From a virus: 41,214 nucleotides of DNA. Shown in pieces: positions 1 through 41,214 of this stretch (the stretch's first letter is position 1; every line of letters begins with the position of its first letter). The position numbers and the translations under genes were made by a program. The notes beneath the pieces are model-generated. The model was not told where the DNA came from and did no database searches. It saw only the letters and a list, made by a program, of their open reading frames with translations. The stretch covers positions 1 through 41,214 of IMG/VR virus record IMGVR_UViG_3300036766_000149, one strand, 5' to 3'.

Positions 1-156
1 TGTTGGGTTTGGTGGGACACTTGCTACTTTTATAGGTTTACCTGTCTTTGGATCGTAATCATATCGTACTTGTCCTGGACCAAGTTCAAATCCTTTATTT
101 TTATCTTCTTGTGTTTTTAGTTTTGCCTGTTCGTAATCAAATCGTGCTTTCGCTAT
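1..156. repeat. Terminal direct repeat, left copy
   Basis: Bases 1-156 are repeated at 41059-41214 with a single difference (C at 127, T at 41185). The repeat lies inside a minus-strand gene whose frame is unbroken when 1 is joined to 41058. This is what an assembler leaves on a circular or circularly permuted molecule. The difference falls on a third codon position (CAG or CAA, both Gln), which fits natural variation better than random error. A true short terminal repeat of a linear virion DNA cannot be excluded. Confidence 0.95.
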
Positions 157-735
157 CGTTGATTTAGATGCGTTTTTAGCAACCAAAGCATCAAGAGTAT
201 TACCAGCAGCTTCAAGATATAGCGCATTATTTCTTGCTACTCTTTGTGCTTCACCAGTTGCAAAGCCTAGGGTTTCACCTGACGCTAATGCTTTTTCTTG
301 GTCCAACTTACTTTGTAGATTTAATTTATTTAGATATTCTGTCTGTGCTGTAACTTCTTCTGGTTGTTGTAGTGACTGTAAATATGTTTCAAAAGAAGTA
401 TCGGCTGCTGATTTTACTGGAGCAGGAGTATCTGTTGGTGGAGGAGTTGTACCACCAGTTGTTGATCCACCACGAGCAGCATCAATAGCAGCCATTTGTG
501 CTGATACCTGTGCATCAGTACCAGCATTTATTACTGTGCCTTGATAACTTCCCGGACTACCAGCACCGGCAACAGTTGGAGCTGTGGATTTTGCAACATT
601 AGCAACATACGCATCCTTTGCCGGACTTGTTGCACCGTTTGCGTTAGGTACTGTTGGTGTACCAAAGTTAAAATCCGGAACACCTGACGGTGTACTGTGT
701 GCTATCGCAAATTGTTTTTTGTAGTCTGGTTGCAT
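1..735 (-). CDS. Virion-module protein, N-terminal 245 codons (gene crosses the contig ends)
   Basis: The gene starts at ATG 735 and runs off the left end. It continues in the same frame at 41058 and stops at TAA 40765-40767, giving 342 aa. The N-terminus reads MQPDYKKQFAIAH. A Thr/Pro/Gly-rich linker around residues 85-110 separates it from a Gln/Ala/Glu-rich, probably helical middle part. No signal peptide or membrane segment is seen. The start is preceded by aaacat with no Shine-Dalgarno, like most genes here. It lies between an HNH gene and a 1231-aa gene that starts only 4 bases after its stop, so it is probably a virion protein, perhaps an internal one that works with its large neighbour. 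I do not recognise the family. Confidence 0.8.
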   Translation of the reverse strand, partial: MQPDYKKQFAIAHSTPSGVPDFNFGTPTVPNANGATSPAKDAYVANVAKSTAPTVAGAGSPGSYQGTVINAGTDAQVSAQMAAIDAARGGSTTGGTTPPPTDTPAPVKSAADTSFETYLQSLQQPEEVTAQTEYLNKLNLQSKLDQEKALASGETLGFATGEAQRVARNNALYLEAAGNTLDALVAKNASKSTIAKARFDYEQAKLKTQEDKNKGFELGPGQVRYDYDPKTGKPIKVASVPPNPT

Positions 736-739
736 ATGT

Positions 740-1231
740 TTATAATTTATTTAATAAAGCAAACGATCCAAAGAATTTTTTATTACCAATGTTGTAAGAA
801 ATTGCAGCATCTTTTTTATTAACAAAATAACCCAAATGATACCACTTCCCTAAATGTTTTATCCTTGCTCTCCACTTTCCCTGATGAAATGTAACTCCTC
901 TATATCCTGATGTGTTATTTTTATGTTTTTCTTCATTAGCATGATTTTGACTATGGGTACAAAATCTTAAATTAACTCTACGATTATCTAATGGATTTCT
1001 ATTTATATGATCAGTTACCATTCCTTTTGGTGGTCTACCTAGTATTTCATGATGAAGAAATATCTTTTTTGTCTTTCTAGTAGAATGAATCTTTCCTGGT
1101 TCCCCTCCACTATGAATTGTTCTTCTAGCATAGTCAGCACCATTACAACTCCATTTATATTTAGAAAGTAATTCAAAATCACTATCATCAACTAGAGCAT
1201 ATTTTTCTTTTGTAAGAAATAACTTTTTCAT
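740..1231 (-). CDS. HNH homing endonuclease with C-terminal AP2 DNA-binding domain
   Basis: 163 aa. The HNH core includes FLHHEILGRPPKGMVTDHIN and the following NPLDNRRVNLR segment (about residues 58-90). It is followed by an AP2-like domain (about residues 107-160) with SGYRGVTFHQGKWRARI. This is the classic free-standing phage HNH-AP2 layout: the enzyme nicks or cuts DNA at a long site and promotes its own spread. It sits between virion genes and interrupts neither, with 10 bases separating it from the adaptor-like gene and 4 from the next. It has its own likely promoter (1239-1266) placed so that the transcript would start at about the ATG. Confidence 0.93.
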   Translation of the reverse strand: MKKLFLTKEKYALVDDSDFELLSKYKWSCNGADYARRTIHSGGEPGKIHSTRKTKKIFLHHEILGRPPKGMVTDHINRNPLDNRRVNLRFCTHSQNHANEEKHKNNTSGYRGVTFHQGKWRARIKHLGKWYHLGYFVNKKDAAISYNIGNKKFFGSFALLNKL

Positions 1232-1238
1232 AATATAT

Positions 1239-1266
1239 ATTTTAGAAACCCGAAGCGTCTTGATAA
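1239..1266 (-). promoter_or_regulatory. Promoter of the HNH-AP2 gene, leaderless spacing
   Basis: On the minus strand TTATCA (1266-1261), a 16-base spacer and TAAAAT (1244-1239) precede the ATG at 1231 by 7 bases. The -35 box matches 4 of 6 and the -10 box 5 of 6 sigma70 consensus bases. Transcription starting about 7 bases after the -10 box would begin at the start codon. It lies inside the 3' end of the upstream gene. Confidence 0.5.
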
Positions 1267-2213
1267 GGAAGCCAATATGGGGGTGTGTAAGGATTTATCA
1301 TTCCACTGTTTAATGGTGGAACATATGCACCCTCAATACTTTCACCCTCCGCCTCCAACATCTGCCCGACCATACCACCAACCAATGGTGCTAATCCTGC
1401 TTCTTGACCACCATCATACAGCTTCCAATAAAGCTGATTAACGGCTGGATGAAGTGGGTCATTTATCTGGCTAAATAGAGCCATAGTTCTGTAAATAGGT
1501 GCCATATCATATGCCTCCGGTATTGGTGTCATTTGCGAAATAGTTGATGATCCACCTGCCACTGATACGCCTTTGTATGGTGATACCAAAGTAATTGTTG
1601 TTGCTGTTGCTGACGCTATTTCATACCACTGACCATCACCTGTAGTTGTATTTACTCCAGTATTTGTTATTCGTATATATCTACCAGCAAAAGAAGTAAG
1701 ACCTCCGGCTGCAATAGTTATTGCGGTGCTATCAAAAGTCGCTGTAGAGATCGCCATTGTAATATCAGCGATAGTTAAATCTGGAACATTTTTTCTTCCT
1801 CGGACAGTTATGATTCCTGATCCGGTAGATGGTACAGGTTGTATTAAAATGTTTCTTCCTTGGATGAAAGAAAACTGTGGCACATCTGATGAACCAAGAT
1901 TTGAAGCCAGAATTATATTCCACGCTTCTGGACTGAAAATAGGAATAGGAACATAGACTGTAGTACCAACGGTGGTATAGATATTTATGATGCTTCGGAC
2001 ACCAGCTGGTATTGGATATGAACCAGTCATTGAAGAACTAGCAAGAATCTCTGTTCGTGTTTGGAGAAACCACCACTTTCCAGACCGGATAGAACAAACA
2101 GTACGCACACTATCATTCCACAACTGCGTTAAAAGCGTTGTGTTTGTTGTGTCCGCTGCTGGGACCTTTGTCATGCTGTTTAGTAATGCTATTGATGTGG
2201 TTAGTGATTTCAT
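1242..2213 (-). CDS. Probable head-to-tail adaptor (connector) protein
   Basis: 323 aa. The N-terminal part (LLTQLWNDSVRTVCSIRSGK, then WWFLQTRTE, about residues 28-57) resembles the helical start of gp6/adaptor-type connector proteins of short-tailed phages. It is followed by beta-rich segments and a C-terminal tail rich in Pro and Tyr (NPYTPPYWLPYQ). The family match comes from memory of the pattern and is not verified. The gene follows the 86-aa and 481-aa genes in the late operon, a sensible place for a connector. The start ATG 2213 is preceded by aaaaacat, with no Shine-Dalgarno. It could instead be another tail-tube component. Confidence 0.55.
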   Translation of the reverse strand: MKSLTTSIALLNSMTKVPAADTTNTTLLTQLWNDSVRTVCSIRSGKWWFLQTRTEILASSSMTGSYPIPAGVRSIINIYTTVGTTVYVPIPIFSPEAWNIILASNLGSSDVPQFSFIQGRNILIQPVPSTGSGIITVRGRKNVPDLTIADITMAISTATFDSTAITIAAGGLTSFAGRYIRITNTGVNTTTGDGQWYEIASATATTITLVSPYKGVSVAGGSSTISQMTPIPEAYDMAPIYRTMALFSQINDPLHPAVNQLYWKLYDGGQEAGLAPLVGGMVGQMLEAEGESIEGAYVPPLNSGMINPYTPPYWLPYQDASGF

Positions 2214-2219
2214 ATGTTT

Positions 2220-2480
2220 TTATGTTAATGCTACTGATTTCCAAACATTGTTAACATTGTCGTAAAGATATAACGCCCACGCTGGTCCTCCACTATTATA
2301 GTAAATCTTCACCTGCTCATATACATCAGTAGGAGTATAGGTTGGAACGACAGTGACAACTTCAATAAAGTTTGTAAGATTTGCAAAATCAATACCATAG
2401 GCAACAGTCTGACCTTGGTAAGAGATCACCCTTTTTAGTTCATCTATTTGCTTCTGTAATCTGTTTATATCTTCTTGCAT
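2220..2480 (-). CDS. Small virion protein with N-terminal coiled coil
   Basis: 86 aa. Residues 1-20 (MQEDINRLQKQIDELKRVIS) form a clear heptad-like coiled coil. The rest is a short beta-rich domain with aromatic residues (KIYYNSGGPAWALYLYDN). This shape suits a small trimeric fibre or a stalk anchored on a tail component. It lies 4 bases after the 481-aa gene and 6 bases before the adaptor-like gene, so it is probably cotranslated with them. I do not recognise a named family. Confidence 0.7.
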   Translation of the reverse strand: MQEDINRLQKQIDELKRVISYQGQTVAYGIDFANLTNFIEVVTVVPTYTPTDVYEQVKIYYNSGGPAWALYLYDNVNNVWKSVALT

Positions 2481-2484
2481 ATAT

Positions 2485-3930
2485 TTATTCTTTATCGTTA
2501 TAGAACCAAGTAATTCTCTCTATACCAAGATTTCTAGCAGGAATATACCTAATTTGTACTGATCTAGCTTGTAGTGTTGGATATGGAACTTGCCATGTCA
2601 GAATTCCTGCTTGGTTGGTTCGCACTGTTCCAATGAAAGGAGCAGAAATAGTGTCATTGAAAATATAAACATTTCCAATATCAACATTGATTGGTATCTC
2701 ATCTTCAAAATCTATGACAAAGTTATTGAATGTTACATTTCTAGGAAAATCATACTTCCTTGAAAATACCAAAGCATTTGCTGTGTCTATATCTGCTTTG
2801 CTTCTTGTATTAAGTGTAAAGAACTTCGCATCATCATATGAATAGCCGAGTTTATTATCACCAAGATTAAAGACTACAGTTAGATTCACTGGTAATCCTC
2901 CTGATGTATTTTCTAGTGCATACCACCAACACCTACCCTGTCCCTGCATCACTTCTCCAAAAGCGAGGATTCTATTTTTCTCTGCAATAAATAGAATATG
3001 TCCTATGTTTGTTATCTTGTGTTTGTAGACCAACTGGTTAAAATCAAGAGCCACATTTAATCTTCGCAAAAACTGTATACCGGTCCCGGACCAATAACCA
3101 AAGTTCTGCCCGTAAGCAATAAAGATAGTCCCTCCAACAACATAGAAACAAGTGATCATCTCATCAACGATAACTGCTTTTAGAGGCTTGTTACTAAAAC
3201 CATCATAGTACAGAACCTTTGCTGTAGTGTTTTCTGTATCACTCAAATTGATCTGTGTAACTGTAGAAATTAACATCTTCCCAGATCCAGGATCAATTCC
3301 AAAAGCGACTATAACCTGACTTGTATCAAGAGTTAGAATCGTTGTAGCAGCACCACCAGGAGTAGTTTGTCGGAGAAGTTTGTTTCCATTTCCATAAAAC
3401 ATATTGTTCTCAAAGAACAACACAGGATGAGGAACAACTGATGCGTTTGTGTAAGTTGCTGTTAGATCTTGGAAAGTTTGGTTCACAGTTCCACCAGCTA
3501 TGTTCCACTCAAAGATATATGTTGATGATGTTCCATAAGCAAAAGTTCCAAAAGGAGCCATATCACTTTTACCTTGTTGATAGTCGCGTGTTGAATCTGT
3601 ATCTACTAGAGATAGGACATCAGCACCATTTAATGTGTAGAACTTTGCTGTTGTGCTATTCACTCGTGAAACAACAAGTCTATCTTTTACACCAACAACA
3701 TTACCATCTTCACAACTCATCAAGATTTCTCCAACCAGACCGGTACTTTTATCAACTGGTAACGCTGGGAAGTTTAGAATACCTTGTGTAATGAGAGGAT
3801 TTACATTAGAAGTTCCACCAAAAGTTACACCTGGACCTATGGAAAAACCGCCATCTTCCGTGAAGTTAGATGTTGTCATTCCCTGCACCCAGTTCTTCCA
3901 GTTTATTTCTATGTACTTTGATCCAATCAT
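2485..3930 (-). CDS. Large beta-rich tail protein, possibly propeller or nozzle
   Basis: 481 aa. It is made almost wholly of short beta-strand-like stretches with recurring blade-like patterns (for example FFENNMFYGNGNKLLRQ and ILFIAEKNRILAFGEV), as in beta-propellers. Short-tailed phages often carry a propeller-like nozzle protein next to the adaptor, and this gene is close to the adaptor-like gene. The nozzle role is inferred from fold impression and position. ATG 3930 overlaps the stop of the upstream gene in an ATGA motif, so translation is probably coupled. It could instead be a host-receptor or carbohydrate-binding tail protein. Confidence 0.6.
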   Translation of the reverse strand: MIGSKYIEINWKNWVQGMTTSNFTEDGGFSIGPGVTFGGTSNVNPLITQGILNFPALPVDKSTGLVGEILMSCEDGNVVGVKDRLVVSRVNSTTAKFYTLNGADVLSLVDTDSTRDYQQGKSDMAPFGTFAYGTSSTYIFEWNIAGGTVNQTFQDLTATYTNASVVPHPVLFFENNMFYGNGNKLLRQTTPGGAATTILTLDTSQVIVAFGIDPGSGKMLISTVTQINLSDTENTTAKVLYYDGFSNKPLKAVIVDEMITCFYVVGGTIFIAYGQNFGYWSGTGIQFLRRLNVALDFNQLVYKHKITNIGHILFIAEKNRILAFGEVMQGQGRCWWYALENTSGGLPVNLTVVFNLGDNKLGYSYDDAKFFTLNTRSKADIDTANALVFSRKYDFPRNVTFNNFVIDFEDEIPINVDIGNVYIFNDTISAPFIGTVRTNQAGILTWQVPYPTLQARSVQIRYIPARNLGIERITWFYNDKE

Positions 3931-4226
3931 TTTTTTGTTTTACGAGGAATCCTCTCCTCAATTATAGTTGTTAATCGGACAACACTTTTATCCACTTCCA
4001 CTATATGAGTATTGAGATTACTAAATGAAGTAAGATCAGATTGAAGATGTGCTTGAAATCCAGTTGTAAATGTTGATATTTCTTTTTGTATTTCATCCAA
4101 TCTCTGTCCAAAAAGTGCATTTGTTTTTTCTGAATTGATTTGTGGATTTCTGAAATAGTTATATACACCAAAGACTATTCCTCCCACTCCTCCAACTCCT
4201 AAAATTGTAGATATTGTTTCATTCAT
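3927..4226 (-). CDS. Membrane-anchored coiled-coil protein, possible lysis accessory
   Basis: 99 aa when started at ATG 4226 (MNETISTILGVGG). An in-frame ATG eight codons upstream (4250) would overlap the previous gene and is less likely. Residues 5-25 form one glycine-rich hydrophobic segment (ILGVGGVGGIVFGVYNYF). The rest is a long amphipathic helix (LFGQRLDEIQKEI onward) ending in a basic tail (IPRKTKK). This resembles small phage membrane proteins such as holin- or spanin-like accessories, but nothing decides the role. It ends in an ATGA overlap with the propeller-like gene. Confidence 0.7.
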   Translation of the reverse strand: MNETISTILGVGGVGGIVFGVYNYFRNPQINSEKTNALFGQRLDEIQKEISTFTTGFQAHLQSDLTSFSNLNTHIVEVDKSVVRLTTIIEERIPRKTKK

Positions 4227-4231
4227 AATTT

Positions 4232-4876
4232 TTATGCTAATCCATTCCAATTTTTTACACTGGCTATTGCTAAACTATTAACAGTTTTGACACTGGCTTT
4301 TACAAGACCATTGATAGTTTTAATTGCACTGGCTGCTGCTGATGGTTCAATCGTATCGGAATAGAATCCCTCAAAAGTTAACCATCTATCAACACCGGTA
4401 GCAGTCACATCCAAGTTTCTTGACATCCATGCTGTAGGTGTCCCACCATTGACTGAAGTTCTATATTTGTATGCCTGATTCGTCTGGTCTAGTTCAATCG
4501 TTACTTTGAACCATGTGTTATTTGTAAAAGCTGCAACAACATTATAATCCGAGCCATCATACGCTTCTACGTTTCCAGAACTTGTCCGTATAGCAATAAG
4601 TAAATTCCCAGAATTGTAATATCTAACTAAACCAGTATCGGTATTTACATAAAACCAAGAATCTTGACTACCTATTGTTACATTAGTCATGTCTCTAGAT
4701 GGATTTGTTCCAGCTCCTGTAAGTAGTGATAGTGTTCCAGATTGTGCTTGGGCGTTTGTCACACTGCCAGGATCACCATTTGTCCAAGCAGTAGTCCATC
4801 CAGAGCCACCAGTTTTTCCAGAGATGTTATCTCCGTTTGCATAGCTATCAAAATTTTCTGTTGCGACAAAAGCCAT
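4232..4876 (-). CDS. Lectin/LamG-like virion protein with C-terminal tandem repeat
   Basis: 214 aa. The N-terminal 170 residues look like a concanavalin/LamG-type jelly roll that binds sugar or surface polymer: FDSYANGDNI at the start, WFYVNTDTGLVRYYNSG, and a strand-loop pattern throughout. The C-terminus carries three tandem units of about 11 residues, IKTINGLVKAS, VKTVNSLAIAS and VKNWNGLA. Such tails recur in proteins of uncultured phages and may anchor the protein to the virion. The gene lies 1 base from the Cys-rich gene and 5 bases from the next, inside the fibre cluster. Receptor or surface binding is an inference. Confidence 0.65.
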   Translation of the reverse strand: MAFVATENFDSYANGDNISGKTGGSGWTTAWTNGDPGSVTNAQAQSGTLSLLTGAGTNPSRDMTNVTIGSQDSWFYVNTDTGLVRYYNSGNLLIAIRTSSGNVEAYDGSDYNVVAAFTNNTWFKVTIELDQTNQAYKYRTSVNGGTPTAWMSRNLDVTATGVDRWLTFEGFYSDTIEPSAAASAIKTINGLVKASVKTVNSLAIASVKNWNGLA

Positions 4877-4877
4877 A

Positions 4878-5165
4878 TTATTTTTGTTTAATTATTTCCC
4901 CCTTATCTGTTTCAAGACCACAATTTACTCTCACAATCCTCAAGTGTTCTTCTTTTGAAACTCTATTTTCATCTCCCTTTTTTCCTAGAGTTTTTAGATA
5001 TGCTTCCTTTCTACAATTCACACATTGAGGTTCTTGAAAATTTGCGCCACCATGTACAAATTCTTCATGACATCCGGTGTGCTTTCCACAAGAATGATTT
5101 GAGGTATCACCCTCTATGCAAAATTGATGGAAATATTTTTCTGTGAAGAATGGAGAGTCTTTCAT
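4878..5165 (-). CDS. Small Cys/His-rich protein of the fibre cluster
   Basis: 95 aa. Cysteines and histidines cluster between residues 15 and 52 (FCIEGDTSNHSCGKHTGC, then CVNCRKEAY), so a structural metal site or disulfides are likely. The C-terminal third is charged. It sits 1 base from each neighbour, between the collagen-like and the LamG-like genes, and so belongs to the same operon. I do not recognise it. Confidence 0.7.
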   Translation of the reverse strand: MKDSPFFTEKYFHQFCIEGDTSNHSCGKHTGCHEEFVHGGANFQEPQCVNCRKEAYLKTLGKKGDENRVSKEEHLRIVRVNCGLETDKGEIIKQK

Positions 5166-5166
5166 A

Positions 5167-6108
5167 TTAAGTGTGTGTTATGTAATCAGGACTTGGACAG
5201 AAGAACAACTCATCTGCTGTATTCGCAAAACCAACAACTCGGATAACAACATCCGCTGTTGTTGGTTGTGTTGTTGTAATTTCTCCAGCTGTTTCAGAGA
5301 CATAAACCTGGCCTCCAATAACCATTGTAGTAAAGAGTGAATCTGCCCTAACTTTTCCAAACAAAAGCATGGATGTAGAACCGTTATCTACAGCTGCATC
5401 AACACAAATTCCTAGTTTTTTTCTTGCATCACCAGAACTTGCTGCTGCGGTATTTGCATCAGCTAAATACCATTGTGAATCAGTCACATGAAATGCACAG
5501 AGTGAACCAAAAGCAATAGTTGCTCCAGCTGTTCCAGCTTCTGTGATACCAGAATATCTTTGATCAGCAAGCGCTGCATCAAGTTGTAAACCTATAGTAG
5601 CTGGATCAGCTCCCTCACCTAGATCAATAACACCAGTAAGTGTTCCACCTGCCAAACCACTTGGGCCGGTGTAACCGGTGTAGCCAGTAGGACCAGTGTA
5701 ACCAGTGTATCCAGTAAAGTTACCCGGACCTGTATATCCAGTGTAACCTGTAGGACCAGTATATCCAGTATAGCCAGTAAAGTTACCAGGACCTGTATAG
5801 CCTGTGTAGCCAGTGTAACCAGTAGGACCAATCGGACCTGTGTATCCGGTATAACCAGTAGATCCTGCCCCAGCTGGACCGGTGTAACCTGTGTAACCAG
5901 TAAAGTTTCCCGGACCTGTGTATCCTGTATAGCCAGTATATCCAGTCGGTCCGGTGTAGCCAGTGTATCCAGTTGAACCAATACCATCCACATACAGTCT
6001 ATGTGTCGTTGGATCAGCATACAGAGTGACAGGACTTACACCGTCACTAGATGACACTGCAAGTAGTGTTGGAACATGATTTTCGTCTCGTTTTGCTATA
6101 TCACTCAT
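5167..6108 (-). CDS. Collagen-like tail fibre or head fibre protein
   Basis: 313 aa in three parts. Residues 7-41 are an RDEN module ([20 protein letters not shown] onward) shared with the next two proteins of the operon. Residues about 44-160 form a collagen-like stalk of Gly-Tyr-Thr and Gly-Pro-X triplets with a recurring GPGNFT interruption. Residues 161-313 form a beta-rich C-terminal domain of the trimeric fibre-head kind. Thr sits in the third triplet position in most repeats and Pro is scarce in the second, so the helix could depend on modified Thr. Phage collagen-like fibres form trimers on tails or heads. Which surface it decorates cannot be told here. Confidence 0.85.
5665..5976 (-). 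repeat. Tandem coding repeats of the collagen-like stalk
   Basis: The DNA here is built of 9- to 18-base units (ccagtgtatccagt and variants) that encode Gly-Tyr-Thr/Gly-Pro-X triplets, with larger units of roughly 50-80 bases marked by the block coding GPGNFT. Unit number in such tracts changes readily by slippage, and the tract is also prone to assembly collapse. Confidence 0.85.
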
Positions 6109-6130
6109 ATATTTTTTATTAAAATAATAA

Positions 6131-6406
6131 TTATGCTGACCTTACTAATATTGCATTGGTTAAAGAATCCGCGTATACCGGTACTGGAGTAACACCATCA
6201 ACAGCCGAAACAGCCATAAAAGCAACAACACGATTTTCATCTCTCGCATCAACATCTCCTGACAAATCACTTCCTGCCAAACCATCATTTATCGTCAATC
6301 CGTGATTTGTAGGATTTGCATAGATAGATAAAGTAGTTACACCATCAGCGTTTGAAACGCCTAGTATTGTTGTTATGTGATTTTCGTCTCGTGATGCTTG
6401 TGTCAT
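6131..6406 (-). CDS. Small fibre-associated protein made of two RDEN modules
   Basis: 91 aa consisting of two copies of one module of about 35 residues. The first begins [18 protein letters not shown] (from residue 6) and the second [20 protein letters not shown] (from about residue 55). Each continues to a Tyr-Ala-[DN]-Pro/Ser step and a final hydrophobic strand. The same module heads the collagen-like protein next door. It is probably a small beta unit that docks fibres on the virion or packs into a trimer. The start is preceded by atat with no Shine-Dalgarno. Confidence 0.75.
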
Positions 6407-6440
6407 ATATTTAGTAATTATTTCTTAAAAAATAAGTGCT

Positions 6441-6890
6441 TTACGCCGCGACTACATTACCGTCTGCTGAAATCGGAAACCAGAGACAGTAATATGTTAG
6501 TTGACCAGCAGTTATCGGTGTTGCTCCAATCGTCTGAATAATATCTTGTCCAGCACCAATCAAAAGTTGTCCTGGGATTGCTTCAACTTTTGTTGTTGGA
6601 GTAGCATCTGTATAAATTTCATCAGTCGCAAGAGTTGTAGCATCAGCAATCTGTGCAAGAATAACTGCTGTTGCTCCAGAGATACCTATTTCCAAAGTGG
6701 CAGCACCTACAAGGGTAAGACCACAAACTCCAAACACTCTAACGACCACAGTTCCTGTGACTGTAAATAGTGTTGTAGCTCCAGTTGCCCCAGTAGTTGC
6801 AGTAACATAGGTAATAGCTTTAGAAGCCACTAATCCCATTCCTGTTATTGGCACAAAATTTGCATCTCGTTGAAAAAATTGATCAGTCAT
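6441..6890 (-). CDS. Beta-rich virion protein with partial RDEN motif
   Basis: 149 aa. The first residues (MTDQFFQRDANFVPITGMG) match the start of the RDEN module of the next two genes. The rest is a Thr/Ala/Gly/Val-rich all-beta domain (TLFTVTGTVVVRVFGVCG onward) like phage decoration or fibre-knob domains. It lies 4 bases after the coiled-coil gene. The exact role is unknown; surface decoration is likely from composition and position. Confidence 0.7.
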   Translation of the reverse strand: MTDQFFQRDANFVPITGMGLVASKAITYVTATTGATGATTLFTVTGTVVVRVFGVCGLTLVGAATLEIGISGATAVILAQIADATTLATDEIYTDATPTTKVEAIPGQLLIGAGQDIIQTIGATPITAGQLTYYCLWFPISADGNVVAA

Positions 6891-6894
6891 ATTT

Positions 6895-7428
6895 TTATAT
6901 ATTATCTTTTAATTTTTTGTCTAACTCTGCCCACGCACGTTCTAGTGCATCTCGTCTATCCTTTAATAATCTTGTGCCATCATAAGTTTCTTTTCTTTCT
7001 CGTTCCAGCATTTTACGATCTTCCTGTACTTGCACTCTCTCAACTTTTATATTTTTCAAAACCTCCGTAACTTGTTTATGATTTGTATCCAGACTAACTT
7101 CTGCATCTTTCATGCGTTTATTAAAATCCTTAAAGAGATCCGTTATGTCAAGAGAGATACTTTTTAATTCATTGGCATATGCCTGTAACTCGGTGCCATA
7201 GGCAGAGAGTTCCTGATGATTTTGTGATGTTTCTTCTAGTGCAGTACGGCTCTCTTTGAGAACTTTAATAACTCGTTCCTCTGCTTCAACTTCTCGGAGT
7301 TTCATATACTCATCCGTTGTTGATTTTAATTTGATCAATTCAACCTTACCACTAGAAATACTGGCGTGAATTTCAGTCAGTTCTTTTAGCGTATTAAATT
7401 TTTCTTGATCTAATTGTTTTATATCCAT
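6895..7428 (-). CDS. Long coiled-coil virion protein
   Basis: 177 aa from ATG 7428 (MDIKQLDQEKFNTL). An upstream in-frame start is possible, but 7428 has the usual atatATG context. Nearly the whole protein is charged alpha-helix with heptads (KLREVEAEERVIKVLKESR, then DRRDALERAWAELDKKL), with no Cys or membrane segment. Such proteins serve as stalks, scaffolds or measuring rods. At 177 residues it is far too short for a normal tape measure but could span a short tail or neck. It follows a gap of 86 bases holding a long-range inverted repeat. Confidence 0.7.
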   Translation of the reverse strand: MDIKQLDQEKFNTLKELTEIHASISSGKVELIKLKSTTDEYMKLREVEAEERVIKVLKESRTALEETSQNHQELSAYGTELQAYANELKSISLDITDLFKDFNKRMKDAEVSLDTNHKQVTEVLKNIKVERVQVQEDRKMLERERKETYDGTRLLKDRRDALERAWAELDKKLKDNI

Positions 7429-7430
7429 AT

Positions 7431-7488
7431 AGCCGAGTGAGGCTTTGACACCCCACATTCTTCGTTATGTTGTCTATACAACTCGGCT
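7431..7488 (-). promoter_or_regulatory. Inverted repeat before the coiled-coil gene
   Basis: AGCCGAGT (7431-7438) and ACTCGGCT (7481-7488) are perfectly complementary and enclose 42 bases. In the minus-strand transcript the 3' arm would lie only 2 bases before the start codon at 7428. It could mask or expose the start, or mark a processing site. No T-run follows, so it is not an intrinsic terminator. Confidence 0.45.
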
Positions 7489-7514
7489 GAATACTTAAAA
7501 AACTTTTTTAGGTA

Positions 7515-8057
7515 TTAAACCTTTAACAGTTCTTCAAGTTTTTGCTTACTCGCACGAGCATCAAATGCTACCCCTTTCGTTTTCAATTCAGATATTATTT
7601 GTGCTTTGTCCTTATAAGCCAATGCCGAGGCTGTATCTTCAACAGGCACTAACCCAGAAGCATCTGCATTTCCACCTGCCTCCGGTGCTACTACTCTGTT
7701 AAGTTCTTCTACTTTGGCAGCTAACCTATCCGCCTCTGATAAGGGATTCTTCTTTTCCTCCTCGTAAACTTCTGCCATAATCTTGGATTTTAACTCCGCA
7801 ATTATTGCATCATCCCAAAGAGGTCTATCAGAACCTCTACCATCTATCTGATTAGCATCACGCGTAGGTGCTTTTCTAATCAACATTTGCCGTGCCAAGT
7901 GCATAGCAAGATGATCTCCCACAGTTAACGGAACCAATAACGATCCACCAGCAGGTACGAAGAAGTCGCGTTCGCCAAAACGCGCACCTAACTCACCGGT
8001 GAAATCAAAATCTGATATGTTCGTAATACGAACTATCTTATAGTCTGATTCATTCAT
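7515..8057 (-). CDS. Head-module protein with C-terminal SAP/HeH-like motif
   Basis: 180 aa. The N-terminal half has a compact beta region (FFVPAGGSLLVPLTVGDHLA). A charged helix and a linker follow, and the last 35 residues (DKAQIISELKTKGVAFDARA onward, ending KQKLEELLKV) fit the helix-extension-helix (HeH/SAP/LEM-like) motif that ends several phage head proteins and may touch DNA. The gene is three genes after the capsid gene. A head-completion or internal-head role is inferred. A GTTAAC box lies 11 bases before the ATG. Confidence 0.6.
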   Translation of the reverse strand: MNESDYKIVRITNISDFDFTGELGARFGERDFFVPAGGSLLVPLTVGDHLAMHLARQMLIRKAPTRDANQIDGRGSDRPLWDDAIIAELKSKIMAEVYEEEKKNPLSEADRLAAKVEELNRVVAPEAGGNADASGLVPVEDTASALAYKDKAQIISELKTKGVAFDARASKQKLEELLKV

Positions 8058-8166
8058 AATCTTAAATTGTTAACGAACTTATAATACCCAGCTTCGCCGT
8101 TCCGGGTCGCAGTTCAGCACTGCGTCTTGCTTCCCTCCGTACAAGAGAGAGAAGCACAGACAATGC
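8058..8166 (-). other. Intergenic gap with three hairpins
   Basis: This 109-base gap separates two head genes. It holds CGCAGT/ACTGCG (8108-8113 with 8119-8124), TGCTTC/GAAGCA extended inward past one mismatch (8128-8137 with 8147-8156), and a weak ACCC/GGGT pair (8086-8089 with 8104-8107). No T-run follows, so RNA processing or expression tuning between head genes is more likely than termination. Confidence 0.4.
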
Positions 8167-8862
8167 TTAACGAATATCTACACGCACCAATGTCTCCTGA
8201 TCTGCTCCAGCGTTTGCTACGAGACAGAATCCTAGATATTGAGCAGTAATAGATGTCTCTGTCGCTACGTTCTTTTGAACGTAACCAATAGTGTTATCAC
8301 CAGTTGTGAATCCTCCACCTACTGTTAGAACCTCACCAGCAAAGACGCCTCCGTCTCCGTTAGTAAGAACCCAAGCGTAAGATCCAGCTGCGATAGCAAT
8401 TTGTGCAATACCAACAGCACTCTGTACTTTTACAGTCACAGCTGCCATATCTACTTCCGCCATAGTTCGGATAGTTATATCTGAATCTACAACTGACAAA
8501 GCAGTTACAAGAGCTGATTCTGGATAAAGTTCAAGAGTAGTTGCTGTGTTAGCTCGGATCTTAAAGACCTGACCAACACCAGTACCATCATCAACAACAC
8601 CAATAGCATCCTCAAATTGACCCACTGTCCAACCTGCTGCTGCTTTAGTAATGTAGACGATTCTACCGAGTGCATCTGTTGAAGATGACACTGTATCAAC
8701 TGCTGTAACAGCATCTGGTACAACTACCGTAAAAGCTGTTACTGCGCTTTGTGCCTTAACGTAAACCCATTCACGTCCATCAGGTGTTTGACCTCTTTGT
8801 CCTTTTTTGAAAGATGCGGAAGTGCTTGATTGATTGACGTCTTGGAATGTAATCTGGTTCAT
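8167..8862 (-). CDS. Beta-rich head protein, possible capsid decoration protein
   Basis: 231 aa, rich in Thr, Val, Ala and Gly. It has regular strand-turn patterns (GREWVYVKAQSAVTAFTVVV, then QVFKIRANTATTLELYPES) and a C-terminal LVRVDI strand. The early segment KGQRGQTPDGREWVYVKA resembles head-fibre or decoration proteins found beside phage capsid genes. It lies two genes after the beta-helix protein. The role is inferred from fold impression and position. Confidence 0.65.
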   Translation of the reverse strand: MNQITFQDVNQSSTSASFKKGQRGQTPDGREWVYVKAQSAVTAFTVVVPDAVTAVDTVSSSTDALGRIVYITKAAAGWTVGQFEDAIGVVDDGTGVGQVFKIRANTATTLELYPESALVTALSVVDSDITIRTMAEVDMAAVTVKVQSAVGIAQIAIAAGSYAWVLTNGDGGVFAGEVLTVGGGFTTGDNTIGYVQKNVATETSITAQYLGFCLVANAGADQETLVRVDIR

Positions 8863-8931
8863 ATATTTTGTTTCAGCCTTTGGCTCTTAACCTCCGGCCG
8901 TTTGTGGTAAACACCACTTAGTTTTAATAAT

Positions 8932-9108
8932 CTACAAATCAACTGATTCTGGCTGTGCCGGAGTTACCTCCGGTGCTACTTCTTCTGGAGTTTCCTCCGT
9001 AGGAGTTGCTTCCTCCTCTTTTTTCTCCTCTGCCGGAGCTTCCGCTGGAGTTGTCTCCGCAGGAGCTTCTTCAACAGGAGCTGTTACAACTTCGTCTGTT
9101 TCACTCAT
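8932..9108 (-). CDS. 58-aa acidic Ala/Glu/Pro/Thr repeat protein
   Basis: ATG 9108 to TAG 8932. The sequence is low complexity, built of repeats such as PAETTPAEAPAEE and TPTEETPEEVAPE; it is acidic, has no Cys and is almost surely disordered. It lies 27 bases after the beta-helix gene and has the same GTTAAC box 11 bases before its ATG as the 180-aa gene. A disordered linker, internal-head filler or scaffold helper is possible. I recognise no family; composition alone could also arise in a non-functional ORF. Confidence 0.6.
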   Translation of the reverse strand: MSETDEVVTAPVEEAPAETTPAEAPAEEKKEEEATPTEETPEEVAPEVTPAQPESVDL

Positions 9109-9117
9109 ATTCGTAAT

Positions 9118-9131
9118 TGGTTAACTAATAA
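9118..9131 (-). repeat. 14-base repeat TGGTTAACTAATAA, copy 1
   Basis: Identical to 37030-37043. Both copies lie in short gaps just upstream of minus-strand start codons, and each contains a GTTAAC box (here 9120-9125) 10-11 bases from the ATG. Read in the direction of transcription it is TTATTAGTTAACCA. Confidence 0.6.
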
Positions 9132-9135
9132 TGGA

Positions 9136-10101
9136 TCAAGTAGCTGCGATAATTGGGAATGTCTGGTTGGCAGTATTGACGATAGGATTGGTAACATACA
9201 CATTCGTATATGTATCACACATATCAGTCGCACCACGCATCCAACAGTCACGCATAAATATCACACCGTTACCTGTAGCACCAACATCCATACCAACAGT
9301 CAATGTTGTTGAACTTCCATCTACTGCATTTAGGAAAAGACATCCATCAAATTTAAGGAATCTTTCGTTACAGTTTCCAGTCGCACACTTAACGAATACT
9401 GGACCTGCATTATCTGCGTAGATAGGGAACAAACAATTTATGAACTGGTTTCTTGGACAACTTCCTGTCGCTTCAAATGAAGCGTTAGTTGTACTACGAG
9501 TAACAGTATCAACACCAATAGTTGAGTTGGACACAATGATTTCACCAGCTCCAGTAATTCTCAAAGAACGAGCTGCTGTATCATCTCCAGTGGTATCGTT
9601 TGCAATACCCTGGAAATGAACATAATCAAATGTGTTATAAGAAGCGGTCACATCAACAAGAACATTGTTGTCAGTGAATGATGCTATGGAGATGTTTGTA
9701 AATGAACAGTTCGTTGCTGACACTGTAAAACAAACACTTCCACCCAATGCTGCAAAACCAATACCATTTCTAGGATTGATATTTCTAGCAGGACCAGCAC
9801 CCACAATGTGAGTTCGTCTCTTATTCCAATCAATCGCTGCACTTTCTGTTGTTCTACCTGTACTACCTGTTGCAGCAATAATAACAACATCATCATTATC
9901 AGCACTCATGGCTGACAATGCGTGAGCTACTGTTGCAAAGGCATCATTCGCTTCTGTACCGCTATTTGCAGTATCACTTCCAGCTGTAGGATCTACATAG
10001 AAAATGTTTCCTACAGATGCAAGTCCTATCATACCAGCGAGATCACTCGGCAAAATTTTTGCTCCGTATTTCAAAGCTGGGATATAATCTCGTGCGTTCA
10101 T
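9136..10101 (-). CDS. Right-handed beta-helix (pectate-lyase-like) virion protein
   Basis: 321 aa. The protein starts with a head-contact-like segment (MNARDYIPALKYGAKILPSD). Next comes a FYVDPTAGSDTANSGTEAN opening typical of phage beta-helix proteins, and then short strands ending in Asn/Thr/Asp as in parallel beta-helices (CSFTNISIASFTDNNVLVDV). No catalytic residues can be assigned. It follows the major capsid gene directly, so it may be a head-decorating spike. A tail spike is less likely at this position. The ATG 10101 has a GTTAAC box 10 bases upstream. Confidence 0.75.
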   Translation of the reverse strand: MNARDYIPALKYGAKILPSDLAGMIGLASVGNIFYVDPTAGSDTANSGTEANDAFATVAHALSAMSADNDDVVIIAATGSTGRTTESAAIDWNKRRTHIVGAGPARNINPRNGIGFAALGGSVCFTVSATNCSFTNISIASFTDNNVLVDVTASYNTFDYVHFQGIANDTTGDDTAARSLRITGAGEIIVSNSTIGVDTVTRSTTNASFEATGSCPRNQFINCLFPIYADNAGPVFVKCATGNCNERFLKFDGCLFLNAVDGSSTTLTVGMDVGATGNGVIFMRDCWMRGATDMCDTYTNVYVTNPIVNTANQTFPIIAAT

Positions 10102-10161
10102 ATTTTTTAAGGTTAACCCTCTTGGTGTGAGCCAGTAAAGGGGAAATATGGTTAATAAATA

Positions 10162-11214
10162 CTAAGACAAACCAACCATCTGACCTTGTAGTCGTGGGTT
10201 CTCTGATATGAAGTTTCCTGCATAAATCAAATGACCTACTTCTGCAAGTTGATCAACTGGTGACATTAAGTCACGGAAGTTGAATCCTCGTGTAGATGGA
10301 ATTCTTCCTGGAACTGCTAGAGGTACTCCAGGATTTTGCTTCTTGAAGTTAACCTGTCGTAGACCAGAAACATTGATACCCTTAAATCCGAAGAAGTTAG
10401 TGTTAATTAAGAACATTTTTCCTGATGGAATTTGCTCATCCTTAACAACTGGTGTACCTCGGAAGAATAGAACATCAAAACCAGCTTGACCTGTCATACC
10501 CTCTGTTCGTGAAACCATACCAAAACCGTTCATCCTAGGATAACCGTTTTGTGTATAACCAGCTCGGACAGTAGGCTGTAGCAAAGATTCATATGTTGAC
10601 CATAGAGCCTTTGTTGTAGCGATAATGTCTGGAGTGTCCATACCAACAGTTACGGCATCATACGCTGTAGCCATTTTTGCAAGTGTCAAAGCACCAGCTG
10701 CGGCTAGGTAGTAACCTTTAATTGTAGGGTATGTAGTTCGTGAAAGACCTCCATATGTAGGGAAGTTTGTTCCGTCATCAGCCGCATTGAAGATAGAATC
10801 CCAAGCATTTCCTGCTCCGGTTCCTGTCCACAAGTTTGTAGCCATGACTTGCATCAAAGACTGTGCTTGTGAATCAAATTCTGCTTCCAATAGGTCAATA
10901 ACTTGCTCATCTCCTTGGTTAAGAGTTGTTTCAATGTTAGCAACAACAACTGGCTTGTAACACATTTTTGGTGTGAAGTTCATCTTTGTTCTAACATTCT
11001 GGCGATCTGTATCAAGTTTGTCCGCGATACCAGTGTTTCCACCGTTTGTTGTATCTTGGTACTTGATAATAACTTCGTAACTAACTCCAGTTTTCCAAGG
11101 CTTTGCGTTCTGCAAAAGTTTCATAAGGACTGGTGAACCTTTTGAAATTGTGTCGTACACTCTCGGTACAATGTAACTTCGTGTTACTGATGTAACTGCT
11201 TCTGAAAATATCAT
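10162..11214 (-). CDS. Major capsid protein (HK97-like fold expected)
   Basis: 350 aa. It follows the scaffold gene by 12 bases and has the length and texture of HK97-fold capsid proteins. An N-terminal arm (SYIVPRVYDTISKGSPVLMK) is followed by a strand-rich E-loop-like part with NGGNTGIADKLDTDRQNVRT. A long helical stretch (LLEAEFDSQAQSLMQVMATN) and a mixed P/A-domain (DIIATTKALWSTYESLL) come next, and the C-terminal section contains FRDLMSPVDQLAEVGHLIYAG. The position terL-portal-scaffold-MCP makes the call strong. Start ATG 11214 is preceded by acacat; no Shine-Dalgarno. Confidence 0.9.
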   Translation of the reverse strand: MIFSEAVTSVTRSYIVPRVYDTISKGSPVLMKLLQNAKPWKTGVSYEVIIKYQDTTNGGNTGIADKLDTDRQNVRTKMNFTPKMCYKPVVVANIETTLNQGDEQVIDLLEAEFDSQAQSLMQVMATNLWTGTGAGNAWDSIFNAADDGTNFPTYGGLSRTTYPTIKGYYLAAAGALTLAKMATAYDAVTVGMDTPDIIATTKALWSTYESLLQPTVRAGYTQNGYPRMNGFGMVSRTEGMTGQAGFDVLFFRGTPVVKDEQIPSGKMFLINTNFFGFKGINVSGLRQVNFKKQNPGVPLAVPGRIPSTRGFNFRDLMSPVDQLAEVGHLIYAGNFISENPRLQGQMVGLS

Positions 11215-11226
11215 ATGTGTAAGGGG

Positions 11227-11943
11227 TTATTTTTTCCCTTTGATGAACTGTAGATAGGAAGTCGCACTGTCAAAGTTGGACATTTCGTTTGGATCGTAAC
11301 CACCAGCATCTGGTAGTTCTCCTCCGTGACCAGTTGAAATAGGGTCCGCATCTCGTGTTTTTATATTTTTCACCGTGCGTTGCTCTATCTCTACTGCCGC
11401 TTTTTTCATGTCTAACATATTTGAATGTGCTGTTTTCAGACTAGAGAATCCGTACTTATTCGCGTGTTGGAATAGGGAGTTTTCGTCTAGTTTAGGATCT
11501 GCCTTTCTGATTTCAGTTAATTCGGAATCAACTGAATCCTGAACGGCTTTAATCCTAGCTTGTTCCGCTTGATGTGTGCTTTGGATTTCGTTCAGCGCCT
11601 CCTTTTTTGCGAACTCAATTACCTCTGCATAATTTTGTGGAACATAGTCTGGTTTCTTCCAAGCTGGTTCATCTCCGGGTCTATTAAGGTCCTTTTCACG
11701 ATCTATCTCGGCTAATCGCTGGGATTTTTTCGTAAATTCTGGGAGGAAATTATCTTTCCATTCCCTTTGAAGTGCATCTGCGTTCACTTTTCTACCATCT
11801 GGGAGGTCGTAAAGGATTTCGTCAGATTTAACTTCCGGAGCCGGTGGCGTAGGATCAGCCGCTGGTTCTTCTATAGGTGGTACTACTGGGCTTGGTGTTT
11901 CCACTGCCGGAGTAAGTTCCAAAGTTTCGTGTTCAAGTGTCAT
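11227..11943 (-). CDS. Capsid scaffold protein
   Basis: 238 aa from ATG 11943 (MTLEHETLELTPAVE). In-frame ATGs at 11964 and 11961 exist, but 11943 has the common aaacatATG context. The N-terminal 45 residues are acidic and Pro-rich (PPIEEPAADPTPPAPEVK). The middle is charged helix (KKSQRLAEIDREKDLNR, then LNEIQSTHQAEQARIKAV), and the C-terminus ends in a basic LQFIKGKK, typical of scaffolds that bind capsid subunits. It is transcribed between portal and capsid genes. It is expected to be used in procapsid assembly and lost from mature heads. Confidence 0.8.
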   Translation of the reverse strand: MTLEHETLELTPAVETPSPVVPPIEEPAADPTPPAPEVKSDEILYDLPDGRKVNADALQREWKDNFLPEFTKKSQRLAEIDREKDLNRPGDEPAWKKPDYVPQNYAEVIEFAKKEALNEIQSTHQAEQARIKAVQDSVDSELTEIRKADPKLDENSLFQHANKYGFSSLKTAHSNMLDMKKAAVEIEQRTVKNIKTRDADPISTGHGGELPDAGGYDPNEMSNFDSATSYLQFIKGKK

Positions 11944-12041
11944 ATGTTTTGTGATTGCCATCATCTGAACTTGACCTTGCGGTTGAACAGATGTTGCTTG
12001 ATCTTATCTAATAATAGTTTAACGACTTCCCGGTCTAGTGT
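11944..12041 (-). other. Gap between portal and scaffold genes
   Basis: About 98 bases. CATCTG and CAGATG arms (11966-11971 with 11992-11997) could form a stem in the minus-strand transcript. A GTTTAAC-like sequence (12011 region) recalls the GTTAAC boxes seen elsewhere but lies too far from the start to be the same element. No clear promoter is seen. Confidence 0.3.
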
Positions 12042-14006
12042 CTATTTTTTAATAGGTGCTGCTGGTTTTGGTTGGTTAGCTTTCATTTCTAATGATTTAT
12101 GGGCTAGGTCCATTTTGTTTTTCTCTGCCGCTTTCTTCTCATTTCTATCAGCAATTTCCTCTGCCACTAGAATCTGTGGGTTAAGCTGGATACCAGCTTT
12201 TGCCGCCATCTGGACCTTACCATCAGGAGGAAGATCAATATAATTCATAGAAAGTTTAGGTGGTTCTTCTACTGGTTTAGGTGCAATTTTTGCCATTTCT
12301 TCATCAGGAATACCCACTGCAAATGGTTTATTGAGGTCGTAAACCACACGATTTTTCGCTTTATCAGATGGTGCGTCATAACCTGCCGTTTCAAAATAGT
12401 CAACAGGTGAAAGTAGTCCTTTCTCAACATCACCTTGCGCTTGTTCATACTTAAATTGTCTATCTTCTGGAAGTGTTTTTCCGGCAATAATTCTAATTTC
12501 AGAACCATCAAGAAAATCATCTTGTGTTAATGAAATCAATTCTGTCGCTGCATTTTTTCCTAAAGATTTTGCGTAGTGATGTTCAGTGTATCTAACTTTT
12601 GCAAGTTGGTACCACCAATTAAATAATTCGTAGTTAACATAATCAATAGTTTGTACAAGTTCATTCAGTCGCAAAAATGACTGGTCAATAAGTGCCAGTC
12701 GTCCACCACGAGTTTCTTGTCCCTCACGAATTCCTTTGAACGCAGAACTCGCAGCCATGATGTCATCTATTTCGCGTCTACTATCTTGCATATTTTCTAC
12801 AACGAACGCAGGAAGTGCTGGTCCAGTTTCTCGTTGAACTCCAGCCACTGCACCCTTACCCCAAATAATTCCCTCTGCTTCAAATCGCATACGCTGTGCA
12901 TCAGCTTTATCCATCACTGTTGAATCAACTTTTATAATTCCGTTAACAAGTTTTGCGTTCTGTGTTATGTCGCGTTTTGTTTCATCAATGTTTTGTTGAA
13001 GTGGCGCAGACTGTGTGATCATGTCTGTCTGACCTACTGGTGAACTTTCATTATTAAAAATAGTTGCAAAAATGTACGGCTTTCGTGGACGATCAAAATG
13101 GTTGAAACGATAAGCATTAAGTGTGACTGCTTCTTGCATATTTTCAAGCGGTGCCATCTCCGGATTTTCTGGTGCCGGTGCTGGTTGTCGGTTGTACTGA
13201 TCTGCCTTAATTCCAGAGAGTAAATTGCGTCTTTCCTCACCCTCGGCTTTAGATAAAAGAGCTTCTTCTTCAACAGTTATTTTGATACCATCCCAGTCCC
13301 AATATGGGTTACGGATTTTACCTAAAATAAGGTTATCCATTTTGAAGATAACATAGTCCCAACACCATGCCTCCAAGTATTTTACTTCCGGATTATTTAC
13401 TAAAACATCCTCATCACTTTCCATTCCAACTTTTTCTAAAATATCTTTTGACTTTGATGGAAATCTTTTTAGAACAGATGAAAGTGTATCTGTTATTTCT
13501 TCAATGGCGAATTCTGAATCATCTTCTTTTGTAGAAGTTTTTAAAAATCTAACTTTGCGTGGATCAATAACGCGTGTATCAAAATCGTTTAGTTTCGCGT
13601 TCCAAAATGGTTTCAAAATTATCAGTCGTCCAAAATATAAATTACGCAAACCCTTACGCATAATTTCTTTTACATTCCTTTCGGTATATTTTATTTGAAA
13701 ATACTTTTCTTGAAGTCGTGCAAGTTCTTTCGCTTCCGGTGTTTCACGACCAGGAAGAACAAGAGGTTTTGGAACATTAGCGATTAAAGAGTTAATCACT
13801 GATTCCATATTTACGAAAATTCTATTTGCACGAACTCTACTTTTCTTTCTCGGTATTGTTGTTAGCCACTCCGGTTCATTCTGATAGATTTTTAAGTTGA
13901 TGTTGTAAGTTCTCTCAACGACATCCCATACTGTTTCAGATGATTTCCATCTGTTATCAATAAGATTACATAATTGGTTATCACTAAACTCGGAGATTTT
14001 TTTCAT
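12042..14006 (-). CDS. Portal protein
   Basis: 654 aa, the size of portals in short-tailed phages. It starts MKKISEFSDNQLCNLIDNRW. The N-terminal half holds wing/stem-like helices with FATIFNNESSPVGQTDMITQ, LQQNIDETKRDITQNAKLV and the conserved-looking HFDRPRKPY turn. It continues with the long helix SFLRLNELVQTIDYVNYELF and ends in a Lys/Ala/Pro-rich tail (NQPKPAAPIKK). It lies directly after the large terminase, as in nearly all tailed phages. It forms the dodecameric DNA gate at one capsid vertex. A promoter-like element lies just upstream (14018-14045). Confidence 0.9.
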   Translation of the reverse strand: MKKISEFSDNQLCNLIDNRWKSSETVWDVVERTYNINLKIYQNEPEWLTTIPRKKSRVRANRIFVNMESVINSLIANVPKPLVLPGRETPEAKELARLQEKYFQIKYTERNVKEIMRKGLRNLYFGRLIILKPFWNAKLNDFDTRVIDPRKVRFLKTSTKEDDSEFAIEEITDTLSSVLKRFPSKSKDILEKVGMESDEDVLVNNPEVKYLEAWCWDYVIFKMDNLILGKIRNPYWDWDGIKITVEEEALLSKAEGEERRNLLSGIKADQYNRQPAPAPENPEMAPLENMQEAVTLNAYRFNHFDRPRKPYIFATIFNNESSPVGQTDMITQSAPLQQNIDETKRDITQNAKLVNGIIKVDSTVMDKADAQRMRFEAEGIIWGKGAVAGVQRETGPALPAFVVENMQDSRREIDDIMAASSAFKGIREGQETRGGRLALIDQSFLRLNELVQTIDYVNYELFNWWYQLAKVRYTEHHYAKSLGKNAATELISLTQDDFLDGSEIRIIAGKTLPEDRQFKYEQAQGDVEKGLLSPVDYFETAGYDAPSDKAKNRVVYDLNKPFAVGIPDEEMAKIAPKPVEEPPKLSMNYIDLPPDGKVQMAAKAGIQLNPQILVAEEIADRNEKKAAEKNKMDLAHKSLEMKANQPKPAAPIKK

Positions 14007-14017
14007 GACATAATCAT

Positions 14018-14045
14018 ATCATATTAGTCAAACGAAATATGTTAA
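14018..14045 (-). promoter_or_regulatory. Possible internal late promoter before the portal gene
   Basis: On the minus strand TTAACA (14045-14040), a 16-base spacer and TATGAT (14023-14018) precede ATG 14006. A second TATGAT overlaps and ends 6 bases before the ATG, the spacing of a leaderless start, but it lacks a well-placed -35 box. It lies in the 59-base gap between terminase and portal genes. Confidence 0.35.
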
Positions 14046-14065
14046 TAAGTCTGTGGAAAAGTGGA

Positions 14066-15667
14066 TTACATATTCTCCTCGTAGTCCCAACCGTTGTTAC
14101 TTGCAAGAATTTCTCCGAGATCACCCACAACATTGTCACGCCCTATCAAGATTTTACTTTCTGTTCCGCGTAACGCCTCCGGAGTAAACGCACCGATACC
14201 AAAACCACCAAGAGTGGCAAGATAGTAGTACAAAGTTGCAAAAACATAGTGGTCCTCACCAGTGGTGCTGTCCCATTGGTAACTTTCAATGCCTTTGTTG
14301 TCAGTAATCTTGATTCTACGCAGTGTTTCCCAGTGTTTTAGGTAGTTTTTTATCTCGGAATCAGAGGACAGACCAAATAAAATCTTGGCATTGAGTATTT
14401 CGTCAATAAGTTGGTCCAAAATCCTATTACGATTAGAGTAAACCACCCCAGCTTTGTCATTTTCACCCCACCAGACTATAGTTTTAGGGTTATTTTTGTT
14501 CTCTTGGAAGAACGACATCTGCGCGTTGCGATAATTTTCCACATAATACTTGGACATAGTGTTATCCGGCATGGCATCTATCACCAGTTTAGGCTTGTAC
14601 ATCTTCATCATATCGTCCAGATCCGCCCACTTGGTAAACCGCCCTATTTTTACCGGTCCCAGTTCACTACCAAGAACATAATGTTTGATATTTCCAACAT
14701 CCACCCCCAAAAACCACTTGCCCGTTTCCAAATTCCTAGGCGTCCAGTTATCCAAGATGGTAGATCGTCCCACGCGTATATCACCGGGAGAATATGGCTC
14801 ACCTAGAACGAAGTTGTAGAAGTATTCCTGGTCCCCCTCACTATCCTTTATGATTTCCACAGCATCTATCCAAGGCGCCATCAGTAGGGAAATGTGATAC
14901 CCAGAAATAGAGGCACCGGGGTTCTGTGCTACCCACCGTCCCATCCTACGATCAGCTTTGAATAGTTTGTTTTTACATTCCTTGCACTGATAAAACTTCT
15001 TTTCTATGTTGATACTTTCAGGAAAGGTAAGTGTTTGCTCGTGCTTACATTTATGGCAAGTAACCATCCATTCCTTTTTGTCGCTTTTATTCCACGCAAT
15101 ATCAATGGCATCCTTTTCAGTTGTAGGGTTAGAAAACAACCAGCGCCCTTTGAACTTACTGGCTTTGATACGAGATTTCATGGTATCTATCACGCTCTGG
15201 TCAGAGCGTGATGCCTCATCATGGATAAGTAGATCCGCTGTGGTCATAATCGCTGCCGTTTTTGACACCGTTCCTTTGAAGAACATAAATCTTCCATTGA
15301 GTTCCTTTCTCTCAATGTTGTCAGTGTTCATACCGCCAAAAACTTGTGGATTGGCGGCTATAATCTTGTTTGTTTTAGAAGAAACGAACTCCTGCACATC
15401 ACTGTCAGTAGGGAAAGTGTAGAGGATGTTCCAGCCAAATTTAATAATAGCGAATAACGCCTTTAGGTTGAATGATACGGACCCTCCTATCTGCGCACAT
15501 TTCTTAATAACAATTTCATCTGACCAGTCCGTCAGAATATCTATAAGAAATGGACGGTCCGCAAAATCCAGCATCTCACCTTTCTCACTTACAACCTGAT
15601 TTTCAAATATCCAAGTGAGTATGGAGAGATCCGAGCTTTTAACTTGTTGTTCCTTTTTTTTCTCCAT
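14066..15667 (-). CDS. Terminase large subunit, GpA type
   Basis: 533 aa from ATG 15667. A TTG ten codons upstream is in frame but unlikely. Near residues 55-65 KKCAQIGGSVS is the Walker A-like motif of the lambda gpA family, and LLIHDEAS is Walker B. A Cys4 zinc-ribbon follows (CHKCKHEQTL, then CKECKNKLF), as is typical of GpA-type proteins. The C-terminal nuclease has FLGVDVGN and VIDAMPDN as acidic motifs. The ATPase drives DNA packaging at the portal and the nuclease cuts concatemers. The gene overlaps the end of the methyltransferase gene by 29 bases, so translation is probably coupled. Confidence 0.95.
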   Translation of the reverse strand: MEKKKEQQVKSSDLSILTWIFENQVVSEKGEMLDFADRPFLIDILTDWSDEIVIKKCAQIGGSVSFNLKALFAIIKFGWNILYTFPTDSDVQEFVSSKTNKIIAANPQVFGGMNTDNIERKELNGRFMFFKGTVSKTAAIMTTADLLIHDEASRSDQSVIDTMKSRIKASKFKGRWLFSNPTTEKDAIDIAWNKSDKKEWMVTCHKCKHEQTLTFPESINIEKKFYQCKECKNKLFKADRRMGRWVAQNPGASISGYHISLLMAPWIDAVEIIKDSEGDQEYFYNFVLGEPYSPGDIRVGRSTILDNWTPRNLETGKWFLGVDVGNIKHYVLGSELGPVKIGRFTKWADLDDMMKMYKPKLVIDAMPDNTMSKYYVENYRNAQMSFFQENKNNPKTIVWWGENDKAGVVYSNRNRILDQLIDEILNAKILFGLSSDSEIKNYLKHWETLRRIKITDNKGIESYQWDSTTGEDHYVFATLYYYLATLGGFGIGAFTPEALRGTESKILIGRDNVVGDLGEILASNNGWDYEENM

Positions 15668-16286
15668 AGTAATCGCAGTATTTTTTATCAATTTCAAAAC
15701 CTAACACTTTTCTATTCAAATCTTCTCCTGCTTTCAAAATAGTTCCACTACCAGCAAACGGATCAATAATTAAATCCCCCTCTTTGGTTGTAGATAAAAT
15801 AATCCGCCTAGCTAATTCATAAGGTATGGGACAAGGGTGTGGATTATTTTTCTTACTAACATTTTTCACTTGGTTAATGTTCCACCAATCGTATGACTTT
15901 GCAGTTTTACCCTCTGCAATTCTTTTAGCAATTCGTTTATCTGTAGGATTTTTATATTCCTGTGGTATCTTCCTAAAATCAGGTTTGCAATTCCACCAAG
16001 TAATAAGACGAGATTGTTTTGCGGTGTTACTGTTGTAGACCCAAGTAACAACCTGGTCGCATCTGTCTAATATCTTTCCAAGAATGTTTATTGTTTCCTC
16101 TGGATAGTGAATTACCACCGCCTTATGACCACCAAATGCCTGAAGTAGCATTTCAGCATAGTCATCAATGTTCATGGTGTCAGCATACTTGTTGTAGTGG
16201 TAATCTTGATTGTAGGGTGGGTCGCTAATAATATAGGCGTCTTGCGTGAACTTATCTAAATGGTTTCTAAAATCGTCATTATACAT
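15639..16286 (-). CDS. DNA methyltransferase (N4-cytosine or N6-adenine), beta-type order
   Basis: 215 aa. The catalytic motif SDPPYN is at residues 21-26 and the S-adenosylmethionine site DPFAGSG at about 175-181, near the C-terminus. This motif order is that of the beta class. Between them TWVYNSNTAKQ and WWNINQVKNVSK look like the target-recognition part. DPPY allows either adenine-N6 or cytosine-N4 methylation. No restriction enzyme is near, so it is an orphan enzyme that may protect phage DNA or mark it for packaging. It overlaps the previous gene by 8 bases and terL by 29. It is short compared with many family members but has both motifs. Confidence 0.93.
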   Translation of the reverse strand: MYNDDFRNHLDKFTQDAYIISDPPYNQDYHYNKYADTMNIDDYAEMLLQAFGGHKAVVIHYPEETINILGKILDRCDQVVTWVYNSNTAKQSRLITWWNCKPDFRKIPQEYKNPTDKRIAKRIAEGKTAKSYDWWNINQVKNVSKKNNPHPCPIPYELARRIILSTTKEGDLIIDPFAGSGTILKAGEDLNRKVLGFEIDKKYCDYYGEKKGTTS

Positions 16287-16704
16287 TTTGATTTTTAGTT
16301 AGTTCCTCCCATTTTTTAGGATACAGTACCTTAAACCGTGGATCTTCCGGTGTTAGCAAATCATCACGCATATCGTACCTCATCCGCTTTACCATAAATG
16401 ATAAATCGTAGTACGGATCCGTGTTTTTATCCGTTATCCTCCGGATGACCTTGTGACCCACAGGGCAATAACCAACAAACCAAGCAGTAGGATACCTCTC
16501 ACGGTGAGTTTGAACCTGTCTATACCCTGTACCAGAACAATCTTTCTGACAAACCTTGCACCAGAAATCTGTCTTTGTAAATCGTGGAGCAGAAAAAATA
16601 ACTTCCATTCTATCCTTGAAAGGTTTTTCAAGAGCCTCTTTAGCAGCACGGTCCCTGCGTCTTTGATCATACCTATCAATTAGCTTTTTTAATGGATTTT
16701 GCAT
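16279..16704 (-). CDS. Zinc-binding protein of the packaging cluster
   Basis: 141 aa. CKVCQKDC (from about residue 49) followed about 30 residues later by CPVGH gives a CxxC...CxxxH metal site. The N-terminus is a basic helix (RYDQRRRDRAAKEALEKPFK) and the C-terminus reads TPEDPRFKVLYPKKWEEL. I recall similar small proteins beside terminase genes of uncultured phages, but know no function. It overlaps the GroES-like gene by 29 bases and the methyltransferase gene by 8, so it belongs to one tightly coupled set. Confidence 0.75.
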   Translation of the reverse strand: MQNPLKKLIDRYDQRRRDRAAKEALEKPFKDRMEVIFSAPRFTKTDFWCKVCQKDCSGTGYRQVQTHRERYPTAWFVGYCPVGHKVIRRITDKNTDPYYDLSFMVKRMRYDMRDDLLTPEDPRFKVLYPKKWEELTKNQNV

Positions 16705-16930
16705 TGGATATAGCGAGTATTAGTGTATCGTCAATTATTACCATCTTTTCTTTCCCTACCATCACCTCGTCAAAACCATATGGTGAAAACACCACAACAT
16801 CCTGTGGCTTTATGTGCTTCACATCCGGTCCAGTGTCTAGCACTAAAGCCGTCATCATCATATTGCCCTTTGTAACATCCTCCTCCTGCTTAATTATCTG
16901 CACTAACAAACGATTAGTTGTTGGTTTCAT
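16676..16930 (-). CDS. GroES-like co-chaperonin without evident mobile loop
   Basis: 84 aa. It matches the Cpn10/GroES pattern at both ends: TNRLLVQIIKQEED corresponds to the HDRVLVK strand, and IKPQDVVVFSPYGFDEV with MVIIDDTLILAI to the KVGD...Y.G.E... and ILAI strands. Between EED and LVLDTG there are only about 12 residues (VTKGNMMMTA), so the mobile loop with its GGIVL-like hydrophobic tripeptide, which contacts GroEL, seems missing or very short. No GroEL gene is present. Phage co-chaperonins such as T4 gp31 help fold the capsid protein with host GroEL. Here that role, or a purely structural one, is inferred. Confidence 0.8.
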   Translation of the reverse strand: MKPTTNRLLVQIIKQEEDVTKGNMMMTALVLDTGPDVKHIKPQDVVVFSPYGFDEVMVGKEKMVIIDDTLILAISNAKSIKKAN

Positions 16931-17186
16931 TTTTTTTGTCTAAATTAAGTATCCCTTTAATAAAACTACCCCATCCTTTATTCTCCTCCTTGTCGTATGT
17001 CTGGTACTCCTCCTCCGTCCCCTCCTCCAGAAACACCCCCTCCACTTTCTGATTCGCTTCCTCCTCCGTTATCAACGGCTGGTTGTTCAGGCTCCGCTTC
17101 AAGTTCTGGAGGTCCAGATCCGTTAAGGTTGCTTTGATTTTCTTCTTCGGTTTCAATGTCCGCCAAATTTCTTTTATTGATTTCAT
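16914..17186 (-). CDS. 90-aa charged protein overprinted on the small terminase gene
   Basis: ATG 17186 (MKSIKEIWRTLKPKKKIK) to TAA 16914, in a different frame from the gene at 16978-17793, which it overlaps by 209 bases. It is basic at the start, acidic in the middle (LEEGTEEEYQTYDKEE) and ends WGSFIKGILNLDKKNETNN. It fills the gap before the GroES-like gene and overlaps that start by 17 bases, so coupling is plausible. The overlapped part of the other frame is low complexity, as expected if this frame carries the constraint. The function is unknown. Confidence 0.55.
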   Translation of the reverse strand: MKSIKEIWRTLKPKKKIKATLTDLDLQNLKRSLNNQPLITEEEANQKVEGVFLEEGTEEEYQTYDKEENKGWGSFIKGILNLDKKNETNN

Positions 17187-17793
17187 GTAATAGACTTTGT
17201 TTAATTCCGTCCTCAAACACCCTCATTTGTTCTCGGACTTCGGGCTTATAAAATAAATTGTACATCACCGTACTTGGTGCCAATGCCTCCTCCTTTTGGA
17301 ACGACCCCCGGAGGCGATACGCCAGTTCCAACCCTTTGGTCACTGCCGCTGTTTCCGGTCCATTATCCACCTCAACTGACTGACCTTGTTCATCAGTCAC
17401 CTTGCGGTACTCTCGCTTATCCAAGAGTTCAGCGTGGCGTTTAGCTAGATGCTCCTCCGGCATGTACTCCTGCATCAATAACTGCCACGATTTTGTGTGG
17501 GTAATGTGACCAACCCTTTTTTCAACATGAGGAGAATAAACAGCCGTCTTACGGATAGCCTTACCTAGATTACGAAATCCTTGGTCCTTATAGTTTTGGA
17601 AAATCTGTCTATGTGCATCTACAATTTTAGGTTTTTTAATAGTCATCCTTGGTGGTGGGGGACGATTATTAGCCCTACCATCAGGTTTGTAAGGATCCTT
17701 AACTATCTGTGGTACAGCCTTTACAAACAAAGGTTTTCCATCTTTTGAAAAAAATTTTTTTTTGATTTGCTCGTTATAATTTTGAGATTCCAT
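16978..17793 (-). CDS. Probable terminase small subunit
   Basis: 271 aa and first gene of the late operon, the usual place for the small terminase. After a basic N-terminus with a Pro-rich patch (NNRPPPPRMTIKKPK), residues about 55-170 are helical: KAIRKTAVYSPHVEKRVGH, SWQLLMQEYMPEEHLAKRH, and TAAVTKGLELAYRLRG. This last part resembles small terminase-like proteins of uncultured phages. The last 60 residues are Glu/Ser/Gly-rich (GGGSESESGGGVSGGG) and overlap another reading frame. It would bind phage DNA and start packaging. The leader before ATG 17793 is unusually C-rich and has no Shine-Dalgarno. Confidence 0.6.
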   Translation of the reverse strand: MESQNYNEQIKKKFFSKDGKPLFVKAVPQIVKDPYKPDGRANNRPPPPRMTIKKPKIVDAHRQIFQNYKDQGFRNLGKAIRKTAVYSPHVEKRVGHITHTKSWQLLMQEYMPEEHLAKRHAELLDKREYRKVTDEQGQSVEVDNGPETAAVTKGLELAYRLRGSFQKEEALAPSTVMYNLFYKPEVREQMRVFEDGIKQSLLHEINKRNLADIETEEENQSNLNGSGPPELEAEPEQPAVDNGGGSESESGGGVSGGGDGGGVPDIRQGGE

Positions 17794-18033
17794 AAGGGGT
17801 GGGGGGGGTACTTATATATAAATAAATATATTTTTTTTTATTAAAATAGTTACAGAGGTTATGGGGGGAGGTGGGGGGAGTCACATTTACTATAAACTAG
17901 GTGGCTCTCTATATGGTGGGGGGGTCTAATTCTAAACAGTAGCCACTCAAAAAAACTTTACTCACTACCAACTACCAACACAACCATGCCTATATGATAT
18001 TACTTTATTGGTATAAATGCAACACTCAATGGA

Positions 18034-18055
18034 CTAGTGTGGACTACCACACTAG
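18034..18055. promoter_or_regulatory. Perfect 9-bp hairpin
   Basis: CTAGTGTGG (18034-18042) and CCACACTAG (18047-18055) pair perfectly around a 4-base loop. No T-run follows on either strand, so it is a cruciform, operator or RNA element rather than a simple terminator. Confidence 0.55.
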
Positions 18056-18066
18056 CAATTGATGTG

Positions 18067-18089
18067 CCGTTTTTTTTGTGGAAAAACGG
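18067..18089. other. 8-bp hairpin beside a G8 run
   Basis: CCGTTTTT (18067-18074) pairs with AAAAACGG (18082-18089), and the G-run 18088-18095 starts within the 3' arm. It lies inside the control region. The role is unknown. Confidence 0.4.
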
Positions 18090-18262
18090 GGGGGGATATT
18101 AAAGACAAGACCAACAACCCGATCCCCGAAACTTTAGCCACCGAAACACGATCCCCAAACCAGACCCAAACCCAACCAAGCCAAAACCCAAGAATACCTA
18201 CAAAAACAATTTATAGCCATATAATAACGAAAGCGTATCCCCTGAATCACTATATATAATAG

Positions 18263-18286
18263 ATATATATATATATATATATATAT
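18263..18286. repeat. (AT)12 dinucleotide run
   Basis: Twelve AT units preceded by tatatataatag and followed by an A/T-rich stretch. Such runs melt easily and often mark origins. The length is likely to vary between genomes and reads. Confidence 0.85.
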
Positions 18287-18418
18287 TATTATTTATTAAA
18301 ATAGAGAGAGGGCTTGAAAAGACACCAACACAATGCCGAAAATACGGCTAATAATCGTGCAAAAACTTGACAAGCCATGCCTTTTTGTGTTCTCGTGCAT
18401 TATCCACAATTCTAACAC

Positions 18419-18447
18419 TTGTACTCTATATTCTAACAGTGTATACT
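18419..18447 (+). promoter_or_regulatory. Candidate promoter of the early operon
   Basis: TTGTAC (18419-18424), a 17-base spacer and TATACT (18442-18447) lie 44 bases before the first early start codon (18492). The -10 box matches 5 of 6; the -35 box only 3 of 6. The leader would be about 38 bases, unlike the leaderless promoters elsewhere. Confidence 0.4.
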
Positions 18448-18491
18448 TACAATCAAAGGTCGTACAACAATTATCAACCAAACAAAAACAC

Positions 18492-18800
18492 ATGAAAATA
18501 GTCACACTGTCTAAAATAGGCTATAACCACCCAAGCCAAACTAACTGGAATTATGGTATATGGAAAATTGACTTGATAGACACAAGCCAACAATACAACA
18601 TGAGCCACACTGTTAGAGAAACTTTCGGTGGGGAAACTCGTTTCACTGCCGGTATAGAAACAGCAACCGGACACAAGGTAACAGAAACAAAGCAAGTCTA
18701 CACAACAACCGGACTGCCAAAGATAACCGGTGTTAGATCCTTGCAAGATATAGAAAGTAAAGACTTTATGCAATTAGTAATAGACTTTATAAGCAAATAG
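18492..18800 (+). CDS. Early protein of unknown function, 102 aa
   Basis: Starts at ATG 18492 (MKIVTLSKIGYNHPSQTNWN). The frame is open further upstream, but that part reads like leader, and the promoter-like element lies inside it. The protein is soluble, with strands and an FGGETRFTAGIETATGHKV segment, and ends in a helix (DFMQLVIDFISK). It is the first gene of the plus-strand early block. It has no recognised domain. First-in-line early genes often act on the host, but nothing in the sequence proves that. Confidence 0.65.
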   Translation: MKIVTLSKIGYNHPSQTNWNYGIWKIDLIDTSQQYNMSHTVRETFGGETRFTAGIETATGHKVTETKQVYTTTGLPKITGVRSLQDIESKDFMQLVIDFISK

Positions 18801-18907
18801 CCACCGGATCGCAAAAACCTAGCGAAAACAAAACCAGTGACACAATAACAACAACATGCAACACAAAAAGATGATAGAACTTTATAAATGAGTTTATAAA
18901 TTAACAC

Positions 18908-19021
18908 ATGAAGAAATATACCAAAATACGCAAGTTTTACGCTTGGATAGGCTTTATTACACTATTGCTACTAGTCATAGCAATACCAATAATCACTTAT
19001 TACTTAATAAACTTAATATAA
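18908..19021 (+). CDS. 37-aa single-pass membrane peptide
   Basis: ATG 18908 to TAA 19019-19021. A short basic start (MKKYTKIRKFYAW) is followed by a hydrophobic span of about 20 residues (IGFITLLLLVIAIPIITYYL). A TATAAA box ends 7 bases before the ATG, which fits the leaderless pattern, though without a good -35. It may modify the host membrane or be a small superinfection-type protein; the function is unknown. Confidence 0.5.
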   Translation: MKKYTKIRKFYAWIGFITLLLLVIAIPIITYYLINLI

Positions 19022-19026
19022 ATAAC

Positions 19027-19365
19027 ATGGGTGCAAGAATATCAATGAACTTTTCAAATGGTACTGACGAAAGCGTGGTGCTTTTTGATCACTGGGGAGG
19101 TGACGGACTAAAAGAGATAGCTGATAAGTACATGCAAGAACTAACAACAGAACTTGCCGGTAAGGATAAGTTTATATCAAGACCAATAGACCGGTTAGAA
19201 CCTAACACTGTCATGGTGGACTTTATACGCTACTTAACTAAAGACATGCCTAGAGTAGAAGATAGTTTATATCTCGCAAAAGACACAACAGAGGGTGATA
19301 ACAGTGACTACGGACATTTTACTGTGGACTTAACAGGTAGCAGACAAACATGGCTCAACACATAG
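19027..19365 (+). CDS. Early protein of unknown function, 112 aa
   Basis: ATG 19027 (MGARISMNFSNGTDESVVLF), 5 bases after the membrane-peptide gene. It is acidic, with a beta-like start, DHWGGDGLKEIADKYMQELT as a helix, and a GDNSDYGHFTVDLTGSRQTW end. Several early phage proteins of uncultured hosts share this look, but I recognise no family. Confidence 0.65.
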   Translation: MGARISMNFSNGTDESVVLFDHWGGDGLKEIADKYMQELTTELAGKDKFISRPIDRLEPNTVMVDFIRYLTKDMPRVEDSLYLAKDTTEGDNSDYGHFTVDLTGSRQTWLNT

Positions 19366-19404
19366 AAACAAAAAACTTTAGAGAAATAGAAAAAGGTATA
19401 GACC

Positions 19405-19512
19405 ATGCCTTACTATAAATATATGATAACTATACTTCAATGGATAGCCACTATCATAGCAATTATTACAATAATAATAAGTATATATTTTATATATACA
19501 CTAGATTTATGA
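19405..19512 (+). CDS. 35-aa single-pass membrane peptide
   Basis: ATG 19405 to TGA 19510-19512. After MPYYKYMITILQ it is nearly all Ile/Thr/Ala (WIATIIAIITIIISIYFIYT), a clear membrane span. Its stop overlaps the next ATG (19509) in an ATGA motif, which supports translation. It is the second membrane micropeptide in this block. Confidence 0.5.
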   Translation: MPYYKYMITILQWIATIIAIITIIISIYFIYTLDL

Positions 19513-20486
19513 AAACAATAACAAAAAGCAAAGATAGTGTAGACCATGCTATTGCATGGTTGAAAGAAGAACATCCAAAGGGTGTGGATCTTATATACAT
19601 AGACTACAGGGACTGTTTTGAGGATATGAACGACTTACAGAAAGTGTTAAAGGATGGTGACTACGAGGGTGACTGGATGCCGGACTCACAGTACGAAACA
19701 ATAAACTATATTATTGGTAAATATACAGAAGATAACAATATAGATGAATTGACTGATGAGGTACGAGATAGCATGAACGACTGGTTGTTTGAGAACGATA
19801 CTAGCACTCCGGTACAGGACTTACTTAAAAACACTGGTGACAAATTATGCTACATAGAAACACAGGACTATTCCGGATCATACGAGGATATGAATAAGGA
19901 TGAATGGGACAAACAAAAACAGGAACTAAAAACAAAATATGCTATAGGTGAAAAGCAAGAGAAAGAAATAGACTATGTTTTGTCTAATCAATTCTACGGA
20001 TCACCGGTGTCATTTTACTTTAATGTGGATGTGGAGGACTTATACAAAGCACTGCATACTGATGCAAAGTACATAACAATAGGTGGTGCATACTTTTCTA
20101 CCATAGACCGAGTACAAGGATCTAACTGGCTAGGTGAAAATGCCGAGTTTAACTTGTGTATTCCTAAAGCCGAGTTTATAGAGAACTTCTATCTGGATAA
20201 GGCAAAGGGTAATGGCTATGGATGGGACAGTATAGCCGGACAGACTGGCTATGATGATGCAAGTATAGGTACAAGTGATACACAACATAAAGATGAAATA
20301 CTTATACTACCGGTAACAAGTGAAACACTAAAGAGAGAACAAAGGCTACAGGATCACTGGAACAAGACCAAAACTTGTACTTATGGTGATATGAACTGGA
20401 ACAGACACAAAGGAGAAAAACCATATAACAATAACTTCCCATGTGGTAACAAGTGCGAAACTTGTGGGACATTTTGGATAGACTAA
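19509..20486 (+). CDS. Acidic early protein with C-terminal Cys cluster, 325 aa
   Basis: ATG 19509 (MKTITKSKDSVDHAIAWLKE) is chosen because it overlaps the stop of the membrane-peptide gene. It is the largest early protein, rich in Asp, Glu and Tyr (for example YIETQDYSGSYEDMNKDEWD). The C-terminus has CTYGDMNWNRH followed by CGNKCETCGTFWID, a probable zinc ribbon. The strong negative charge recalls DNA-mimic anti-restriction proteins, but that is only a composition-based guess. No catalytic motif is evident. Confidence 0.75.
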   Translation: MKTITKSKDSVDHAIAWLKEEHPKGVDLIYIDYRDCFEDMNDLQKVLKDGDYEGDWMPDSQYETINYIIGKYTEDNNIDELTDEVRDSMNDWLFENDTSTPVQDLLKNTGDKLCYIETQDYSGSYEDMNKDEWDKQKQELKTKYAIGEKQEKEIDYVLSNQFYGSPVSFYFNVDVEDLYKALHTDAKYITIGGAYFSTIDRVQGSNWLGENAEFNLCIPKAEFIENFYLDKAKGNGYGWDSIAGQTGYDDASIGTSDTQHKDEILILPVTSETLKREQRLQDHWNKTKTCTYGDMNWNRHKGEKPYNNNFPCGNKCETCGTFWID

Positions 20487-20487
20487 C

Positions 20488-20712
20488 ATGAACAAATACA
20501 AAGTAGAGTTTACAGAGAAAGCAACAGTAAAGTATTGCATTGATGTACTCGCTGAAAGTGAGGACAAAGCAAAAGAACTAGCAGAACCAGTAATGCAACA
20601 GGTACTAGGTAATGGTACTTATCACTACTACGAAACTGATCGGGACGAAACAGTACCGGAAATATCATATGTTTATGATGTAACTAACACAGACGATCCG
20701 TTTAACCCATAA
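20488..20712 (+). CDS. Acidic early protein, 74 aa
   Basis: Starts at ATG 20488, 1 base after the previous stop. The N-terminus (MNKYKVEFTEKATVKYCIDV) is a beta-hairpin-like start followed by a helix (LAESEDKAKELAEPVMQQVL) and a final strand with EISYVYDV. It is small, compact and acidic. The alternating strand-helix-strand shape recalls small phage domains of unknown role. Confidence 0.65.
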   Translation: MNKYKVEFTEKATVKYCIDVLAESEDKAKELAEPVMQQVLGNGTYHYYETDRDETVPEISYVYDVTNTDDPFNP

Positions 20713-20716
20713 CAAT

Positions 20717-20950
20717 ATGAAAAAATTAACACCTAAAATGCAAAAGCATATAGAGAAAGTACAAGAAAAGTTGTTTGACGCACATATAGACTTTATAGAA
20801 AAGGAGTATGGCGAGGATGTCAGTGCGAACTATGGATGGGTACAAGGCGAGTGGGAGTATTGTAGTAAGATATACAAAGATCCGAGAGAGTATGTATCCT
20901 CCTATGTAGGTAAGGACGGAGAGTTTATTCACGAAATAACAACAGACTAA
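20717..20950 (+). CDS. Early protein, 77 aa
   Basis: ATG 20717 (MKKLTPKMQKHIEKVQEKLF). It has a basic N-terminal helix, then an acidic, aromatic part (EYGEDVSANYGWVQGEWEYC) and a final IHEITTD. It is separated by 4 bases from the gene before and 1 base from the gene after. The function is unknown. Confidence 0.6.
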   Translation: MKKLTPKMQKHIEKVQEKLFDAHIDFIEKEYGEDVSANYGWVQGEWEYCSKIYKDPREYVSSYVGKDGEFIHEITTD

Positions 20951-20951
20951 A

Positions 20952-21239
20952 ATGACACGATTATATTACACACCACCAACAGACGAGCAGTTTGTTGAGT
21001 TGAAAGAGAAAGCGATAGAAGTATGGAAAGAAAATCATAGTAACGAGTATGGATATGTAGACGAGAAAGTGAACGCAATAAAAGATATAGGTAACATAAG
21101 CGATAACTTTATGTATATGGTGGCTATGTTTGATGTAAACAACCAAAGACACCTAGCAGATAAGTTAAGTCCAGAAACAAGGCAATCAGTTAAGGAAAGG
21201 ATTATTGACGGAGGTGAAGATTATTCAATGATATTTTAA
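20952..21239 (+). CDS. Early protein, 95 aa
   Basis: ATG 20952 (MTRLYYTPPTDEQFVELKEK). It is mostly helical, with VWKENHSNEYGYVDEKV and a C-terminal PETRQSVKERIIDGGEDYSM. It is soluble and acidic, and part of the same tightly spaced early operon. I do not recognise it. Confidence 0.6.
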   Translation: MTRLYYTPPTDEQFVELKEKAIEVWKENHSNEYGYVDEKVNAIKDIGNISDNFMYMVAMFDVNNQRHLADKLSPETRQSVKERIIDGGEDYSMIF

Positions 21240-21241
21240 CT

Positions 21242-21382
21242 ATGCAAAAACTTATAAAAATAAGTTATAGGTACAACCATCCAGTAAAGAAGTATCTAAA
21301 GAGCAAAAGGTATTTTGTTTGTACTGGATATGCACTTGTAACTAGGAAAAGATTAAAAGAAATAATAAAAATGTATGAATAA
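21242..21382 (+). CDS. 46-aa basic early protein
   Basis: ATG 21242 to TAA 21380-21382. It is very basic (YNHPVKKYLKSKRYFVC, then ALVTRKRLKEII), in contrast with its acidic neighbours. It could touch nucleic acid. It overlaps the start of the next gene by 8 bases. Confidence 0.5.
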   Translation: MQKLIKISYRYNHPVKKYLKSKRYFVCTGYALVTRKRLKEIIKMYE

Positions 21383-21605
21383 ATGTACTTATTGTAAAAG
21401 AAAAATACCAAGTGAGTTGTTATCACCTATGTTTATGGGTAGTGGCTACACTGGGAATATATGTGGTGTTTGTGCTTTAGAGTTATCAAATGCCGAGTTG
21501 GGTATCAAACGAACAGAGTTTCAAGGCGAAACTGCGGAGTGGAACAGAGTGGAGGCAATAAACCATTATAAGAAAACTAAACAAAAATATGACTACAAAA
21601 ACTAA
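21375..21605 (+). CDS. Small zinc-ribbon early protein, 76 aa
   Basis: CTYCKRK near the start and CGVCALE about 30 residues later form a Cys4 zinc ribbon. The rest is polar and helical (AEWNRVEAINHYKKTKQK). It overlaps the genes on both sides (8 bases before, 17 after), so it is read in a coupled chain. The function is unknown; this is one of several small Cys4 proteins in this genome. Confidence 0.65.
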   Translation: MNKCTYCKRKIPSELLSPMFMGSGYTGNICGVCALELSNAELGIKRTEFQGETAEWNRVEAINHYKKTKQKYDYKN

Positions 21606-21849
21606 AGATGGTACAGGCGTACCAAAAGCAAAATGGGGAACAAAACAAGGGAACTTTATGAAAGTACATCCACTAGATAGGGAAGTACCTAAAAAGAAAA
21701 AAGTGTTTGGTATTTTTGATGCAGAGCATACGGATAGACAGAAAGCGATCAAGATACTGGAAAAGATATGCGATAGGGTAAAAAACATTAAAGGGGAGTT
21801 GTGGTACGAGTTGGAGGACTTTATAACATTAACAATAAACGATAAATAA
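21589..21849 (+). CDS. Early protein, 86 aa
   Basis: ATG 21589 (MTTKTKDGTGVPKAKWGTKQ). It has a basic N-terminal half (EVPKKKKVFGIFD) and a helical C-terminal half (QKAIKILEKICDRVKNIKG), and ends LTINDK 1 base before the next gene. No domain is recognised. Confidence 0.55.
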   Translation: MTTKTKDGTGVPKAKWGTKQGNFMKVHPLDREVPKKKKVFGIFDAEHTDRQKAIKILEKICDRVKNIKGELWYELEDFITLTINDK

Positions 21850-21850
21850 A

Positions 21851-22102
21851 ATGAAAATAAAAAAAATAGACGAGGATATAGTTTATAGCCGGAAAACAAT
21901 AGACCACACTTTTAAGGTAGGTAAGGAGGGTAAGAGTGTCCAAGTACGAGTTTATGAAACCAGTGAGGTGGACGAGATAGAAGAACCTTATATCAGTGAT
22001 GATGATAAGGAGAAACTAACAGATGAAGAATTTGAGATCTTTGGAGAGAACCTTAATGATTTTCTGGATCTGAAAGTAGATGAGGAGGTTGATTACGAGT
22101 AG
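21851..22102 (+). CDS. Highly acidic early protein, 83 aa
   Basis: ATG 21851 (MKIKKIDEDIVYSRKTIDHT). After a beta-hairpin-like start (TFKVGKEGKSVQVRVYET) it becomes strongly acidic (SEVDEIEEPYISDDDKEKL) to its end VDEEVDYE. Such charge is seen in DNA mimics and in partners of basic proteins; the role is not shown. Confidence 0.6.
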   Translation: MKIKKIDEDIVYSRKTIDHTFKVGKEGKSVQVRVYETSEVDEIEEPYISDDDKEKLTDEEFEIFGENLNDFLDLKVDEEVDYE

Positions 22103-22117
22103 CCATTATAATATAAT
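22089..22117 (+). promoter_or_regulatory. Strong promoter of the ribbon-helix-helix gene, leaderless spacing
   Basis: TTGATT (22089-22094), a 17-base spacer and a perfect TATAAT (22112-22117) end 7 bases before ATG 22125, so transcription should begin at the A of the ATG. The promoter overlaps the 3' end of the previous gene, giving the last gene of the early block its own control. Confidence 0.7.
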
Positions 22118-22124
22118 AGAACAT

Positions 22125-22454
22125 ATGACAACAAACAGACGAAAGGTTACAGCATCTTTGAGTATAGACCAACATGCTGAACTAGAAAAACTAATGAAAG
22201 AGGACGGACAGACAAATCTTACTTTCTTCATAGCATATTTGATTAACCAAGAGAAGAAGAAAAGAGAACAGGAGAGAAACAGAAAGCCGGTTGGTAGACC
22301 GAAAAAGGATGAGGATGATGAGCCGGAGGAGGATCTATGGTATCCATCCCCAGACGGAGGCACGAGCCTTTACACAAAAGATGAGTGGGAGGCATACTAC
22401 ATTTACAGAAACATGCAGGTACCAGCATTACCACCACCAGTTAAAAAGGGATAG
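22125..22454 (+). CDS. Ribbon-helix-helix-like regulator with AT-hook-like motif
   Basis: 109 aa from ATG 22125. An in-frame ATG 15 codons upstream would cover the promoter and is rejected. Residues about 5-45 (RRKVTASLSIDQHAELEKLM onward) have the strand-helix-helix pattern of CopG/Arc-type DNA-binding proteins. VGRPKKDED (about residue 60) resembles an AT-hook. A Trp/Tyr-rich C-terminal part follows. It is likely a DNA-binding regulator with its own strong leaderless promoter. It converges with the nuclease gene on the other strand and overlaps its end by 14 bases. Confidence 0.65.
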   Translation: MTTNRRKVTASLSIDQHAELEKLMKEDGQTNLTFFIAYLINQEKKKREQERNRKPVGRPKKDEDDEPEEDLWYPSPDGGTSLYTKDEWEAYYIYRNMQVPALPPPVKKG

Positions 22455-22830
22455 TAAACTCGCACTGGCTATCCGGAGTAGCACCAGTCCACTTATGTGG
22501 ATCAATAACAAGGCATATACCATGCGATACAAAACAGGCAACTACGAAAGAGTGTGCCTGTTTTAGCATAAAGGCATCAAAGGGTAGCCGGAGGTGACTG
22601 GCATCAGGGATCTTGTACACCAGTCCGGAGGTAGAGGACGAGGCTATCAGGGCTTTCTTCTGGTGATCCTTTAAGGCACTAGCCGGAATAGAATTAGTTT
22701 TAGTAGCTTTTATTTCTAGGGCAACACTAAAAGGGTAGTTCTTCTGGAACCATTTTAGTACGGTCGGGGTTATGTGTGCCTCGCGCTTGTTTAACTTGCG
22801 AGGAAGTTCTGGCAAGGTAGTCGTGAACAT
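22441..22830 (-). CDS. PD-(D/E)XK nuclease, Holliday-junction-resolvase-like
   Basis: 129 aa from ATG 22830; in-frame ATGs at 22860 and 22911 are possible. The core FSVALEIKATKTNSIPASAL followed by KDHQKKAL matches the ExK strand (E39, K41) and the downstream conserved Gln (Q57) of phage resolvases. A preceding acidic residue cannot be placed with confidence. The end YKIPDASHLRLPFDAF continues the fold. It is the last gene of the replication block and overlaps the helicase gene by 104 bases. It is expected to resolve branched DNA before packaging. Confidence 0.7.
   Translation of the reverse strand: MFTTTLPELPRKLNKREAHITPTVLKWFQKNYPFSVALEIKATKTNSIPASALKDHQKKALIASSSTSGLVYKIPDASHLRLPFDAFMLKQAHSFVVACFVSHGICLVIDPHKWTGATPDSQCEFTIPF
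22531..22564 (+). terminator. Terminator-like hairpin inside the convergent nuclease gene
   Basis: AAAACAGGCA (22531-22540) pairs perfectly with TGCCTGTTTT (22555-22564) around a 14-base loop. Read on the plus strand, the stem ends in four T. It lies about 75 bases after the last plus-strand early gene, within the coding sequence of the opposing gene. The A-run on the other side would let it act both ways, though that would cut off the end of the nuclease mRNA. Confidence 0.55.
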
Positions 22831-24001
22831 CAAAGTCTTTGTTAGTCTGTATTGTATCATAAACTGCTTGGTCGTTCTCACCACCAATAAGGTGGATAAA
22901 AGTATTCTCATGGAGGTTGTTGATACGCTTCACTCGTCCTTTCATTTGAACATAGTCAACATATCGGAAAGACATTGAGGCAAAAATAACAACAGAGAAC
23001 TCTCCAGCATCAAAACCAGCGCCCATCTGTGCTTGGATAATGAAAATACAGTCGTCAGCAGATTTTGCTTCTTCAATTACCTTGTCCTGATCCTTAACGC
23101 TTCCATTCAAAACAAAGACAAGTCGTTGGTCGCCAATCCTTTTAACATAGTCATCTATCTGTGACCGGTAATGACAAACAATAATCACTTTACGGTATCC
23201 ATCTAACAATTCCTCTAACTTCTTCCATTTAGGTTCTCCTTGTTCTATCCGGTGTCGGTTATGCCACTCGGCAATAGGGCTGTCATAATCTTGACTTGCT
23301 ACTTCTTCTTCCTGTTTCTTTGTCCACGGTATCTGTATTGTTCGGTGGTGCTGGGTAGGGACATCAACACAGTCAGACATCAGAACAATATCTGATATAC
23401 CCTCAATATTAGGTCGTATCATTTTCTGCCATCCATATCTTTTCTCGTAGTGGTAGATACCAAACTTGTCGGTCATAAAGAAAAACTTATTACGGAAGTC
23501 CCGTATATCCCAGAAGATTTTTAGGTAACAAGCGAGAGTATGGATGTTCCAAGGAGTTGATCGGACCGGAGTAGCCGTTAAAAGCAAGATATAGGATTGT
23601 GGATGTTCTCTAACATATTTATAAACTACTTCTGCCCGTTTGGACCGGGATTTGTCAAAGAGTGGTGATGAATAGTCTTGCGCCTCATCTAGTACAATTC
23701 CTCCATAGTTTTTCAAGTCAATTTTCTTTATATCATCTCGTGAAAAAACATCCACCATCAAATGATCTCCCCATTCTTTTATATCTCGCTTCCATTTCTC
23801 AATTATTCCTTTAGGACAAGTTACTAAAAACTTTGTTTCTGGGCGTAATTTCATCCAACAAATAGCAGTGATTGATTTTCCAGTTCCGGTTTCATGTACC
23901 AACATAGCCTTGTCTGGATTTTTTTCAATAAAGCGCACTTGGTGAGCAAAAAGACTTTTATCTTTTGGCAGGTTTAGTTTTTGTAAATTTGTTATGGACA
24001 T
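22727..24001 (-). CDS. Superfamily 2 DNA helicase (Snf2/DEXH-like)
   Basis: 424 aa. Motif I is HETGTGKS (G39-S43), motif II DEAQ (105-108), motif III LTATP. In the C-terminal RecA-like lobe, VIIVCHYRSQIDDYVKRI and AQMGAGFDAGEFSVVIF are motifs IV-V, and YVQMKGRVKRI is motif VI. All helicase motifs look intact. Phage enzymes of this kind act in replication start, fork restart or recombination. The start at 24001 overlaps the end of an HNH gene by 44 bases, which may reflect the insertion of that gene. Confidence 0.93.
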   Translation of the reverse strand: MSITNLQKLNLPKDKSLFAHQVRFIEKNPDKAMLVHETGTGKSITAICWMKLRPETKFLVTCPKGIIEKWKRDIKEWGDHLMVDVFSRDDIKKIDLKNYGGIVLDEAQDYSSPLFDKSRSKRAEVVYKYVREHPQSYILLLTATPVRSTPWNIHTLACYLKIFWDIRDFRNKFFFMTDKFGIYHYEKRYGWQKMIRPNIEGISDIVLMSDCVDVPTQHHRTIQIPWTKKQEEEVASQDYDSPIAEWHNRHRIEQGEPKWKKLEELLDGYRKVIIVCHYRSQIDDYVKRIGDQRLVFVLNGSVKDQDKVIEEAKSADDCIFIIQAQMGAGFDAGEFSVVIFASMSFRYVDYVQMKGRVKRINNLHENTFIHLIGGENDQAVYDTIQTNKDFDVHDYLARTSSQVKQARGTHNPDRTKMVPEELPF

Positions 24002-24365
24002 GAATTTTCATATGTTCTGCACGAGTTACTAATTGTAGGTTTTTTGGATTATTATTGTGTTTATTATTATCTATATGGTGGACAATCTCATTAGTTTTTA
24101 GTTTTCTACCAATTTTCTTTTCCATAACTAATCTATGCTGGTGTTTCCCAAACTCTTTTATATATCCTTTTGTTCCAGTCCCACGCAAACTGATGGCGTA
24201 AAGACTTCCAATTTTTCCAGCTTTACTTTGATGTTCCGTTGTGCGTACCACTTTCAAGTGACATTGAACCGAGCAGTATTTTGCAATTACTCCAGCCTTA
24301 TCTCTCCCCACAAAAGAAGTCCCACATTTTTTACATTTTCTTGGTTTTGTAAATCTTTCTGGCAT
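23958..24365 (-). CDS. HNH homing endonuclease with N-terminal zinc finger
   Basis: 135 aa. A Cys4 finger (CKKCGTSFVG, then CSVQC) is followed by the HNH core HRLVMEKKIGRKLKTNEIVH and HIDNNKHNNNPKNLQLVT, ending RAEHMKIHVHNK. The core is close to that of the HNH gene at 28197 (both read NEIVHH or SEIVHH, then NLxxxTR). It is free-standing inside the replication operon and overlaps the helicase gene start. A strong promoter with leaderless spacing lies immediately upstream. Confidence 0.92.
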   Translation of the reverse strand: MPERFTKPRKCKKCGTSFVGRDKAGVIAKYCSVQCHLKVVRTTEHQSKAGKIGSLYAISLRGTGTKGYIKEFGKHQHRLVMEKKIGRKLKTNEIVHHIDNNKHNNNPKNLQLVTRAEHMKIHVHNKFTKTKPAKR

Positions 24366-24371
24366 AGATAG

Positions 24372-24400
24372 AGTATATCCCTATTTCCCAAAAGAATCAA
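24372..24400 (-). promoter_or_regulatory. Strong promoter of the zinc-finger HNH gene, leaderless spacing
   Basis: On the minus strand TTGATT (24400-24395), a 17-base spacer and TATACT (24377-24372) end 6 bases before ATG 24365. The same TTGATT -35 and spacing are used by the promoter at 22089-22117. The -35 box overlaps the stop codon of the upstream small gene. Confidence 0.65.
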
Positions 24401-24540
24401 GTGTTTTCATTTCTTTTTCTTTGTATTATTTTCCAAGAACAATCGCGACAAATGATTCTACCAAAACCGGCTTGTTCAGGGCAGTATTTACACTTCCCTA
24501 CCCATACTTTTGGACCTCTTGATCGCGGATTATATCTCAT
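24397..24540 (-). CDS. 47-aa zinc-ribbon protein
   Basis: ATG 24540 to TGA 24399-24397. The basic start MRYNPRSRGPKVWVGK is followed by CKYC and, 10 residues on, CRDC, a compact Cys4 site, and then a basic tail. Its ATG overlaps the stop of the upstream 46-aa gene (ATGA). It is probably translated from the replication mRNA. The function is unknown. Confidence 0.6.
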   Translation of the reverse strand: MRYNPRSRGPKVWVGKCKYCPEQAGFGRIICRDCSWKIIQRKRNENT

Positions 24541-24677
24541 CTCTTTATTTTCCTTACGATATATCTTTTCTTCCTTAACTCATTTAGGTACTTGCGTGGC
24601 TGTGTTCCAACTAAAGTATCTACCAGTTCCTCATGTTTGTAATGTATTTTATAAATTTTGTATCCTTTTATACTCAT
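24537..24677 (-). CDS. 46-aa basic protein of the replication block
   Basis: ATG 24677 to TGA 24539-24537. MSIKGYKIYKIHYKHEELVD is followed by TQPRKYLNELRKKRYIVRKI; it is strongly basic and helical in its second half. It sits 8 bases after the ATPase gene and is coupled to the next gene. It could bind DNA. Confidence 0.55.
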   Translation of the reverse strand: MSIKGYKIYKIHYKHEELVDTLVGTQPRKYLNELRKKRYIVRKIKR

Positions 24678-24685
24678 ATATTTTT

Positions 24686-25945
24686 TTAATAATTCTTAAA
24701 TTCTTTCTCGGCTTTACTCTCTGCTTCTTTATCTCGCGGGACCGGTTCGTCCTCGTCCTCAACTTCCGGTGCCAGTTCTGGTGTTGGACTTTCTGATACT
24801 CTCTGCACGAAAGCCACAGTATCCTCATCATCTATAAACCATTTATGTTTGTTGCTGTTGACTTGCTTCTTGATAATTCCAACAGCAAAGAGAGGAGCAA
24901 GATATTTTTCAACTGCTTCTTTTTGCAAACCAAAGTTATCTGACGCACCTATTTGTGTTGCACTCATTGGAACTTTGCTTGATGTTAGGATCTCTAACAA
25001 CTTCCTCCTCTCTCTGCTGATAGACGACCAAGCGCTTCTATCAATCACATCAATCATCCAATCTTGGACCGGTAGTGTTGGATCATTATGTTCGTAGCAG
25101 TTCATCAACTGTAAAGAATGGAGCATGGTATCAAACATTTTACGGTCACGACCAACGCCCGGACGGTTTGGCATAGCATCAGGACGACCAGACTTAAAAT
25201 CTAGGTGAATGGAAGTCTTACCAGACACACAAAAGATAGCAGACTTATCTACTCTGTATCTTTGTTCGTCAGTCATTTTTAGTTCAGGCATCCCGTGATC
25301 AATAGCCCAGTCACGAACATTTGCCATATACCCTGCGTAGAATGGCTTTAGGATCTCTGCAATCTCTTTGGAGGACTTCTTTACGCTTTCCTGCTTGGCT
25401 ACTATCTCTTGGTCCGTAGGTTGCCTTATAGCGTAGTATAGGAACCTTTCTCCCATAGACCTGCTTTGCTCCAACTGGAAGTAGACATCAGGCGTAGAAG
25501 CCCCCAGAAAGCCCATTTTGCCATCCCAGGTAATCTCCCCAGTACCTGTGCGCTTACTAAAGTGTCCATCAAAGATTAAGCGAAACTGGGACAAGATTTC
25601 ACCCTTTGATACTGGGTTCTTGGATATGATAGATGTGAAGTCAGAAAAACACATCACACCATTACCAATGGCTTTTAGCAAACTGACTTCTTTCTTACCG
25701 GCTTTGTAACCGGACAAGAAAGTTTTTTCAGTTAGATCATCAATAAAGTGGACACTTGGTACTCCAGCACACGGAGCCATGAGTGAAGATTTACCACCAG
25801 AGGAAGATGCAACGAGCATGGTCCATAAAGGATCGCGAGGGATTATTAAGTTACCAATGAGAGTGGCTAAAATTACTTCAACTACATATGGATCTGCTAT
25901 CACATAATACTTTTCCAACTCTTTTTTGATGTCTTTTAATTTCAT
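24686..25945 (-). CDS. AAA-like replication ATPase with winged-helix C-terminus
   Basis: 419 aa. VASSSGGKSSLM (A46-S53) is a Walker A motif, and GVMCFSDFTSI is a candidate Walker B-like strand although its acidic pair is not canonical. SQFRLIFDGHFSKRTGTGEI and SRSMGERFLYYAIRQPTDQE look like later motor motifs. Residues about 320-385 (LEILTSSKVPMSATQIGASD onward) resemble a winged helix. The tail is acidic. It overlaps the CHC2 gene by 4 bases (ATGA), which strongly suggests that the two proteins work together, perhaps as primase-helicase partners. The substrate is unproven. Confidence 0.7.
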   Translation of the reverse strand: MKLKDIKKELEKYYVIADPYVVEVILATLIGNLIIPRDPLWTMLVASSSGGKSSLMAPCAGVPSVHFIDDLTEKTFLSGYKAGKKEVSLLKAIGNGVMCFSDFTSIISKNPVSKGEILSQFRLIFDGHFSKRTGTGEITWDGKMGFLGASTPDVYFQLEQSRSMGERFLYYAIRQPTDQEIVAKQESVKKSSKEIAEILKPFYAGYMANVRDWAIDHGMPELKMTDEQRYRVDKSAIFCVSGKTSIHLDFKSGRPDAMPNRPGVGRDRKMFDTMLHSLQLMNCYEHNDPTLPVQDWMIDVIDRSAWSSISRERRKLLEILTSSKVPMSATQIGASDNFGLQKEAVEKYLAPLFAVGIIKKQVNSNKHKWFIDDEDTVAFVQRVSESPTPELAPEVEDEDEPVPRDKEAESKAEKEFKNY

Positions 25946-26646
25946 ATAAGAGATTTAACAGCATCAATAAAAGATATATTTCGGAGTTTCATAACAACAT
26001 CTACAACATCACCGGAGGCGTTACACACGAAACAATAATAGTTGTTGTCTTTATAAATGTGCATAGATGGATGTTTGTCATTATGAAAAATACACACGGC
26101 TTTGTTGTTACGATCTGTTTTAATAAAGTTGCGTATCGGGACCTGTTTAGCAGTGTAGATTTGCTCTGTTGTTACACCGGAAGTCTTAACTTCTTTCTTT
26201 CGTTTCATTCCTGCCAAGAAAAAAGAATTGCGCCTAATAATCGTCTCTCTATCGTATGGTTCTGATTTTCTCCAACCATTACCCAGATCCTCTCCCAGTT
26301 TTACTGTTCGTAGTGGAGCTAAAATTATTGCTTCAAGCACTCCCTCCCAGAACCAGTGATTTTCTGTTTTGCTTTTCCACTCTATGATATTCTTACCCTC
26401 TATTTCTACTCGTTCTGCTTCTTGCAGATCCTCCTTACATTGTTTTATTTCTTCTTTCAATTTCCCTTTTACAATAGTCTTTGCTTCCGGGAAGATTTCA
26501 AGTAATTGATTTAGATTATAATCTGGTAAACTTTCACGCCACGCACTTTCCATTCTATCCAAGTCGTCAATTTCTTCGCAAGAATAGACACCATAGGGCG
26601 AGATAAACTTATCCAAGTGTGCTATATATTGCGTTGGTCGTTGCAT
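25942..26646 (-). CDS. Protein with DnaG-type CHC2 zinc finger but no TOPRIM domain
   Basis: 234 aa. The last 55 residues are a clear DnaG CHC2 finger: C185-I-F-H188, then 16 residues to C205-F-V-C208, followed by NASGDVVDVVMKLRNISFID. The finger is therefore C-terminal, whereas in DnaG it is N-terminal, and no TOPRIM or polymerase domain follows. The N-terminal 170 residues are helical and charged with FWEGVLEAIILAPLRTVKLG; I do not recognise them. It is the first gene of the replication block, with a leaderless-type promoter. It likely recognises a priming site and hands over to the ATPase or to host primase. Confidence 0.8.
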   Translation of the reverse strand: MQRPTQYIAHLDKFISPYGVYSCEEIDDLDRMESAWRESLPDYNLNQLLEIFPEAKTIVKGKLKEEIKQCKEDLQEAERVEIEGKNIIEWKSKTENHWFWEGVLEAIILAPLRTVKLGEDLGNGWRKSEPYDRETIIRRNSFFLAGMKRKKEVKTSGVTTEQIYTAKQVPIRNFIKTDRNNKAVCIFHNDKHPSMHIYKDNNYYCFVCNASGDVVDVVMKLRNISFIDAVKSLI

Positions 26647-26653
26647 AGGTTGA

Positions 26654-26682
26654 ATGATAGCATATCGTTAAAAAACTTTGTA
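26654..26682 (-). promoter_or_regulatory. Promoter of the replication block, leaderless spacing
   Basis: On the minus strand TATCAT (26659-26654) ends 7 bases before ATG 26646. A weak TTACAA -35 lies 18 bases further upstream, about 26678-26683. The overlap with a nearby TATGCT makes the exact boxes uncertain. Confidence 0.4.
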
Positions 26683-26717
26683 ACAAGATACCTGTGGATA
26701 GCGTTACTTGTTGTAAC
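26680..26717. promoter_or_regulatory. Candidate operator between divergent promoters
   Basis: GTTAC (26703-26707) and GTAAC (26713-26717) form a dyad around TTGTT, and GTAACAAG (26680-26687) with the CTTGTT (26707-26712) of that dyad forms a second inverted repeat. The dyad covers the -35 box of the plus-strand promoter. It is a good site for the HTH protein made from the next gene. Confidence 0.45.
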
Positions 26718-26737
26718 ACTAGGTATGGTGCTATTAT
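26708..26737 (+). promoter_or_regulatory. Promoter of the HTH gene and middle block, leaderless spacing
   Basis: TTGTTG (26708-26713), an 18-base spacer and TATTAT (26732-26737) end 6 bases before ATG 26744. The -10 box matches 5 of 6. It faces away from the replication-block promoter about 50 bases to the left. Confidence 0.55.
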
Positions 26738-26743
26738 ATACAC

Positions 26744-26920
26744 ATGGCAGAAATAGAACAACATTTGAAAGATAAAAGAGATGAGTTAGTCTGGGCTTTG
26801 TCCTTACAGGACTATACAGATGCACAGATAGCTCGTATTTTTGGTATGAGTAGGGTTGCTATAAAAAGAATAAAAATAACTATGCCAAAAGATTGGATTC
26901 CAAAGTGGATTAAAAAATAG
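26744..26920 (+). CDS. 58-aa helix-turn-helix regulator
   Basis: ATG 26744 to TAG 26918-26920. Residues about 23-44 (YTDAQIARIFGMSRVAIKRI) are a good helix-turn-helix with AQIARIFGMS as first helix and turn. The N-terminal MAEIEQHLKDKRDELVWAL is helical and could dimerise. The gene is first in the middle block, has its own leaderless promoter with a dyad over the -35 box and is followed by a hairpin, which suggests a small self-controlled repressor or switch between the divergent blocks. The regulation is inferred. Confidence 0.75.
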   Translation: MAEIEQHLKDKRDELVWALSLQDYTDAQIARIFGMSRVAIKRIKITMPKDWIPKWIKK

Positions 26921-26957
26921 ATTAGCCAACTTACCGTCACAGTGAGTTGGCTAATCT
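26919..26957 (+). terminator. Hairpin after the HTH gene
   Basis: AGATTAGCCAACT (26919-26931) pairs perfectly with AGTTGGCTAATCT (26945-26957). The stem begins in the TAG of the HTH gene and is followed by gcgtttt. The T-run is short and offset, so it may be a partial terminator or attenuator that lowers expression of the downstream genes. Confidence 0.55.
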
Positions 26958-27014
26958 GCGTTTTAGTCGGGAAATGCAGACTATCTACTAATAACAATTA
27001 ACATACAACAATTT

Positions 27015-27503
27015 ATGACAAAAAAAACAAGTGCGTGGGATGATGAGGGTAATGAAGTTCAATCAAACTGGGTCAAGTTCAATGTTCCTTTAGAGGACAA
27101 GATATTTGGTACGCTGATCTCTAAACGACAAATGAAATCAATGATACCGGGTAAAGAGGGCGAGTTAGTTTGGGTCTATGAAATGAAAGCGGACAGTGGT
27201 TCATTCCATGAAACAGACGACAAAAAAGTGGTCGTGCCAGAGCCTATCGTAATTGAAGCAGATCAAATCTTTTCAGTTGGCGGTAAGGTTGGTATTGATA
27301 CACAAATGCGCAACATTAAACTTGGTCAAAAGATTGGCTTCAAGTTTATAGACGAGAAACCAAGCAAGACGAAAGGGTTTGCACCTGCTAAAAACATTCG
27401 TGTTTATGCACCAAAGGGAGATGACAATCAACCTTTGATGGATACAGAGTGGATTGATGCACAAACAACACCTGATCAGAAGTTTGATAACTACGGTAAG
27501 TAG
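27015..27503 (+). CDS. Single-stranded DNA-binding-like protein
   Basis: 162 aa. It starts MTKKTSAWDDEGNEVQSNWV. Core strands NVPLEDKIFGTLISKRQM and ELVWVYEMKADSG, and the segment MRNIKLGQKIGFKFIDEKP followed by GFAPAKNIRVYAP, resemble small phage proteins thought to be SSB-like OB-fold proteins. The tail is polar (DTEWIDAQTTPDQKFDNYGK), as SSB tails often are, but lacks the acidic tip of bacterial SSB. It precedes a coiled-coil protein and is in the same operon as a RecB/Cas4-like nuclease, so it fits a recombination set. Assignment is from pattern only. Confidence 0.5.
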   Translation: MTKKTSAWDDEGNEVQSNWVKFNVPLEDKIFGTLISKRQMKSMIPGKEGELVWVYEMKADSGSFHETDDKKVVVPEPIVIEADQIFSVGGKVGIDTQMRNIKLGQKIGFKFIDEKPSKTKGFAPAKNIRVYAPKGDDNQPLMDTEWIDAQTTPDQKFDNYGK

Positions 27504-27509
27504 ATAGGT

Positions 27510-27529
27510 TGGTGGACCGACTTCCACCA
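27510..27529 (+). other. Small hairpin between SSB-like and coiled-coil genes
   Basis: TGGTGGA (27510-27516) pairs with TCCACCA (27523-27529). A second stem, CTGCTT/AAGCAG, lies just downstream (from about 27537). Neither is followed by a good T-run. They may tune mRNA stability. Confidence 0.35.
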
Positions 27530-27586
27530 TCTTATTCTGCTTATAGTTAAAGCAGGGTCGTATTAACAGCAAATTAGCAACAAATA

Positions 27587-28195
27587 ATGAAAGAACAACC
27601 AATAGTAGCCACAAAAGTTGTGGCAGAGTACAAAAAACAAATCTTGTTTGTGCAACAGAAAGCCAACGAGTTAGTGATTGCATCTGATGAGGATATGGCA
27701 AAAGGTGCCGATCTGTTGGATGCAGTGAAGAAAGTTGAAACAGGAATTATAGAACGAAAGGAGATGATAACTAGACCACTTATGTCGGCTCTAGCATCTG
27801 CCAGAGAATTGTTCAAACCATTGGAGGTAGGTCATGCAGAAGCCAAAAAAACCATCAAGGCAAAAATGCTGGACTACACCATAGCGGAGGATGAACGAAT
27901 TGCAAAAGAGAAAGAGAGAGTGGAAGCGCGAGTAGAGAAAGGAACTATGCGTATGGATACTGCCGTCAAAAAGATGGAGGATATTGGTGATGCCAAAACT
28001 TCCTTTGCCGGTGAAAAAGCAAAGACATCTATCCGTGTAGTCACAAAAGTCAGAGTTGTAGATGAGAGTCTAGTTCCTAGAGAATACTTAATAGTTGATA
28101 TGACTAAAGTGACAGAAGCTGTTTTAAGACAAAAGATTATAATTCCAGGAATTGAAACTTTTAAAGAAAAAAGTATAGTGGGTAGTTCAAGATAA
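27587..28195 (+). CDS. Coiled-coil protein of the recombination module
   Basis: 202 aa. Residues 1-125 are a long charged helix (QQKANELVIASDEDMAKGAD, LFKPLEVGHAEAKKTIKAKM). The C-terminal part has VRVVDESLVPREYLIVDMTK and ends with IIIPGIETFKEKSIVGSSR, the 'vPreYl...PGie' style of end seen in phage proteins next to single-strand annealing proteins and SSBs. The function in other phages is unknown to me. It lies 83 bases after the SSB-like gene and 1 base before an HNH gene. Confidence 0.65.
   Translation: MKEQPIVATKVVAEYKKQILFVQQKANELVIASDEDMAKGADLLDAVKKVETGIIERKEMITRPLMSALASARELFKPLEVGHAEAKKTIKAKMLDYTIAEDERIAKEKERVEARVEKGTMRMDTAVKKMEDIGDAKTSFAGEKAKTSIRVVTKVRVVDESLVPREYLIVDMTKVTEAVLRQKIIIPGIETFKEKSIVGSSR
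28152..28179 (+). promoter_or_regulatory. Promoter of the HNH gene at 28197, short leader
   Basis: TTGAAA (28152-28157), a 16-base spacer and TATAGT (28174-28179) each match 5 of 6 consensus bases. The -10 box ends 17 bases before ATG 28197, giving a leader of about 10 bases. It lies inside the 3' end of the previous gene. Confidence 0.6.
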
Positions 28196-28196
28196 T

Positions 28197-28559
28197 ATGC
28201 CAAAAATTTTATTCAAAAAAGGAAATAAAATAAATCTTGGAAGAATACCAGGATCAGTAACTCGTAAAAAAATGAGGTTAGCTCATCTTGGCGAGAAAAG
28301 TCATTTATGGAAAGGTGGTAAAAAAATAGATAATGGATATATTTTTTTGTATAGAAAAACAAGAAAATATATATCAAAGCAAAGAGTTATTATGGAACAA
28401 TACTTGGGTAGAAAATTATTAAAATCAGAGATTGTTCATCATAAAAACGGAAACAAATTAGACAATAGAATAAAAAATCTTAAAGTAATGACGCGATCGG
28501 ATCATGCTAAACATCATTATAAAGATAGAAAAATTATTAGTAATGGACAATTCAAATAA
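28197..28559 (+). CDS. HNH homing endonuclease
   Basis: 120 aa. The core runs QRVIMEQYLGRKLLKSEIVH, HKNGNKLDNRIKNLKVMT and RSDHAKHH, close to the HNH gene at 23958-24365 but without its N-terminal Cys4 finger. The N-terminus (MPKILFKKGNKINLGRIPGS) is a short basic 'FKKGN' DNA-contact type segment. It is free-standing, one base after the previous stop, and has its own promoter. It is expected to nick or cut a conserved site near its insertion point. Confidence 0.9.
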   Translation: MPKILFKKGNKINLGRIPGSVTRKKMRLAHLGEKSHLWKGGKKIDNGYIFLYRKTRKYISKQRVIMEQYLGRKLLKSEIVHHKNGNKLDNRIKNLKVMTRSDHAKHHYKDRKIISNGQFK

Positions 28560-28571
28560 CAAATAAATACC

Positions 28572-29444
28572 ATGTTAAAAAAAGAAGATTGGTTTATTAA
28601 AAAAACAGTTAACCGTTATGGTGAAGATAGAACAGTAGAGACTTTTCGTGGAGGTAAACTAGCAATATGGATTGTTTTAGGACTGATCGCACTTATCTTC
28701 ATTTTTGGTTCATTCAGGATTATAGATGCCGGAGATAGAGGGGTAAAAGTAAGACTTGGTAATGTAGTGGGAACACTAGAACCAGGACTATATTTCAAGT
28801 TACCTTTTATTGACCAGATCCATTCTATAGATGTAAGAACACAGGGGGTGATTTATGAGAGAGAGAATCCTTTGACGGCCGCTTCTTCCGACCTACAGGA
28901 TGTGAATGTTGCTGTGGTTGTGAACTATCATGTTGATCCTGTAAAAGTTGCTGATCTCTATAAACAGTACAGAACTTTGGAAAATCACGAGGAAATTGTT
29001 ATCCGTCCTATTGTGCGAGATACAGTCAAAGCTATTTCTGCACAGTATGAGGCCGGACAGTTAGTTACAAAGAGAGCAGAGTTTGCTGGTAAAGTTGCAA
29101 CACTTCTTAATGAGAGATTGAATGGAAAGTTTATTGTTGTTGAACAATCAAACGTCACTGACATTAAATTCTCACCAGAGTTTAGTAAGGCGATTGAGGC
29201 AAAAGTAACAGCTGTGCAAAATGCAGAAGCATCAAAAAATAAGCTAGAGCAAATCAAATATGATGCTCAACAGACAATAGAAACAGCAAAAGCACAGGCA
29301 GAAGCTATCCGGATACAAGCAGAAGCTATCAACTCACAAGGAGGTGCTGACTATGTGGCCCTACAAAAGATCAAGGCGTGGGACGGTCACTCATGCGTTA
29401 GTTATTGTGGCCTAGATGCTATGTTTATAACACCAGGTAAATAA
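28572..29444 (+). CDS. Band 7/SPFH (prohibitin-like) membrane protein
   Basis: 290 aa. A membrane segment at about residues 30-50 (LAIWIVLGLIALIFIFGSF) is followed by the SPFH domain: RIIDAGDRGVKVRLGNVVG, LEPGLYFKLPFIDQIHSIDV, NVAVVVNYHVDPVKVADLY and VIRPIVRDTVKAISAQYEAG. A long Ala/Gln/Glu coiled coil (ETAKAQAEAIRIQAEAINSQ) follows. After KIKAWDG, where relatives usually end with a Gly-rich or Leu-rich tail, it ends HSCVSYCGLDAMFITPGK, with two Cys. SPFH proteins form membrane rings and often restrain proteases. In a phage it may control a host protease or organise the membrane for lysis or replication (inference). Confidence 0.92.
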   Translation: MLKKEDWFIKKTVNRYGEDRTVETFRGGKLAIWIVLGLIALIFIFGSFRIIDAGDRGVKVRLGNVVGTLEPGLYFKLPFIDQIHSIDVRTQGVIYERENPLTAASSDLQDVNVAVVVNYHVDPVKVADLYKQYRTLENHEEIVIRPIVRDTVKAISAQYEAGQLVTKRAEFAGKVATLLNERLNGKFIVVEQSNVTDIKFSPEFSKAIEAKVTAVQNAEASKNKLEQIKYDAQQTIETAKAQAEAIRIQAEAINSQGGADYVALQKIKAWDGHSCVSYCGLDAMFITPGK

Positions 29445-29446
29445 CT

Positions 29447-29641
29447 ATGGCACAGAAAATCTGCACAACAATTACAAATGGTAGAGAGTGCGGATTTCTG
29501 CTCGTGGAGGTAACACTTCCATTGTCAGATGATAGAAAAGTTTATTACTGCAAGAATAAAAAGTGCGATAACTATTACAAATGTTCATGTGGAATGGAGT
29601 TTGGTAAACACTTTCCACAAAGAGCATTACCAATATCATGA
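29447..29641 (+). CDS. Small multi-Cys (zinc-ribbon-like) protein, 64 aa
   Basis: Six cysteines: ICTTITNGRECGF, YYCKNKKCDNYYKCSCGMEF. The C-terminal cluster looks like a zinc ribbon (CKNKKC and CSCG). It starts 2 bases after the Band 7 gene and its stop overlaps the next ATG (ATGA). The function is unknown. Confidence 0.65.
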   Translation: MAQKICTTITNGRECGFLLVEVTLPLSDDRKVYYCKNKKCDNYYKCSCGMEFGKHFPQRALPIS

Positions 29642-29868
29642 CAGGTGATCCTATACCAACACCATTTTTGGAGGACTACAAGCCAGACCAAGGACACATT
29701 GGTATGATGCACGATCTTAACTCACTTGTTAAGGAAGCGCGCAACTTTAGTTTCCACGATCAAAAAGGGAGAGTGAAATATCCTTTACCAAAGGTTGCGT
29801 TGATAGGAACACTGATGTTAATCATTGAGAGAACCAAGAAAGGTTATTACAATAACATAGAAATATAA
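29638..29868 (+). CDS. Unknown protein, 76 aa
   Basis: ATG 29638 (MTGDPIPTPFLEDYKPDQGH). It is mixed, with one amphipathic helix (IGMMHDLNSLVKEARNFSF) and a hydrophobic stretch near the end (PKVALIGTLMLIIERTKKG) that is too short and polar at its ends to be a sure membrane span. It overlaps its neighbours by 4 bases and 1 base. I do not recognise it. Confidence 0.6.
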   Translation: MTGDPIPTPFLEDYKPDQGHIGMMHDLNSLVKEARNFSFHDQKGRVKYPLPKVALIGTLMLIIERTKKGYYNNIEI

Positions 29869-30101
29869 TGGCAAATCCATTCAAAACAAAATTCAAAAGT
29901 ACGTGTCAATCCTATGGCGAAATCGTTGAGGAGGGAGACGATATGTTTGCTATTGATGGACAGTTTGTTTGTGAACAGTGTGCCGAAGCCGGTGACAATA
30001 TCTGTGAGTGTGGTAACTTCAAGAAAGAAGAATATGACACCTGTTTTGATTGTCACGAGGAAAACAGTGACATGGAGGGTGATAGTGTTAACATTTACTA
30101 A
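29868..30101 (+). CDS. Small zinc-binding protein, 77 aa
   Basis: The Cys pattern is C at about 13, then CEQC, CECG and CFDCH further on. It is acidic overall (NSDMEGDSVNIY at the end). It looks like a double zinc-ribbon/RING-like knuckle. The start overlaps the previous stop (TAATG). No function can be assigned. Confidence 0.65.
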   Translation: MANPFKTKFKSTCQSYGEIVEEGDDMFAIDGQFVCEQCAEAGDNICECGNFKKEEYDTCFDCHEENSDMEGDSVNIY

Positions 30102-30102
30102 A

Positions 30103-30273
30103 ATGAATAAAGAAACAAAAAAATTCAACGAGGTAATAAAGAAACGCAAAAATCGTGTCGTTAGATTAGCTCGTGCGAAAGCCAAACCAAAACAAGTTTT
30201 CAAATGGGTAGAATTACCAAAAGAAAAACTATCTTGGTGGAGAAGATTATTAGCGTGGTTAAAAATCAAATGA
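30103..30273 (+). CDS. 56-aa strongly basic protein
   Basis: ATG 30103 to TGA 30271-30273. Long runs of Lys and Arg (IKKRKNRVVRLARAKAKPK) end in a Trp-rich amphipathic helix (EKLSWWRRLLAWLKIK). The C-terminal helix could insert into membranes, as small lytic or antimicrobial-like peptides do, or bind nucleic acid. The stop overlaps the next ATG (ATGA), so it is likely translated. Confidence 0.55.
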   Translation: MNKETKKFNEVIKKRKNRVVRLARAKAKPKQVFKWVELPKEKLSWWRRLLAWLKIK

Positions 30274-30548
30274 AACAATCAAAACTAGATATGTTTGCAG
30301 AAGCTATGAACTATGTATTACTTGCAGGTGGATCTGTTGTATTCTTTACTGCCGGTAATGTTTGGGCTGGTATAGGATACGGATTAGCATTTCTTTGGTG
30401 CTTACACAGTCAACACTCCACAAAAAGATACAGAGAAATTATCAAAGGATACCAAGAATTACTAGATGTGTCAGAAAAGAATTTTGATGATCTAGTTAAA
30501 GCAATAAAAAAAGATGAAGAAAAGAAAACAGATACAACTTCCAACTGA
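30270..30548 (+). CDS. Small membrane protein, 92 aa
   Basis: ATG 30270 (MKQSKLDMFAEAMNYVLLAG). The frame extends further upstream, but the ATGA overlap with the 56-aa gene fixes this start. Residues about 14-45 hold two hydrophobic stretches (VLLAGGSVVFFTAGNVWAG and IGYGLAFLWCL). A coiled-coil tail (GYQELLDVSEKNFDDLVKAI) follows, ending KKDEEKKTDTTSN. It could be an alternative holin or a membrane anchor. It overlaps the nuclease gene by 35 bases. Confidence 0.6.
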   Translation: MKQSKLDMFAEAMNYVLLAGGSVVFFTAGNVWAGIGYGLAFLWCLHSQHSTKRYREIIKGYQELLDVSEKNFDDLVKAIKKDEEKKTDTTSN

Positions 30549-31155
30549 TTGTCTCTCCTACTCACAGGTAACACTGTGGCAGTCAGATCGCGCACGGTAT
30601 AAAGAGATTTTCTTTAATCGTAATGAGGGTGCGCGCTTCATGAACGAGGGTATGGCATACGGCAAAGTAGTGGCTGATGCCCTAGAAAATGACGAAGAAA
30701 CAGGCGACTTGCTCACTGATATGGCTATGTCCTTGCTTGTGAAATACGACATCCGGGACAAAGAAATGGAGGGTGTGTTACAGACAAAGGATGGTGACAT
30801 ACGCATTGTGAGTCATCCGGACACAATGGATAGCAAGACCTTTGCTTTGGGCGAATATAAAACTGGTAAGGTTAAATGGACACAAAAGAAAGCACAAAAT
30901 TGGTTCCAGTTAAAGTTCTACTCCATGCTCATCTTTCTTATTCATAAGAAAGTACCTCCGAGAGTATTCTTACAATGGATTGAAACATTCAAAGACACTG
31001 ATGGTGTAGTAAAACCAACAGGTCATGTTGAGTTGTTTGAAGTGAAAATTACAATGTCAGATATTATCAACACAATGGCGCTAGTTAGTCGTGTCGCCAA
31101 AGAAATTGAGGCAGAGTGGGTAACATACACACCGCCTCCAGAGGTGCCTTGGTAG
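30514..31155 (+). CDS. PD-(D/E)XK exonuclease, RecB/Cas4-like
   Basis: 213 aa. LPTDCLSYSQVTLWQSDRAR is the typical opening of RecB/Cas4-like nucleases ('LSySql'). GEGMAYG-like NEGMAYGKVVADALENDEE contributes the early conserved Gly. The catalytic strand pair is HPDTMDSKTFALGEYKTGK with D103, E114 and K116. NWFQLKFYSMLI supplies the later Gln/Tyr motif. The Cas4 iron-sulphur cysteines are absent. It is probably the 5'-3' exonuclease of a phage recombination set with the SSB-like and coiled-coil proteins upstream. Confidence 0.85.
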   Translation: MKKRKQIQLPTDCLSYSQVTLWQSDRARYKEIFFNRNEGARFMNEGMAYGKVVADALENDEETGDLLTDMAMSLLVKYDIRDKEMEGVLQTKDGDIRIVSHPDTMDSKTFALGEYKTGKVKWTQKKAQNWFQLKFYSMLIFLIHKKVPPRVFLQWIETFKDTDGVVKPTGHVELFEVKITMSDIINTMALVSRVAKEIEAEWVTYTPPPEVPW

Positions 31156-31184
31156 TTGTTTCATTATTCGCAATAGCGTATAAT
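31156..31184 (+). promoter_or_regulatory. Strong promoter of the HNH gene at 31191, leaderless spacing
   Basis: TTGTTT (31156-31161), a 17-base spacer and a perfect TATAAT (31179-31184) end 6 bases before ATG 31191. The promoter fills the 35-base gap after the exonuclease gene almost exactly. Confidence 0.7.
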
Positions 31185-31190
31185 GAAAGT

Positions 31191-31631
31191 ATGCCAACAG
31201 GATACTCAAACAAAACTGGACAAAATCCATTCAAAGGAAAAAAGAGAAAACCTTTTACACTAGACCATAGACGAAAAATGTCTAAAGCTATGAAAGGAAG
31301 AACAGTGTGGAATAAAGGATTAAGAGGAGTACAAAAACATTCTCTTGAAACTAGATTAAAAATGAGTAAAGCAAGATCAGATGAAAAGCATCCTTGCTGG
31401 AAAGGAGATAAAGTGGGGTATGACGGTTTACACAGGTGGATTGGTAAAAAGAAAGGAAAACCAAAAAAATGTGCAGAGTGTGGAAAAACAAAAACAATTC
31501 AGTGGGCTAATAAGGATCACAAATATAGCAGAGATTTAGAGGACTGGATTAGTTTATGTTCAAAGTGCCATTATCATTATGATGAAAAATATCTAAAAAC
31601 ATTACATGGATACAACAGAACAAAAAAGTAA
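31191..31631 (+). CDS. HNH homing endonuclease with NUMOD3-like repeats
   Basis: 146 aa from ATG 31191. A longer in-frame reading would include the promoter and is rejected. The N-terminal part has NUMOD3-like DNA-contact repeats: LDHRRKMSKAMKGRTVWNKG and LETRLKMSKARSDEKHPCWK. The C-terminal HNH-like half has KCAECGKTKTIQWANKDHKY and SLCSKCHYHYDEKY, with the Cys pairs of zinc-stabilised HNH enzymes. It overlaps the glycosyltransferase gene start by 26 bases. It is free-standing, with its own strong promoter. Confidence 0.92.
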   Translation: MPTGYSNKTGQNPFKGKKRKPFTLDHRRKMSKAMKGRTVWNKGLRGVQKHSLETRLKMSKARSDEKHPCWKGDKVGYDGLHRWIGKKKGKPKKCAECGKTKTIQWANKDHKYSRDLEDWISLCSKCHYHYDEKYLKTLHGYNRTKK

Positions 31632-33873
31632 GCCAAAATTCTCAATCGTTGCTATTTGTAAAAATGAAGCCAAAACACTTCCAAAGATGATGACTTCTTT
31701 GAAAGACTTTATGGATCGTGGAGGTGAAGTAGTCCTCGTTGATACTGGATCCACTGATGGGACCGCGCAACTTGCACGTTCTCTTGGCTGTAAAGTGACA
31801 GAAGTAGGTGAAAAATTCATCACCACAATAGACGAAGATATGTCAGATAAGATAAATAGCAGATTTATTATTGATGGTGAACAAGCATTAGTTGCTCCTA
31901 GTAATCGCCTTTTTGATTTTGCTTCTGCTCGTAACTATGCAACATCACTAGCGGAGAATAATATGGTGGCGACTATGGATTGTGATGAGGAGTATACAAA
32001 GCTAAACATTGACGCGCTAAACTTTCTTATTGATGCCGGACACGAACAGTTTGAGTATCAGTTTGTCTTTGCGCATGACGGTTACGGTAGACCAGCAGTA
32101 CAGTTCGTACAATCCAAGTTCTTTGATCGTAGAAAGGTAAAATGGTCTGGTGTAGTGCATGAAGTACTATCTGGCGAAGCAAAGCGTGTGCTTGTTGGAC
32201 CGGAGACTATCCTCCTGGAACACTGGCAGGAGGCAGGAAAAGATCACCGAGGTAACTATCTTGTTGGTTTAGCATTAGACTGTTTCTTGAACCCCTCCAA
32301 AGACCGCCAGAGCCACTATCTTGCTCGTGAAATGATGTGGAATAGTAGACCAAAGTCCGCTATCAAAGAGTTTATGCGACACATTGGTATGGGAGGTTGG
32401 CTTGCTGAACGCGCACAATCCATGATCTATCTTGGTGACTGTCATGGCCAGTTGAACCAACCAGAGAAACAGATTCAGTGGTACAACCTAGCTTTTTACT
32501 TTGATCCGAATAGGCGTGAAGCGTTATTGAAGATAGCAACTTTCTATAAACACAATCAAAATCCACAAGCAGTAACAGTCTACGCCAAAGCATCACTAGA
32601 AATTCCTTGGACAGATTACTATGCCAACGATCGCGCTATGTACGAACAGTATCCGCATGAGCTTTTGTACTGGGCCTATGGATTTCTCGGTAAAATAGAT
32701 GAAGCAAAAAAACACATTCTTAGAGCATTGAAATATCAGCAATTCAATCCACAGTACCTTGCAGATACAAAATACTATTTTGAATATCCAGCAAACACTA
32801 TTGATGGTTGGATGACCTTTGAGGAGTTGACTTGGATATATGAGACAGCTAAAAGACACTACCATATTGCTGAACTTGGTAGTTGGAAAGGACGTTCTAC
32901 CCACGCATGGGCTTCTGGGACACGAGGAAACATAACGGCCATAGATACATGGGAGGGATCTGACTTTATTGGTGATGACACTAACAGATTAGCCAAACTA
33001 GAGGATGTCTTTAAGGTTTTTAAGGACAATCTAAAGCAATTTGATAACGTGGTTGTGAATAGAAAAAGGGGTATGGATGCTGTAAAGGACTACGAAGATA
33101 AATCCTTTGATGTCGTTTTCATTGATGCTGGACACACCTACGAGGATGTTAAAGCAGACATTGATGCGTGGCTACCAAAAGCAAAAATGGTTCTCTGTGG
33201 TCATGATTATTTGCCAGATGTTTGGATGGGAGTGATACAGGCAGTGGACGATAAGTTTGGAAAGCCAGATGGTGTTGCAGGATCTATTTGGTACAAATAT
33301 CTCGTTCCAAAAGTCACTTTTATTATCCCTACTCTCGGACGAGAAGCTGGACTGAAACTATGCCTAGAGAGCATAGAAAGACTGAATTATCCAAAGGAAC
33401 AAATAGAGGTGATTGTGATAGATGGAGAGGGAACAGTGCCAGAGAAAATGGCTCGTGGATATTCACAGGCAAAAGGTGAATACATTGTCTACGCAAGTAA
33501 TGATATAGCGTTTGAGCATAACAGTCTATGGGAAGCGTTACAGGATGCCGTTGATTTTGACCTTGTAGCTTTTAACACAGGTGCGATACTGCCAGATGAG
33601 GGTAACATTTGTGAACACTTCATGATCAAGAAAGACTTTGTGAAAGAAATCGGAGGTGAAATCTTTGATACGGATTTCCACCACGTTGGTTGCGATAATC
33701 TCCTATGGGCCAAGGCAAAGAAACTTGGTGAAGCCGTGCGCTGTGATGACGCTATCGTGCATCATTACCACTTCTCTACAGGTGCTAAAAAGGATGAAGT
33801 GTATGAGAAAGGGTGGAGTAAAGTTGAGGAGGATAGGGCATTACTCGCTAAGAAATTAAAAGAACTAGAATGA
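31606..33873 (+). CDS. Three-domain glycosyltransferase-methyltransferase-glycosyltransferase
   Basis: 755 aa. Domain 1 (about residues 8-230) is a family 2 glycosyltransferase: FSIVAICKNEAKTLPKMM, VLVDTGSTDGTAQ and ATMDCDEEY. A TPR-like helical part follows (about 230-400; RAQSMIYLGDCHGQLNQPEK). Domain 2 (about 410-565) is a class I SAM methyltransferase with IAELGSWKGRSTHAW, NITAIDTWEG and DVVFIDAGHTYEDVKADI. Domain 3 (about 570-755) is a second GT2-like fold, VTFIIPTLGREAGLKL, VIVIDGEGT and VYASNDIAFE. The first GT plus TPR resembles SunS-like enzymes. It probably builds and O-methylates a short sugar on protein or on the host surface. The substrate is not shown. Confidence 0.9.
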   Translation: MDTTEQKSKPKFSIVAICKNEAKTLPKMMTSLKDFMDRGGEVVLVDTGSTDGTAQLARSLGCKVTEVGEKFITTIDEDMSDKINSRFIIDGEQALVAPSNRLFDFASARNYATSLAENNMVATMDCDEEYTKLNIDALNFLIDAGHEQFEYQFVFAHDGYGRPAVQFVQSKFFDRRKVKWSGVVHEVLSGEAKRVLVGPETILLEHWQEAGKDHRGNYLVGLALDCFLNPSKDRQSHYLAREMMWNSRPKSAIKEFMRHIGMGGWLAERAQSMIYLGDCHGQLNQPEKQIQWYNLAFYFDPNRREALLKIATFYKHNQNPQAVTVYAKASLEIPWTDYYANDRAMYEQYPHELLYWAYGFLGKIDEAKKHILRALKYQQFNPQYLADTKYYFEYPANTIDGWMTFEELTWIYETAKRHYHIAELGSWKGRSTHAWASGTRGNITAIDTWEGSDFIGDDTNRLAKLEDVFKVFKDNLKQFDNVVVNRKRGMDAVKDYEDKSFDVVFIDAGHTYEDVKADIDAWLPKAKMVLCGHDYLPDVWMGVIQAVDDKFGKPDGVAGSIWYKYLVPKVTFIIPTLGREAGLKLCLESIERLNYPKEQIEVIVIDGEGTVPEKMARGYSQAKGEYIVYASNDIAFEHNSLWEALQDAVDFDLVAFNTGAILPDEGNICEHFMIKKDFVKEIGGEIFDTDFHHVGCDNLLWAKAKKLGEAVRCDDAIVHHYHFSTGAKKDEVYEKGWSKVEEDRALLAKKLKELE

Positions 33874-34076
33874 AAAAACACGAATTTTATGCACAATATG
33901 CAAATCTTCCACTAGATAAGAGGATGGTACCTTTGGATCTGATTAAATTTAAGGAACGGACAGCAAATGAACTATACAAAAGAATGAAAGAAACTGATGA
34001 TGTAATAAGAGGGATGGAAAAAGAACAAGAATATTTATTAGAAATAGCTAACGAGTATTTTCCACTATTAAAATGA
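33870..34076 (+). CDS. Small helical protein between glycosyltransferase genes, 68 aa
   Basis: ATG 33870 overlaps the stop of the previous gene (ATGA), and its own stop overlaps the next ATG. It is mostly charged helix (LIKFKERTANELYKRMKETD, then VIRGMEKEQEYLLEIANEYF). It could be a partner of one of the two glycosyltransferases. No family is recognised. Confidence 0.6.
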   Translation: MKKHEFYAQYANLPLDKRMVPLDLIKFKERTANELYKRMKETDDVIRGMEKEQEYLLEIANEYFPLLK

Positions 34077-34660
34077 TCCCTAAAAAAATCTTCACCGTAT
34101 GGCTGACCGACAACGACACAATACCAGTGTTGGTTGCAAAGTGTATAGCTTCACAGCACATACCGGAATATGAACATAAACTCATCACCTTAGAGAATTG
34201 CTACCACAACAAGTATATTGATGACGCGATCGCTGCAAAACAGTGGGGTAAAGCATGTGACTATCTCCGGATCCATTATTTGTTAGAGGAGGGAGGTATT
34301 TACCTAGACGCTGATGTAGAGATGCTACCGGGTAAAAACTTTGATTCACTACTTGGAAATTGTATGTTTGCTGGGAGAGAGAATAACGGCTTTGTAAATA
34401 CGGCCGTGTTAGGCGCTGAAAAAGGATACCATCTATTATCTGACCATCTGAAAGAAGTAGAAGCAAAATTCAAGGGTGATGATGGCTTGTACTTTGAGAG
34501 CAGTATTGAGATAATTACACCAAGACTACTTGGAGATGTAAATGTGCGTGTACTAGCTCCAGAGTATTTCTATCCGTACGACCACCAAAGAAACACAGTG
34601 GATATAAAGGACTTCACGATATGTTGGCATCACTTTATGAAAACATGGAAAAATTCTTAA
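34073..34660 (+). CDS. Family 32-like glycosyltransferase
   Basis: 195 aa. IPKKIFTVWLTDNDTIPVL is the standard 'IPkiiHqiW' start of GT32/OCH1-type enzymes. KACDYLRIHYLLEEGGIYLD is the donor-binding helix and strand, and D79-A-D81 is the metal-binding DxD. NNGFVNTAVLGAEKG and the end TICWHHFMKTWKNS match the family pattern. It transfers a sugar from a nucleotide donor. It is coupled to the GT-methyltransferase fusion through the 68-aa gene, so the three likely make one glycan. Confidence 0.9.
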   Translation: MIPKKIFTVWLTDNDTIPVLVAKCIASQHIPEYEHKLITLENCYHNKYIDDAIAAKQWGKACDYLRIHYLLEEGGIYLDADVEMLPGKNFDSLLGNCMFAGRENNGFVNTAVLGAEKGYHLLSDHLKEVEAKFKGDDGLYFESSIEIITPRLLGDVNVRVLAPEYFYPYDHQRNTVDIKDFTICWHHFMKTWKNS

Positions 34661-34776
34661 TCTTCTTATTAAAATCTTGGTGGATCATTATTGGTAAATG
34701 TAAATACTGTGGCGGACATATTGATTGTTATGGCTATAGAAGATATTACTGTGATGATTGTAATCAAGAACAATGA
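34645..34776 (+). CDS. 43-aa zinc-ribbon protein with hydrophobic start
   Basis: ATG 34645 to TGA 34774-34776; an in-frame ATG lies at 34621. MEKFLIFLLKSWWIIIGK is hydrophobic, followed by CKYCGG and CDDC, a Cys4 ribbon. Its stop overlaps the next ATG (ATGA), which supports translation. The function is unknown. Confidence 0.55.
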   Translation: MEKFLIFLLKSWWIIIGKCKYCGGHIDCYGYRRYYCDDCNQEQ

Positions 34777-35021
34777 AAATAAAAACTAAAATAAATCCTA
34801 AACAACTTCCTTGTCGTTGGTGTGGAAAGAAAACTGGTATAAGGAAGTTCTACATCATAGCTGACGACTTGGAATCACCCAAGCCGTACCATGTGGCTTG
34901 TATACGCAAGTTGCAGATAGAGGTGATGATGAAATTATCAGATTCTAAAATGCAAATAAACAATGACAAACCCAAACGAAAAGGGATTCAATCCCGGAGG
35001 AGTAAAAGATCGTTACGATAA
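34773..35021 (+). CDS. Small zinc protein, 82 aa
   Basis: ATG 34773 (MKIKTKINPKQLPCRWCGKK). CRWC and the later HVACI form a CxxC...HxxC metal site of the kind seen in small zinc proteins. The C-terminus is basic (DKPKRKGIQSRRSKRSLR) and overlaps the endolysin gene by 59 bases. It could bind nucleic acid. Confidence 0.6.
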   Translation: MKIKTKINPKQLPCRWCGKKTGIRKFYIIADDLESPKPYHVACIRKLQIEVMMKLSDSKMQINNDKPKRKGIQSRRSKRSLR

Positions 35022-36021
35022 TCGTGACTATCAGTGGCATGAAGTTGGCTATGGCACTATGCCTTTTGACTGGAATACTGGTTTTGATATTGAATCAAAA
35101 CTAGGTTTCAAACTTAAAGTTAAGGACCAGAACGGTTCGTATTCTTGTGGTGGACAAGCGTGGAGTTATCTCGCAGAGGTACTTGAAGCGCTTAACACAA
35201 ATACTTATGAACCTCGTAGTGCGAAATACATTTACGCACAAACATATGTTCCTAGTGGTGGATCTGCTGGACGCGATAACTCAAACATCTTTTGTAAACA
35301 AGGTGTGGCAGAAGAAAGCAAACTTCCCTCCTATGATAGTGGTCAACCTCCACAAGAGGGATTCATGCGAAGAAGTGAGGATATAACATATGAGATTCGT
35401 AACAATGCCAAACTCTCAATGGCATCATCCTATGCACAAATAGGAACAGATATTGAAAGTTTTGCCACTGCGATTCGTGATAACGGTGGGGCGATCATAG
35501 GTATCACTGGATCAAACAATGGAACTTGGAATAGTATTGCTCCATTTCCACCAGTTCCAGGAGCTGATCTTTGGTATCACTGGATCTATTGTGGTAAAGC
35601 AAAGATAATTAGTGGTAAGAAACATATAGGAGTATTTAATTCATGGGGTAACGCTGCGGGAGATAATGGTTGGCAGTGGATTTCCGAAGATTATTTCAAA
35701 ACTCTCATATATATTTTTAGTGGTTGGACCCATGTATATAATGGAAATCCTCCCGTTGCACCTTTCAAACATACTTTCACCAAGACATTAGACTATGGTA
35801 TGTCTGATCCAGAAGTGCAGTGGCTACAAAAAGCCCTCACACTAGAGGAATGTTTCCCAGATACTATTTCACCAACACTATTCTTTGGTAATGTAACTAA
35901 ACAGTCAGTACAGAAATTCCAAGTAAAGTACAACATTGTATCGTCAGGATCGTCATCAACGACTGGTTTTGGCAGGGTTGGTCCCAAGACCTTGGCAAAA
36001 CTCAATTCTATATACGCTTAA
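34963..36021 (+). CDS. Endolysin-like papain-fold (C1A) peptidase with peptidoglycan-binding domain
   Basis: 352 aa. Residues about 15-255 form a papain-like protease: Q56-N-G-S-Y-S-C62-G-G-Q-A is the oxyanion Gln and nucleophile Cys, LWYH206W holds the likely catalytic His, and FN226SWG the catalytic Asn. Residues about 268-350 form a peptidoglycan-binding repeat (LDYGMSDPEVQWLQKALTL, FFGNVTKQSVQKFQVKYNI, FGRVGPKTLAKLN). No signal peptide is seen. It is last in the plus-strand block, next to the shared terminator, opposite a holin gene. Cutting cell-wall peptides at lysis is the probable role; a virion-borne role is possible. The repeat style is typical of Patescibacteria proteins. Confidence 0.85.
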   Translation: MTNPNEKGFNPGGVKDRYDNRDYQWHEVGYGTMPFDWNTGFDIESKLGFKLKVKDQNGSYSCGGQAWSYLAEVLEALNTNTYEPRSAKYIYAQTYVPSGGSAGRDNSNIFCKQGVAEESKLPSYDSGQPPQEGFMRRSEDITYEIRNNAKLSMASSYAQIGTDIESFATAIRDNGGAIIGITGSNNGTWNSIAPFPPVPGADLWYHWIYCGKAKIISGKKHIGVFNSWGNAAGDNGWQWISEDYFKTLIYIFSGWTHVYNGNPPVAPFKHTFTKTLDYGMSDPEVQWLQKALTLEECFPDTISPTLFFGNVTKQSVQKFQVKYNIVSSGSSSTTGFGRVGPKTLAKLNSIYA

Positions 36022-36026
36022 TGAAA

Positions 36027-36059
36027 AGGCGACCAAAGGCGAGTCACTTTTAGTCGCCT
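36027..36059. terminator. First hairpin of the terminator cluster
   Basis: AGGCGAC (36027-36033) pairs with GTCGCCT (36053-36059). A second AGGCGA (36037-36042) could pair instead. It starts 5 bases after the endolysin stop and may slow RNA polymerase before the main terminator. Confidence 0.55.
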
Positions 36060-36062
36060 ATC

Positions 36063-36101
36063 AAAAAACCACCGAAAAATGAATTAAAACGGTGGTTTTT
36101 T
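36063..36101. terminator. Strong bidirectional intrinsic terminator
   Basis: AAAAAACCACCG (36063-36074) pairs perfectly with CGGTGGTTTTTT (36090-36101). The A-run on one side and the T-run on the other make it work on both strands. It ends the plus-strand middle block and the minus-strand late block, which converge here. Confidence 0.92.
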
Positions 36102-36111
36102 GTTGTCGCAC

Positions 36112-36130
36112 ACCCTATGGGAGATAGGGT
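36112..36130. other. Hairpin in the gap before the last late gene
   Basis: ACCCTAT (36112-36118) and ATAGGGT (36124-36130) pair around a 5-base loop, next to a run of C. The rest of the gap to 36203 shows nothing I can name. It might be a 3' stabiliser of the late mRNA. Confidence 0.4.
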
Positions 36131-36203
36131 CCCCCCAACTAATCGCTGGGAGATCAACCAATACCAATAAGTCTTTCCCCCTAGCGGTATAGCCAGTAGG
36201 TAA

Positions 36204-36749
36204 TTAGTTTCTAGCTACTGACATAGTATATTGATTTTTCCAATACTTTGACAAGTCTGTCTTTGTTTTTTCTTTGTGGCATGGCTTACATAGAGTTTGA
36301 CCATTACTTATTCTATATCTTAACTTCGGAAATTCACACCATGGTTTTATGTGATCTGCTTCCAGTTTTCCTCCTCTTTCTTTACATTTTACGCAAGTAT
36401 GGTTATCTCGCTTAAATACTTTTTCTCGCCAACTTGCATATCGTGGGTGGTCCATTTCACGAATCGGGATAGTGGTTCTCATTCCTTTATTCCACGCCAC
36501 TGTTATTCCATGAAGTCCTTTATTCCAGGGTACAGATCCTTTCTTAAACTCTGACTTAATAGATACTCTTACCCCTTTTGAAGTTCCACCACCAATAAAA
36601 CCATGACCTTTTTTGAAACCATATTTTTTCCCAAACCAAGAAAAACCTTTATTCCAGGGTACAGATCCTTTCTTAAACTCTGATTTTGGAGATAAGTGTT
36701 TCCCCATTAGTAATGACGGCTTAACTCTTTTATATATTCCTGATGGCAT
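36204..36749 (-). CDS. HNH homing endonuclease with duplicated DNA-contact repeat
   Basis: 181 aa. The C-terminal core has REKVFKRDNHTCVKCKERGG, KLEADHIKPWCEFPKLRY and NGQTLCKPCHKEKTKTDL, a standard HNH with two CxxC pairs. The N-terminal half is made of basic motifs, with SEFKKGSVPWNKG present twice (about residues 23-35 and 66-78). The DNA of these two copies is identical over 38 bases. It lies at the 3' end of the late block after the holin gene and has its own promoter with a perfect -35 box. Confidence 0.93.
   Translation of the reverse strand: MPSGIYKRVKPSLLMGKHLSPKSEFKKGSVPWNKGFSWFGKKYGFKKGHGFIGGGTSKGVRVSIKSEFKKGSVPWNKGLHGITVAWNKGMRTTIPIREMDHPRYASWREKVFKRDNHTCVKCKERGGKLEADHIKPWCEFPKLRYRISNGQTLCKPCHKEKTKTDLSKYWKNQYTMSVARN
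36517..36554 (-). repeat. 38-base direct repeat inside the HNH gene, copy 1
   Basis: Identical to 36646-36683, 129 bases away. It encodes the second SEFKKGSVPWNKG motif of the enzyme. Confidence 0.9.
36646..36683 (-). repeat. 38-base direct repeat inside the HNH gene, copy 2
   Basis: Identical to 36517-36554. It encodes the first SEFKKGSVPWNKG motif. Perfect identity at third codon positions points to a recent duplication or gene conversion. Confidence 0.9.
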
Positions 36750-36757
36750 TTAACCCC

Positions 36758-36785
36758 AGTCTATACTCCAGTAGCTTTTTGTCAA
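36758..36785 (-). promoter_or_regulatory. Promoter of the last HNH gene, near-leaderless
   Basis: On the minus strand a perfect TTGACA (36785-36780), a 16-base spacer and TAGACT (36763-36758) end 8 bases before ATG 36749. It occupies the whole gap between the holin gene and the HNH gene. Confidence 0.6.
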
Positions 36786-37021
36786 TTACCTAATGTTGAT
36801 TTTGTGGAACTCCAAAGACCAGACGCACTTAATCCTGCTACGATTCCTTGTAGGATACTTGCACTGTTAAAATTAAGACCACTTATTACAAATGATCCTG
36901 CGACACCTAGTACAAGTGATACTAGAGGCGACCAGCGTGAAGATAGACCAGCAACTTTAATTGCTTGTACTACTCCCAACACGACAGGCACGAGAACAAT
37001 AAACTGCGTTGAAATTTCCAT
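36782..37021 (-). CDS. Holin, two or three membrane spans
   Basis: 79 aa. Hydrophobic segments are FIVLVPVVLGVVQAIKVAGL (about residues 8-27), LVSLVLGVAGSFVISGL (about 33-49) and ILQGIVAGLSASGLWS (about 56-71). Size, spacing and the 'LLG...SA.GL...' end match small phage holins. It makes holes in the membrane to trigger lysis, releasing or activating the endolysin encoded on the other strand. The gene follows the 1231-aa gene by 43 bases and carries a GTTAAC box 10 bases before its ATG. Confidence 0.85.
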   Translation of the reverse strand: MEISTQFIVLVPVVLGVVQAIKVAGLSSRWSPLVSLVLGVAGSFVISGLNFNSASILQGIVAGLSASGLWSSTKSTLGN

Positions 37022-37029
37022 AAATTTTA

Positions 37030-37043
37030 TGGTTAACTAATAA
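37030..37043 (-). repeat. 14-base repeat TGGTTAACTAATAA, copy 2
   Basis: Identical to 9118-9131 and likewise just upstream of a minus-strand start codon (37021). It contains GTTAAC at 37032-37037. Confidence 0.6.
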
Positions 37044-37064
37044 AACAGTTTAATGACTTGTTGG

Positions 37065-40000
37065 TCAAGAACCAAATTGCTTTTTAAGTAACTGATAGTA
37101 TTTATATTCTTCATTTGAAAAAGATTCTAGGATGGTTGTTGCCTCCTCTATTTTACCTTGCTTAATTAAGTCCTGCATTTTATTATATGTATCAAACATA
37201 GCCGCCTTACCAGAAAAGGTATCCGAAGATTTCAATGTAGTTTTCATTGATTTATATATCTTATATTCCTCATCAGTTAGTTCTTTTAACTTTGCATTTG
37301 CTTCATCTATTTTACCGTCACGAATTAACTTCTGTATTTCATCAAACTTTGGAGTGAAAGCGCTTCTAGTTTGTGCTGCTTCTATTCTTTTTGCATCCAA
37401 AGCATCATAGAACCTTGATGTTGATTCCTTATCTCCAGTTGAAAATTTAAGTGGTAACTCCAACGCTACAGACAGTGACTGATACAATGGTTTTTTCTGC
37501 TCTATTTGATTCATTATTTCCTTAATATAAGGATGATTTACTTGTAGGTTTACAAATTTTGCTATCTTTTTTGCTTTCTGTGCTGGAGTATCTGTATCCT
37601 TATAAATAGGATTACCAAAATAATCTTGATTAGCTAATACCTCAAAACCTATTTTCATTGGCATTGAAAATACTCCACCTATTTGTTGTGTTGCTGTAGA
37701 TACATCACCCTGAACACCAGCAATAACCCCGGATGCTATGTTACGAGCAAAGGATAGGAAACTTGGAAAGAAATCAACATATATAACTTCCCCATTTGCT
37801 CTTGGTATTCTTAAACTAAACTTTCTCCCTGATGGATTTTCCCACATGTACTGATCATTCTGTTGTTTGTTTATTGCGTTATATATACCATATAGAAGTA
37901 TCATACCGACAAGTAGTCTACGATTTCGTGATAGTCCCGGATCAATTTTACTTTTACCTCCCGTGCCTACATATTTTGCTACATCCCATCCAGCCTTACC
38001 AGTATTACTTAAAGCACCAATAATACTTTCACGGAATCTAGGTGCGAAAAAGATAGATGACAGAACATCACTAGTGAGTTTACCTCTAGCAAAGGCGTCA
38101 GTGTTTATACCAAAGTTATTTCTCACAACATCACCGGCTATCTTTTTTGCTTCTGCTTCGGATAAACCTTGTGCTATTCCTGACTTGGCAACATCTTCAA
38201 ATAACTGTGCTTGTAGTTGTGGCATCATTGAATCAAAAGTTTTTTCACCAAAGACTTTTTCTAGACTTGCACCAACAGCTTTTCTTAACTCACCAGATGT
38301 AACTAAATCCTTAACACTTTCTCTGCCAAAAGTACCCACACGGTCAGTAACATCTATACCCTGTGCAGCCATATCATCTAATGTTTGTTGATGTTCTGTA
38401 AACCATTTTATTGTCGCAGTGTTTGAATTAGCACGGACAAAAGCAGCCACTGCTTTATAGTTTCCAGCTGCTAATTCTTTATACAGTTGACCTATAGAAA
38501 AGAAGTTAACAGTTGTTCCTGGTACACCAGCAGAGAGGGCAACTTCTTGCATAACTCTTGATGTTCTACCAGCTTTTCTTGCAATTACATTTAATAGTCC
38601 GGCTTGGTTTGGATCTTCAAATATATTGTTAATAACATTAGCTAGATTAGGTGATGCTCTGTATGTTTTACCGCCAGTAAATTCTGTATTAAGAACAGTC
38701 CATTCTTTTGGTGCTTTGAATTCTGCTACCACTTTTCCTTGTTGTATCAGTGAATCTATTAAAGTTTTGTTGTTGATAGTCTTTTCAAGTTCACCTTTGT
38801 AGTAACCAGCAAGGTCAGATATTTTAGTGAATTTTGGTTTTAGTCCATATTCTTCTGCCACTTTGTAGTTTTCAAATACTCTTTCCTTTTCAAATGATGG
38901 TGAAACTTTTAATCGTAATGCCATATCTTCTGGTAGTGGTTTAACACCATTAACATAATCCATAGCCATTTCATCATTAACACCATGCTCTCGTAAGTAA
39001 TCCAAAATAGCCTCCTGTATTTTTGCTGGGGTTCCTTTATAAACTTGTGGTACATAGTTTTCTCGGTACTTAACATCAGCACCTTTTGCTATTGCCTCAT
39101 TTCGTAAGTTATCAAATATCTTTTTGATCTGTGCTTTCTGTGGAATATCCTCACCAGCCTGATACTTATCTATCAAGTCCATACTATCTCCAGGTATCTT
39201 TATACTTTGCGCTAGTTTATTAGCAGCTTCTGTTGCTTTTAACTTGTTAGCGTTCCAGTCACGAAGTATCTTCTGTGTTTCAGGATCAACAAATTTTAGT
39301 GGTGCAAGATTTCTTTTTGTTAAACCATAAATACTTGTTGGTACTGGTATAGGTGGTGATAAAGGAATCTTCTTTGCTGGTTGTCCCTTTGGTGGTAGAG
39401 CAGGTAACTCACTTGTTGGTCCGCGAGGAGGAGGTGGAGGTTGTATTGGTGGTTGTTGTGCAAGTCTAGCCTCTATTTTTTTAGTAGATAGTGGTATGCC
39501 CTCTGCACTTGTTTTTAGTTTAGGTGATGGTGGTATCGCTGATTCAACTCTTGGTGTAGTTTTATCTGTTATTCTAATCAATTCTCCTGTACCTCTAGTG
39601 ATTTGTTTATTTACTTCTGGTACTTCTTTAGAAAGCAAAGAAATCATATCTTGTCGTCCTTGTATTTCGCTTTTACCTAAACCATTGAGTGATACTATTT
39701 TTTTATTTGGATAATAAAATGCAGCGCGTCCGGTTGCAGCATATCTATCCACTAATTCTTTTGTGGAAAGTTTTTGTAATGAAGTTTTAGCAATAGCCGG
39801 TGCCTTAACCTTTGCCACCTTAACCTGTTGCTCTAATGCTTTAATTCTTGCCTCTGTATCTTTAAGTTTCTGAAACTCCTCTACAAATTGTTTTGGATCT
39901 TTAATACCAGCCTCTGCCATTCTATCCTCAATGAACCTAGAACGAGCAGGAGTTTTAACATCACCAAGTTCCAAAACATCACCCTCTCTACTGTAAAGAA

Positions 40001-40760
40001 GTCTATCGTTTGCTTTGTTTTGACTTAATGGGTTACTTGCTACTTGGTCCTTTAGTATTTCTATCTGTGTTTTTAACTGGTCTATCTCCGGACTTGTTTC
40101 AGGTGAAACAACACCTGTTTCTGCTGGTTGTATAAATTTAGGTGTAGTAGGTGTTTTTGGAACAGTAACTGCTGGAGGAGTAGTTTTTAGTTGTCTAAGA
40201 AATCCACCAACTCTTATCCCCGAATTAGATGGGGGAACAATTGCTGGTTCTGATAAGGCATTTTTTGCTAATCCCCTTGCTTTTGCTGTTTGTTGTACAG
40301 CATATTCTTCTGCTGCCGTAGCCTTTGCCGCTTTTGCTGCTTGTTGTTTTGCAAACTCTTTGGCTGCACCTCCAGCTCCTATTTTTTGAATTCCACTAGA
40401 TGCACCTATTGCAGCATTAGCCCAAATATCCATTACCTCTTTATCAATTTTACCTGTTACTGGATCAATAATAGGTTTCTTTAGGTTGGCTTGGTTTCTT
40501 GCAAGAAGTTCTTTGTATGGTGTTGTGTCCTCTCCAGTTAATTTTCCTGCTAAGACACGAATACCTGGAAACATCTGACTAGCGATTTCGCCTACACCTG
40601 TATTGTATATATTCTTAAAAGGTTCAGTAACAGCATTATAAGCCTTTCGTGCAAGACTTGTTGGTTGTGGGGTAGGTGCAATAGGAGTGGGAGTAACTGT
40701 TGGTCGTGACCTTGCAAGTAACCCTCTACTTTCTGTTTGTTGAGGATTTAATAGTCCCAT
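37065..40760 (-). CDS. Very large internal or ejected virion protein, 1231 aa
   Basis: The longest gene. The N-terminal 450 residues are Pro/Thr/Lys-rich with many low-complexity linkers (TPTPIAPTPQPT, QPPIQPPPPPRGP) and helices. Residues about 450-800 are helical and charged. The part about 730-1030 includes LSAGVPGTTVNFFSIGQLYK, LSSIFFAPRFRESIIGALSN and the hydrophobic LLVGMILLYGIYNAI, then YMWENPSGRKFSLRIP and FFPSFLSFARNI. This C-terminal pattern resembles the 'large polyvalent protein' associated domains of phage-ejected proteins (from memory). It probably enters the cell with the DNA. It starts 4 bases after the 342-aa gene. Confidence 0.7.
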   Translation of the reverse strand: MGLLNPQQTESRGLLARSRPTVTPTPIAPTPQPTSLARKAYNAVTEPFKNIYNTGVGEIASQMFPGIRVLAGKLTGEDTTPYKELLARNQANLKKPIIDPVTGKIDKEVMDIWANAAIGASSGIQKIGAGGAAKEFAKQQAAKAAKATAAEEYAVQQTAKARGLAKNALSEPAIVPPSNSGIRVGGFLRQLKTTPPAVTVPKTPTTPKFIQPAETGVVSPETSPEIDQLKTQIEILKDQVASNPLSQNKANDRLLYSREGDVLELGDVKTPARSRFIEDRMAEAGIKDPKQFVEEFQKLKDTEARIKALEQQVKVAKVKAPAIAKTSLQKLSTKELVDRYAATGRAAFYYPNKKIVSLNGLGKSEIQGRQDMISLLSKEVPEVNKQITRGTGELIRITDKTTPRVESAIPPSPKLKTSAEGIPLSTKKIEARLAQQPPIQPPPPPRGPTSELPALPPKGQPAKKIPLSPPIPVPTSIYGLTKRNLAPLKFVDPETQKILRDWNANKLKATEAANKLAQSIKIPGDSMDLIDKYQAGEDIPQKAQIKKIFDNLRNEAIAKGADVKYRENYVPQVYKGTPAKIQEAILDYLREHGVNDEMAMDYVNGVKPLPEDMALRLKVSPSFEKERVFENYKVAEEYGLKPKFTKISDLAGYYKGELEKTINNKTLIDSLIQQGKVVAEFKAPKEWTVLNTEFTGGKTYRASPNLANVINNIFEDPNQAGLLNVIARKAGRTSRVMQEVALSAGVPGTTVNFFSIGQLYKELAAGNYKAVAAFVRANSNTATIKWFTEHQQTLDDMAAQGIDVTDRVGTFGRESVKDLVTSGELRKAVGASLEKVFGEKTFDSMMPQLQAQLFEDVAKSGIAQGLSEAEAKKIAGDVVRNNFGINTDAFARGKLTSDVLSSIFFAPRFRESIIGALSNTGKAGWDVAKYVGTGGKSKIDPGLSRNRRLLVGMILLYGIYNAINKQQNDQYMWENPSGRKFSLRIPRANGEVIYVDFFPSFLSFARNIASGVIAGVQGDVSTATQQIGGVFSMPMKIGFEVLANQDYFGNPIYKDTDTPAQKAKKIAKFVNLQVNHPYIKEIMNQIEQKKPLYQSLSVALELPLKFSTGDKESTSRFYDALDAKRIEAAQTRSAFTPKFDEIQKLIRDGKIDEANAKLKELTDEEYKIYKSMKTTLKSSDTFSGKAAMFDTYNKMQDLIKQGKIEEATTILESFSNEEYKYYQLLKKQFGS

Positions 40761-40764
40761 AGTT

Positions 40765-41214
40765 TTATAGTGATCTAACTCCGGCTGCTTCTTTTTCTGC
40801 TGCTGTTAGTTTAGGCATCAGATAAGTAGGTAGAAAAGTATTTGCTGGATTAACATATCCCTTTGGTGGATATTTGGTTAAGAAATCTTTTTGTAATCCA
40901 CCAGCAGCTACCCATGCTTGATATAGTTGTAAATAAACATTTGGATCAACATAATGATCTGCTCCTCTTGATGCTTCAAGCGCTTGTGAATCTTCTGCTG
41001 CTGCTTGTGGTGAGTAAACTAAACCACCACTCCTGGTTGTACCCGGTGCTGTGGATGTTGTTGGGTTTGGTGGGACACTTGCTACTTTTATAGGTTTACC
41101 TGTCTTTGGATCGTAATCATATCGTACTTGTCCTGGACCAAGTTCAAATCCTTTATTTTTATCTTCTTGTGTTTTTAGTTTTGCTTGTTCGTAATCAAAT
41201 CGTGCTTTCGCTAT
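40765..41214 (-). CDS. Virion-module protein, C-terminal part (continues at 735-1)
   Basis: Right-end part of the 342-aa gene whose start is at 735. The codons at 41059-41214 repeat those at 1-156; the unique part is 40765-41058 (98 codons with stop). This part has SPQAAAEDSQALEASRGADH and ends with GYVNPANTFLPTYLMPKL and AAEKEAAGVRSL. Stop TAA 40767-40765. The frame matches exactly across the join. Confidence 0.85.
   Translation of the reverse strand: MAKARFDYEQAKLKTQEDKNKGFELGPGQVRYDYDPKTGKPIKVASVPPNPTTSTAPGTTRSGGLVYSPQAAAEDSQALEASRGADHYVDPNVYLQLYQAWVAAGGLQKDFLTKYPPKGYVNPANTFLPTYLMPKLTAAEKEAAGVRSL
41059..41214. repeat. Terminal direct repeat, right copy
   Basis: Second copy of bases 1-156, with one substitution (T at 41185). 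Removing it gives a 41,058-bp circle. Confidence 0.95.

Follow-up and report, generated by a model that had tools for sequence, protein, structure and literature searches.

A predicted papain-type endolysin with a Patescibacteria-type wall-binding domain in a viral genome record

Most of the ultra-small Patescibacteria, although abundant, have yet to be cultured, and to our knowledge the way in which their phages exit the cell is poorly understood. This question is raised by one gene of the IMG/VR virus record IMGVR_UViG_3300036766_000149, of which positions 1 to 41,214 were analyzed here (41,214 nucleotides, hereafter the window). An earlier inspection of the letters alone (the sequence-only reading) had proposed that the gene encodes a papain-fold lysis enzyme with a wall-binding repeat of Patescibacteria style. 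On the basis of the current results, we consider it likely that the product serves a tailed phage of a Patescibacteria host (Parcubacteria side) as a wall-anchored cysteine-peptidase endolysin that depends on a holin. The corresponding features are:

34963-36021, plus strand: 352-aa predicted lysis enzyme of papain (C1-like) type, directed at the wall (ORF call, PHROGs, phmmer, relatives)
35059-35748, plus strand: predicted catalytic papain-fold domain, approximately residues 33-262 (active-site residues, predicted models)
35128-35130, 35146-35148, 35578-35580 and 35638-35640, plus strand: codons for Q56, C62, H206 and N226 within the catalytic domain
35806-36003, plus strand: peptidoglycan-binding domain (PG_binding_1), Patescibacteria-type (Pfam; nearest matches in Patescibacteria)

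The position and strand given for the open reading frame by the sequence-only reading were exact. Pfam analysis identified PG_binding_1 (PF01471) at residues 282-347 (E 2e-5, 25.1 bits against a cut-off of 23), and the papain part matched PF03051 at E 0.12, under the curated cut-off; two relatives of the lysin, L075 (2.8e-7) and L168 (2.2e-8), passed the cut-off of PF00112. The best phmmer match was xylellain (3ois), a bacterial C1 protease (E 7e-5), and PHROGs assigned the protein to phrog_1493, 'endolysin' (7.8e-7). The motif RVGPKTLAKLN, with which the peptidoglycan-binding (PGB) domain had been said to end, is present at residues 338-348 and is followed by SIYA; the supposed repeat is one single PG_binding_1 domain and not an array. 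No signal peptide, membrane segment or hydrophobic N-terminus was found in the lysin sequence.

The papain-type active site had been read correctly, with Q56, C62, H206 and N226 all in place and W228 also present beside them. The residue order of the papain family (peptidase C1, PF00112), that is, Q...C, H and N/D-SW, is thus found in the lysin and is conserved in its relatives: among 13 aligned relatives, the catalytic Cys was invariant, the Gln and His were retained in at least 90%, and the position of N226 was mostly N, with D or S in some. Because these residues are conserved across the 13 relatives, a chance occurrence of the set can be excluded. Two AlphaFold2 models were built from the window lysin and viral relatives (mean pLDDT 55.5 and 61.7), in which the core and the PGB domain were confident and approximately residues 1-31 and 87-156 had low confidence. 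Foldseek matched the model to cathepsin B (E 4e-8), and both models aligned to papain and cathepsins with Z scores of about 15, for instance the first with Der f 1 (5vpk; Z 15.5, 201 residues, 3.3 A) and the second with cathepsin K (6ql8; Z 15.3, 155 residues, 3.2 A); with xylellain the score was 14.4. In the modelled lysin, C62 opens a long helix (62-79), H206 lies on a strand (203-216) and N226 follows another strand (219-225), which is the arrangement known from papain. The models support a papain fold for the catalytic part, and in the predicted cysteine peptidase Cys62 would be the nucleophile, His206 the base, Asn226 the orienting residue and Gln56 the oxyanion residue.

To which host does the wall-binding domain point? 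When 84,980 species genomes were scanned with an alignment of the PGB domain, 68 of the best 80 loci carried titles of Patescibacteria lineages (mostly the Parcubacteria group), the titles of the remaining 12 named no lineage and none of the 80 named another phylum, although the scan pattern was derived from phage sequences and is biased in this respect; the Giovannonibacteria lineage was checked for the assignment of the loci. On one database scale, the domain scored 77 bits against Patescibacteria loci (E 9e-16), compared with at best 38 bits for plasmids (E 0.05) and 32 bits for phages (E 2). This unbiased comparison agrees with the scan and points to a domain of Patescibacteria type. Secreted Patescibacteria proteins with a C-terminal PG_binding_1 (L096 and L093) have near-identical ends (GIVSSGTPSTTGYGLVGPKTRSKLNEIFGQ compared with NIVSSGSSSTTGFGRVGPKTLAKLNSIYA in the lysin). 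However, these proteins are cellular and, unlike the lysin, none of the 80 loci contained an NSWG/DSWG papain motif.

The sequence-only reading had suggested searching Patescibacteria genomes, and papain-type relatives with a wall domain were indeed found there in phage regions; these searches covered Patescibacteria genomes only and relied on a profile restricted to the catalytic domain. In G154, a terminase gene lies at approximately 6.6 kb and the lysin gene at 30.2 kb, with an adjoining CHAP gene followed by GltX, GH113 and ABC transporter genes. In G205, where the C1 domain is joined to DUF5675, the contig also bears genes for GatB, GltX, CysS and transketolase. The C1+PGB architecture was present on a 35-kb phage contig of G249 and, in a class-level search, in G692 (capsid and portal genes upstream), G265 (with terminase and portal genes) and, as a frame-broken copy, G488; the phage contigs of G249, G265 and G692 all carry capsid, portal or terminase genes. 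Most of these genomes are metagenome-assembled, with possible binning errors for phage-only contigs such as that of G249, and G205 and G154 provide the safest host links because phage and housekeeping genes share one contig. With every one of the 80 best PGB loci either Patescibacteria or without a lineage name, and C1 lysins occurring in phage regions of this group, the pointer to a Patescibacteria (Parcubacteria) host is well supported.

The same searches yielded several other proteins. In 357 genomes from the same class as G040 (a Pacebacteria genome), every C1 protein detected lacked a wall domain, and L189, L221 and L222, which also have a C1 domain without a wall domain, look cellular and were rejected as lysins. 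Weak matches L169, L170 and L172 were discarded as FtsX-like membrane proteins beside ABC-transporter genes. A 483-aa protein of G193 (L171:925-2376) is a single chain made up of a papain-type domain and an M23-type endopeptidase part, and its gene adjoins another candidate wall-enzyme gene. The G205 protein (L168:1483-2634, on the contig bearing housekeeping genes) has its papain domain fused to DUF5675 (1e-23), which suggests that DUF5675 may be a wall- or lysis-related domain.

Among viruses, the statement that C1A-type endolysins are uncommon in known phages was borne out: a tblastn search of 50,697 phage records with the protein gave nothing at E <= 0.01, and plasmids likewise yielded no significant match. 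A scan of viral contigs with the whole protein also returned nothing, and relatives surfaced only via the wall-binding domain and alignments. Papain-like viral proteins do occur in predicted-structure libraries. Three full-length relatives were identified: G037/L080 (58% identity, range 56-58%, with an identical active site and the C-terminus GFVGPLTRAKLNSLFS), G036/L075 (28% identity) and CDS 288-1337 of MW202577, the single distant phage relative, which was reached via a homologue. Scanning viral contigs with the PGB alignment alone revealed five contigs, two of them already known, and a papain-like N-terminus was present in all five (degenerate in L217). Two candidates were rejected, H1 (MT837636) as a chance match within an ABC-transporter ORF and L076 as a match in the PGB motif only, inside a tape-measure-like protein.

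The lysin is the sole detectable gene shared by G037 and the window phage, and it is absent from the nearest whole-genome relative, G002 (terminase 89%), which has a different ORF after its homologue of a 1231-aa protein; we therefore infer that the lysin travels between phages as a module. A lysis-module swap between the sister phage G002 and the window phage is likely. In relatives, the C1 domain is paired with PG_binding_1, DUF5675 or an M23-type endopeptidase part. As regards G002 itself, the ORF after the 1231-aa-homologue gene (L060:6774-7280) encodes a lysozyme-like protein of 168 aa with no Pfam match and occupies roughly the place of the holin in the window. A 219-aa ORF of the same phage (L060:3415-4074) contains a long Ala/Arg/Trp-rich repetitive tract (AAWAARAARAAWAAEVAGEA...), and translation in an overlapping frame gives a Gly/Ser repeat.

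Such mobility bears on the host. Domain swapping is common in endolysins, and a lysin that moves between unrelated phages, as its isolated sharing with G037 implies, could have acquired its binding domain from a Patescibacterium and still serve a phage of another host. We regard this explanation as quite unlikely, since the same architecture recurs in all five PGB-matched viral contigs and the terminase, the product of an unrelated gene, is likewise closer to homologues from Patescibacteria than to those of cultured phages:

14066-15697, minus strand: terminase large subunit (phrog_675, 1.7e-82)

With a profile built from the terminases of the window and seven viral relatives, matches were obtained in 5 of 380 Patescibacteria genomes (1e-96 to 1e-111). 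Pairwise identity to the five was 31-34% (E 1e-70 to 1e-87), compared with approximately 25% (about 1e-26) for the best of 681 phage records; within this comparison of Patescibacteria genomes and phage records, the link is one of distant kinship. Two of the matches lie inside contigs of 1,096,538 and 818,817 bp and are therefore integrated prophages (G231:C1:342292-343791 on the 1.10-Mb contig and G070:C1:470890-472383 on the 0.82-Mb contig). A gene neighbouring the window terminase (15639-16286) is syntenic in four of the five. No C1 lysin was detected by profile in the terminase-bearing prophage regions of G201, G231 and G070 or, over their first 20 kb, in the contigs of G212 and G252.

The assignment to a phage of Patescibacteria being preferred, the next question is how the enzyme would reach the wall. 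Three further features lie beyond its gene:

36029-36047, minus strand: terminator-like hairpin (weak consensus match) in the intergenic space where the lysin gene and the HNH/holin genes converge
36204-36749, minus strand: HNH endonuclease between lysin and holin (PF01844, 1e-8)
36782-37021, minus strand: holin, 79 aa, two TM segments (phrog_1299, 2.9e-17; weak Pfam holin families)

The window phage thus has the layout of an endolysin system: a catalytic and a wall-binding domain in one protein without signal peptide or TM segment, and a holin in the genome. Because it has no TM segment or hydrophobic N-terminus, the lysin would need a release partner. The holin gene lies approximately 760 bp away on the opposite strand, in which most relatives differ, their membrane ORF being on the same strand, and despite this it is likely to be the partner. 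In 8 of 12 lysin relatives, a short membrane ORF (50-110 aa) follows on the same strand within 250 bp, whereas this was the case for 10 of 137 ORFs of at least 250 aa in the same kind of sequence, the lysins themselves counted in. It could be argued that the protein is a virion-associated or injected protease used for entry or capsid maturation, as the gene stands outside the holin operon and ends a run of genes on the opposite strand. The holin-like neighbours in relatives, the wall-binding domain and the PHROGs endolysin match make such a role very improbable.

In the favored lysis mechanism, the enzyme, lacking a signal peptide, would accumulate in the cytoplasm until released by the 79-aa holin; its C-terminal domain would then dock on the host wall, being the same kind of PG-binding module as that of the host's own exported proteins, and the N-terminal papain-fold peptidase would cleave an envelope peptide bond. 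Papain-type enzymes usually cut bonds between L-amino acids, and for this reason peptidoglycan is not an obvious substrate. Nevertheless, a stem or cross-bridge peptide of peptidoglycan is the most likely target, and a wall or S-layer protein is a possible one. Several relatives have candidate partner wall enzymes (an adjoining CHAP gene in one, transglycosylase-like ORFs, and M23 in the same chain), so that some phages could use a pair of enzymes in which the C1 member cuts protein. Taken further, cutting of the glycan might be left to a separate enzyme while the wall-anchored protease strips S-layer or PG-bound proteins. In favor of this, peptidases of family C1 act as endopeptidases on proteins, candidate second enzymes occur beside or in relatives, and Patescibacteria can encode S-layer-homology proteins (PMC13059738). 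However, neither PHROGs scans of the window nor tblastn with five genes of candidate partners found a second wall hydrolase there, and we consider this division of labor unlikely. Equally doubtful is the broader proposal of a mobile lysis cassette common to the phages of Parcubacteria-like Patescibacteria, with a protein-cutting papain-type peptidase as its enzyme and a host-derived wall-binding domain as the anchor of that enzyme; the hosts would then be opened largely by envelope proteolysis (S-layer or wall-bound protein) and not by glycan or amidase cleavage.

Several other genes of the window deserve mention. At 31606-34660, a 755-aa protein consists of two glycosyltransferase parts, TPR and a methyltransferase (PF00535, PF13712 and PF13578). 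Next come a small ORF and a glycosyltransferase resembling those of capsular synthesis; this region just upstream of the lysin is possibly a cassette for host-surface glycan modification. The phage also encodes a Band 7/SPFH domain protein (28572-29444; PF01145, 1.2e-36), which is unusual in so small a phage. Genes for HNH endonucleases number at least four (740-1231, 23958-24365, 28197-28559 and the one between lysin and holin), one of the others overlapping the start of a helicase gene.

With a recognizable lysin architecture as a marker, viral contigs beyond the reach of CRISPR could be assigned to a host, and the lysin is a candidate reagent to open these epibionts or remove them selectively in co-culture, which would make their wall biology testable. 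Our literature search found no description of such a lysin in Patescibacteria phages, and within that literature a C1+PGB lysin family tied to these phages appears undescribed. With regard to known systems, the phrog_1493 profile covers lysin residues 199-348 (the PGB domain and the last part of the catalytic domain) on 151-306 of its 394 positions, the match being weak (29.6 bits) and the active-site Cys region lying outside the alignment. Xylellain, a C1 cysteine protease of Xylella fastidiosa, is the nearest solved sequence relative and has the same fold; it is a cellular protease whose matched region, unlike the lysin, has no PG-binding domain. The MW202577 protein (Manatee Spring phage, 'hypothetical protein') has the domain order of the lysin and membrane ORFs on both sides, but it is only about 18-20% identical and has lost the SWG motif. 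Finally, papain-superfamily endolysin domains are already described: the N5 domain of mycobacteriophage Lysin A is a papain-family/C39-like endolysin domain (PMC3314691). It is C39-like, acts with other hosts and binding domains and gave no visible sequence match to the window lysin, yet both are papain-superfamily cysteine peptidase domains of endolysins.
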